40,210 bases of DNA from Acidimicrobiales bacterium (GTDB lineage Bacteria > Actinomycetota > Acidimicrobiia > Acidimicrobiales > JAHEJN01). Below are positions 1 to 40,210 of the stretch, in pieces; the stretch's first letter is position 1; every line of letters begins with the position of its first letter. Location: the NCBI GenBank assembly GCA_024638845.1, contig JAHEJN010000024.1, positions 1 to 40,210 on the forward strand, in the 5' to 3' direction. The notes under the pieces are model-generated. The model was not told the origin of the DNA and searched no databases. It saw nothing but the letters and a program-made list of their open reading frames with translations. Made by a program: the position numbers and the translations under genes.

Positions 1-1406
1 TTCCGGGCAGTACCGACATCATCGTCGATGCCAAGGGCAACATCGTCGAAGTCGTCGGCACGACATCGCCCCGACCGGGAAGCGACATCCAGCTCACGAT
101 CGACATCGACCTCCAACTGCTGGTCGAGGCCGAGCTGCTCGAAGGGCTCGAGACGGCCCGTCTCGAGATCGACAGCAACGGAACCGGTGACTTCTTCGAG
201 GCACCGGCCGGCGCAGCCGTGATTCTCGACCCACAGGGCGCCCAGGTCTTGGCGCTGGCGTCGTACCCGACCTATGACCCCCGCACGTTCACCGAGGGGA
301 TCACCGCCGATCAGTTCGACGCACTGACGACGCCCGATGCCGAGGCTCCGCTCAACAATCGCGTGATCCAGGGCCTGTACGCCCCCGGCTCGACGTTCAA
401 GCCGTTCACCGCCTACGCCGCGATGAACGCGGGGCTGATCAGCGACCGCGGCCTGCTGACGGTCAACTCGACCATCAACGATCAGGGCTACTTCGAGATT
501 CCCGGGTGCTCGGGTGGGCAGTGCGAGTTCCAGAACGCCAACCGGACCGCCTACGGTCCGGTCGACCTCCGGCGTGCGATCACCGTGTCGAGCGACGTCT
601 ACTTCTATCGGCTCGCATGGTTCTTCGAGAGCTTCTCGGGCGTGCGAGCCCAGGCGCTCCAAGAAGGCGTGAAGGACTTCGGCTTCGGTACCCGAACCAA
701 CGTCGCGCTGGCCTACGAGGCCGACGGACTGGTTCCCGACGCCGACCTCAAGGCGGCCCGCCATGCAGAGTTCCCCGACGTCTTCCCCAACGGCGACTGG
801 TTCGCAGGCGACACGCTCAACACCTCGATCGGCCAGGGCGACATGGGCGTGACGCCCATGCAGCTGGCGAACGCGTACGCCGCGTTGGCCAACGGCGGCC
901 GGCTCTACGCCCCCAACATCGCGTCGGCGGCGCTGAATCCGGCAACCCGCGAGGTCGAGATCGACTACCAGCCCCGGCTGCTCAACCAGATCTACCTGCC
1001 GGACGAGATCCGTCAGCCGTTGGTCGACGGTCTCTCGGAGGTGCCCACCGACGACCTCGGCACGGCCAAGAAGGCCTTCGAGGGGTATCCCTTCTCTCAG
1101 CTCAGCGTGGCCGGCAAGACGGGAACGTCGGAGAAGGTCGGCAAGTCCGACTTCGCGCTCTTCACCGCCTTTGCCCCCGTGGTCGACCCGGACTACGTCG
1201 TGGTGTTGGTGCTGGAAGAGGCCGGTTTCGGCGGCGAGCTCGCCGCCCCGCGGGTACGGGACATCCTGCAGGCCATTGCCACGAACACTGTGCCGCCAGC
1301 GGTTCCGGTCGACCCCGACTACCTGCTCGAGCCGACGGTGCTGCCGGTTGGCCCCGACGGCATCGCGGGCGACGAGGCAGCCCTCGGAGAGGACCTCGCC
1401 GGATGA
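1..1406 (+). CDS. mrdA: Penicillin-binding protein 2 (peptidoglycan transpeptidase), 5' end outside the window
   Basis: This is the C-terminal 467 residues of a class B penicillin-binding protein; the reading frame is open from base 3, so the start and transmembrane anchor lie upstream. The transpeptidase domain carries the three active-site motifs: STFK with the nucleophilic serine at 390-392, SSD for the SxN position near 590 (PBP2 proteins often have SxD), and KTGTS near 1120. Class B PBPs cross-link peptidoglycan outside the membrane; with RodA the PBP2 type drives side-wall elongation. The stop codon overlaps the rodA start (ATGA), which supports the PBP2 assignment over FtsI or a sporulation PBP. 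The end, after the KTG domain, is an acidic Pro-rich tail of about 40 residues. Confidence 0.93.
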   Translation, partial: PGSTDIIVDAKGNIVEVVGTTSPRPGSDIQLTIDIDLQLLVEAELLEGLETARLEIDSNGTGDFFEAPAGAAVILDPQGAQVLALASYPTYDPRTFTEGITADQFDALTTPDAEAPLNNRVIQGLYAPGSTFKPFTAYAAMNAGLISDRGLLTVNSTINDQGYFEIPGCSGGQCEFQNANRTAYGPVDLRRAITVSSDVYFYRLAWFFESFSGVRAQALQEGVKDFGFGTRTNVALAYEADGLVPDADLKAARHAEFPDVFPNGDWFAGDTLNTSIGQGDMGVTPMQLANAYAALANGGRLYAPNIASAALNPATREVEIDYQPRLLNQIYLPDEIRQPLVDGLSEVPTDDLGTAKKAFEGYPFSQLSVAGKTGTSEKVGKSDFALFTAFAPVVDPDYVVVLVLEEAGFGGELAAPRVRDILQAIATNTVPPAVPVDPDYLLEPTVLPVGPDGIAGDEAALGEDLAG

Positions 1407-2530
1407 GCCGACACCTGAACCCGCGCAACGATCCCAACGCCGCCTGGTACCACCTCGACCCGCTGGTCGTGCTGGCTCCGATCGCCTTGGCGGCGCTCGG
1501 CCTGGCCGCGATCCACAGCACGACACGTGGCACCGATCCGCTCGCCTACGACTACTCCTATCTCGAGCGGCAGCTGCTCTTCGTGGTGCTCGGCATGTTC
1601 CTCATGGGTGTTGCGTCGGTCATCGACTACCAGCACCTCCAGAAGCTCAGCCCGGTCCTGTATCTCGGTGGGATCGTCGCCCTGGTTGCCGTGCTCTCCC
1701 CGCTCGGGAGCGAGGTCAACGGGGCACAGGCGTGGTTCAACATCGGCGCGTTCGGAATCCAACCGTCGGAGTTCATGAAGCTCGCCGTCATCATCCTGCT
1801 CGCGGCTTACATGTCACGCCACGACGGCGACCTCTCGTTGGGCCAACTCGTTGGCGCACTCCTGCTGGTCGGTCTGCCGATGGTGTTGATCCTTCGTCAA
1901 CCCGACGTGGGGACGATCCTGGTCTTCGCGGCGATCGTGATGGCGATGCTGTTGACGGGCGGCGCCAAGCTCCGCCACATCGTGATCCTCACGGTGCTGG
2001 GAATCGCCATGGTGTTCGCGGTGGTCAACTCGCCCCTGCTCGAGTCGTATCAGCGCGACCGCCTCACGACCTTCATCAACCCCGACTCGGCCGACGTCGA
2101 AGCGGGCTTCAACCAGAATCAGGCCCAGGTCGCCATCGGCAACGGCGGGCTCACCGGCAAGGGGTACGGCCAAGGCGAGCAGACCCGCTCGGGTCTGGTG
2201 CCCGAACAGGAGACCGACTTCATCTTCACCGTCATCGGCGAGGAGCTCGGCTTCGTCGGGAGCTCGATCGTGCTCGGGCTCTTCGCCTTGTTGATCGCCA
2301 GAGTCTGGCGAGCAGCCCAGCTGGCCAAGGATCAGTTCGGCACCCTCATCTGCGTCGGCATCCTGGCCATGATCGTGTTCCAGATGTTCCAATCCATCGG
2401 CATGAACGCCGGCATCATGCCGGTCACGGGTATCCCACTGCCCTTCGTCAGCTACGGCGGCAGCAGCAGCCTCGTGAGCTTCATGAGCATCGGCCTGGTC
2501 CTCAACATCCGCATGCGCCGCTGGCAATGA
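1403..2530 (+). CDS. rodA: RodA, SEDS-family peptidoglycan glycosyltransferase
   Basis: A 375-residue polytopic membrane protein of the FtsW/RodA/SpoVE family. It polymerises lipid II into glycan strands together with its class B PBP partner. Many hydrophobic segments are visible from residue 20 to the end. The family signature PEQETDFIFTVIGEELGF is present; the Asp of ETDF, residue 272 (codon 2216-2218), aligns with the conserved catalytic Asp of SEDS enzymes. The C-terminal motif PFVSYGGSSS is also typical. ATG at 1403 overlaps the mrdA stop in an ATGA junction, so the two are translationally coupled. The length is normal. The family also contains FtsW; linkage to PBP2 favours RodA. Confidence 0.94.
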   Translation: MSRHLNPRNDPNAAWYHLDPLVVLAPIALAALGLAAIHSTTRGTDPLAYDYSYLERQLLFVVLGMFLMGVASVIDYQHLQKLSPVLYLGGIVALVAVLSPLGSEVNGAQAWFNIGAFGIQPSEFMKLAVIILLAAYMSRHDGDLSLGQLVGALLLVGLPMVLILRQPDVGTILVFAAIVMAMLLTGGAKLRHIVILTVLGIAMVFAVVNSPLLESYQRDRLTTFINPDSADVEAGFNQNQAQVAIGNGGLTGKGYGQGEQTRSGLVPEQETDFIFTVIGEELGFVGSSIVLGLFALLIARVWRAAQLAKDQFGTLICVGILAMIVFQMFQSIGMNAGIMPVTGIPLPFVSYGGSSSLVSFMSIGLVLNIRMRRWQ

Positions 2531-2703
2531 CTCCCGCCTACTCGCGCCACTTCGTGGCGCTCCTACGGCGGCTGCGCGGGCGCCTTTCGCCGAGTTCAGA
2601 ATGAACTCGGCTCCCTGACTTCCGCCTACTCGCGCCACTTGGTGGCGCTCCTACGGCGGCTGCGCATGCGCCTTTCGCCGAGTTCAGAATGAACTCGGCT
2701 CCC
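2528..2703. repeat. Tandem duplication of an 88-bp hairpin-rich unit
   Basis: Two head-to-tail copies, 2528-2615 and 2616-2703, are identical at 84 of 88 positions by my count. The first copy begins exactly at the rodA TGA stop. Each copy has a stem-loop with 7-bp inner arms (GCGCCAC/GTGGCGC, 2544-2550 with 2554-2560 in copy 1) flanked by an outer CCGCC/GGCGG stem. It also has a perfect 10-bp stem with a GAA loop (2589-2598 with 2602-2611). Three of the four differences fall in a loop or at the centre of a palindrome (TTC to TTG at 2553; GG to AT at the centre of GCGC-NN-GCGC), so the pairing is unchanged. This resembles REP-like or small non-autonomous mobile repeats, or a double terminator after rodA. 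No coding function is evident. Confidence 0.85.
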
Positions 2704-2756
2704 TCCCTTGGGCCTCTGGGGGATCGGGGGATCGACCGGCGGGAACTGAGCAGGTA

Positions 2757-2830
2757 GGGGAGGGGGAGGTCGGTGATTCGGCAACCGATTGGCGCAGACC
2801 AGGTTGACGAACACCGGCCTCCCCCTCCCC
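2757..2830. other. Long G-rich/C-rich inverted repeat (19-bp stem, 36-nt loop)
   Basis: Bases 2757-2775 pair with 2812-2830. The outer 13 positions are perfect (GGGGAGGGGGAGG with CCTCCCCCTCCCC), followed by one T-G wobble and five more pairs. The loop is 36 nt. It lies between the 88-bp repeats and the promoter of the radical SAM gene. There is no T-run on either side, so a simple intrinsic terminator is not obvious. The purine-only arm (all G and A) could also form unusual structures in single-stranded DNA or RNA. Confidence 0.6.
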
Positions 2831-2869
2831 GGTCAGACCACAGAACCCCGGGCCGGCGCCCAGCGCCGG

Positions 2870-2875
2870 TAGACT
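2870..2875 (+). promoter_or_regulatory. -10 element TAGACT for the radical SAM operon
   Basis: TAGACT fits the actinobacterial -10 pattern TANNNT and ends 9 bases before the ATG at 2885. The spacing predicts a leaderless or nearly leaderless transcript. There is no Shine-Dalgarno sequence before the ATG. No convincing -35 hexamer is visible. Confidence 0.55.
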
Positions 2876-2884
2876 CGCCAGATC

Positions 2885-4843
2885 ATGAACTCGCTGTGGC
2901 CGGAACTCGAGCATCTGCTCGGTCGGGTCCAGAAACCGGCTCGCTACATCGGTTGCGAAGACGGCATCAAGGTGTCCGAACATGCGCCCCACAAAGTGGC
3001 ATGGCTTCTGACATACCCCGACACTTACGAGATAGGCCTACCCAACCAGGGCCTGCAGATCCTCTACGAGATCCTGAACGAACGTGACGATGCGGTCGCC
3101 GAGCGCTCGTACGCGCCGTGGACCGACCTCGAGGCCGAGATGCGCACCGCGAGGTTGCCGCTGTTCTCGGTCGACAATCATCTCCCCGCCGCCGCGTTCG
3201 ACGTGTTGGCCTTCAACCTGTCGGCCGAGCTCGTCTACACGAACGTGCTGAACCTCATCGATCTCGCCGGCGTACCGGTGCGAGCGGCCGATCGCGGCGA
3301 GACCGATCTGCTCGTGGCCGCCGGCGGCCACTGCACCTACAACCCCGAACCACTGGCCGACTTCGTCGACTTCTTCGTGATCGGCGACGGCGAAGAGGTC
3401 GTGTCCGACATCACCGACGTCCTCCGCGAGTGGAAGGCCACCCCGCGCTCGAGCGGTGCCCGCGTCGGGATGCTCCGCGATCTTGCCAAGGTGCCCGGCG
3501 TGTACGTGCCGGCCATGTACGAGGTGAGTTACGACGGCGAGCACATCGCCGAGATCGCGCCCCGCTATCCCGACATCCCCGAGCGGGTGGCCAAGCGCAC
3601 CGTCGCCGATCTGGCCGAATGGCCCTATCCGAAGAACCAGCTCGTGCCTCTCACCGAGGTGGTGCACGACCGTCTCAACGTCGAGGTCTTCCGTGGATGC
3701 ACCCGCGGCTGTCGGTTCTGCCAGGCCGGCATGATCACGCGTCCGGTTCGGGAGCGCCCGTCCGAGCAGGTGCGCACCATGGTGCAGAACGGGCTGCAAC
3801 GCACGGGCTACGACGAAGTCGCGCTCACGTCGCTGTCCACCGCCGACTTCAGTGGTATCGGCGAGGTCGTAGCCGGCACGGTCAACGATCCGATGAACTG
3901 TGGCCAGGTGTCGGTATCGCTGCCCAGCCTGCGGGTCGACGCCTTCACCGTGGGGGTGGCTGCCCAGCTCCAGAAGGCGCGCCGCACCGGGCTCACGTTC
4001 GCGCCCGAGGCGGGCACGTGGCGGATGCGACAGGTGATCAACAAGCTGATCGCCGAGGAAGACCTGTACAGGGCGGTCGAGTCGGCCTTCAGCCAGGGGT
4101 GGAGGCGCATGAAGCTCTACTTCCTCACGGGCCTCCCGAGCGAGACCGACATCGACACGCTCGGCATCGCGGAGCTGAGCAAGAACTGCGTCGAGATCGG
4201 CAAGCGGTACAACAAGACCGCTTCGGTCACCTTGTCGGTCGGCGGGTTCGTGCCCAAGCCCTTCACGCCGTTCCAATGGTTCGGTCAGAACACCGAGGCC
4301 GAGCTGTCGCGCAAGATCTACATGTTGCGCGACGAGGTGAAGAAGTCCCGTGGTGTGCAGATGAAGTGGCACGACCCCAAGGCCACCCTCGCCGAGGGCA
4401 TCGCCAGTCGAGGCGACCGTCGCATCGGGCGCGTCATCGAGGCAGTGTGGCGCCGCGGGGGCACGTTCCAGGAGTGGAGCGAACACTTCAGCTACGACCT
4501 GTGGGTCGAGTGCATGGCCGAAGCGGGCCTCTCGATCGACTGGTACGTCTACCGGCATCGCCGCGAAGACGAGATCCTGCCGTGGAGCCACATCTCTGCC
4601 GGTCTGCATCACGAGTTCCTCTGGCAGGAATGGCAGGACGCCCTGGCCGAGGTCGGGCTCCCCGATTGTCGCTGGACTCCGTGCTACGACTGCGGTGCAT
4701 GCACCGGGTACGGCATCGAGCACATCGTCGCCTCGGCCACACCCCCCGCCGGCGGAAGTCAGGGCACGGGGCAGGACCTGAGCCGAGGGGGAGCAGTACC
4801 GGTCGAGCTCCTCGGCCGCAAGCCCGTAGGGGCGGCGCCGTGA
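2885..4843 (+). CDS. B12-binding-type radical SAM protein, TIGR03960 family
   Basis: A 652-residue protein of unknown reaction. The N-terminal third resembles the cobalamin-binding fold of B12 radical SAM enzymes (LLTYPDTYEIGLPNQGLQ near residue 38). The radical SAM core has the cluster motif CTRGCRFCQAG (Cys-x3-Cys-x2-Cys) near residue 275, with FAPEAGT and MKLYFLTGLPSE downstream. A cysteine-rich C-terminal segment (CYDCGACTGYG) may bind another metal or cluster. It overlaps the DUF2344 gene by GTGA. In many bacteria this pair, separate or fused, sits upstream of the RNase E/G gene, as here. That context suggests RNA or ribosome modification, which is inference. Confidence 0.9.
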   Translation: MNSLWPELEHLLGRVQKPARYIGCEDGIKVSEHAPHKVAWLLTYPDTYEIGLPNQGLQILYEILNERDDAVAERSYAPWTDLEAEMRTARLPLFSVDNHLPAAAFDVLAFNLSAELVYTNVLNLIDLAGVPVRAADRGETDLLVAAGGHCTYNPEPLADFVDFFVIGDGEEVVSDITDVLREWKATPRSSGARVGMLRDLAKVPGVYVPAMYEVSYDGEHIAEIAPRYPDIPERVAKRTVADLAEWPYPKNQLVPLTEVVHDRLNVEVFRGCTRGCRFCQAGMITRPVRERPSEQVRTMVQNGLQRTGYDEVALTSLSTADFSGIGEVVAGTVNDPMNCGQVSVSLPSLRVDAFTVGVAAQLQKARRTGLTFAPEAGTWRMRQVINKLIAEEDLYRAVESAFSQGWRRMKLYFLTGLPSETDIDTLGIAELSKNCVEIGKRYNKTASVTLSVGGFVPKPFTPFQWFGQNTEAELSRKIYMLRDEVKKSRGVQMKWHDPKATLAEGIASRGDRRIGRVIEAVWRRGGTFQEWSEHFSYDLWVECMAEAGLSIDWYVYRHRREDEILPWSHISAGLHHEFLWQEWQDALAEVGLPDCRWTPCYDCGACTGYGIEHIVASATPPAGGSQGTGQDLSRGGAVPVELLGRKPVGAAP

Positions 4844-5571
4844 ATCCGCCGCATCATCCCAAGATCCGGGTGCGCTACGCGAAGTACGGAAAAGTGCGCT
4901 TCACGAGCCATCGCGACATGGCTCGCGTCTGGGAACGCAATCTCCGCAAGATCGGCTTCCCGGTGGCCTACTCCGAGGGTTTCTCGCCGCGGCCCAAGCT
5001 GTCGTTCGGCCTGGCGCTCCCCACCGGCGCCGAGTCCGACGGCGAGTATTTCGACATCACGGCCGATCCCGATTGGGATACGGCCGATCTCGACGAGCTG
5101 CCGATGCAGCTCAATGCGGTGGTGCCTTCGGGCATCAGCGTGCAAGCAGTGGCGATTCTGCCCCCCGGCTCCGAATCGCTCCAGTCAGTGGTTACCAGCA
5201 GTACCTGGGCCATCGAGCTGTTCGACATCGAACCCGTCCAGGCGATGGCCTGGGTGTCACGGGTACTCGATGCCGAAGAGCTGGTGGTCACGCGTGAACG
5301 CAAGGGCAAGCCCGTCACCGACGATCTTCGCCCCGAGATCCGTTCACTCGAAGCAACCGAGTTCGCCTTCGGCGGCCCCGGTCTTGTTGCCGAACTGAGC
5401 ACGGTCGGGCGGGCGCTTCGGCCCTCCGAGCTGCTCATGGTGATCGAGCCCCATCTCCACGGAGGGCTCATCCGGCGACGTCAGCAATGGATCAGCGTCG
5501 ATGGCGCCCGCAGCGAACCTCTCGCTGTCGGAGCGGCCGTCGACCACCGCACCCCCGTGGGTGTGCGATGA
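4840..5571 (+). CDS. Radical SAM-associated protein, DUF2344 / TIGR03936 family
   Basis: A 243-residue protein beginning at GTG 4840, overlapping the radical SAM stop (GTGA). The opening KIRVRYAKYGKVRFTSHRDM and the motif EGFSPRPKLSFGLALPTG are diagnostic of DUF2344, the small partner of TIGR03960 proteins (fused to it in some bacteria). Its biochemical role is unknown. The basic N-terminal half is compatible with RNA binding. It probably acts with the preceding enzyme. It is followed after 15 bases by the RNase E/G gene in the same direction. Confidence 0.9.
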   Translation: MNPPHHPKIRVRYAKYGKVRFTSHRDMARVWERNLRKIGFPVAYSEGFSPRPKLSFGLALPTGAESDGEYFDITADPDWDTADLDELPMQLNAVVPSGISVQAVAILPPGSESLQSVVTSSTWAIELFDIEPVQAMAWVSRVLDAEELVVTRERKGKPVTDDLRPEIRSLEATEFAFGGPGLVAELSTVGRALRPSELLMVIEPHLHGGLIRRRQQWISVDGARSEPLAVGAAVDHRTPVGVR

Positions 5572-5586
5572 GAAGGGATCAAGCCT

Positions 5587-7278
5587 ATGTCCGACTCCCT
5601 GGCCACCGGCCAGAACGACAACGAGGGCCCCTCCGGCCCCCGAAAGCCCAAGATCGGAGACTCGCGGCCGGCACCGACGCCCTCGCCGTCTGATCGGTCG
5701 AGCGACGGAAAGCGATCCGATCGCAGCGCCGGCGGCGACAGCTCGGGCGGTGGCGGCTCCGGCGGTGGCTCCGGGCGGCGACGCCGTCGACGCGGCGGCC
5801 GAGGCCGGGGCGGCGGAGGCCGTGGAACTCAGGACCAGAAAGCCGGTGGCTCGAACCGTGGCGGACGCGGCGGACAGAAGAAGGGTGGCGACCGCAAGCG
5901 GAGCTCGCCGACGCCGATCGAGGCCATGACCTCCGACGGCCCCGCTGTCGAGCTCGACGACGAGGCCATGGCGCGGCGCAAGGGCCGCGAACGGCAGGGC
6001 AAGCCCATCGGTCGGTACACGATGGTGGTCAGCGTCCGCGAGGCGGCCACCCAGATCGCGGTCCTCGAGGGTCGCAATCTCATCGAGCACTACGTCTCCC
6101 TGCCGGCCGACGACGTCAACCAGATCCACGGCAACATCTACCTGGGCCGGGTCCAGAACGTGCTGCCCGGCATGGAAGCGGCGTTCATCGACATCGCCAC
6201 GCCGAAGAACGCGGTGTTGTACCGCAGCGACGTGCAATACGACAAGGACGACATCGAGGGTGGGGGACAGCCCCGCATCGAGCATGTGCTGAAGAACAAG
6301 CAGATGATCATCTGCCAGGTCACCAAGAACCCCATCGCCCACAAGGGGGCGCGGCTCACCCAAGAGGTGTCGCTGCCCGGCCGCTTCGTGGTGTTGGTGC
6401 CCAACTCCACCACCTATGGCATCTCGAAGCGACTTCCCGACAACGAGCGGAAGCGTCTGCGCAAGATCCTCGACCGGGTCAAGCCGAAGAAGCACGGCAT
6501 CATCGTGCGCACGGCCGCCGAGAACGTCACCACCGAGGAGATCGAAGCCGACGTTCTGCGCCTGGCCCACCAGTGGGATCAGATCGAAGCCCTCGCGGCC
6601 AAGACGAAGGGTCCGGCGCTGCTGTACCGCGAGCCCGACATGGCGTTGCGCGTGATCCGTGAGGAGTTCAACAAGGACTACCGCGGCGTGATCATCGACG
6701 ATCCGGCCCTCTTCGAGGAGGTCGAGGGGTACGTCTCGGCCATCACACCGGCGCTGGCCGATCGGGTCGAGCTGTACGACCGGAACAAGGAGAACCTCTC
6801 GCTGTTCGAGCGTCACCACGTGTACGACCAACTGGTGAAAGCGCTCGATCGCAAAGTGTGGCTACCGGGCGGTGGCTCGCTCATCATCGAGCAGACCGAG
6901 GCGCTCACGGTGATCGATGTCAACACCGGCAAGAACGTGGGTCGGTCGAGTCTCGAGGAGACCGTGTACCGCAACAACCTCGAAGCGGCGCGTGAGATCG
7001 CCCGTCAGCTCCGGCTGCGCGACATCGGCGGCATCATCGTCATCGACTACGTCGACATGGAGGTCAAGGGAAACCGTGACGAAGTGATGAAGGTGTTCCG
7101 CGACGCGCTCGCCCGCGACAAGACCCGCACCCAGGTGTACGACATATCCGATCTGGGTCTGGTGGAGATGACCCGCAAGCGCATCGGCGAGGGCCTGATC
7201 GAGTCGGTGTCGACGTTGTGCAGCACCTGCGACGGTCGTGGCTTCGAGATCGACCCGAGGTTGGTCGAGAAGCTGTGA
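5587..7278 (+). CDS. rng: Ribonuclease E/G
   Basis: A 563-residue endoribonuclease for RNA processing and decay. ATG 5587 is preceded by the ribosome-binding sequence AGAAGGGA. The first 140 residues are disordered and rich in Gly, Arg, Ser and Lys, with RGG-like clusters at about 63-105, likely an RNA- or partner-binding tail. The S1-like region (GRVQNVLPGMEAAFIDI) follows, then the DNase I-like catalytic core. Asp444 (VIDVNTG) and Asp487 (VIDYVDM) are 43 residues apart, the spacing of the E. coli catalytic pair. Cys545 and Cys548 (CSTCDGRG) form the Zn-link. There is no long C-terminal scaffold. It could equally be named rne; the family is certain, the symbol is not. Confidence 0.93.
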   Translation: MSDSLATGQNDNEGPSGPRKPKIGDSRPAPTPSPSDRSSDGKRSDRSAGGDSSGGGGSGGGSGRRRRRRGGRGRGGGGRGTQDQKAGGSNRGGRGGQKKGGDRKRSSPTPIEAMTSDGPAVELDDEAMARRKGRERQGKPIGRYTMVVSVREAATQIAVLEGRNLIEHYVSLPADDVNQIHGNIYLGRVQNVLPGMEAAFIDIATPKNAVLYRSDVQYDKDDIEGGGQPRIEHVLKNKQMIICQVTKNPIAHKGARLTQEVSLPGRFVVLVPNSTTYGISKRLPDNERKRLRKILDRVKPKKHGIIVRTAAENVTTEEIEADVLRLAHQWDQIEALAAKTKGPALLYREPDMALRVIREEFNKDYRGVIIDDPALFEEVEGYVSAITPALADRVELYDRNKENLSLFERHHVYDQLVKALDRKVWLPGGGSLIIEQTEALTVIDVNTGKNVGRSSLEETVYRNNLEAAREIARQLRLRDIGGIIVIDYVDMEVKGNRDEVMKVFRDALARDKTRTQVYDISDLGLVEMTRKRIGEGLIESVSTLCSTCDGRGFEIDPRLVEKL

Positions 7279-7309
7279 CCGCTCGGTTGGGCCCGATCAC
7301 TTCCGCCGC

Positions 7310-7315
7310 TAGCTT
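7310..7315 (+). promoter_or_regulatory. -10 element TAGCTT for rplU-rpmA
   Basis: TAGCTT lies 9 bases before the rplU ATG at 7325, the same TANNNT-N9 spacing as at 2870. This gives rplU a probable leaderless start within the 46-base gap after RNase E/G. Read-through from upstream is also possible. Confidence 0.5.
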
Positions 7316-7324
7316 GGTACAGCT

Positions 7325-7633
7325 ATGTACGCAGTGATCACCACCGGTGGCAAGCAGTATCGCGTCGTCGAAGGAGAGACCCTCGAAGTCGATCGTCTCG
7401 GCGACACCGGAACCGAGCTCGAGTTCACTCCGCTGCTCGTTGCCGACGGCGATGACGTTTTCGCCACGCCCGACAAGCTCTCGGGCGCCAAGGTCACCGC
7501 CACGGTCGTCGATCAGACCAAGGGTCCGAAGATCAACGGATTCACCTACAAGAACAAGTCGAACCAGCGCAGGCGGTGGGGCCACCGCTCGCAGCTGGCG
7601 GTGATCGAGATCACCGGGATCTCGAAGGGATAG
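7325..7633 (+). CDS. rplU: 50S ribosomal protein L21
   Basis: A 102-residue ribosomal protein with the canonical start MYAVITTGGKQYRV and the C-terminal YKNKSNQRRRWGHRSQ motif that contacts 23S rRNA. Length is normal. It is followed by rpmA after 3 bases, the usual L21-L27 operon. No Shine-Dalgarno sequence precedes the ATG, in line with the -10 element nine bases upstream. Confidence 0.97.
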   Translation: MYAVITTGGKQYRVVEGETLEVDRLGDTGTELEFTPLLVADGDDVFATPDKLSGAKVTATVVDQTKGPKINGFTYKNKSNQRRRWGHRSQLAVIEITGISKG

Positions 7634-7636
7634 CCC

Positions 7637-7888
7637 ATGTCGAAGACCAAAGGTGGCGGCTCGACCCGCAACGGGCGCGACTCGAACTCCCAGCGCCTCG
7701 GCGTGAAGGTGTTCGACGGCACCGCCGTGCACGCCGGAACCATCATCGTGCGCCAGCGAGGCACGCGCTTTCATCCCGGAGAGAACGTCGGCAAGGGCGG
7801 CGACGACACGCTGTTCGCGACCGCCAACGGCAAGGTGAAGTTCGGCCAGCGTCATGGGCGCAAGCTGGTCGACATCATCCCCGACTGA
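7637..7888 (+). CDS. rpmA: 50S ribosomal protein L27
   Basis: An 83-residue L27 beginning [20 protein letters not shown], with the conserved [20 protein letters not shown] segment. L27 reaches the peptidyl-transferase centre with its N terminus. There is no N-terminal pre-sequence of the kind cleaved in Firmicutes. In many bacteria obgE follows directly; here two minus-strand genes intervene before obgE at 10803. Confidence 0.97.
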
Positions 7889-7937
7889 CCCATCTTCTCG
7901 CCCCGCCAGCCGGCCGAGGCCAAAACCTCACACCGAG

Positions 7938-7952
7938 TAGCGGAAGCCGCTA
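7938..7952. terminator. Small hairpin between convergent rpmA and the HxlR gene
   Basis: TAGCGG-AAG-CCGCTA forms a 6-bp stem with a 3-nt loop, and its right arm overlaps the stop codon of the minus-strand HxlR gene (7950-7952). It is the only hairpin I see in the 61-base convergent gap. There is no U-tract on either strand, so a terminator role is only plausible. Confidence 0.3.
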
Positions 7953-8411
7953 TCGGACGTGGGGATTCGGGTTCGAGCCGATCCGGATCGACCGGATGTC
8001 CAACCGTTCGCCGGTCGCCTCGTCGACCACCACGGGCCGCACCACCTGTCCGGTTGCCCGCGACTCGAGCGCGATCACCGGTCCCTCACCGGCCGGCCAG
8101 CACCAGTCGGTTCCCCACCGCCACATCGCAGCGAGAACGTCCCACAACGCCCGTCCCTTGTCGGTCAGGCGGTACTCGTGGCGCACCGGGTTGTCCTGGT
8201 AGGGCTCCCTGCGCAGCAGGCCCTCGTCGCACAGGCGGCTCAGGCGCGCGCTGAGCACGGCCTTCGGGATGTCGAGGTTGGCCTCGAAGTCGGCGAAGCG
8301 ACGGGTACCGGTGAAGGCCTCTCGCAGAACCAGCGGCGTCCACCAGTCGGCGAGAAGGTCGGTGGCGCGGGCAATCGGGCAGTGATCGGCGTCGAAGCGA
8401 GTGCGGCGCAT
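7950..8411 (-). CDS. HxlR-family winged-helix transcriptional regulator
   Basis: A 153-residue DNA-binding protein. It has the HxlR pattern: a conserved Cys near the N terminus (DADHCPIARA), the WWTPLVLREAFTGTRRFADFE helix region, a winged helix through EGLLRREPYQDNPVRHEY, and LTDKGRALW. Many HxlR proteins are about 110-120 residues; this one has some 40 extra C-terminal residues of unknown role. ATG 8411 begins one base after the stop of the upstream molybdopterin oxidoreductase, so the two are co-transcribed. HxlR members often sense electrophiles or redox state through the conserved Cys, so it may regulate its own operon; this is inference. Confidence 0.88.
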   Translation of the reverse strand: MRRTRFDADHCPIARATDLLADWWTPLVLREAFTGTRRFADFEANLDIPKAVLSARLSRLCDEGLLRREPYQDNPVRHEYRLTDKGRALWDVLAAMWRWGTDWCWPAGEGPVIALESRATGQVVRPVVVDEATGERLDIRSIRIGSNPNPHVR

Positions 8412-8412
8412 C

Positions 8413-10710
8413 TCAGCTCGCCGCCGGCTCGACCCGCGCTCGCACGTGCTTGTGATGCGGCGTGCCTGCGAACCAGTCGCGGTCACCGGTCGAGGTGAGC
8501 TCGTTGGGTGCCACGCCGACGGCGTCGGATGAACCGTCGTGGCCGAGCCCGAACCCGTTGGGGAGCGAGACGTGGCCGGGCAAGAGGGTGTCGGTGACCT
8601 CCACGACGGTGACTGCGCTGCCGGCCCGGGTGGTGATGCGGGCTCGGTCTCCGTCGGTCAGCCCCAGACCCGATGCGTCCGCCGACGACATCCGCAGGGC
8701 ACCCTTCCGGTCCTTCTTCCGCCACGCCGGATCTCGGTAGATGGTGTTCGCGGTGGACGAGCGCCGCTCGCCGGCCGAGAGCACGAGGGGGTACTCGGTG
8801 TCGGCGGCCAGCGGAGCGGGCTCGTCGGCCAGGCCGTCGAGCTCCTGGAGGAGCACGTCGATGGCCAGGCGTACGCGTCCGTCGTCGGTACGGAGCCGGG
8901 CGAAGGTCTCCGGGTAGTCGTCGAGGGTGAAGGTGACACCCGAGGGGTTCGCCAGTATGTGATCGAACAGGGCGTCGCCGAGTGAGTCGCCGTCGATTCC
9001 GGCCCGCCGCACCGCTTCGGGGTAGGACCCGACGCAGAGGTGGGCGAGGCCCCAGACCGCAGCGGCGCCGGCCGCCGATACGCCATCGGGCGTGGTCAGG
9101 GTGGGGCCGAGCGTCTCGTAGAGGATCACCGGAGCCAGCCTCGACAGCTCGGGTCGTCCGACCGAGAACGTGAAGAAGGCGTCGAGGTAGGCCGGTCGGC
9201 CTTCTGCGGCGGCCGCACGGAGGGGGACGAGATCGTCGTCGGTGTAGGCGCCGAGGGCACGACACAGGTCGGCGTGGATGTCGGCCTCTGGTCGCGTGCC
9301 CGGCATGGGGTCGAACACCGGCCGACGGAGCTGGAAGAAGTTGGCAGGGAACTCGAGGTTGAAGAACGTGCACTCCCACTTCTCGAACTGCGACGACGCC
9401 GGTAGTACGTAGTCGGCCTGCCGGGCGGTCTCGGTGAGGGCGACATCGATCACGACCACGAGCTCGAGCGCGGCCATTGCCTCGCGCATGCGAGTGCTGT
9501 CGGCGAGCGAGTGCACGGGATTGCCCGACTCGACCAGCATCGCTCGGAACCGATCGGGGTGGTCGGTCAGGATCTCGTCGGGTATGACATTGCACGGAAC
9601 CAGTCCGGTGACGAGTCGATGACCGGTGACCGGCGTGACCGGTGCGGTTCGCGGTCGGTCGGGCCTGGCGCCCCCACCAGCGGCTCCCTTGGCGCCGAGC
9701 GAGGCGAATCGCGAGTGGAGGTTCATGCCGCCCTTCACGCCGAAGTTGCCCGTGAGCAGGAACAGCAGCTTCTCGAGGTAGCTGTTGAGGGTTGAATGCG
9801 GTGCCTGTTGGATGCCGAGGTCCTCGAAGATCGACACGCCGCCGCTTGCCGTTCCCAGCCGGTGGGCCACCTCGCGCACTTGCGACTCCGGTACTCCGGC
9901 CTTCGCGCACGACGACGCGATGTCGACCTGTCGCAGGTGGTCGAGGAGCTCGTCGAGCTGGTTGGCGTGGGTGTCGAGCCAGTCGTGGTCGAGCAGATCG
10001 TCATCGACGAGCACGGCCAGGAGAGCCGCGAGGAGGTGGGCGTCACCGCCGGGGGTGGGCCGCAGGTGGATGTCGGCCAGCTCGGCCGACTCGCTGAGCC
10101 GAGGATCGACCACGATGAGCGTGCGGTCGGGGTCGTTGGCGATGGCCTTGAGCGCGCGCCGGGCCTGGGGGAAACCGTGCGACTGCCACGGGTTCTTGCC
10201 CCAGAAGACCGCGACCTCGGCGTGGTGGTAGTCGCCGGTGGTGTGACAGCTGGAGCGTCCGAACAACTGCCCGTCGACCCAGAATTCACCCGTCTTCTCC
10301 TGGGCCAGCGCGTTCGAGGTGTAGCGGATTCCCAGCGCCGAACGGGTGGCCGAACCGTAGGCTCCGCCGCCGAGGTGATTTCCCTGCCCGCCGCCGCCGT
10401 AGAAGAGGATCCTGTCGCCACCATGGGTGTCGATCACGTCGCGGAATCGATCGGCGACCTCGGCGATCGCGGTGTCCCAGTCGATCGCTTCGAAGGTTCC
10501 GTCGGCCCGCCGTCGTAGCGGTGAGGTGAGGCGGTGGCGGCCGGTCTGGTAGTGGTCGAGGCGCAGCGCCTTCTCGCAGGTGTAGCCCTCCGAGCCCGGA
10601 TGGGTCTTGTCGCCGCGCACGCGGGTGATGGCGGGCCCGTCGGTGCGCACTTCGATACCGCAGTTGATCGAACAGAGGATGCAGGCGGTGGGGTGCCAGG
10701 TGTCGGACAT
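8413..10710 (-). CDS. Molybdopterin-dependent oxidoreductase (DMSO reductase / formate dehydrogenase-like superfamily)
   Basis: A 765-residue enzyme with an N-terminal [4Fe-4S] motif, Cys10, Cys13, Cys17 and Cys45 (CEKALR with Lys47 typical for electron transfer), a molybdopterin core, and a C-terminal molydop-binding domain (residues about 650-765). The segment GRSSCHTTGD near residue 155 holds a Cys that may be the Mo/W ligand, which would fit formate dehydrogenase-like or nitrate reductase-like members. There is no Tat signal, so it should be cytoplasmic. No partner subunits, cofactor genes or transporter lie nearby, and the substrate cannot be named. ATG 10710 has GGAAAGG seven bases upstream. 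An HxlR regulator follows in the same operon. Confidence 0.87.
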   Translation of the reverse strand: MSDTWHPTACILCSINCGIEVRTDGPAITRVRGDKTHPGSEGYTCEKALRLDHYQTGRHRLTSPLRRRADGTFEAIDWDTAIAEVADRFRDVIDTHGGDRILFYGGGGQGNHLGGGAYGSATRSALGIRYTSNALAQEKTGEFWVDGQLFGRSSCHTTGDYHHAEVAVFWGKNPWQSHGFPQARRALKAIANDPDRTLIVVDPRLSESAELADIHLRPTPGGDAHLLAALLAVLVDDDLLDHDWLDTHANQLDELLDHLRQVDIASSCAKAGVPESQVREVAHRLGTASGGVSIFEDLGIQQAPHSTLNSYLEKLLFLLTGNFGVKGGMNLHSRFASLGAKGAAGGGARPDRPRTAPVTPVTGHRLVTGLVPCNVIPDEILTDHPDRFRAMLVESGNPVHSLADSTRMREAMAALELVVVIDVALTETARQADYVLPASSQFEKWECTFFNLEFPANFFQLRRPVFDPMPGTRPEADIHADLCRALGAYTDDDLVPLRAAAAEGRPAYLDAFFTFSVGRPELSRLAPVILYETLGPTLTTPDGVSAAGAAAVWGLAHLCVGSYPEAVRRAGIDGDSLGDALFDHILANPSGVTFTLDDYPETFARLRTDDGRVRLAIDVLLQELDGLADEPAPLAADTEYPLVLSAGERRSSTANTIYRDPAWRKKDRKGALRMSSADASGLGLTDGDRARITTRAGSAVTVVEVTDTLLPGHVSLPNGFGLGHDGSSDAVGVAPNELTSTGDRDWFAGTPHHKHVRARVEPAAS

Positions 10711-10742
10711 CGACCGGCCTTTCCGAGTGGGTTCAACAAGCG

Positions 10743-10748
10743 AACCTA
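10743..10748 (-). promoter_or_regulatory. Candidate -10 TAGGTT for the molybdopterin oxidoreductase operon
   Basis: On the minus strand TAGGTT lies 32 bases before the ATG at 10710, leaving room for a short leader with the GGAAAGG ribosome-binding site (10718-10724). It is back-to-back with the obgE promoter at 10791. Confidence 0.35.
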
Positions 10749-10790
10749 GTCCGACGGGAGATCGGTGTCCACTGCTCGGTGGCCCCGCCG

Positions 10791-10796
10791 TAGCCT
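10791..10796 (+). promoter_or_regulatory. -10 element TAGCCT for obgE-proB
   Basis: TAGCCT ends six bases before the GTG at 10803. This supports that GTG over the in-frame GTG at 10797, which would directly abut the -10 element, and predicts a leaderless transcript. Confidence 0.5.
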
Positions 10797-10802
10797 GTGC
10801 GA

Positions 10803-12047
10803 GTGTCCCAGTTCGTCGACGAATGCAATCTCAACGTGCGCGGCGGCGACGGAGGCGCCGGGTGCGTCTCGTTCCGTCGCGAGGCGCACACGCCCAAGGG
10901 CGGGCCCGACGGCGGCGACGGGGGCAAGGGCGGCGCCATCTGGATGGTGGCCGACCACAACGTGGCGTCGCTGTTGGCCTTCCGTGACCACCCGCATCGA
11001 CGGGCCGGGAACGGCGCCCACGGCAGCGGCAAGAAGCGCCACGGGTCAGCGGGCGACGATCTGGTGATCTCGGTGCCCGAGGGAACGACCGTTCGTGACT
11101 TCGACGGAAACCTGCTCGCCGATCTCACCAGCAACGGCGACCGCTGGTTGGCGGCCAGGGGTGGTCAGGGTGGCAAGGGCAACGCCCGGTTCCTGTCGAA
11201 TCGTCGTCGTGCCCCCGACTTCGCCGAACAGGGTGAAGCCGGTGAGGAGCGGTGGCTCCGCCTCGAGCTGAAGCTCATGGCCGACGTCGCCCTCATCGGG
11301 TTCCCGAACGCGGGAAAGAGCACGCTCATCTCCCGCATCTCGGCCGCCAAGCCGAAGATCGCCGACTACCCCTTCACGACCCTCGAACCCAATCTCGGTG
11401 TCGTGCGGGTCGACGACCGGACCGAGATCGTGGTCGCCGACATCCCCGGCCTCATCGAAGGTGCCAGCGAGGGCCGCGGCCTCGGTCACCAGTTCCTCCG
11501 TCATGTCGAGCGGGCTCGGGTGCTCTGCGTCTTGCTCGACCTCGCACCCGCCGACGGCCGCTCACCGAGCGATCAGCTCGAGGTGTTGCTGAACGAGCTC
11601 GGTTCGTATCAGCCCGAGCTGCTCGCCCGCCCGCGAGTGGTGGTCGGATCGAAGGCCGAGGTCGCCGAGCTCGACCCCCCCGTCGACATCCCCGCCATCT
11701 CGTCGATGACGGGCGAGGGTCTCGATTCCCTGGTCGGACGTTTGGGCGTCCTGGTCACCGAGGCGCGCACAGCCGAGCCCGCACGGGTCTCGCGTGTCGT
11801 GCACCGCCCTGAGGCGACCGGCGTGAGCATCGAACGCATCGGCGAAGTGCTCGTCGTACACGGACGGGCTGCACACCGAGCCGTCGCCCTGTCCGACATC
11901 ACCACCCCCAACGCCATCGAGTACGTGCGCAACCGGCTCACGTCGCTCGGAGTCGACAAGGCACTGCGGAGAGCCGGGGCCCGCCAGGGCGACACCATTC
12001 AGATCGGCTCGGTCGAGTTCGAGTACGAGGAGGACCTGCTCGCATGA
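10803..12047 (+). CDS. obgE: Obg-family GTPase (ribosome assembly)
   Basis: A 414-residue GTPase that acts in 50S subunit assembly and stress control. The glycine-rich Obg fold occupies residues 1-160 (GGDGGAGC, GGPDGGDGGKGG). The G domain has G1 GFPNAGKS (166-173), the switch YPFTTLEPN, and G3 DIPGL. The C-terminal OCT domain ends GSVEFEYEEDLLA. The G4 motif, normally NKxD, reads SKAE (283-286), a marked deviation in the guanine-recognition loop. The start GTG 10803 gives the usual beginning MSQFVDE. proB follows with an ATGA overlap, as in many actinobacteria. Confidence 0.95.
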   Translation: MSQFVDECNLNVRGGDGGAGCVSFRREAHTPKGGPDGGDGGKGGAIWMVADHNVASLLAFRDHPHRRAGNGAHGSGKKRHGSAGDDLVISVPEGTTVRDFDGNLLADLTSNGDRWLAARGGQGGKGNARFLSNRRRAPDFAEQGEAGEERWLRLELKLMADVALIGFPNAGKSTLISRISAAKPKIADYPFTTLEPNLGVVRVDDRTEIVVADIPGLIEGASEGRGLGHQFLRHVERARVLCVLLDLAPADGRSPSDQLEVLLNELGSYQPELLARPRVVVGSKAEVAELDPPVDIPAISSMTGEGLDSLVGRLGVLVTEARTAEPARVSRVVHRPEATGVSIERIGEVLVVHGRAAHRAVALSDITTPNAIEYVRNRLTSLGVDKALRRAGARQGDTIQIGSVEFEYEEDLLA

Positions 12048-13120
12048 CCGTCGTCGTCAAGATCGGCACGTCGTCGCTCACCGCCGAGTCGGGCGACCTA
12101 CGCGAGTCGGCCATCGCCCAGCTGTGTGCGCAGGTGGCCGACGTGCGAGCCCGCGGTCGACGCGTGGTCATCGTGACTTCGGCGGCGATCCATGCCGGTC
12201 GTGCGGTGCTGGGCCTCGATGGCGGCGATGCCGTGACCCTTCAGGCAGTATCGGCGGTCGGTCAGACCCGCCTCATGCGGATGTACGAGTCGGCCCTCGA
12301 CGCCCATGGTCTCGTGGGCGGTCAAGTGCTCCTCGCCCCGCTCGACTTCTTCGAGCGTCAGCAGTACCTCCACGCCCGGGGCACGCTCGAGAAGCTGCTC
12401 GATCTCGGCGTCGTGCCGGTGATCAACGAGAACGACGCCATCGCCGACGACGCGATCCGGTTCGGAGACAACGATCGCATCGCCGCACTCGTGGCGAACC
12501 TGCTGCACGCCGAAGTGCTGGTGCTGCTCACCGACACGGAGGGCGTCCTCACCGCCGACCCTCGGGTCGACGTGTCGGCGTCGCTCATCGAGGAGATCCT
12601 CGAGATCGATCGAGAGCTCGACGCCGTGGTCACCGGACCCAGTCTGCGAGGCAGCGGCGGGATGGCGTCGAAGCTCTCTGCCGCTCGCATTGCGGCGTGG
12701 TCGGGCATTCGTACGGTCATCGCCAACGCCGAACGACCGAACGTGTTGATCGACGCCATCGACGGTGTGGCCGGCGTCGGCACCACCGTGGTCGCCCGCG
12801 ACACCAGGTGGCCGGCCCGCAAGCTCTGGATCGCGTTCGCCGTGCGAGCCCTCGGCCACATTGCGATCGACGAAGGAGCCAAGCGGGCGCTCGTCGAGCG
12901 CGGCACGTCGCTGTTGGGTATCGGTGTCACCTCCGTCGACGGCAAATTCGGCGTGGGTGACGCGGTCGAGGTATTGGGCCCCGACGGGGTCGTCTTCGCC
13001 AAGGGGCTGGTGTCCATGCGCTCCGATCAGGTGGCCGAGGTGGCCGGCCGGCACAGCGCCTTCGCGCCCCACGTCCCCGACGAGGTCATCCACCGTGACG
13101 AGCTGGTGCTCATGCCGTAG
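12044..13120 (+). CDS. proB: Glutamate 5-kinase
   Basis: A 358-residue enzyme for the first step of proline synthesis, ATP-dependent phosphorylation of glutamate. The amino acid kinase domain starts MTVVVKIGTSSL and contains VIVTSAAIHAG, PVINENDAIADDAIRFGDND and GSGGMASKLSAA. A C-terminal PUA domain occupies about residues 270-358 (WIAFAVRALGHIAIDEGA). ATG 12044 overlaps the obgE stop. proA, the next pathway gene, is not in the window. The TAG stop is also the first half of a -10 element for the next gene. Confidence 0.95.
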   Translation: MTVVVKIGTSSLTAESGDLRESAIAQLCAQVADVRARGRRVVIVTSAAIHAGRAVLGLDGGDAVTLQAVSAVGQTRLMRMYESALDAHGLVGGQVLLAPLDFFERQQYLHARGTLEKLLDLGVVPVINENDAIADDAIRFGDNDRIAALVANLLHAEVLVLLTDTEGVLTADPRVDVSASLIEEILEIDRELDAVVTGPSLRGSGGMASKLSAARIAAWSGIRTVIANAERPNVLIDAIDGVAGVGTTVVARDTRWPARKLWIAFAVRALGHIAIDEGAKRALVERGTSLLGIGVTSVDGKFGVGDAVEVLGPDGVVFAKGLVSMRSDQVAEVAGRHSAFAPHVPDEVIHRDELVLMP

Positions 13121-13123
13121 ATT
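13118..13123 (+). promoter_or_regulatory. -10 element TAGATT of the amidase gene, made from the proB stop codon
   Basis: The first three bases are the TAG stop of proB (13118-13120). Six bases separate it from the amidase ATG at 13130. A -35-like GTGACG sits at 13095-13100, a 17-base spacing. A leaderless amidase transcript is predicted. Confidence 0.5.
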
Positions 13124-13129
13124 TCGGCG

Positions 13130-14479
13130 ATGTTCGAGACGCTTGTCGACCAGGTCGAAGCCATCCGAGCCGGGCGGGTGACACCCGTCGATCTGGTCGA
13201 ACACGCCCTCGCTCGCATCGATCGAGTCGAGCCCGACGTGCACGCGTTCGCCACGCTCATGGCCGATCAGGCTCGGGGCGAAGCGGCCCACCTGGCGACC
13301 ATCGCCCCCACTGGTCGGCTGCACGGTGTCCCGGTCGCGGTCAAGGACATCATCCACGCGCACGGCGCCCCGACCCAGGCCAACTCCGCCGCCCTCGCCG
13401 GGTGTGTCCCCGACCACGAGGCAACGGTCGTCGCCCGGCTGCGGGCCGAGGGCGCCATCGTCGTCGGCAAGACGAACACCCACGAGCTCGCTTACGGCAC
13501 CTCGTGTCCGGCATCGTTCAACCCGTACGACACGACCCGCATGACCGGTGGTTCATCGGGAGGGAACGGGGCTGCAGTGGGGGCAGGCATCGTGGCCGGC
13601 ACCGTCGGCACCGACACCGGCGGCTCGGTGCGGCTACCGGCGTCGTACTGCGGGCTCTCCGCGATCAAGCCGACGGCGGGCGCCGTGCCACGAGACGGCG
13701 TGTACCTCCTCTCCTACACCTTCGACACAGTGGGCCCCATGGCGCGAACGGCGGCCGACTGCCGTCTCCTCCTCGAAATCATGGCCGGCCGTTCGGCTCG
13801 CGACCCGTACTCGGTGGGGGCCACATTCGGGCCGGTCGGGCCGGTCGCCCGTATGCGGATCGGCGTCCCCACGGCCGCCTACTACGACGGCCTCGACGTC
13901 GACGACCGGGTGATGAACGTCGTCGAAACGGCCATCGGCGTCCTCAGCGGGCTCGTCGACGAGGTCGTGGCCGTCGATCCGCCCCACCCGAGTGAGGTCG
14001 ATCCGACGGTCGCCGTGGTCGCCGCCGAGCCGTGCCAGCTCCTGGCCGAGGTTCGGGCTGATCGAGGCCACCTGCTCGGCGCCGACGTGCAGGCCCTCCT
14101 CGAGGTCGGCGACGCCTTCACGGCTTCCGATGTGGTCGGCGGTCACCACGCTCGCGTCGCCCTCCAGAGGCGCTTCGCCTCGCTGTTCGCCGAGGGGTCG
14201 ATCGACGCCTTCATCTCGCCGATAACACCGAACCACGTGCCCGCCCATGGTGCGGTCGAGTTGCACGGTGTGCCGTTGCTGCGGGCCACCACGCCATTCT
14301 GCCTTCCGGTGAATGCGGCCTGGTTGCCGTCGATCGCCCTCCAGGGCGGTCGGGCCGACGACGGACTCCCCATCGGGTTCCAGCTCGTCGGCCCGCACTG
14401 GTCCGACATGGGGCTGGCCGCCCTCGGAGAGGCATTTCAAGCGGCAACGTCGCATCACCTGATCACCCCGCTCTCGTGA
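13130..14479 (+). CDS. Amidase-signature family hydrolase
   Basis: A 449-residue cytoplasmic amidase. The Ser-cisSer-Lys triad is visible: Lys72 (VAVKDIIHA), Ser142 (GGSSGG) and Ser166 (GTDTGGSVRLP). The 24-residue spacing between the serines is that of the family. The substrate is unknown. GatA has the same fold, but no gatB or gatC is adjacent and the C-terminal half is not typical, so a general amidase is the better call. It has its own leaderless promoter. It converges on the DUF3179 gene with 12 bases between the stops. Confidence 0.88.
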   Translation: MFETLVDQVEAIRAGRVTPVDLVEHALARIDRVEPDVHAFATLMADQARGEAAHLATIAPTGRLHGVPVAVKDIIHAHGAPTQANSAALAGCVPDHEATVVARLRAEGAIVVGKTNTHELAYGTSCPASFNPYDTTRMTGGSSGGNGAAVGAGIVAGTVGTDTGGSVRLPASYCGLSAIKPTAGAVPRDGVYLLSYTFDTVGPMARTAADCRLLLEIMAGRSARDPYSVGATFGPVGPVARMRIGVPTAAYYDGLDVDDRVMNVVETAIGVLSGLVDEVVAVDPPHPSEVDPTVAVVAAEPCQLLAEVRADRGHLLGADVQALLEVGDAFTASDVVGGHHARVALQRRFASLFAEGSIDAFISPITPNHVPAHGAVELHGVPLLRATTPFCLPVNAAWLPSIALQGGRADDGLPIGFQLVGPHWSDMGLAALGEAFQAATSHHLITPLS

Positions 14480-14491
14480 TGCCCCGGTGGA

Positions 14492-15871
14492 TCAGCTCGG
14501 CGCCTCCCACACGACGGTGTCGGGGTTGCGCTGGACCCAGGCGAACCAGAACGCTTCGTGGGCGACCACGTCGGACCCCGCCCCGTCGACCGCTCGGAAC
14601 CCTGCGCCGTCACTGAGGAGCGTCACGCCCGAAACGCTGACGGCCAGACCGGCATGGATCGCCGTCCGTGCCGCGGCGGTCGGGAAGGCAACGGGCGTCC
14701 CGTCGGGTGCGGTGACGGTGACGACGGGTTCCTGGACGGGCAGCCGGGGATCGACCGCGCCGATCGGGAAGATCGGCCCGAGGTCGTCGCGGCCGCCGAG
14801 GGGGTTGTCACTGTAGGCGCGGCCGATGCCGCCGTCCTCGGCGACGACGGTGGTTCCGGGATGGGCTGCCTTCCAGTCGCCCCAGGTGCTCACCTCTACG
14901 GTGAGCTCTTCGAGCTCGACCCCCCGCGTGCCGAGTGGGCCCGACGCCGCGGTGCCGGCAAAGGTGTCCCAGAGCGACCCGGTGTTGAGATCGAACATGA
15001 CCTTGTTCGATCGTTGCAGCAGCCCCGAGGTGCGCAACACCAGGCGACCGTCGACGCCATCGACGTTGTCGGTCAAGTAGGCCTGGGCCGAGCCGCACAG
15101 GGTGCAGTAGGGAAGCGCGTACTGGCGACCACCGAGGGTGTCGTTGACCATCTCGTGGACCTGCATGATGTTCTTCGGGAAGGCACGAGCCTCGCCGTTG
15201 ATCACGAGGCCGAACACCACGGCGTCGTCGTCGTACCAGTCGCCACCGGGGGCATCGGTCACCGCCGGTTCGTCGAGGGCGGGGATGCAGCCGGGGCTCG
15301 GGCAGGCTTCGCTCGTACCGAAGGGACGGTCGTCGGGAAAGACCCCGCCCCAGCTCACGTAACGTAGGTCGAGCCCGGTCACGTCGGTGAGCATCGGCGT
15401 CCACCGGGGATCACCGAACCCGAAGATCTGGCGTTTGAGCAGCGGATAGTCGGGCGGCGCGTCGATGTCGGCGTCGATCAGCTGGGTCGTCGCGTCGTTC
15501 CAGGCCCGCTGGGGATCGAGGTCGAAGTCGGTGAGCCTCTCCAGGGCGGCCACGAGCGAGCTGCTCTCAGGGGCGCCCGGACCATAGAACAGCAGCAGGT
15601 CGGTGAGCATCCACGCCCAGCGTGGATCGCCCGACTCGGCCAGCGCCCGCAAGGCCTCGAGGTCGAACACGGGCCCGATGCTGGCGATCAGCGCGACAGC
15701 TGCGGTGTCGGGTGAACCGAGCTCCGGTCGGTCGGGGAGCTCGAAGGGCTGGTCGTCTCCGGCATCGGCCTCGGAGAAGGCTGTCGGATCCGTCGGATCT
15801 GTCGATCCTCCGCACGCCGCCGCGGTGAGGGTGAGCGCCACGGCGACACCGACGACTCCACGAATGCCCAT
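14492..15871 (-). CDS. DUF3179 domain-containing lipoprotein
   Basis: A 459-residue protein with a hydrophobic signal peptide (VVGVAVALTLTAAACGG) ending in a lipobox-like Ala-Ala-Cys, so it is probably anchored outside the membrane. An acidic linker follows. The DUF3179 domain starts near residue 190 and includes YCTLCGSAQAY (Tyr255, Cys256, Cys259), DLNTGSLWDTFAG and AFPTAAART. The paired cysteines are conserved in the family and might bind a metal. The function of DUF3179 is unknown. ATG 15871 lacks a clear Shine-Dalgarno sequence. It is divergent from the SDR gene across an 80-base gap. Confidence 0.86.
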   Translation of the reverse strand: MGIRGVVGVAVALTLTAAACGGSTDPTDPTAFSEADAGDDQPFELPDRPELGSPDTAAVALIASIGPVFDLEALRALAESGDPRWAWMLTDLLLFYGPGAPESSSLVAALERLTDFDLDPQRAWNDATTQLIDADIDAPPDYPLLKRQIFGFGDPRWTPMLTDVTGLDLRYVSWGGVFPDDRPFGTSEACPSPGCIPALDEPAVTDAPGGDWYDDDAVVFGLVINGEARAFPKNIMQVHEMVNDTLGGRQYALPYCTLCGSAQAYLTDNVDGVDGRLVLRTSGLLQRSNKVMFDLNTGSLWDTFAGTAASGPLGTRGVELEELTVEVSTWGDWKAAHPGTTVVAEDGGIGRAYSDNPLGGRDDLGPIFPIGAVDPRLPVQEPVVTVTAPDGTPVAFPTAAARTAIHAGLAVSVSGVTLLSDGAGFRAVDGAGSDVVAHEAFWFAWVQRNPDTVVWEAPS

Positions 15872-15939
15872 GGAAGTGGAAACTCGCCGGCACGCTGATC
15901 AGTTCCCGCGATCCACGAAGGGGCCCAGGGGGCGCCAAC

Positions 15940-15945
15940 TAGGGT
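15940..15945 (+). promoter_or_regulatory. -10 element TAGGGT of the SDR gene
   Basis: TAGGGT is six bases before the ATG at 15952, so the transcript is predicted to be leaderless. It lies in the divergent gap with the DUF3179 gene. Confidence 0.5.
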
Positions 15946-15951
15946 GGCCCG

Positions 15952-16695
15952 ATGGGAGTCGTCGTCGTCACCGGAGCCAGCCGGGGAATCGGCGCCGAGG
16001 TGGCTCGGCAGGCTGCCGCCGCCGGCCACGATGTGGCCCTGACGTTCCACCGTCGTGGCGATCGGGCCGAAGCCGTCGCCGACGAGTGTCGAACGATCGG
16101 TGTTCGGGTGCTGGCGGTGCGCACCGATGTGTCGGTCGAAGGCGACGTCGAGCAGCTCTTCCACTGCGTCGACGACGAGCTCGGGCCCGTGACGGCGCTG
16201 GTGAACAACGCCGGCATCCTCGAACCGCAGATGCGAGTCGACGCCATGTCCGCCGAACGACTCGAGCGGGTGCTCCGGGTGAATGTCGTCGGCTCGTTCC
16301 TGTGCGCCCGAGAAGCCATACGCCGCATGTCGACCGCCACCGGGGGCAGAGGTGGTGTGATCGTGAACCTCTCGTCGGCTGCGTCGCGGCTCGGTTCACC
16401 GAACGAGTACGTCGACTACGCATCGAGCAAGGGCGCCATCGACACGTTCACTCTCGGGTTGGCCAAAGAGGTCGGCGCCGACGGCATCAGGGTGAACGCC
16501 GTCCGCCCCGGCCTGATCGACACCGAGATCCACGCCAGCGGAGGCGAACCCGACCGCATCGCCCGGATCGCGTCGTCGCTGCCCCTCGGACGCGGGGGAG
16601 AGGTGCACGAGGTCGCGGCCGCCATCCTGTGGTTGATCTCCGACGACGCCTCCTACGTGTCGGGGGCGCTGCTCGATGTCGCCGGGGGCCGCTGA
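15952..16695 (+). CDS. Short-chain dehydrogenase/reductase (FabG-like)
   Basis: A 247-residue NAD(P)-dependent oxidoreductase of the classical SDR family. The cofactor motif GASRGIG starts at residue 8, NNAGI is present, and the catalytic residues are Ser142, Tyr156 and Lys160 (YASSK). The C terminus (WLISDDASYVSGALLDVAGG) is FabG-like. The Arg after GAS (GASRGIG) and the His-Arg-Arg after strand 2 suggest NADP preference. The substrate is unknown. The PIG-V-like gene follows 48 bases downstream on the same strand. Confidence 0.9.
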   Translation: MGVVVVTGASRGIGAEVARQAAAAGHDVALTFHRRGDRAEAVADECRTIGVRVLAVRTDVSVEGDVEQLFHCVDDELGPVTALVNNAGILEPQMRVDAMSAERLERVLRVNVVGSFLCAREAIRRMSTATGGRGGVIVNLSSAASRLGSPNEYVDYASSKGAIDTFTLGLAKEVGADGIRVNAVRPGLIDTEIHASGGEPDRIARIASSLPLGRGGEVHEVAAAILWLISDDASYVSGALLDVAGGR

Positions 16696-16743
16696 GCGCC
16701 CTTTCGGTGCTCAACATGGTGCGCGGCCGGCCGATGGTTCGGG

Positions 16744-17973
16744 GTGACTCTTGCCACTCCGGAGGCGCGCTCGGCCGCGGCCTCGACCTCGATGCCCACC
16801 GGCGAACAGCGGAGGCGGCTCGTGCGTACTGCAGTGGTCGCCTTCGTCGTGTTGCGCCTGGTGGTGACGGTCGTGTCGGGCCTGGCCGTCACCTACGGAG
16901 TCGACGTCGAGACGATCGATCCTGCCGCGCGAGACATGCTCGACGAGCCGTCGCTCGACGAGGGTGTGGCCGGAGTCCTGCTCGGCCCCTGGCAACGTCA
17001 GGACGCACTGCGGTACCTGCGAATCGCCCGTGACGGGTACGCCACCGACGTCGACTCGGTGTTCGCTCCCGCCTATCCGCTGATGATCCGGGCAGTGGCC
17101 ATGCCGCTGGGCGGCGGCGGGCAGGCTCGCGTCGTTGCGGCGCTGCTGATCTCGAACGTGGCGGCCCTCGTCGCGTTCTACCTGTTCCTCCGGTTGATCA
17201 GCCGCCACTTCGGCGAGGCGACCGGTCGTCGGGCGCTGCTGGCCCTCGTCGTCTTCCCCACGTCGTTCTTCCTGGTCGCGGCGTACACGGAGTCACTGTT
17301 CCTGTGCTTCACGCTGGCCGCGCTGCTTCGGCTCGACGAGGAACGCCACGTCGAGGCCGGCGTGTTCGGTGCGCTGGCTGCCCTCAGCCGTCTGACCGGA
17401 TGGGTGGTGGCGGTGCCGCTGCTCTGGGGCGTGTGGGCGAGGCGTCGCGAGATCGTCGAGTCGGGCCCGGTTTCGGTGGTGTCGAACCTGGTGTTCGCCG
17501 GACTGCCGATCGCGGCCGCCGGTGGCTTCCTCGGCTATCGCCATATCGCGGGACTACCCCCGATCTCCGATGTGTACGAGGGCTATTGGCTCACCTCCAC
17601 GTCGTGGCCGGGCAAGGCGCTGTTGCGTGCGCTGGGTTGGATCGTGACCGGATCGGTGCCCGAGAAGTACGGCATGAGCTTCCGGCTCGACGTCTTGTCG
17701 ATGCTGTTGGCGCTGGGTGCCTGCGTCTGGGGCTTCCGGCGCATGCCCCGGCCGTGGTGGTTGTACACGGTGATGGCCACGCTGTTCGTGCTCCTGCCCG
17801 ACTCTTACGAGCGCACCGTCAATTCCACGAGCCGCTACGTGCTGGTGATCTTCCCGATCTTCCTGATGCTGACCGGCATCCGCCGCCTTCCGGCCATGTT
17901 CCTGTCGGTGATCTCGGTTCTCCTCGGGCTCATGTTCCTCTGGTCGTCGGCCAACTGGTACTGGGTGGCCTGA
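16744..17973 (+). CDS. PIG-V-like mannosyltransferase, integral membrane GT-C protein
   Basis: A 409-residue polytopic membrane protein. The segment WQRQDALRYLRIARDGYATD and the later FPTSFFLVAAYTESLFL match the PIG-V/GPI mannosyltransferase 2-like family found in actinobacteria, whose members probably use polyprenyl-phosphate sugars in cell-envelope glycosylation. About nine or ten hydrophobic segments follow the first loop, the largest extracytoplasmic-type loop in the N-terminal part. GTG 16744 is the best upstream start; ATG 16792 (MPTGEQRRR), just before the first membrane helix, is an alternative. Its TGA stop directly abuts the stop of the convergent aldo/keto reductase. Confidence 0.82.
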   Translation: MTLATPEARSAAASTSMPTGEQRRRLVRTAVVAFVVLRLVVTVVSGLAVTYGVDVETIDPAARDMLDEPSLDEGVAGVLLGPWQRQDALRYLRIARDGYATDVDSVFAPAYPLMIRAVAMPLGGGGQARVVAALLISNVAALVAFYLFLRLISRHFGEATGRRALLALVVFPTSFFLVAAYTESLFLCFTLAALLRLDEERHVEAGVFGALAALSRLTGWVVAVPLLWGVWARRREIVESGPVSVVSNLVFAGLPIAAAGGFLGYRHIAGLPPISDVYEGYWLTSTSWPGKALLRALGWIVTGSVPEKYGMSFRLDVLSMLLALGACVWGFRRMPRPWWLYTVMATLFVLLPDSYERTVNSTSRYVLVIFPIFLMLTGIRRLPAMFLSVISVLLGLMFLWSSANWYWVA

Positions 17974-18849
17974 TCAGGTCGGGGTGAGCTCGTTGAACAG
18001 CGGGCGCATCTCGTGGGCGTTCACATCGGCCTGCATCGCCTCGTCGGATGGGCAGGTGAGGTCTCCCTCGGCGGCGTCGAAGATGGCGGGCAGCAGCCGC
18101 GTGTCGCTGGTGGTGTTGAGGAAGAGCTGCTCGTTGCTCAACACGTAGCGCACCGCTCGCGCGATGGCGCCGGCATCGTCGAGGGGCTCGTACCAACTGA
18201 ACATCCGGTCGGGTTCACGAGGCCAACGTCGCTTCGCCACCGCCTTGATGGTCTGGACGGCCACGTTGCGCTCGGCGCACAGGGCGAGCAGCTCGTCGAC
18301 ATCACGGCGGTAGCTCGCTTCGTTCAGCATCGTGACGTTGTAGGGGAAGAGCACGGTGTCGAAGTCGAAGCGCTCGAAGCTGCGCAGGTGCTGGCGGATC
18401 ACTTCGGTGCCGTGGCCGGTGACGCCGATGAACCGTACGAGGCCCTCGTCGCGAGCTGCGATCATCGCGTCGAGCGCGCCACCCGACGCATGGGCGATCT
18501 CCCACTCGTCGGCATCGACGAGGTTGTGGAGTTGGATGAGGTCGACCTGATCGACGCCGAGGCGCTCGAGCGACTTCTCGAGCTCGGCGCGGGCGTCGTC
18601 GCCCGTCCGCTCACCGGTCTTGGTGGCGAGAAAGACGTCGCGGCGGTGACGGGCCAACCAAGGCTTCAAGCGGTCTTCGGACGCTCCGTACGATGCCGCG
18701 GTGTCGATGTGGTTGACACCGCGCTCGGCGATGAACGCGAGTGTCCGATCGGCGGTGTCTTGTTGCATGGCACCGAGGGCCGCGGCCCCGAAGATGGTGC
18801 GGGTCGAGAGGTGTCCGGTGCGCCCGAAACGGGCAAGGGGGAGAGCCAT
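17974..18849 (-). CDS. Aldo/keto reductase
   Basis: A 291-residue NADPH-type oxidoreductase of the AKR superfamily. The catalytic tetrad is visible at Asp49, Tyr54, Lys77 and His108 (HIDTAASYG, ATKTGE, IQLHNL). The last 60 residues diverge from typical AKRs and contain no metal-binding Cys cluster. The substrate is unknown. Its own -10 element is just upstream, so it need not depend on murJ, which lies 38 bases before it on the same strand. Confidence 0.9.
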   Translation of the reverse strand: MALPLARFGRTGHLSTRTIFGAAALGAMQQDTADRTLAFIAERGVNHIDTAASYGASEDRLKPWLARHRRDVFLATKTGERTGDDARAELEKSLERLGVDQVDLIQLHNLVDADEWEIAHASGGALDAMIAARDEGLVRFIGVTGHGTEVIRQHLRSFERFDFDTVLFPYNVTMLNEASYRRDVDELLALCAERNVAVQTIKAVAKRRWPREPDRMFSWYEPLDDAGAIARAVRYVLSNEQLFLNTTSDTRLLPAIFDAAEGDLTCPSDEAMQADVNAHEMRPLFNELTPT

Positions 18850-18855
18850 GGGGCC

Positions 18856-18861
18856 AACCTA
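18856..18861 (-). promoter_or_regulatory. -10 element TAGGTT of the aldo/keto reductase gene
   Basis: On the minus strand TAGGTT is six bases before the ATG at 18849, the common leaderless geometry of this window. It sits in the 38-base gap after murJ. Confidence 0.5.
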
Positions 18862-18887
18862 GCCCTGCGGCCGAGCGCGGGCGCAGG

Positions 18888-20561
18888 TCAGAGCCGTTTG
18901 AGCAGTGGTGACATCAGCTCGACGGCCGCCCGGTTCCCGGCGAGATTTGCGCCGATGAAGTACACCACGCCGGCCAATATGCACGCGGCGCCGGCGGAAA
19001 TGATCGAGGGCGCCGATCCGAGAGCGACGACGACGCCGAGGCCCACGCCGCCGGCGACGAGAGCCGGGACGAGCAACGGCACGATCGCCGAGCGTGCCCT
19101 CGGTGCATCGGGCAGGTCGATCGCGGTTCGCCGCTGCAGCAAGACGAGCTCGAGCCAGGCGCCCATCGACGCACCCACGGCCAATCCCACTGCGCCGAGC
19201 CGGACGACCCCGCCCTGCCGGAGCCCCGGGGGGAGCGGGCTGAACGCCGGGAGATCTCCCAACCGTTGGATCTCGCCGCCGACGATCCCGAAGCGATCGA
19301 GTTGAAGCATGGCGATCACACTGACGACGCTGGCGACGACGACGCGTAGTGCTGCGATTCGAGCCGGTCCGCTCACGTCGCCGGCGGCGAATCGCGCGTT
19401 CTGGAGCAACCGTGACGCCCCGCTGGCGGGCATTCCGAGCGCGTAGACGGCCAGCACCAGCGAGATCAGCCGGACGTCGTCGGCGTCGGTCTCCCCCCGC
19501 TCGTAGAGGGCGGCCACGATCTCGTTGCCGACGAACAGGTACACGGCGAGCGAGAAGACGAGGAACAGCGAGATGCGTTCGAGACCCAGGCGCAGGGCCG
19601 CAACGCGCTCCCGGCCGCTGTCGGAACTGCGCGAGAGCTCGGGCAGCTCGACGGCCGCCACCGACAGGGCGAACGCACTGATAGGCAGGAGGTACAGGAT
19701 CTGGGCGGCGCCGAGAGCGGCAACCGCGCCGGTGGCGAGCAGCGAGGCGAGGAAGACATCGAGGTAGGTCGACAGGGTGACCACACCCCGCCCGGCCACG
19801 GCCGGACCGAATCGGCGTACGACGGTCCGTACCGAGCTGCTCGACCAACCGAAGCCGAGCCGGATGGAGGGCGCGATTCGAACGACGGCCGGCAACTGGA
19901 TCAGGAACTGCGCGAGTCCCCCGAAGAGCACACCCCATGCCGCAGCCAGCGCGATGTCGTCGATGGCCCAGCTCCGGAGGCCGGCAAAGACGACGAAGCC
20001 GATGATCGCGACGTTCCACACCACCGGAGCGACATAGGAGAGGAAGAACTTGCGGTGCGCGTTCAACACGCCGAGACACCAGGCTGCGAGCACGATGAAG
20101 CCGATTCCGGCGACCGTGATCCGCAGGAGATCGGCGGTGAGATCGAGCTTGGCGCCCGCGAAACCGGGCGCAACGATGCGGGCGAGGGGGTCGGCGAGGA
20201 ACAGTCCCACGGCCACGAGCAGACCCGTGAGAACGGCCAGCATGGAGAACACCGCGCCCGCGACGCGGCCGGCCTCCTTCTCCTTCTCGTCCTCGAGCAG
20301 CCGGGCGTACACAGGGATGAACGACGCCGCGAGCGATCCCTCACCCAACAGGTTCTGCATGAGCTTCGGGATTATCAGCGCCACACCGAAGGCGTCGGCG
20401 GCGTCGGTGGTGGTACCCAGCCAGCGGCGGAGCACGACCTCACGTCCGAGGCCGGCCACCCGCGACAACAAGATGCCGACCCCGACGACGGCCGCCGATC
20501 GGCCGCTGCGACGGGCACGTTGGTCGCTGTGCGGGGGAAAGAGGCTGCGGTCGTCGCTCAT
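18888..20561 (-). CDS. murJ: MurJ-family lipid II flippase (MviN)
   Basis: A 557-residue MATE-like membrane transporter that moves lipid II to the outer face for peptidoglycan synthesis. The N terminus GILLSRVAGLGREVVLRRWLG and NLLGEGSLAASFIPVY are MurJ signatures. Fourteen or so membrane segments are visible. ATG 20561 (MSDDRSLF) has CCGGAG about eight bases upstream and is preferred to the upstream in-frame ATG at 20609, which would add 16 residues overlapping the promoter region. In other actinobacteria MurJ carries a kinase-like and extracellular tail; this one is a bare transporter domain. Confidence 0.9.
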   Translation of the reverse strand: MSDDRSLFPPHSDQRARRSGRSAAVVGVGILLSRVAGLGREVVLRRWLGTTTDAADAFGVALIIPKLMQNLLGEGSLAASFIPVYARLLEDEKEKEAGRVAGAVFSMLAVLTGLLVAVGLFLADPLARIVAPGFAGAKLDLTADLLRITVAGIGFIVLAAWCLGVLNAHRKFFLSYVAPVVWNVAIIGFVVFAGLRSWAIDDIALAAAWGVLFGGLAQFLIQLPAVVRIAPSIRLGFGWSSSSVRTVVRRFGPAVAGRGVVTLSTYLDVFLASLLATGAVAALGAAQILYLLPISAFALSVAAVELPELSRSSDSGRERVAALRLGLERISLFLVFSLAVYLFVGNEIVAALYERGETDADDVRLISLVLAVYALGMPASGASRLLQNARFAAGDVSGPARIAALRVVVASVVSVIAMLQLDRFGIVGGEIQRLGDLPAFSPLPPGLRQGGVVRLGAVGLAVGASMGAWLELVLLQRRTAIDLPDAPRARSAIVPLLVPALVAGGVGLGVVVALGSAPSIISAGAACILAGVVYFIGANLAGNRAAVELMSPLLKRL

Positions 20562-20592
20562 GGGGCACTCCGGCCGTGCGACCGGTGGGAGA

Positions 20593-20598
20593 AGGGTA
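20593..20598 (-). promoter_or_regulatory. Candidate -10 TACCCT of murJ
   Basis: On the minus strand TACCCT precedes the chosen murJ start by 31 bases, leaving a short leader with a CCGGAG ribosome-binding site. It is divergent from the MoxR promoter at 20672. Confidence 0.35.
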
Positions 20599-20671
20599 GT
20601 GCCGCCCATCGGTGTTCGAGGTGACGCCTGTCGCTCGTCAGCGGTTGCTCGGAAGGACCCGAAGCATGCCG

Positions 20672-20677
20672 TACGCT
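20672..20677 (+). promoter_or_regulatory. -10 element TACGCT of the moxR-coxE operon
   Basis: TACGCT lies six bases before the ATG at 20684. This favours that start over an upstream in-frame one at 20612 and predicts a leaderless transcript. Confidence 0.5.
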
Positions 20678-20683
20678 GCTCGC

Positions 20684-21562
20684 ATGGATCCTCGGTTCGA
20701 AAGCGTGACCGCCGTTCGAGATTCGCTCCGCGAAGTCGACTATCTCTCCGACGAGGGCATTGCCGGGGTGGTGTACCTCGCCGACCGGCTGCAGAAGCCG
20801 ATTCTCGTCGAGGGTCCCGCCGGCACCGGCAAGACCCAGCTGGCCAAGAGCGTGGCCGAGATGTCCGGGGCGCGCCTCATTCGGCTCCAGTGCTACGAGG
20901 GACTCGACGAGTCCAAGGCCCTGTACGAGTGGAACTACAAGAAACAGCTGCTGCGCATCCAAGCCGAACGCAACACCGAAGGCGACTGGAGCGACATCGA
21001 GGACGACATCTTCTCCGACGAGTTCCTGCTCACCCGGCCGCTGCTCGAGGCGATTCGCGCGACCGACCCGGTCGTGTTGCTGATCGACGAGGTCGACCGC
21101 GTCGAGGTCGAGACCGAGGCGCTGCTGCTCGAGATCCTGTCGGATTACCAGGTGTCGATTCCCGAGCTCGGCACCGTCGAGGCCTCCCAGATTCCGCTGG
21201 TGTTCCTCACCTCGAACAACACCCGGGAGCTCTCCGAGGCGCTCAAGCGTCGCTGCCTCTATCTCCATGTCGACTACCCGGACATGGAGCGTGAGAAGCA
21301 GATCGTGCTCACCAAGGTTCCCGACATCACCGAGAACCTCGCCGACCAGGTGGCCAGAGTGGTGCGCTCGATCCGCCAGCTCGAGCTGAAGAAGTCGCCG
21401 TCGGTCTCCGAGACCATCGACTGGGCCCGCACGCTGGTTCTGCTCGGTGTGCAACAGATCGACGCCGACACCGCGACCGACACGGTCAACATCTTGCTCA
21501 AGTACCGCTCCGACATCGAGAAGGCGACCAAGGAGTTCGCCAACAACGGCGAGTTCTCGTGA
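20684..21562 (+). CDS. MoxR-family AAA+ ATPase
   Basis: A 292-residue AAA+ ATPase. Walker A is GPAGTGKT (44-51), Walker B is LLIDEVD with Asp135-Glu136, and the sensor region is LTSNNTRELSEALKRRC. MoxR ATPases act as chaperones that assemble metal- or membrane-associated complexes together with VWA-domain partners, and such a partner overlaps the stop codon here (GTGA). No CO dehydrogenase or methanol dehydrogenase structural genes are nearby, so the client is unknown. Confidence 0.92.
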   Translation: MDPRFESVTAVRDSLREVDYLSDEGIAGVVYLADRLQKPILVEGPAGTGKTQLAKSVAEMSGARLIRLQCYEGLDESKALYEWNYKKQLLRIQAERNTEGDWSDIEDDIFSDEFLLTRPLLEAIRATDPVVLLIDEVDRVEVETEALLLEILSDYQVSIPELGTVEASQIPLVFLTSNNTRELSEALKRRCLYLHVDYPDMEREKQIVLTKVPDITENLADQVARVVRSIRQLELKKSPSVSETIDWARTLVLLGVQQIDADTATDTVNILLKYRSDIEKATKEFANNGEFS

Positions 21563-23061
21563 CCCCGTCGGCCCCACTCCCCGAGGCGATCGCCGCCGGG
21601 TCGGGTGGTGAGTCGCCGCTGCTCGAGCTGCTCAGCGGGTTCATCGTCGAGCTCCGCGCCGCCGGCCTCCCGGTGAGTCTCACCGAGAACCTCGACGCCA
21701 TGGAGGCCGTCACCCACATCCCCCTCGAGGACCGTGAGGCCTTCAAGTACGCCCTCGGCGCGACGCTCGTGAAGAACCATTCGCACTGGCGAGCCTTCGA
21801 GACCGTGTTCGAGGTGTACTTCTCGCTCCGGGGCGAGCAGTACGAGATGGTCGACGGGCAGTGGCTCGACGAGCTCGACCTCGACGAGCTCGACGAAGAC
21901 GGTGCCGGAGACGGTGACGGACAACAGGGCCAAGGGGGCGGCGGCGGCGACGGCCTCTCACCCGAGGAACTGGCGGAGATGCTGTTCCAGGCGCTCATGC
22001 GCGGCGATCAGGCGACGATGCGGGCCATCGCCCGTCAGTCGGTGAAGCGGTTCGCCGGAATGGAACCGGGTCGGCCCGTGGGCGGCACCTACTACCTGTA
22101 CCGGACGCTGCGCAACCTCGAGCTCGACGGCATGCTCGAGCGGCTCATGGAACAAGCCAGGGAGCAAGCCGACGGGCCTCTGAGCAATCTCGAGGAGCGG
22201 CTCGAGAAAGACGAATTCGAGGGTCGCATCGACCAGCTCAAGAAGGAGATCGAGGCCGAGATCCGGCGTCGGCTGGTTGCCGACCGTGGCGTCGAGGCCA
22301 TGGCCAAGACGTTGCGCAAGCCGCTGCCCGAAGACGTCGACTTCATGCACGCCACCCGCGACGAGATGATGTCGCTGCGCAAGGCCATCATCCCGCTCAC
22401 TCGCAAGCTGGCCGTGCGGTTGGCTCGCAAGCGCCGACACGGTCGCAAGGGCCCCCTCGACTTCCGCAGCACCGTTCGTCACTCCCTCTCCTACGGCGGC
22501 GTGCCCGCCGAGCCGAAGTTCAAGTACCCCCGGCCGTCCAAGCCCGAGATCCTCGTGATCGCCGACATCTCGGGTTCGGTCGCCGCGTTCGCTCGATTCA
22601 CCCTGCATCTCGTGTACGCGCTGTCGAGCCAGTTCTCGAAGGTTCGCTCGTTCGTGTTCATCGACGGCCTCGACGAGGTCACCAGCTACTTCGAGGGCAC
22701 CGACGACATCAACCAGGCCGTGCACCGGGTGAACACCGAGGCCGACGTGGTCTGGGTCGACGGTCATTCCGACTACGGCCACGCCCTCGAGGTGTTCTGG
22801 GACGGCTACGGCAAGGACATCACCAAGAAGTCGACCGTGTTGATCCTCGGCGATGCCCGCAACAACTACCACCAGTCGCAGGCGTGGATCGTGCAGGAGA
22901 TCGAGCGCAAGGCCCGGCACGTGCATTGGCTCAATCCCGAGCCCCGCAGTTACTGGGACACCGGCGACTCCATCGTGAGCGAGTACGGCGTGCACTGCGA
23001 CGGCGTCTGGGAAGTGCGCAACCTCCGCCAGCTCGAGAAGTTCGTCGAAACGCTGGTCTGA
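21559..23061 (+). CDS. VWA-domain protein, CoxE-like
   Basis: A 500-residue partner of the MoxR ATPase, starting at GTG 21559. An N-terminal helical part is followed by a Gly/Gln-rich acidic linker at about residues 110-132, a charged coiled-coil-like region (residues 190-260), and a C-terminal von Willebrand A domain with the MIDAS motif DISGS (336-340). This layout matches CoxE-like proteins. It probably recruits substrates to the ATPase. No signal peptide is visible, so it is likely cytoplasmic. Confidence 0.9.
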   Translation: MTPSAPLPEAIAAGSGGESPLLELLSGFIVELRAAGLPVSLTENLDAMEAVTHIPLEDREAFKYALGATLVKNHSHWRAFETVFEVYFSLRGEQYEMVDGQWLDELDLDELDEDGAGDGDGQQGQGGGGGDGLSPEELAEMLFQALMRGDQATMRAIARQSVKRFAGMEPGRPVGGTYYLYRTLRNLELDGMLERLMEQAREQADGPLSNLEERLEKDEFEGRIDQLKKEIEAEIRRRLVADRGVEAMAKTLRKPLPEDVDFMHATRDEMMSLRKAIIPLTRKLAVRLARKRRHGRKGPLDFRSTVRHSLSYGGVPAEPKFKYPRPSKPEILVIADISGSVAAFARFTLHLVYALSSQFSKVRSFVFIDGLDEVTSYFEGTDDINQAVHRVNTEADVVWVDGHSDYGHALEVFWDGYGKDITKKSTVLILGDARNNYHQSQAWIVQEIERKARHVHWLNPEPRSYWDTGDSIVSEYGVHCDGVWEVRNLRQLEKFVETLV

Positions 23062-23095
23062 GGCGCTCCCCGGCTCCCAGACTCGTGGCCAGGGG

Positions 23096-23101
23096 TTGAC
23101 A
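23096..23101 (+). promoter_or_regulatory. -35 element TTGACA upstream of the HNH gene
   Basis: A perfect TTGACA. A -10 at the usual 17-base spacing would fall at 23119-23124 (CAGCAT), a weak match that directly abuts the LexA-type box. This is the only consensus -35 I noticed in the window. Confidence 0.45.
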
Positions 23102-23124
23102 CCGCCGACCCCGACCTCCAGCAT

Positions 23125-23138
23125 CGAACATACGTTCG
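23125..23138. promoter_or_regulatory. LexA-type SOS box CGAACATACGTTCG
   Basis: The 14-mer CGAACATACGTTCG is a perfect match to the Gram-positive LexA/DinR consensus CGAAC-RNRY-GTTCG and resembles the mycobacterial SOS box. It lies 83 bases before the HNH gene start and just downstream of the candidate -35/-10, where LexA would block initiation. The rest of the 159-base gap holds only the ribosome-binding site. Confidence 0.75.
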
Positions 23139-23220
23139 GTTGAGCTGAGCGTCGCCACCGGCTCGGCCGGCTCGAAGTACCGACTTCCCCCGATGATTCT
23201 GTGTCGTGCGAGGAGGTGCA

Positions 23221-24417
23221 GTGAACCCGTTTCCGCCCATCGGTGAGCTGCCGTCGCAGGACGCCGACGAGCTCCGGCGCCTGGTGCGGGTGTGCGGCCG
23301 GTTGCGGTCGCAACTGGCCGCGTTCGAGGCGGGGCTGTTGGCCGAGATCAGTCGGCGGACGGCCACGATGCCGGAGGGCGCCGAGGGCGCAGTGGCTCGG
23401 GGTCAGCGGGGTTCGCGGGCGGCGGCGCGACGCCGAACACGCACGGCGAAGGCGCTCGATGCGTTGCCGGCCACACGCACGGCTCTGGAGCAGGGCGACA
23501 TCAGCGAGGAACACGCCGACACCCTGGTGAGTGCGGCCAGGCGGCAGGCCGAGGCGGTCGCGGCGAGCGAGGGTGAGCTGGTCGATCATGCGAGGCGGGA
23601 CTCGCCCGAGGCGTTCGCCGACCGGGTGAGACGTTTCGAAGACGAGGTCGAAGGCGACGATGGTGTCGAGCGGTTCAACCGCCAGCGAAGGCGTCGCAAG
23701 CTCACGATGCACACCCGCCGCGACGATGGCATGACGATTCTGCACGGCGAATTCGACCCGGTGGCCGGGGCCCGCATTCGCCGGGCCCTGGGTGTGGGGG
23801 CCCAGCGGGGCTGGCGGGCCGACGCGAAGCTGCCGCTCGGTCGACGTCGTACGCCTGAGCAGCGGTTGGCCGATGCGCTCGAGGAGCTGTGCAGGCCCGA
23901 TGGTGAGTCAGGCTCACCGGTCCGCCCGGCCGATGGTGCGTCGGCCCCGGCGCGGTCCGAGGCGATGGTCTTGGTCGTCGCCGACCTCGATCGGCTGACA
24001 GCAACCCTGCGGGCGGGTCGGTCCCGGTTGGCCGATGGCACCGATCTCCCGATCGACACGGTTCGGCGGCTCGCGTGCGACGGTGACGTGCTGCCGGCCA
24101 TCTTCGACGGTGCGGGTCAACCGCTGTGGCTGGGGCGGCGGCGCCGTTTGGCCACCGAGGGCCAGCGGGCCGCGGTGATCGCACGCGACACGACCTGTGT
24201 GGGCTGCGACACGCCGGCCGAGTGGTGCCAGGTGCATCACATCCGGTGGTGGCGCCACGGCGGGACAACCGACATCGACAACCTGTGCCTGGTCTGTTCG
24301 CACCATCACCATCTCGTTCACGAGGGCGGATGGACGATCGAGCATCTCGCCGGAGGCGGGTTCGAGATGCGGCCGCCGCCGAACGTCGGTCAGCGATCGG
24401 TGAGGAGGTCGGCGTAG
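23221..24417 (+). CDS. DUF222 / HNH endonuclease-domain protein (13E12-type)
   Basis: A 398-residue protein. GTG 23221 follows AGGAGG at 23211-23216. The N-terminal DUF222 region (about 1-300) is rich in Arg, Ala and Glu. The C-terminal HNH nuclease domain has CVGC (Cys326, Cys329), His339-His340 (QVHHIRWW), DNLCLVC and HHHHLVH. Such 13E12-type proteins are multicopy in actinobacteria; their function is not established. An SOS box upstream suggests DNA-damage control. A low-complexity stretch lies at about residues 225-245. Its 3' end overlaps the oxygenase gene by 28 bases on the other strand. Confidence 0.9.
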   Translation: MNPFPPIGELPSQDADELRRLVRVCGRLRSQLAAFEAGLLAEISRRTATMPEGAEGAVARGQRGSRAAARRRTRTAKALDALPATRTALEQGDISEEHADTLVSAARRQAEAVAASEGELVDHARRDSPEAFADRVRRFEDEVEGDDGVERFNRQRRRRKLTMHTRRDDGMTILHGEFDPVAGARIRRALGVGAQRGWRADAKLPLGRRRTPEQRLADALEELCRPDGESGSPVRPADGASAPARSEAMVLVVADLDRLTATLRAGRSRLADGTDLPIDTVRRLACDGDVLPAIFDGAGQPLWLGRRRRLATEGQRAAVIARDTTCVGCDTPAEWCQVHHIRWWRHGGTTDIDNLCLVCSHHHHLVHEGGWTIEHLAGGGFEMRPPPNVGQRSVRRSA

Positions 24418-25421
24418 TGCTTTTCGGCGACGTCGGGGTGCGAGCGGAGACGGAACTTGAGCCAGTTCTCACCGTAGGTGGCGAACACCGGGTCGGTGGG
24501 GTCGGGGTTCTGGCCGCCGACCGCCTCGGCCGCCAGCTCGGGTGGCAACGCGATGGGTTCCATGCTCGAGTTCATGCACGGGTTGTAGAAGTACGCGACC
24601 GAGATGCGTTCCTTGCCCGGCGGGGGGCTGACCACCCGGTGTTTGGTGGCCCTGAGGTACCCGTTGGTCGCGACCTGCAACATCTCGCCGAGGTTGAGGA
24701 TGTAGGTGCCGGCAACCGGTGTGGCGTCGACCAGATCGCCGTCGACCTGCACCTGGAGGCCACCGGCGTCGTCTTGCATGATGAAGGTGATGAGGCCCGA
24801 GTCGCCGTGCAGCCCGACGCCCTGGTCGTCGACCTCGCCTCCGGCCACCGTGTCGGCGGTCTGGCTGGGGTAGCGGATGATTTTCACCAGCACCTCGGGT
24901 TCTGGTGCCATGAACTGCTCGAAGTGGGTGCCGGGCTGGCCGAGGCCGAGGGCCAGTGCGCTCAGGATCACATCTCCGAGCCCGGCCATCTGATCCATCC
25001 ATGCGGTGACCAGCTCTTGCATGGCCGGGACGGCGGCGGGCCACTGGTTGGGGCCTCGCAAACGGAGATAAGCCGGATCGTCGGGTCCGAGCTCGTAGGG
25101 CTCGCGCTCGGGGCCGATGTCGATCTGGTCTCGCCAGTCCCGCCGTCCGCCGGTGTGCTCCATGCCCAGGATGGTGTAGCCCCGGAAGTGGGGCGTGTTG
25201 GTGTTCACGATCGACAGTCGTTCGGATTCGGGCAGGGCGAAGAACTCGCGCGCCGAGCTCATCACCCGGTGCTCCACCTCGGGATCGATGCCATGGCCGG
25301 TCAGATAGCAGAACCCGGGGCCATGGCACACCTCACGCAGCGCGTCGACGAACGTGCGGCCGGCCTCCGACGCAGGGTCGGCGCGGAAGGCCGAGAGGTC
25401 GAGTGTCGGCAGGGTCTGCAC
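24390..25421 (-). CDS. 2-oxoglutarate/Fe(II)-dependent dioxygenase, isopenicillin N synthase-like
   Basis: A 343-residue non-haem iron oxygenase. An N-terminal DIOX_N region (GFCYLTGHGI) precedes the jelly-roll core. Iron ligands are His195, Asp197 and His251 (LHGDSG, KHRV), and Arg262-x-Ser264 (RIS) would bind the 2-oxoglutarate carboxylate. The substrate is unknown; bacterial members hydroxylate or desaturate varied small molecules. GTG 25421 is chosen because the -10 element TACCGT would overlap the other candidate GTG at 25430. It is divergent from the sulfhydrylase gene. Confidence 0.9.
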   Translation of the reverse strand: MQTLPTLDLSAFRADPASEAGRTFVDALREVCHGPGFCYLTGHGIDPEVEHRVMSSAREFFALPESERLSIVNTNTPHFRGYTILGMEHTGGRRDWRDQIDIGPEREPYELGPDDPAYLRLRGPNQWPAAVPAMQELVTAWMDQMAGLGDVILSALALGLGQPGTHFEQFMAPEPEVLVKIIRYPSQTADTVAGGEVDDQGVGLHGDSGLITFIMQDDAGGLQVQVDGDLVDATPVAGTYILNLGEMLQVATNGYLRATKHRVVSPPPGKERISVAYFYNPCMNSSMEPIALPPELAAEAVGGQNPDPTDPVFATYGENWLKFRLRSHPDVAEKHYADLLTDR

Positions 25422-25428
25422 GTTTCGC

Positions 25429-25434
25429 ACGGTA
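25429..25434 (-). promoter_or_regulatory. -10 element TACCGT of the oxygenase gene
   Basis: On the minus strand TACCGT is seven bases before GTG 25421. It is back-to-back with the -10 of the sulfhydrylase gene, only 22 bases away, so the two polymerase footprints overlap. Confidence 0.45.
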
Positions 25435-25456
25435 CTCGCGCCCGGTCATGGCCCGC

Positions 25457-25462
25457 TACGGT
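25457..25462 (+). promoter_or_regulatory. -10 element TACGGT of the sulfhydrylase operon
   Basis: TACGGT is six bases before ATG 25469 and selects this start over the upstream in-frame ones at 25403 and 25448. A leaderless transcript is predicted. Confidence 0.5.
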
Positions 25463-25468
25463 GCGCCC

Positions 25469-26758
25469 ATGGAGCCCGACTTCTACCGTTTCGAGACACT
25501 GAGCCTGCACGCCGGTCAACAGCCCGATGCCGAGACCGGCTCTCGAGCGGTGCCGATCTACCAGACCACGTCCTACGTGTTCGACTCGGTGGCCGATGCG
25601 GCGAGTCTGTTCAACCTGGAGGCCACCGGGCACATCTACACCCGCATCTCCAACCCGACCGTGGCCGTGCTCGAGGAACGCCTCGCCGCGCTCGAGAACG
25701 GCCTCGGTGCGGTGTGCACGGCCAGCGGCAGCGCCGCGCTGCACTTGGCGCTGGCCACACTGCTCAGCGCCGGCGATCACGTCGTGGCGAGCCGTAACAT
25801 CTACGGCGGCAGCCACAACATGTTGAAGCTCACCATGCCTCGCTTCGGCGTCACGACCACCTTCGTCGACATCCGCGACCCCGACGAGGTTGGTGCCGCG
25901 ATCAGGCCGAACACCAAGGTGGTGTTCGCCGAGACGCTCGGGAACCCCGGTATCGAGGTGCTCGACATTCCCCGAATCGCGGCCGTGGCCCACGAGGCCG
26001 ACATCCCGTTGGTGGTCGACAACACCTTTGCCACGCCCTACCTCCTCCAGCCCATCGAGCACGGCGCCGACGTGGTCCTGCACTCGGTCACCAAGTTCCT
26101 CGGCGGCCATGGTGTGGCCATCGGAGGGGCAGTGGTCGACAGCGGCCGCTTCGACTGGGTGGCCTCCGGGAAGTTCCCGACGCTCACCGAGCCCTACGCG
26201 GGCTATCACGGCATCAGCTTCACCGACGAGTACGGCAACGCGGCGCTGGCGATGCGAGCGCGTGCCGAGGGGCTACGAGACTTCGGCGCCTGCCTCAGCC
26301 CGACCAATGCGTTCCACCTCCTGCAGGGGGTCGAGACGTTGCCGATCCGAATGGATCGGCACATGGCGAACACCCACCGTGTGGTCGAGCTGCTCGATGG
26401 CCACGAGGCCGTGGAATGGGTCAAACATCCGCACTCGCCCCGCCATCCCGACCACGATCTGGCCCAGAAGCTTCTGCCGAGGGGCGCAGGCGCCATCCTC
26501 AGCTTCGGCATAAGCGGGGGGCGCGACGCAGGCCGCAAGTTCATCGAGTCGGTGCGTCTTGCCTCCCACCTGGCCAACGTCGGCGACGCCAAGACGCTGG
26601 TGTTGCATCCGGCTACCACGACGCATCGACAGCTGAGCGCCGACGATCTCGTCGCTGCGGGCATCGGCGAAGAGCTGATCCGCGTATCGGTCGGGCTCGA
26701 ACACGGCGACGACATCTGCGACGACTTCACCCGGGCACTGAGGGCGTCGCAGCGATGA
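25469..26758 (+). CDS. metY: O-acetylhomoserine sulfhydrylase (Cys/Met metabolism PLP enzyme)
   Basis: A 429-residue PLP-dependent enzyme. The start [13 protein letters not shown] and the motif YQTTSYVF are typical of O-acetylhomoserine aminocarboxypropyltransferases, which make homocysteine from O-acetylhomoserine and sulfide. The PLP lysine is Lys209 ([10 protein letters not shown]), with VVDNTFATP before it. The length fits MetY (about 430) better than MetB or MetC (about 380-400). It overlaps the following hydrolase gene (ATGA). No metX or SAM riboswitch is seen, and the mRNA has no leader in which one could sit. Confidence 0.92.
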
Positions 26759-27558
26759 GGCTCACGGTTCGTGGCGCGGGTGTGCAGATTGCCACCGGGG
26801 GTCGATCGCTCGATCGCGACGAACCGCTCGTGGTGTTGATCCACGGTGCGGCGCTCGACGGTTCGGTCTGGTTCCAGCAGACTCGATTCCTGGCCTTCCA
26901 CGGGTATCGAGCCGTGGCTGCCGATCTGCCCGGTCATGGGCACAGCGAGGGGCCGCATCTCGGCTCGATCTCCGAGATGACCGACTGGCTGGCCCAGCTC
27001 GTCGACTCGCTGGGGTCACCGGCGCACCTCGTCGGTCACTCGATGGGCGCGCTCATCGCGATCGATGCAGCAGCTCGCCACCAGCAGATGGTGCGGTCCA
27101 TCGTGCTGCTCGGTGCCGGGCTGTCCATGCCCGTGCACCCCGAGCTCCAGGCTGCAGCCGACGCCGACGACGACCTCGCCGACCAGCTCATCGCCGCGTG
27201 GTCACACGGGCCTCGCCAGCACATCGGCGACAATCCCACACCCGGTCTGTGGATGCTCGGCGAGACGGTCTCGATGCTGCATCAGGCTCCCGACGGCGTG
27301 TTGGCCACCGATCTGGCGGCGTGCAATGCGTTCCACGACGTTGGCGCTCTCCTGGGCGAGATCACCTGCCCGATCACGATCGTGGCCGGCAGCGAAGATC
27401 GCATGACGCCCCTGCGCAACGCGCAGGCGCTGGCCGAGGCCGCCCCTCACTCGACGCTGAAGGTGGTGGACGGGGCCGGTCACCTCAGCATGCAGGGCCG
27501 GCCCGACGTCGTTCGAGCCGCGCTGCTCCAACACCTCGCGGCGGCGGAGCACGCGTGA
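26755..27558 (+). CDS. Alpha/beta hydrolase
   Basis: A 267-residue alpha/beta-fold hydrolase. The oxyanion region is LIHGAALDGSVW, the nucleophile elbow is GHSMG with Ser96, a likely acid is the Asp of AGSEDRMTPL, and the catalytic His is in GAGHLSMQ near the C terminus. The substrate is unknown. It lies between the sulfhydrylase and the kinase in one operon, joined by ATGA and GTGA overlaps. It is too short and has the wrong motifs for homoserine O-acetyltransferase (MetX). Confidence 0.88.
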   Translation: MRLTVRGAGVQIATGGRSLDRDEPLVVLIHGAALDGSVWFQQTRFLAFHGYRAVAADLPGHGHSEGPHLGSISEMTDWLAQLVDSLGSPAHLVGHSMGALIAIDAAARHQQMVRSIVLLGAGLSMPVHPELQAAADADDDLADQLIAAWSHGPRQHIGDNPTPGLWMLGETVSMLHQAPDGVLATDLAACNAFHDVGALLGEITCPITIVAGSEDRMTPLRNAQALAEAAPHSTLKVVDGAGHLSMQGRPDVVRAALLQHLAAAEHA

Positions 27559-28448
27559 TCGTCTCATCAGGGGAGGCGCTCGTCGACCTCGTGCCCGAGC
27601 CCGTTCCGGGTGGCGGACCCATGAACGTCGCGGTTGCTGCTGCACGCCTCGGCGTACCGTCGGCGTTCATCGGCCGGGTCTCCACCGATGCCTTCGGTGA
27701 GCAGATCTGGCACCACCTCGAGTCGAACGGCGTGGATCTCGCCGCCGCCGAACGGGGTGACGAGCCAACGGCCCGGGCCATCGTCGAACACGTTCCCCAG
27801 CTGCGCTTTCGTTTCGAGGGTGACGGGACCGCCGATCAGGCGCTCACCCGCGCCGATCTCGGTCGCCTCGATCCGGGGCCCCACATCGTCCACGGCGGCA
27901 CGCTCGGCCTGTTCCGCGGTCGCACGGCCGAGGTGTTGGCCGACCTGGCCGAGCGCCATCGGGGCATCGTCTCGCTCGATCCGAACGCGCGCCCGCAGAT
28001 CATCGACGATCGCGCGGTTTGGATGCGATTCCACGATCGCTGGGTGGCCCAGACCCACGTGTATCGGGGTTCCGACGAGGATTTCGACTGGATCTGGCCG
28101 GGACGGGATATCGAGTCGATCGCCGAGGAGCTGCTGGCCGGGGTGTGTCACGCGGTGGTGTTGACCCGTGGACCTCTGGGTGCATGGGCGTTCACGGCGA
28201 GCGGGCGCGTCGACGTGGCCGGCGTGAGCGTCGATGTCGTCGACACGGTCGGCGCCGGGGACACCTTCGTGGCCGCCACCCTGGTCGGTCTGCACGACAG
28301 GGGCCTGGCCGGCGAGCCCCGAGCCCTGGCCGATCTCGAAGCCGGCGACTGGGCCGACATCGTCGGGTTGGCCGTGCGGGCCGCGGCCATCACGTGTTCC
28401 CGCCGGGGGGCCGACCCGCCCACGCGCGCCGAAGTCATCGGCGACTAG
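27555..28448 (+). CDS. PfkB-family carbohydrate kinase (fructokinase-like)
   Basis: A 297-residue sugar kinase starting at GTG 27555, overlapping the hydrolase stop. The N-terminal signature GGGPMNVAVAAARLG binds sugar, and the C-terminal signature DTVGAGDTF holds the catalytic base Asp236. Sequences such as SGEALVDLVP suggest a fructokinase-like member, but the sugar is not certain. The TAG stop at 28446-28448 overlaps the stop of the convergent Ppx/GppA gene inside one CTAG. Confidence 0.88.
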   Translation: MIVSSGEALVDLVPEPVPGGGPMNVAVAAARLGVPSAFIGRVSTDAFGEQIWHHLESNGVDLAAAERGDEPTARAIVEHVPQLRFRFEGDGTADQALTRADLGRLDPGPHIVHGGTLGLFRGRTAEVLADLAERHRGIVSLDPNARPQIIDDRAVWMRFHDRWVAQTHVYRGSDEDFDWIWPGRDIESIAEELLAGVCHAVVLTRGPLGAWAFTASGRVDVAGVSVDVVDTVGAGDTFVAATLVGLHDRGLAGEPRALADLEAGDWADIVGLAVRAAAITCSRRGADPPTRAEVIGD

Positions 28449-29971
28449 AGCAAACGGATCGTCGAGTCGAGCGCGGTCTCGAGCAGGCCCTTGCGCTCGT
28501 CGAACGTGTACCGCTCGAGCGAGTCGTCGTCGGTCGCGGTGATCGACACGACGATCTCACCGTCGGTCAGCGAGGCCGAGGCGCTGATCACGCGTGAGTC
28601 GTGGCTGCGATCGAGGGCAATGCCGAGGCGCAACAGGCCGGCCAGAACCCGGATCACTCGCTGGTCGTCCGGTTCGAGCGCGGCGAACTCGACGTGTTTG
28701 GGTTTGGGCGCACTTCGTCGGTGGTACCGGGCCACCAGGGCGATGAGCTCGATCTCGTGGTCGGTGAAACCCACGAGGCGATCGGAGTTCCGGATCACGT
28801 AGTAACTGTGCTTGTGGTGCGCCGAGTGGGAGATGAAGAGACCGACGTTGTGGACCCAGCCGGCCGCCTCGAGCAGATCGCGCTCGGCGGCGCCGAGCCC
28901 ATGCCGGATCTGGAGGTCGTCGAAGAGCCGCAGCGCAAGGTCGGTCGAGTGCTCGACGTGATCGTGGTCTTCGTCGAAGAGCTCGGCGAGCTGGCGAACG
29001 CTGCGACGCCGGATATCGCCGAGATGATCGATCGCATCGGCGTGTTGGCGATGGAAGCGATCGAGCAGGACCCCTTCGCGAAGCGCATAGGTCGAGAAGG
29101 TGAGGTCGTCGCAACCGAAGAGGGCCATGCTCTGATCGAGCAGGATGGCGCCGGCGACGATCGTGTCGGCACGCGCCGTGTCGAGCCCGTGGACCTTGCG
29201 CCTCGACTCGGCGTGCTGGTGGCTGGTCAGATCGGCGATCACTTCGCCGAGCTCGGAGCGACTCATAGTGACGTTGTTGAGCGTGTTGGGAGCATGGCCT
29301 CGACGCAGCTCGGCCATGGCGGCCAGGTTCTCGATGGTGCCCGAGCTGCCGACGAGCGTGGTGTACCCGAGGGGCCGGAGCTCGTGGGCGACCGGCGTGA
29401 GCAAGTGGTTGATCCACGCCCGACATTCGACGACGGTGCCGTCGGTGACCTCGCCGTCGGGGAAGAACCGATCGGTCAGGCGGATCGCACCCAGCTTCAT
29501 GCTGCGAGCGTCGATGGTGTCGCCCCCTTGGCCCACGAGGAACTCCGTGCTCCCGCCACCGATGTCGATCATCAGCAGCCGCTGGTGCAATACGGGAAGG
29601 GCCTGGAGAATGCCGAGGTGGATGAGCCTGGCCTCTTCGGCGCCCGAGATCACCTCGATCCTCACCCCAGCCTCGGCCAGAGCACGCCTCAGGAACACAC
29701 TGCGATTCTCGGCTTCGCGAACCGCACTGGTGGCCACCGCGGTCAGATCGGCGCCGGCTGCGTCGACCAGCTGTCGGTACCGGCTCAACACCTCGATGCC
29801 CCGATCGATGGCGTCAGGAGACAGCTCGCGCATGTCGCCCGAGCCCGAACCGAGCCGCGCCTGGTCCTTCTCGCTCGTGACGACGTCGAAGGCCCCCCGC
29901 TCGTTCACCCGGGCGATCAGGAGGTGAAGCGAGTTCGTCCCGATGTCGATGGCGGCATGCAGATCGCCCAC
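28445..29971 (-). CDS. ppx: Exopolyphosphatase / ppGpp 5'-phosphohydrolase family protein
   Basis: A 508-residue Ppx/GppA enzyme that hydrolyses polyphosphate or pppGpp. The actin-like fold has AIDIGTNSLHLLI (from residue 7), TSAVREAENR with the catalytic Glu, and MIDIGGGSTEFLVG. The C-terminal HD-like domain (about 310-508) includes WVHNVGLFISHSAHHKHSYY. GTG 29971 overlaps the TAG stop of the DAHP synthase (TAGTG), so the pair is translationally coupled. Longer in-frame extensions into the upstream gene are artefacts. Whether it acts on polyphosphate or pppGpp cannot be told from sequence. Confidence 0.92.
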   Translation of the reverse strand: MGDLHAAIDIGTNSLHLLIARVNERGAFDVVTSEKDQARLGSGSGDMRELSPDAIDRGIEVLSRYRQLVDAAGADLTAVATSAVREAENRSVFLRRALAEAGVRIEVISGAEEARLIHLGILQALPVLHQRLLMIDIGGGSTEFLVGQGGDTIDARSMKLGAIRLTDRFFPDGEVTDGTVVECRAWINHLLTPVAHELRPLGYTTLVGSSGTIENLAAMAELRRGHAPNTLNNVTMSRSELGEVIADLTSHQHAESRRKVHGLDTARADTIVAGAILLDQSMALFGCDDLTFSTYALREGVLLDRFHRQHADAIDHLGDIRRRSVRQLAELFDEDHDHVEHSTDLALRLFDDLQIRHGLGAAERDLLEAAGWVHNVGLFISHSAHHKHSYYVIRNSDRLVGFTDHEIELIALVARYHRRSAPKPKHVEFAALEPDDQRVIRVLAGLLRLGIALDRSHDSRVISASASLTDGEIVVSITATDDDSLERYTFDERKGLLETALDSTIRLL

Positions 29972-31320
29972 TACGAGAGGAGCTCGGCCACCCGGAAGGC
30001 GAGGTCGACCGACTGGCGTCCGTTTAGGCGGGGATCGCAGATGGTCTCGTACCGGAGCTCGAGATCGGCGTCGTCGAGCTGGTCGCCACCGCCGAGGCAT
30101 TCGGTCACGGCATCTCCGGTGAGCTCCACGTGGATGCCCCCGGGCCAGGTGCCCTCGGCCCGGTGAGCGGCGAAGAAGCCGCCGACCTCGGCGACCACGT
30201 CGTCGAAGTGCCGAGTCTTGCGTCCGTTCTCGGAGGTGAAGGTGTTGCCGTGCATGGGGTCGCAGGCCCACACGACCGGATGACCGGCATCGGTGACCGC
30301 ACGGAGCAACGGAGCCAGCTTCGATTCGACGTTGGCCGCACCCATGCGACTGACGAGGGTGAGCCGACCCGGGATCCGGTTCGGGTTGAGGACCTCGCAG
30401 ATCTCGAGGGCGTCGGCGGGCGTGGCGGTCGGGCCCAGCTTGCAGCCGACGGGATTCTGCACGCCCCGGAGGAACTCGACATGGGCGCCGTCGAGCTGGC
30501 GGGTGCGCTCGCCGACCCACAGCATGTGAGCCGAGCAGTCGTACCAGTCGCCGGTGATCGAGTCACGCCGGGTGAGCGCTTCCTCGTAGCCGAGCATGAG
30601 CGCCTCGTGGCTGGTGAACAGGTCGACCTCGTGCAGTCGCGAGTCCTCCGACGTGGCGAAGCCGGCGGCCTCCACGAAACGCAGGGCGGAATCGATGCCC
30701 GAGGCGAGCTGCTCGTAGCGGTGACCTTCGGTGCTCGAGGCGATGTGTTCCTGGTTCCATGCGTGCACCCGGCGGACATCGGCAAAGCCACCCTTGGTGA
30801 AGGCCCGCAGCAGGTTGAGGGTCGACGCCGACTGGTTGTAGGCCTGCAACAGGCGGCGTGGGTCGGGCGTACGGGCTGCCTCGCTGAAGGTGGCATCGTT
30901 GACCAGGTGGCCCCGGAACGACGGCAGCTCGACGCCGTCGATCACCTCGGTGTCGGTGGAGCGGGGCTTGGCGAACTGACCGGCGATGCGACCGACCTTC
31001 ACCACCGGCACGCCGGCCGAGTAGGTGAGGATGATGGCCATCTGGAGGATGACCCTGAGCTTGTCGCGGATGATGTCGGCGTTCATGGCGTCGAAGGACT
31101 CGGCGCAGTCGCCGGCCTGCAACAAGAAGGCCTCGCCGCTGGCGACGCGAGCGAGCTGGGCGGTGAGCGCCCGTGCCTCACCGGCGAACACCAGAGGCGG
31201 CAGTCCGCTGAGCTCTTTGAGGACGGCTTCGAGGGCTGCGGGATCGGGCCAGTCAGGCTGCTGGGCGGCGGGGAAGCCGTTCCAGCTGCTTGGGTTCCAC
31301 GTGTCGCTCACAGGGTCCAT
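29971..31320 (-). CDS. aroF: Class II 3-deoxy-7-phosphoheptulonate (DAHP) synthase
   Basis: A 449-residue enzyme that condenses phosphoenolpyruvate and erythrose 4-phosphate in the first step of aromatic amino acid synthesis. Class II features are the QAGDCAESF metal-ligand region, VESKLAPLLRAV, WACDPMHGNT and GGIHVELTGDAVTECLGG. ATG 31320 has a perfect AGGAGG seven bases upstream (31328-31333), so the upstream in-frame ATG at 31347 is unlikely. Plant-type class II enzymes are the main form in actinobacteria. It follows the sigma factor gene and a repeat-rich spacer, and is coupled to ppx. Confidence 0.94.
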   Translation of the reverse strand: MDPVSDTWNPSSWNGFPAAQQPDWPDPAALEAVLKELSGLPPLVFAGEARALTAQLARVASGEAFLLQAGDCAESFDAMNADIIRDKLRVILQMAIILTYSAGVPVVKVGRIAGQFAKPRSTDTEVIDGVELPSFRGHLVNDATFSEAARTPDPRRLLQAYNQSASTLNLLRAFTKGGFADVRRVHAWNQEHIASSTEGHRYEQLASGIDSALRFVEAAGFATSEDSRLHEVDLFTSHEALMLGYEEALTRRDSITGDWYDCSAHMLWVGERTRQLDGAHVEFLRGVQNPVGCKLGPTATPADALEICEVLNPNRIPGRLTLVSRMGAANVESKLAPLLRAVTDAGHPVVWACDPMHGNTFTSENGRKTRHFDDVVAEVGGFFAAHRAEGTWPGGIHVELTGDAVTECLGGGDQLDDADLELRYETICDPRLNGRQSVDLAFRVAELLS

Positions 31321-31354
31321 GCTGGGGCCTCCTGGCGTGGGACACAACCTGGTC

Positions 31355-31426
31355 GGGGAGAACCGAGGTCGGCAAGACTGCGCGTGTCCCGGGGAGAACC
31401 GAGGTCGGCAAAACTGCGAGTGTCCC
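31355..31426. repeat. Two tandem copies of a 36-bp unit (plus a partial third)
   Basis: Copies 31355-31390 and 31391-31426 differ at two bases by my count. A partial third copy (GAGGAGAACC) starts at 31427. Each copy holds GGTCGGCAA and ends GTGTCCC. The array lies in the sigma factor-DAHP synthase spacer and upstream of the DAHP synthase ribosome-binding site. There are no spacers between units, so it is not a CRISPR array. Confidence 0.75.
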
Positions 31427-31448
31427 GAGGAGAACCCCGGGACACTCG
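31417..31448 (-). terminator. Hairpin behind the sigma factor gene (probable terminator)
   Basis: CGAGTGTCCCG (31417-31427) pairs perfectly with CGGGACACTCG (31438-31448), an 11-bp stem with a 10-nt loop. On the minus strand it starts 25 bases after the sigma factor stop and is followed by CAGTTTTG, a short T-run. It overlaps the end of the 36-bp repeats. Confidence 0.55.
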
Positions 31449-31473
31449 ACGCACGATCTGTTTCGACGAGCGG

Positions 31474-32304
31474 TCAGGCCGCGTCGATGCGTTCGGGAGC
31501 GTTGTCGCGAACGGTGTTGACGGCTCGCTTCACGAGACGACGGGCGGCCTCGGCGGTGACACCGAGCTCTTCGCCGACCTCGCGGTAGCTGCGCTTGCGG
31601 CCGTCGTGCAGGCCGAAGCGCTGCTCGACCGCGTAACGGGCGCGTTCGTCGAGAACATCGAGCAGGCCGGTGACCATCGCCTCTTCGGCGCGATCCATGA
31701 CCATCGACTCGGGGCCGGGGTTGGAATCGGGCAGAAGGTCGACCAGTTCGTTGCTGTCGTCATCGCCGATGGTGCGGTCGAGCGACGTGGGGGTCGTGAG
31801 CCGGTGGAGGCGAGCATGCTCTTCGTCGAGCTCGTCGCCGTCGCCCGACACCTGGCGCAGTGCGGCCCGGAGGCTCGCCGACCGATCGCCGGGAAGACGG
31901 ACGAGGCTGGCCTTCTGGTCGAGGGCTCGGCCGATGGCCTGGCGGATCCAGAAAGTGGCATAGGTGCTGAACTTGAACCCCTTGCGCCAGTCGAACTTGT
32001 CGACGGCGTGCTCGAGGCCGAGGTTGCCCTCCTGGATGAGATCGAGCAGCTCCATGCCGGGGGGCAGCGGGTAGCGGCGCGCGACGCTCACGACCAGGCG
32101 GAGGTTGGCCCGGATGAAGCGGTCCTTGGCGGCGGCAGCGCGGCGATCGGCCCGACGCAGCTCGACGCTGCGCTCGCCTTCGGCGATGCGTTCGCGGGCT
32201 TCTTGACCCTTTTCGATGATCTGCGAGAGCTCGCGCTCTTCGGCGGCGGTGAGAAGCGGCACGAGGCCGATCTCGTTCAGGTACTGACCTACGGAATCAC
32301 TCAT
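31474..32304 (-). CDS. Sigma-70 family RNA polymerase sigma factor (primary-like, no region 1.1)
   Basis: A 276-residue sigma factor with region 1.2 (residues 1-33, DSVGQYLNEIGLVPLL), region 2 (about 61-125, LLDLIQEGNLGLEHAVDKFDWRKGFKFSTYATFWIRQAI), a shortened region 3, and region 4 (205-266, REVGEELGVTAEAARRLVKRA). Region 2.4 and after (GRALDQKASLVRLPGDR) departs from the RpoD sequence RAxADQxRTIRxPVH, so it is an alternative (group 2/3) sigma rather than the housekeeping one. There is no ECF-type brevity and no anti-sigma gene next to it. It has a 272-base leader region rich in repeats. Its regulon is unknown. Confidence 0.86.
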   Translation of the reverse strand: MSDSVGQYLNEIGLVPLLTAAEERELSQIIEKGQEARERIAEGERSVELRRADRRAAAAKDRFIRANLRLVVSVARRYPLPPGMELLDLIQEGNLGLEHAVDKFDWRKGFKFSTYATFWIRQAIGRALDQKASLVRLPGDRSASLRAALRQVSGDGDELDEEHARLHRLTTPTSLDRTIGDDDSNELVDLLPDSNPGPESMVMDRAEEAMVTGLLDVLDERARYAVEQRFGLHDGRKRSYREVGEELGVTAEAARRLVKRAVNTVRDNAPERIDAA

Positions 32305-32375
32305 GTTGTCTCAGGGGGTTGTTGGGTGCTTTTGAACAGTCGACGCAGTGGCTCCAAGAGAAGTCGCGAATCGGC

Positions 32376-32414
32376 CGGGGGGTCGATACGCTCTAGAACA
32401 GCAACGGGGGGTCG
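32376..32414. repeat. Direct repeat CGGGGGGTCG x2, 29 bp apart, upstream of the sigma factor
   Basis: The 10-mer occurs at 32376-32385 and 32405-32414, start to start 29 bp, in the leader region of the sigma factor gene. It may be a pair of regulator sites, spaced nearly three helical turns apart. The 272-base divergent gap between the sigma factor gene and nadD otherwise holds the palindrome at 32432 and the nadD promoter. Confidence 0.4.
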
Positions 32415-32431
32415 TTGTTCCCTCTCCTGGT

Positions 32432-32459
32432 GAAATCTCTGCACGTGTGCCGAGATTTC
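32432..32459. promoter_or_regulatory. 28-bp palindrome in the sigma factor / nadD divergent region
   Basis: GAAATCTC (32432-32439) pairs with GAGATTTC (32452-32459), and the centre holds GCAC-GT-GTGC. Twelve of the 13 arm positions can pair around a 2-base centre. It lies 128 bases upstream of the sigma factor start and 118 bases before nadD. It could be an operator or an RNA hairpin in a sigma factor leader. There is no T-run, so a terminator is unlikely. Confidence 0.5.
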
Positions 32460-32564
32460 GGTTTGCGCGGTCCTGTTTCGGGCGGGCAAAGCCAGTGACC
32501 GACAATAGTTCATATGTTCACGAATGTCCAGACGTTTACCGCCCCGCGGCTCGGTGCCAGTCCG

Positions 32565-32570
32565 TAGACT
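32565..32570 (+). promoter_or_regulatory. -10 element TAGACT of the nadD operon
   Basis: TAGACT is six bases before the nadD ATG at 32577, giving a leaderless transcript. It is the same hexamer as at 2870. Confidence 0.55.
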
Positions 32571-32576
32571 CCGACG

Positions 32577-33167
32577 ATGCCGGGTCGTGAACGTTGGGGA
32601 ATCTTCGGTGGCACCTTCGATCCCCCGCATATCGGGCATCTCGTCGCGGCCCAGGCCGTGCGGTACGAGCTCGATCTCGACCGTGTGCTCTTCGTGGTGG
32701 CCAACCTGCCGTGGCAGAAGGCCGGTGACGGGTCGATCACGCCATCCCATCATCGCTTCGGGATGGTCGATGCGATCCTGAGCGGAGTCGAGGGACTCGA
32801 GGCCTGCGACATCGAGGTTCTTCGCGGCGGCGATTCCTACATGGCCGACACTCTCGCCGAGCTCGAGGCGCCCGATCGCGATCTCTTCCTCGTTCTCGGT
32901 TCCGATGCCGCGCAGGGTCTCCCCACGTGGAATCGGCCCGACGAAGTGCGTCGTTGCGCCGAGATCGCGGTCGTGGGGCGTCCCGGCTCGGCCCACCTGG
33001 CACCGCCCCACGGATGGACGTGGCGGGTGGTCGAGTGCCCACTCCTCGACCTGTCGAGCACCGAACTACGCGCTCGTTTCGCCAAGGGCGCTCCGGTGGA
33101 GTTCCTCGTCCCCGACGCGGTCATCGAGTACGTGAACCACCACGACCTGTACCGGCAGGCCGACTGA
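32577..33167 (+). CDS. nadD: Nicotinate-nucleotide adenylyltransferase
   Basis: A 196-residue nucleotidyltransferase that adenylates nicotinate mononucleotide in NAD synthesis. The motif GIFGGTFDPPHIGH (residues 8-21) and the C-terminal LSSTELRAR (the ISSTxIR motif) are diagnostic. The length is normal. The operon with the LCP-like protein and rsfS matches the arrangement often seen in actinobacteria. Confidence 0.95.
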   Translation: MPGRERWGIFGGTFDPPHIGHLVAAQAVRYELDLDRVLFVVANLPWQKAGDGSITPSHHRFGMVDAILSGVEGLEACDIEVLRGGDSYMADTLAELEAPDRDLFLVLGSDAAQGLPTWNRPDEVRRCAEIAVVGRPGSAHLAPPHGWTWRVVECPLLDLSSTELRARFAKGAPVEFLVPDAVIEYVNHHDLYRQAD

Positions 33168-33169
33168 TC

Positions 33170-34333
33170 GTGGCGCGCCGACGATCATCACGATTCTCGA
33201 TGGCCGAGCGAACCGTCATCGAACGGGTCTGGCTGTTCGGCTTTCCGCTCCTGGTCATCGTCGGAGCCTTCGCGGGTTATCGCATCGTGGTGAACGGCAT
33301 CGACACGATCCTGGCGTCGAACGACGGCGAAGTGATCGACGCCCAGTCCGATCCGGCATCTCCCCGCTTCCGGCTGATCGTCGAGCCGACCGAGACCGGC
33401 GCCGTCGCCCTCACCGACGGTTCGGCGCTCATCAGCGTGGCGGTGCTGTTGCCCGCCGGCGAGGCCGGAGGTACGTGGATCGTCATGCCACCCGATGCCA
33501 TCGGCCCCGACGGCGCGACATTGGCGGCGACATACTCCGAGTCCGAGCGCGAGCTCTTCTCGACGGTCGAGTCGATGATGGGCGTCGGGCTCACGCATAC
33601 GTCGGCGTTGAGCCCCGACGCGGCCGCCGCGCTCGTCGACCCGGTCGCGCCGATCGACATCGTGCTCGCCGATGCGCTGGTGACGTCTGACACTGCGGTG
33701 TTCGGCCCGGGAGCGACGGCGGTCGCCGCTCGCGACTTCAGCTCGGTGCTCGGTTGGCTGAACGTCGGGGAATCGGCGGGAAATCGACTCACCAGGCAAC
33801 AGGATCTGATCACCGCGTGGTTCGACGAGATGCAGCCCGGTGTCAGTGGGCAGGTGGGCGAGATCGAGCCCGCCGAGGTGCGCACGCTGATCGAGTCGTT
33901 GGCCGCCGGCCCGGTGGTGATCGAACCGCCACCGATCTCCGGCACGGCGCCGGTGAGCACCGGCGAGGGCTTCATCATCGACGAGGCCGCCCTCGGCGCC
34001 CGCGTGCGGCAGCTGGTCCCCTTCGCCCTGCCCGCCGCTACCGTCGAGCTGCCCCGAGCGCTGGTACTCAACGGCGTCTCCAACGACCTCGACCTCACGA
34101 CGGGGGCAGCCCGTCGTGTCGCCGCCGCCGGCGCTCACGTCACCGCCATCGGCAATGCCGACAACTTTCTCCAGGAGCAGTCCATCATCCTCCATTCCGC
34201 ACCGGCCATGGCCGAAGCCGCCTGGGTACTGGCCGACGCGCTCGGCGTCGACCGGGTCGATCTCGATGCGAACGCAAGTCGCGCCTTCGACGTCATCGTC
34301 GTGATCGGCCAGGACTGGGGCGCATCGCAGTGA
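33170..34333 (+). CDS. Membrane-anchored LCP-like protein with a C-terminal LytR_C domain
   Basis: A 387-residue protein starting at GTG 33170, two bases after nadD; ATG 33200 (MAERTV) is an alternative. A basic N terminus and one membrane helix (about 20-45) precede a domain that follows the LCP (LytR-CpsA-Psr) pattern in outline: SVAVLLPAGEAGGTWIVMPP, DPVAPIDIVLADALV, then NRLTRQQDLITAWFDEM. The residues expected at the catalytic arginines are absent: PRD reads PPD and the later Arg-x-Arg site reads LNVG. The last 90 residues match LytR_C (PF13399). LCP enzymes attach glycopolymers to peptidoglycan; this one may be inactive or a binding form. LCP assignment is inference; LytR_C is firmer. 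Confidence 0.72.
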   Translation: MARRRSSRFSMAERTVIERVWLFGFPLLVIVGAFAGYRIVVNGIDTILASNDGEVIDAQSDPASPRFRLIVEPTETGAVALTDGSALISVAVLLPAGEAGGTWIVMPPDAIGPDGATLAATYSESERELFSTVESMMGVGLTHTSALSPDAAAALVDPVAPIDIVLADALVTSDTAVFGPGATAVAARDFSSVLGWLNVGESAGNRLTRQQDLITAWFDEMQPGVSGQVGEIEPAEVRTLIESLAAGPVVIEPPPISGTAPVSTGEGFIIDEAALGARVRQLVPFALPAATVELPRALVLNGVSNDLDLTTGAARRVAAAGAHVTAIGNADNFLQEQSIILHSAPAMAEAAWVLADALGVDRVDLDANASRAFDVIVVIGQDWGASQ

Positions 34334-34716
34334 CCGAGTCCGCCGATCTCGAATGGGTCGTGGCCGCCGCCCGGGCGGCCGATGACAAGCTGGCCAACGA
34401 CACGCTCGTCCTGGCGGTGGGGGATCTCTTGGGGATCACCGACCATTTCGTCATCACCAGCGCCACGAACGCCCGACAGGTACGCGCCGTGGCCGAGTCG
34501 ATCGAGGAGGTACTCACGGTCGCCGGGGGCCCGAAGCCGCGCCGCGTCGAGGGTCTGTCCGAGCTCGAATGGGTGCTGTTGGACTACGGGTCCTTCGTCG
34601 TGCACGTGTTCCACGACGAGACCCGCCGCTACTTCGATCTCGAACGTCTCTGGGCCGACTGTGAACGGGTTCAGTGGCAAACCGACGGCGATGGGCGCTC
34701 CGGGGAGTCGGGCTAG
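34330..34716 (+). CDS. rsfS: Ribosomal silencing factor RsfS
   Basis: A 128-residue RsfS/Iojap protein that binds L14 and blocks subunit joining. DHFVITSATNARQVRAVAESI and LLDYGSFVVHVFHDETRRYF are the family core. GTG 34330 overlaps the preceding stop (GTGA). The TAG stop overlaps that of the convergent ybaK remnant inside CTAG. Confidence 0.95.
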   Translation: MTESADLEWVVAAARAADDKLANDTLVLAVGDLLGITDHFVITSATNARQVRAVAESIEEVLTVAGGPKPRRVEGLSELEWVLLDYGSFVVHVFHDETRRYFDLERLWADCERVQWQTDGDGRSGESG

Positions 34717-34940
34717 ACGCCGAGGTCGGCCACCGTGGCGCCGAGCACGTCGGCCAGCGCATGGGGGGCAACAACCAGTTCCAGGCCTCGGCGCCCGGCA
34801 CTGACATTGACCACCTGGTCGGCGGCGAGGCCCAACGCCTCGACAGCCTCGGGTCCGTACGCGGCGCCGGGCGTGTGGTCGTAGCCGACCACGCGATGAT
34901 CGATGCCGGCGGCTCGAAGCTGTTCCACGGCGGGAGTCAT
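34713..34940 (-). pseudogene. Internally deleted YbaK/EbsC-type aminoacyl-tRNA deacylase
   Basis: A 75-residue frame. Residues 1-43 (MTPAVEQLRAAGIDHRVVGY ... GLAADQV) resemble the N terminus of YbaK/Cys-tRNA(Pro) deacylase, and residues 44-75 (VNVSAGRRGLELVVAPHALA) resemble its extreme C terminus. The roughly 85 residues between, including the lysine that follows the DQV position (YKTL in E. coli YbaK) and is needed for editing, are missing. The join is in frame with no stop. It is probably a remnant from a deletion, though a short expressed protein is possible. The alignment is from memory. It lies 103 bases downstream of the flavoprotein gene; that gap shows nothing clear. Confidence 0.65.
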
Positions 34941-35043
34941 GCCTCGAGCATCGCGCGCCGGGCGACGACCCCCCGAGGCCGAGGTGACCTTCTGCGATCA
35001 TGCCGCCATCGCGGCCAGGGTCTGTTCGCCGACGGGTTGGACG

Positions 35044-36471
35044 TCAGCGCAGGATGCCCCGGAGCGCGACCTGGGCGGCGTTGTAGCCACACATGCCGTG
35101 TACCCCACCGCCGGGGGGCGTCGATGCCGAGCACAGCAGGATCGACGGATCGGGCGTGCGGTAAGACCGGCCGATGACGGGTCGGAACAGGAGTTGTAGT
35201 CCGTCGTGTGCTCCGCCGGCGATGTCACCACCGATGTAGGCATTGTCGTGGTCCTCGAACCATGCGGGCCCGGCGACGTGGCGGGCCAGAACGAGATCAG
35301 CGAAGCCGGGCGCGAAGCGCTCGATCTGACGTTCGATGGCGTTGGTCATGTCGACCGTCGAACCGTTGGGCACGTGGCAGTAGGCCCAGAGGGTGTGCTT
35401 GCCGTCGGGGGCGCGGGACGGGTCGACGATCGACTGTTGGGCGGCCAGGACGAAGGGCCGCTCGGGGTGGCGGCCCGCTGCGACCTCGGCCTCGGATCGA
35501 GCCACTTCCTCGGCGGTGCCCCCGACGTGCACGGTTCCGGCCTTTCGACACGCCTCGTTGGTCCAGGGCACCGGTCCGTCGAGGGCGTAGTCGACCTTGA
35601 ATGCTGCGGGGCCATGGCGGAAGCGTTCGAGCCGCTTCGCATACCGGGCAGGGAGACGGTCGCCGGCGATGGCGGCGACCTGTCGTGGCGCGAGGTCGAA
35701 CAGCACCGCGCGGTGTTCGGGCAGCTGGGTCAGCGACGTCACCGGCTGCCCGGTCTCCACCCGCCCGCCGAGCGACTCGAGAATCGAGACCATCGCATCG
35801 GCGATCCGTTGCGAACCGCCTTCGGCGACCGGCCATCCGACCGAATGCGTCGTGGCCAGCAGGATCATCCCGAAGCTCGCGCTCGTGGCGTGCGACAACG
35901 GCAGGAACGCGTGGGCGGCGCAGCCGGCGAACAGCGCCTTGGCCTCGTCGTCGGAGAACCATCGGTTTCCCAGCCGGTCGGCCGGGGCGAGCGCAGGGAT
36001 CCCGAAGCGGGCGAGCGTCAGAGGGTGCCGGGGGAGCTGGAGCACCGGCCGCATGATCATCGGCCCGAGGTCGTCGAAGTCGTCGGCCAGCCGGCCGATG
36101 TGTCGTCGCCATGGGTCGCCGTCGACACCGAGCCGGTCTGCCGTGGCCCCGACGTCGCGTTCGACGATGCCTGCTCGTCCGCCGTCGAGGGGGTGGGCCA
36201 GCGCCACCTCTGGATGCAGCCACCGCAGCCCGTGCTCGCCGAGGGGCAACGACGCCATGGCCGGTGACGCCGCCCCGAGCGGGTGGATCGCCGAGCACAC
36301 GTCGTGCACGAACCCGGACAACGTGAGCTCGGCGCTGCGGGTGCCGCCTCCGATCGTGTCGGCCGCCTCGACCACCACGACCGAACGCCCGGCCCTCGCC
36401 AGCGTGATCGCGGCCATCAACCCGTTGGGTCCCGCTCCCACCACGACGGCGTCCACCGCCATCTCGCTCAT
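35044..36471 (-). CDS. FAD-dependent oxidoreductase, phytoene-desaturase-like (NAD(P)/FAD)
   Basis: A 475-residue flavoprotein. The dinucleotide motif is VVVGAGPNGLMAAITLARAG at residue 9, followed by VVEAADTIGGGTRS. The C-terminal FAD motif is present (STPPGGGVHGMCGYNAAQVAL). It resembles carotenoid desaturase or retinol saturase-like oxidoreductases, but no carotenoid genes are nearby. ATG 36471 or the in-frame ATG 36462 could be the start. No Shine-Dalgarno or TANNNT-N6 signal is clear. Confidence 0.87.
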   Translation of the reverse strand: MSEMAVDAVVVGAGPNGLMAAITLARAGRSVVVVEAADTIGGGTRSAELTLSGFVHDVCSAIHPLGAASPAMASLPLGEHGLRWLHPEVALAHPLDGGRAGIVERDVGATADRLGVDGDPWRRHIGRLADDFDDLGPMIMRPVLQLPRHPLTLARFGIPALAPADRLGNRWFSDDEAKALFAGCAAHAFLPLSHATSASFGMILLATTHSVGWPVAEGGSQRIADAMVSILESLGGRVETGQPVTSLTQLPEHRAVLFDLAPRQVAAIAGDRLPARYAKRLERFRHGPAAFKVDYALDGPVPWTNEACRKAGTVHVGGTAEEVARSEAEVAAGRHPERPFVLAAQQSIVDPSRAPDGKHTLWAYCHVPNGSTVDMTNAIERQIERFAPGFADLVLARHVAGPAWFEDHDNAYIGGDIAGGAHDGLQLLFRPVIGRSYRTPDPSILLCSASTPPGGGVHGMCGYNAAQVALRGILR

Positions 36472-36603
36472 CGATATCGTCTCGTCGTCACCGAACCATC
36501 GTCACACAGAACGCCGTCCACGGACCGACCGCATGCTCGCGGACTCCACCGCGGGACCTTTTCCCCTTGAGAGCGGTGGTGGTCGATGCCAGGCTCGATG
36601 CAG

Positions 36604-36618
36604 AGCGACCGGGTCGCT
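36604..36618. promoter_or_regulatory. 15-bp palindrome upstream of the baeRF gene
   Basis: AGCGACC-G-GGTCGCT has 7-bp arms around one base. It is followed by a 12-bp palindrome CTGCGCGCGCAG (36617-36628). Both lie in the 190-base divergent gap between the flavoprotein and baeRF genes, 34-58 bases before the baeRF start. They might be operators. A weak 7-bp stem (36546-36552 with 36573-36579) is also there. No firm -10 is seen. Confidence 0.35.
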
Positions 36619-36661
36619 GCGCGCGCAGTGGTGAACCCGTTGTCGCAGCAAGGAGGGCATC

Positions 36662-37810
36662 ATGCTCGACACCATCTCTGCCCGGGAATTCAGTGAACTT
36701 GCCGGTGCGGTCGGCGACCACCTCGTGTCGATCTATCTACCAACGCACCAGGCCGGGGCAGAGAAGGCGCAGGACTCGATCCGGCTGAAGAACCTCGTGT
36801 CGACCGCCGCGGCGGAGCTCGTCGCCGTGGGACGGCACACCGCCGAGGTCGACGAGCTGCTGGCCGACGTGACGGCGCTGCAGAACGACGCGCTGTTCTG
36901 GGCTCATCTGGGGCGGGGTCTCGCCGTCCTGGTCGCCCCGGGCCGCACCCGCATCCACCGCCTCGCCGATCCCGTCGAGGAGCTTGTGGTCGTCGCCGAT
37001 CGATTCCACCTGAGGCCGCTGCTCGTTTCGGCCGAGTCGACACGGCCGTTCGCGGTGCTGGCCCTCAGTGAGAATCGGGTGCGGCTGCTGCGCGGCGATC
37101 GTTTCGGCCTGGAGGAGCAGCCACTGGGTGACCTGCCGGCGAGCATGGCCGATGCCCTGCGGTTCGATGATCGCGAGCCGCAGTTGCACAGCCACAGTGC
37201 AGGTCGGGTCGGAGCCGGTCGGGTGGCAGCCGCCATGCACGGCCAAGGTGGCCACAAGGACGCCCATGATGCGGATGTGGCCCGCTTCCTGAAGGCGATC
37301 GACGCCGGTATGAGCCAGGCCATCGCCGATCGATCGACACCGCTGGTGCTGGCGGGGGTCGACACGATCGTGGCTCATTTCCGGCATCTGACGGGATATC
37401 CGAGGGTCGTCGACGGCTCGGTTTCGGGCAACGCCGATCGACGCAGTCCTGGTCAGCTGCACGAGGCAGCATGGCCGCTCGTCGATGCGGTTCTCGCCAC
37501 CGACCGTGATCGGGCGATGGCGACAGTGCGCGAACGCAGAGCGCCGATCGTGGACGACCTCGCCGAGACGCTCCTCGCCGCCAACCAGCGAAGGGTCCGT
37601 CATCTGTTCGTGGCCGCAGGTGTCCAGCAGTGGGGTTCCTTCGATCCGAACACGCAGCAGGTCGAGGTCCGCGCCGAGCGAGAACCCGGCGACCACGACC
37701 TGCTCGACATCGCTGCAGTCGACACGTTCGGTCACGGAGGCAACGTCTACGTCGTCGACGCCAACGACATTCCGGGCGACAGTGCCTTCACCGCAGTTCT
37801 GCGGTTCTGA
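36662..37810 (+). CDS. baeRF-type protein (bacterial archaeo-eukaryotic release factor domain)
   Basis: A 382-residue protein. ATG 36662 follows AGGAGG (36651-36656). The opening VSIYLPTH (residues 22-29), the hydrophobic FWAHLGRGLAVLVAPGRTR and the C-terminal RVRHLFVAAGVQQWG ... VDTFGHGGNVYVV match the baeRF group, probably baeRF3. This group is distantly related to the eRF1/Pelota release-factor domain and has been proposed to act on ribosomes under stress; no direct function is known to me. A central region (residues 180-215) is Gly/His/Ala-rich and probably disordered. A CNNM-like gene follows after 18 bases. Confidence 0.8.
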   Translation: MLDTISAREFSELAGAVGDHLVSIYLPTHQAGAEKAQDSIRLKNLVSTAAAELVAVGRHTAEVDELLADVTALQNDALFWAHLGRGLAVLVAPGRTRIHRLADPVEELVVVADRFHLRPLLVSAESTRPFAVLALSENRVRLLRGDRFGLEEQPLGDLPASMADALRFDDREPQLHSHSAGRVGAGRVAAAMHGQGGHKDAHDADVARFLKAIDAGMSQAIADRSTPLVLAGVDTIVAHFRHLTGYPRVVDGSVSGNADRRSPGQLHEAAWPLVDAVLATDRDRAMATVRERRAPIVDDLAETLLAANQRRVRHLFVAAGVQQWGSFDPNTQQVEVRAEREPGDHDLLDIAAVDTFGHGGNVYVVDANDIPGDSAFTAVLRF

Positions 37811-37828
37811 CATGAACCGGGGAGCTCG

Positions 37829-38806
37829 GTGTCGTCGAACCTGACCCTCCTCGTGGTGTTGGCCGGCCTGGTCGCCGGCCTGTTCGTTCTGGGTCTGGTC
37901 GAGGCGTCCCTGCTCCATCTCCGGCGCTCGGAGGTGGTGATCGAGGCCGAGGGTGGAGACCGCCGTGCCCGACACCTCCTGCGCCTGCTCGACGATCTTC
38001 CGAGAGTGATGAACGCCGTGCTGCTGGCGGTGCTTCTCGCTCAGGTGACCGCGGCAACGATCTCGGGCGTGCTGGCCCGACGCTGGTTCGGGGGCAACGG
38101 GTTGACCGCGGCCACGGTGGCCGTCACCTTGCTGGTGTTCGTCTACGGCGAGGCGATTCCCAAGACGTTGGCGATCCGCCGCCCGTACCCGATCGCCCGT
38201 CGGCTGGCCCCACCGGTTCGGTGGTTGAGCATCGGCCTGCGGCCCTTGGTGTCGGTGCTCGTGTGGGTGGCCGATGTGCAAGCGCCGGGGAAGGGGGTCG
38301 ACACGGTCACTGCGGTTAGCGAGCAGGAACTGTTGCATCTCACCGACGAGGCGGCGTCGGCGGGCCGCATAGAGCAGTCCGATGCCGAGCTGGTGGAGAA
38401 GTCGTTCACCCTCGGCGACCTGCTCGTGGCACAGATCCTCGTTCCGCGCGCCGACGTGGTGGCGGTGGCGGCGCAGACGCCGGTCGAGGATGCGCTGCGA
38501 ACGGCGATCGGGGCCGGTCATCGACGGCTTCCGGTCTTCGACGGCCACCTCGACAACATCGTCGGCTTCGTCCGCCTGCGCGATCTCGCCGACGCGACGA
38601 CCACCGACGCCGATGCCGTCGTCGCCGATCGGGTCCGCCGCACTCTGTCGGCCCCCGAGTCGATGCTGGCGGTCGATCTGCTGCGCTCCATGCAGAAGAC
38701 GGGTCACCACCTCGCCGTGGTGGTCGACGACGCCGGCGCCACCCGGGGAATCGTGACGATCGAGGACGTGGTCGAGGAACTGGTGGGAACGATCGAGGAT
38801 CGCTGA
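37829..38806 (+). CDS. CNNM / CorC-like protein with DUF21 and CBS domains, no C-terminal CorC domain
   Basis: A 325-residue membrane protein starting at GTG 37829 with GGGGAG before it. The DUF21 (CNNM) domain has three or four hydrophobic helices (about 1-175), with VFVYGEAIPKTLAIRRPY at its core. Two CBS motifs follow (about 190-325). The protein stops right after the second CBS (IVTIEDVVEELVGTIEDR). Full-length HlyC/CorC proteins of about 430 residues continue into a CorC_HlyC domain, which is absent here. These proteins are proposed magnesium/cobalt transporters or regulators. It probably shares an operon with baeRF. Confidence 0.88.
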   Translation: MSSNLTLLVVLAGLVAGLFVLGLVEASLLHLRRSEVVIEAEGGDRRARHLLRLLDDLPRVMNAVLLAVLLAQVTAATISGVLARRWFGGNGLTAATVAVTLLVFVYGEAIPKTLAIRRPYPIARRLAPPVRWLSIGLRPLVSVLVWVADVQAPGKGVDTVTAVSEQELLHLTDEAASAGRIEQSDAELVEKSFTLGDLLVAQILVPRADVVAVAAQTPVEDALRTAIGAGHRRLPVFDGHLDNIVGFVRLRDLADATTTDADAVVADRVRRTLSAPESMLAVDLLRSMQKTGHHLAVVVDDAGATRGIVTIEDVVEELVGTIEDR

Positions 38807-38814
38807 GTCCGGGT

Positions 38815-38925
38815 TCAGAGCTCTTTGCGTTGGACGGCGAAGGTGTCGATGTTGTCGCCGTTCCAGTCGCCGACGAGGAGGGTGTCGGTGGCTTTGCCGT
38901 AGCCGGCCCAGGCCGACCAAGGCTG
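38815..38925 (-). pseudogene. Remnant of the C-terminal FG-GAP/VCBS-type repeat of a surface protein
   Basis: The last 36 codons of an open minus frame read WSAWAGYGKATDTLLVG, then GDWNGDNIDTFAVQR and a TGA stop. This matches the GDWxGDGxDTxAVxR pattern of FG-GAP/VCBS-like repeat proteins common in actinobacteria. No rest of the gene is present: the KDPG aldolase stop lies 11 bases beyond. It is best read as the surviving tail of a deleted gene. It lies 9 bases after the CNNM-like stop. Confidence 0.6.
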
Positions 38926-38936
38926 AGCGCGGACTG

Positions 38937-39581
38937 CTAGTGCCGCGAGGTCGGTGCGGAAGCGGTGGTGGTGGCGGTTGCGATCATCGCCCGGGCGTTG
39001 TCGAGGTCGTCGTATCGGCCGAACAGCGTGTCGCCCATGCCGACGGCAATCGCGCCGGCGTCGAAGAACGACTGCATGTTGTCGTTGGTGACTCCACCGG
39101 TTGCCATGAAGGGGCATTGCCGGTACGCGGGCGCCACCTGCGCGAGCCAGGCTGCTCCGGGAGGGTCGGCGGGGAAGAACTTGAGCACGTCGGCGCCGGC
39201 CCGAATCGCCGTCTGGATCTCCGCCGGGGTCTGCACGCCGGGAAGGGTGAGCATTCCGAGCTCGACACTCCGCCGGGCTGTCTCCACGTCGATGCCGGGC
39301 AGCACACAGAATGTCGAACCGGCCGCCGCAGCCGACTCTGCCTGCTCGACCGACCATGTCGTGCCGACGCCAACCGAGGCGGCGGCACCGAAGCGGTCCG
39401 CGAGCATCGCGACGTCAGCGAGTGTGCGGTCGTAGTCGTAGGTGATCTCGAGCGAACGGACACCGCCCTCCACGAGGAGGTCAGCGAGGGGCACGAGATG
39501 CTCGGCGGGAATCTGGCGGAGCACCGCCATGATCCGATCTTCGCGGAGGCAGGTGAGAGCGTGCTGACGTCGATCCATCAT
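38937..39581 (-). CDS. KDPG/KHG aldolase (2-keto-3-deoxy-6-phosphogluconate aldolase family)
   Basis: A 214-residue class I aldolase. Glu45 (LEITYD) and the Schiff-base lysine Lys134 (VLKFFPAD) correspond to the catalytic pair of E. coli Eda. LPGIDVET, LPGVQTPAEI and ATGGVTNDN are also conserved. ATG 39581 is the likely start, with AAGGGAG about 11 bases upstream; a further 27 in-frame residues upstream show no family similarity. It would split KDPG or a related 2-keto acid to pyruvate. No Entner-Doudoroff partner (edd) is in the window, so the physiological substrate is open. Confidence 0.9.
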   Translation of the reverse strand: MMDRRQHALTCLREDRIMAVLRQIPAEHLVPLADLLVEGGVRSLEITYDYDRTLADVAMLADRFGAAASVGVGTTWSVEQAESAAAAGSTFCVLPGIDVETARRSVELGMLTLPGVQTPAEIQTAIRAGADVLKFFPADPPGAAWLAQVAPAYRQCPFMATGGVTNDNMQSFFDAGAIAVGMGDTLFGRYDDLDNARAMIATATTTASAPTSRH

Positions 39582-39777
39582 GGGATTGTGGGCTCCCTTC
39601 TCGGATCCGGCAAGCACATCGATGTCCGACCGGTGCCGGTCGACGACCTCGACAGGTGGCACCTGGTCCGCTGGCCGACGGTTCTTCTCGGTTTCCGCGG
39701 AATTCTTGCATCCAAATGATGCTCGCAGCGCGAATACCGCCTGTAACCCCTATCACTGACATATGAGGAGAGAACCG

Positions 39778-40113
39778 ATGATGCGGAAGATCGCGGCCAT
39801 GGCCGCAACCGGAGCCCTGACCCTCGGCCTGGCAGCGGGCGCTGCCTCTGCCGCTCCCGGCGGCGAGAAAGGGAAGCCCGAGGCAAAGCCGAACACGGCT
39901 TGCATGCAAGCCGGTATCGGCACCCTTCAGTCGCTCGGGCTGCTTCCCGCGGTAGCCAAGAACGGCATCGAGGTCGTCGACGTCGGCGTTGTCGCCTTCC
40001 CCGACGTACTCGCCCTTCACCGCTCCAACCCGGAGCTGTTCTCCGAGGGCGGCGTGAGCGTCGTCGTTCCCGGGCTCGGTGTCGTGCCCGCGACGTGGTG
40101 CACCGGTCTCTGA
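39778..40113 (+). CDS. Small secreted protein of unknown function
   Basis: A 111-residue protein with a signal peptide (MMRKIAAMAATGALTLGLAA then ASA-A as a likely signal peptidase I site). The mature form is about 82 residues with two Cys (CMQAG and WCTGL at the end) that could form a disulfide, a short Lys/Pro-rich start, and hydrophobic stretches (GIEVVDVGVVAFPDVLALH). ATG 39778 has GAGGAGAG upstream; the upstream ATG 39763 is less likely. I recognise no family. The 196-base divergent gap before it holds the KDPG aldolase start and a possible hairpin GGTGCC/GGCACC (39631-39666); no clear -10 is seen. Confidence 0.75.
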   Translation: MMRKIAAMAATGALTLGLAAGAASAAPGGEKGKPEAKPNTACMQAGIGTLQSLGLLPAVAKNGIEVVDVGVVAFPDVLALHRSNPELFSEGGVSVVVPGLGVVPATWCTGL

Positions 40114-40129
40114 TCGACACCAACGGTGA

Positions 40130-40173
40130 AGAACGGCCTGGCCAAGGACGATGTCCTGGGGCCAGGCCGTTCT
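40130..40173 (+). terminator. Strong hairpin behind the small secreted protein gene
   Basis: Bases 40130-40143 (AGAACGGCCTGGCC) pair perfectly with 40160-40173 (GGCCAGGCCGTTCT), a 14-bp stem. The 16-nt loop holds another stem, AGGAC/GTCCT. It begins 17 bases after the stop codon. The following sequence (CTCCGCGTCC) is not a T-run, so it may be a bidirectional, high-GC type terminator. Confidence 0.7.
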
Positions 40174-40210
40174 CCGCGTCCAAGAAGAGCGTGCAAGCCT
40201 CCGGTTCGCG

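Follow-up and report, generated by a model that had tools for sequence, protein, structure and literature searches.

Does a short tandem repeat that runs into a hairpin between two bacterial genes work as a switch on transcription, or is it a bystander of an ordinary terminator? The locus lies in a window of 40,210 nucleotides, which is the whole stretch of DNA analysed here, from a genome assembled to 3.70 Mb in 220 contigs. A sequence-only reading had placed the repeat between a sigma factor gene and the genes for DAHP synthase and Ppx, and Pfam and NCBIfam profiles confirm that order: sigma factor, then DAHP synthase, then a Ppx/GppA family protein. The sigma-70 factor gene has no NCBIfam subtype above its cut-off, and its orthologs are 64-92% identical in the loci of 17 relatives (L005-L021). 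Class II DAHP synthase is identified by TIGR01358 (691 bits vs a cut-off of 614.7). The Ppx/GppA family protein that follows it (stretch 28448-29440) is assigned by Pfam, with NCBIfam matches below their cut-offs. The genes, the hairpin and the repeat copies are as follows.

31474-32304, minus strand: sigma-70 factor gene, with Pfam regions 1.2, 2 and 4
29971-31311, minus strand: class II DAHP synthase gene, counted from the conserved GTG start; an in-frame ATG lies at 31320
31417-31448, minus strand: predicted intrinsic terminator of the sigma gene (left arm 31448-31435, loop 31434-31431, right arm 31430-31417)
31410-31416, minus strand: terminator tail CAGTTTT; TTTT is rare in this genome
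31401-31436, minus strand: 36-bp unit, terminator-adjacent copy, framed as GGTTCTCC...GACCTC (loop, right arm, tail and 6 bp)
31365-31400, minus strand: 36-bp unit, second copy, with a T to G change in the arm, TCTT replacing TTTT, and no left arm
31354-31364, minus strand: third copy, incomplete, GGTTCTCCCCG; possibly the initial short direct repeat across which the unit was duplicated

The hairpin starts 25 nt past the sigma stop codon. Its stem has 14 nt per arm (31417-31430 / 31435-31448), closed by a 4-nt loop that reads TTCT on the minus strand; the hairpin had been recognized from sequence, but with a stem of 11 bp. Its left arm had been taken for the end of copy two, which is correct as far as it goes, but on the plus strand the arm also extends over five bases at the start of the partial copy. 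On the minus strand all 14 pairs form, 13 of them Watson-Crick and one G-U, and the isolated hairpin reaches -27.7 kcal/mol; on the plus strand the same G-U position is a mismatch and the value is -23.4 kcal/mol. The minus-strand fold of the gap (31348-31473) is stabler than those of shuffled sequences (z -2.78, with 2/200 shuffles as good), and the plus-strand fold gives z -1.95 with 8/200 as good. The stem is followed by CAGTTTTG, four T behind the 3-nt spacer CAG. A packaged terminator scan reported no terminator here because it demands five T in eight, a rule that this tail fails. In 384 kb of the source genome the chance of TTTT per 10-nt stretch is 0.00065, and TTTT occurs within the next 10 nt of 4/110 strong hairpins, a count over both strands in which many sites may appear twice. 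A riboswitch or attenuator was considered and dropped: Rfam at its gathering threshold gave 0 matches in the window, and the gap sequence is not conserved with the family relative.

Comparison with relatives bears directly on what the hairpin is. The sample comprised 95 loci. One is that of the window, 14 came from a genome search (L008-L021), and the rest are the best 80 of 542 by sigma protein, these 80 bearing labels such as Acidimicrobiales, Acidimicrobiaceae, Acidimicrobiia or Microthrix, with some broader and one Acidobacteria. L005-L007, apparent repeats of L078, L068 and L085, were left out, as were L022-L033, which are more distant sigma genes. Removing 7 loci without a usable sigma end or downstream DAHP gene and 11 with gaps below 10 or above 300 bp left 77 gaps. 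With a strong hairpin defined by a score of 28 or more and the expectation taken from 30 dinucleotide shuffles per gap, 32/77 gaps between sigma and DAHP genes hold one vs 0.53 expected, the window among them; a cut of 24 gives 36 gaps (1.93 expected) and a cut of 30 gives 30 (0.27 expected). TTTT lies within 9 nt past the stem in 25/32, the window included, and on the opposite side in 0/32; with the window excluded the count is 24/31 relatives, all these counts being of related and therefore not independent sequences. Stem sequences vary between relatives, so that the position of the terminator is kept and its sequence is not. The sequence-only identification of a terminator is supported by this positional conservation, and the short T tail would fit it. 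In the remaining 45/77 gaps no strong hairpin was found (22 have a GC content below 0.50 and 23 do not), so that not every relative would terminate at this point. In L078, the one other family genome compared, the hairpin scores 25, below the cut of 28. In the relatives as well, the T run often does not follow the stem directly, with CG immediately before TTTT in 17/25 of the cases that have TTTT.

The repeat itself was described correctly beforehand as two 36-bp copies with two differences and a partial third. Tandem Repeats Finder (TRF) and direct comparison place the copies at 31354-31389 and 31390-31425 (34/36 identical), followed on the plus strand by 11 nt of a partial copy (31426-31436) with one mismatch in 11. 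The whole array spans 31354-31436 (TRF score 145, 2.3 copies) and merges into the hairpin at 31417-31448. Along the mRNA, the unit consists of GGTTCTCC, which is the loop with its neighbours, the right arm, the tail CAGTTTTGCC and GACCTC. It is half a terminator, and the array has no second left arm. TRF rows with a period of at least 20 and a score of at least 80 number 15 in 384 kb of the source genome, some overlapping, and three, this array among them, were judged noncoding. A frame test gives an 802-codon open frame over the array; since the long open frame at this point (30130-32433, plus strand) lies on the strand opposite to the sigma and DAHP genes, it was taken to be spurious. By eye, an open frame on the minus strand also crosses the repeat, 36 being a multiple of 3; no ribosome site was seen for it, and it overlaps the DAHP start.

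The window holds another array, at 2528-2704 (plus strand), where an 88-bp tandem duplication starts with the stop codon that closes an open frame at 2530; each unit has, by eye, two small hairpins. Another contig of the same genome (C127; L165, 11993-12193) carries similar sequence, with 85% identity across some 40 nt, at three places with a period of 78. Allowing at most one mismatch, CCGCCTACTCGCGCC has five occurrences genome-wide, all of them in the 88-bp and C127 arrays; its backwards control has one.

Among the genomes sampled, the 36-bp unit is private to this one. A genome-wide search for it, suggested by the sequence-only reading, matched only its own locus: one match at E <= 0.001 in its own genome, and no occurrence there beyond the two copies of a 34-letter pattern allowing up to 3 mismatches. 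The same pattern was found in 1/298 sampled genomes of the order (probably Acidimicrobiales, judging by the labels above), namely the source genome, and was absent from the other 297. An interspersed repeat of the REP/MIRU type was rejected given this single locus. Genomes were compared at one per species, and the family was represented by two, the window's own and one of another genus; a second genome of the same genus was looked for and not found. When a 261-bp region was compared by Blast with the other family genome, only the coding end of the sigma gene matched (E 6.3e-27), the remaining matches being weak (E 0.02 or worse) and taken as chance. That relative, L078, has a different hairpin in a gap of 87 bp.

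Beyond the repeat lies a promoter-like set of the DAHP synthase gene, together with a Shine-Dalgarno sequence.

31319-31347, minus strand: conserved DAHP promoter-like set, -35 TTGTGT (31347-31342), 17 bp, -10 CAGCAT (31324-31319)
31328-31333, minus strand: Shine-Dalgarno AGGAGG, 7 nt before the in-frame ATG at 31320

In the window the set reads TTGTGT-17-CAGCAT-7-GTG (31311). The upstream regions of DAHP synthase in the 95 loci were aligned on a conserved W-x-P-x-x-W near the N-terminus, which gave 82 distinct loci; 5 had no motif, and 8 either gave no usable DAHP match or duplicated another row. An in-frame start lies 3-21 nt before that W in 62/82, and 20/82 had no start codon in range. The pattern TTG-N16-19-nAnnnT, 4-9 nt before the start, occurs in 44/62 upstream regions vs 1.28 expected from shuffles and is unmet in 18/62. 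The spacing from -10 to start is 7 nt in the window and 6 nt in 31/43 other loci, and the conserved form can be written TTG-17-nAnnnT-6-GTG. A matrix built from those 43 loci, whose sites were picked for TTG and nAnnnT, ranks the DAHP site 4th of 80,340 positions on both strands of the window; a generic sigma-70 promoter scan of the window does not list it. The short spacing between -10 and GTG points to a leaderless mRNA, so that class II DAHP synthase in these actinobacteria probably has a conserved promoter and a leaderless message, as judged from sequence. At the window locus, however, the AGGAGG-ATG set, 9 nt upstream of GTG, argues for some leadered mRNA and fits that form better than a leaderless one. 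Such Shine-Dalgarno-like 5-mers occur near a start in 2/82 loci, the window and L016, in the latter overlapping the -10. Lying downstream of the repeat, the promoter-like set means that DAHP synthase need not depend on read-through from sigma. In 13 loci (L065-L076 and L079) with gaps of 57-69 bp and a GC content of 0.28-0.48, no strong hairpin is found and the DAHP promoter set is kept; the terminator thus seems optional and the promoter not.

These findings allow the possible roles of the repeat to be weighed. A slippage-prone repeat could set the strength of the terminator and thus the read-through from sigma to DAHP and ppx, as had been proposed, and the right arm of the terminator does sit within the repeat unit. 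Ensemble folding was applied to the whole gap and to models with 1, 2, 3 and 4 copies. In the native gap the mean pairing probability of the left arm is 0.973 with the closest right arm and 0.00 with the second. Across the models with one to four copies the proximal arm pairs at 0.95 to 0.99, later arms at 0.00, and the proximal hairpin is unchanged; copy number does not alter the terminator structure in models that keep the native proximal copy. Repeat growth would therefore neither create nor move terminator arms, contrary to the sequence-only reading, since each added copy brings a right arm only, without a left arm for a second terminator. The one change that would matter, and only mildly, is deletion of the proximal copy with the second kept, which would swap in the drifted arm and leave a slightly weaker stem (-26.3 vs -27.7 kcal/mol) with a TCTT tail, pairing falling from 0.97 to 0.81. 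In longer read-through folds the second right arm pairs with GTGTCCC near 31346-31340; this segment overlaps the conserved -35, so that no structural role has to be invoked. With extra copies leaving the fold as it was and a separate promoter-like set for DAHP synthase, tuning of read-through by copy number is very unlikely. A limited literature search found no report of a variable number tandem repeat with terminator read-through. That a DNA-binding regulator of DAHP synthase uses the repeats as operators is scarcely credible: direct repeats do sit close upstream of the promoter-like set, but a helical turn of DNA is about 10.5 bp, so that a spacing of 36 bp is not a whole number of turns, and the unit is missing from the 297 further genomes sampled, whereas the promoter set is retained in many relatives.

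A different possibility is that the duplication made a second promoter at the junction of the copies, with TTGCCG from the tail of one copy and GACACG from the right arm of the next held 17 bp apart.

31383-31411, minus strand: junction promoter-like site (speculative), TTGCCG, 17 bp, GACACG

A slip within half a terminator would in this case have given birth to a promoter, presumably with GACACT before the present GACACG, and added a leadered DAHP mRNA translated from the Shine-Dalgarno sequence, whose leader would extend some 55 nt up to the ATG at 31320, to a gene that in many relatives looks leaderless. The site scores 8.33 with the matrix, shared 12th/13th of 80,340 window positions, a value reached by 0.7% of 20,000 random 36-bp duplications; a single-copy model scores 2.52. 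With identical copies the score would be 15.39, a value that 0.025% of the random duplications attain and that exceeds the best native site of the window (14.47). GACACT serves as the -10 in 5/43 other loci, and a Shine-Dalgarno-like 5-mer before an in-frame start, which such a promoter would put to use, is confined to the 2/82 loci that include this genome. However, the site was spotted by eye before it was tested, with a matrix whose sites had been chosen for TTG and nAnnnT, and a generic sigma-70 scan shows no site at the junction. The last base of its -10 is G, and the matrix favours T there; the promoter, if it arose, thus seems decayed. This origin is accordingly unlikely; if true, the locus would show clearly how a single slip in nature can convert half a terminator into a promoter. 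A limited literature search found no report of a tandem duplication creating a new promoter in a bacterial spacer.

The preferred reading, held at a probability of about 0.8, is an ordinary predicted terminator of the sigma gene joined by a private and likely neutral half-duplication, with DAHP synthase having its own promoter. The segment 31417-31448 would be a Rho-independent terminator, an identity suggested by the match of its position, stem strength and T tail to the same gap of many relatives. DAHP synthase would be transcribed from its own set past the terminator, where the -10 ends 7 nt before GTG. The 36-bp stretch from the terminator loop through the right arm and tail would have been duplicated once, in this genome alone among those searched, probably across the 11-nt near-direct repeat GGTTCTCCYCG. 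The second copy appears to have drifted since, given a T-to-G change that disrupts its pairing to the left arm. It lengthens the spacer between terminator and promoter and is most likely neutral. The reading of the locus is thereby corrected: in the folding models the repeat neither makes nor moves terminator arms, and the downstream gene appears self-promoted. A by-product is the recognition of a conserved and probably leaderless DAHP promoter and of a terminator conserved by position and not by sequence.

Minisatellites of the VNTR type are short tandem units in intergenic gaps with a partial last copy, and this locus shares all of these traits; it differs from them in having only 2.3 copies at a single locus. 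As in Rho-independent terminators, the hairpin has a GC-rich 14-bp stem and a 4-nt loop; its candidate T tail has only four T, which begin after CAG. The DAHP set can be compared with promoters mapped in Mycobacterium tuberculosis, for which one study reports TANNNT centred 7-12 bp before transcription starts, no conserved -35, and widespread leaderless mRNAs, whose 5' ends lie at most 5 bp from the start codon and which use GTG as often as other genes do (PMC3898074). The DAHP set resembles the leaderless promoters described there in having its -10 hexamer a short distance of a few nt upstream of a GTG start codon (PMC3898074). In contrast to them (PMC3898074), it keeps a -35 TTG at 17 bp, and its -10, predicted from sequence, reads nAnnnT, usually beginning with G or C.
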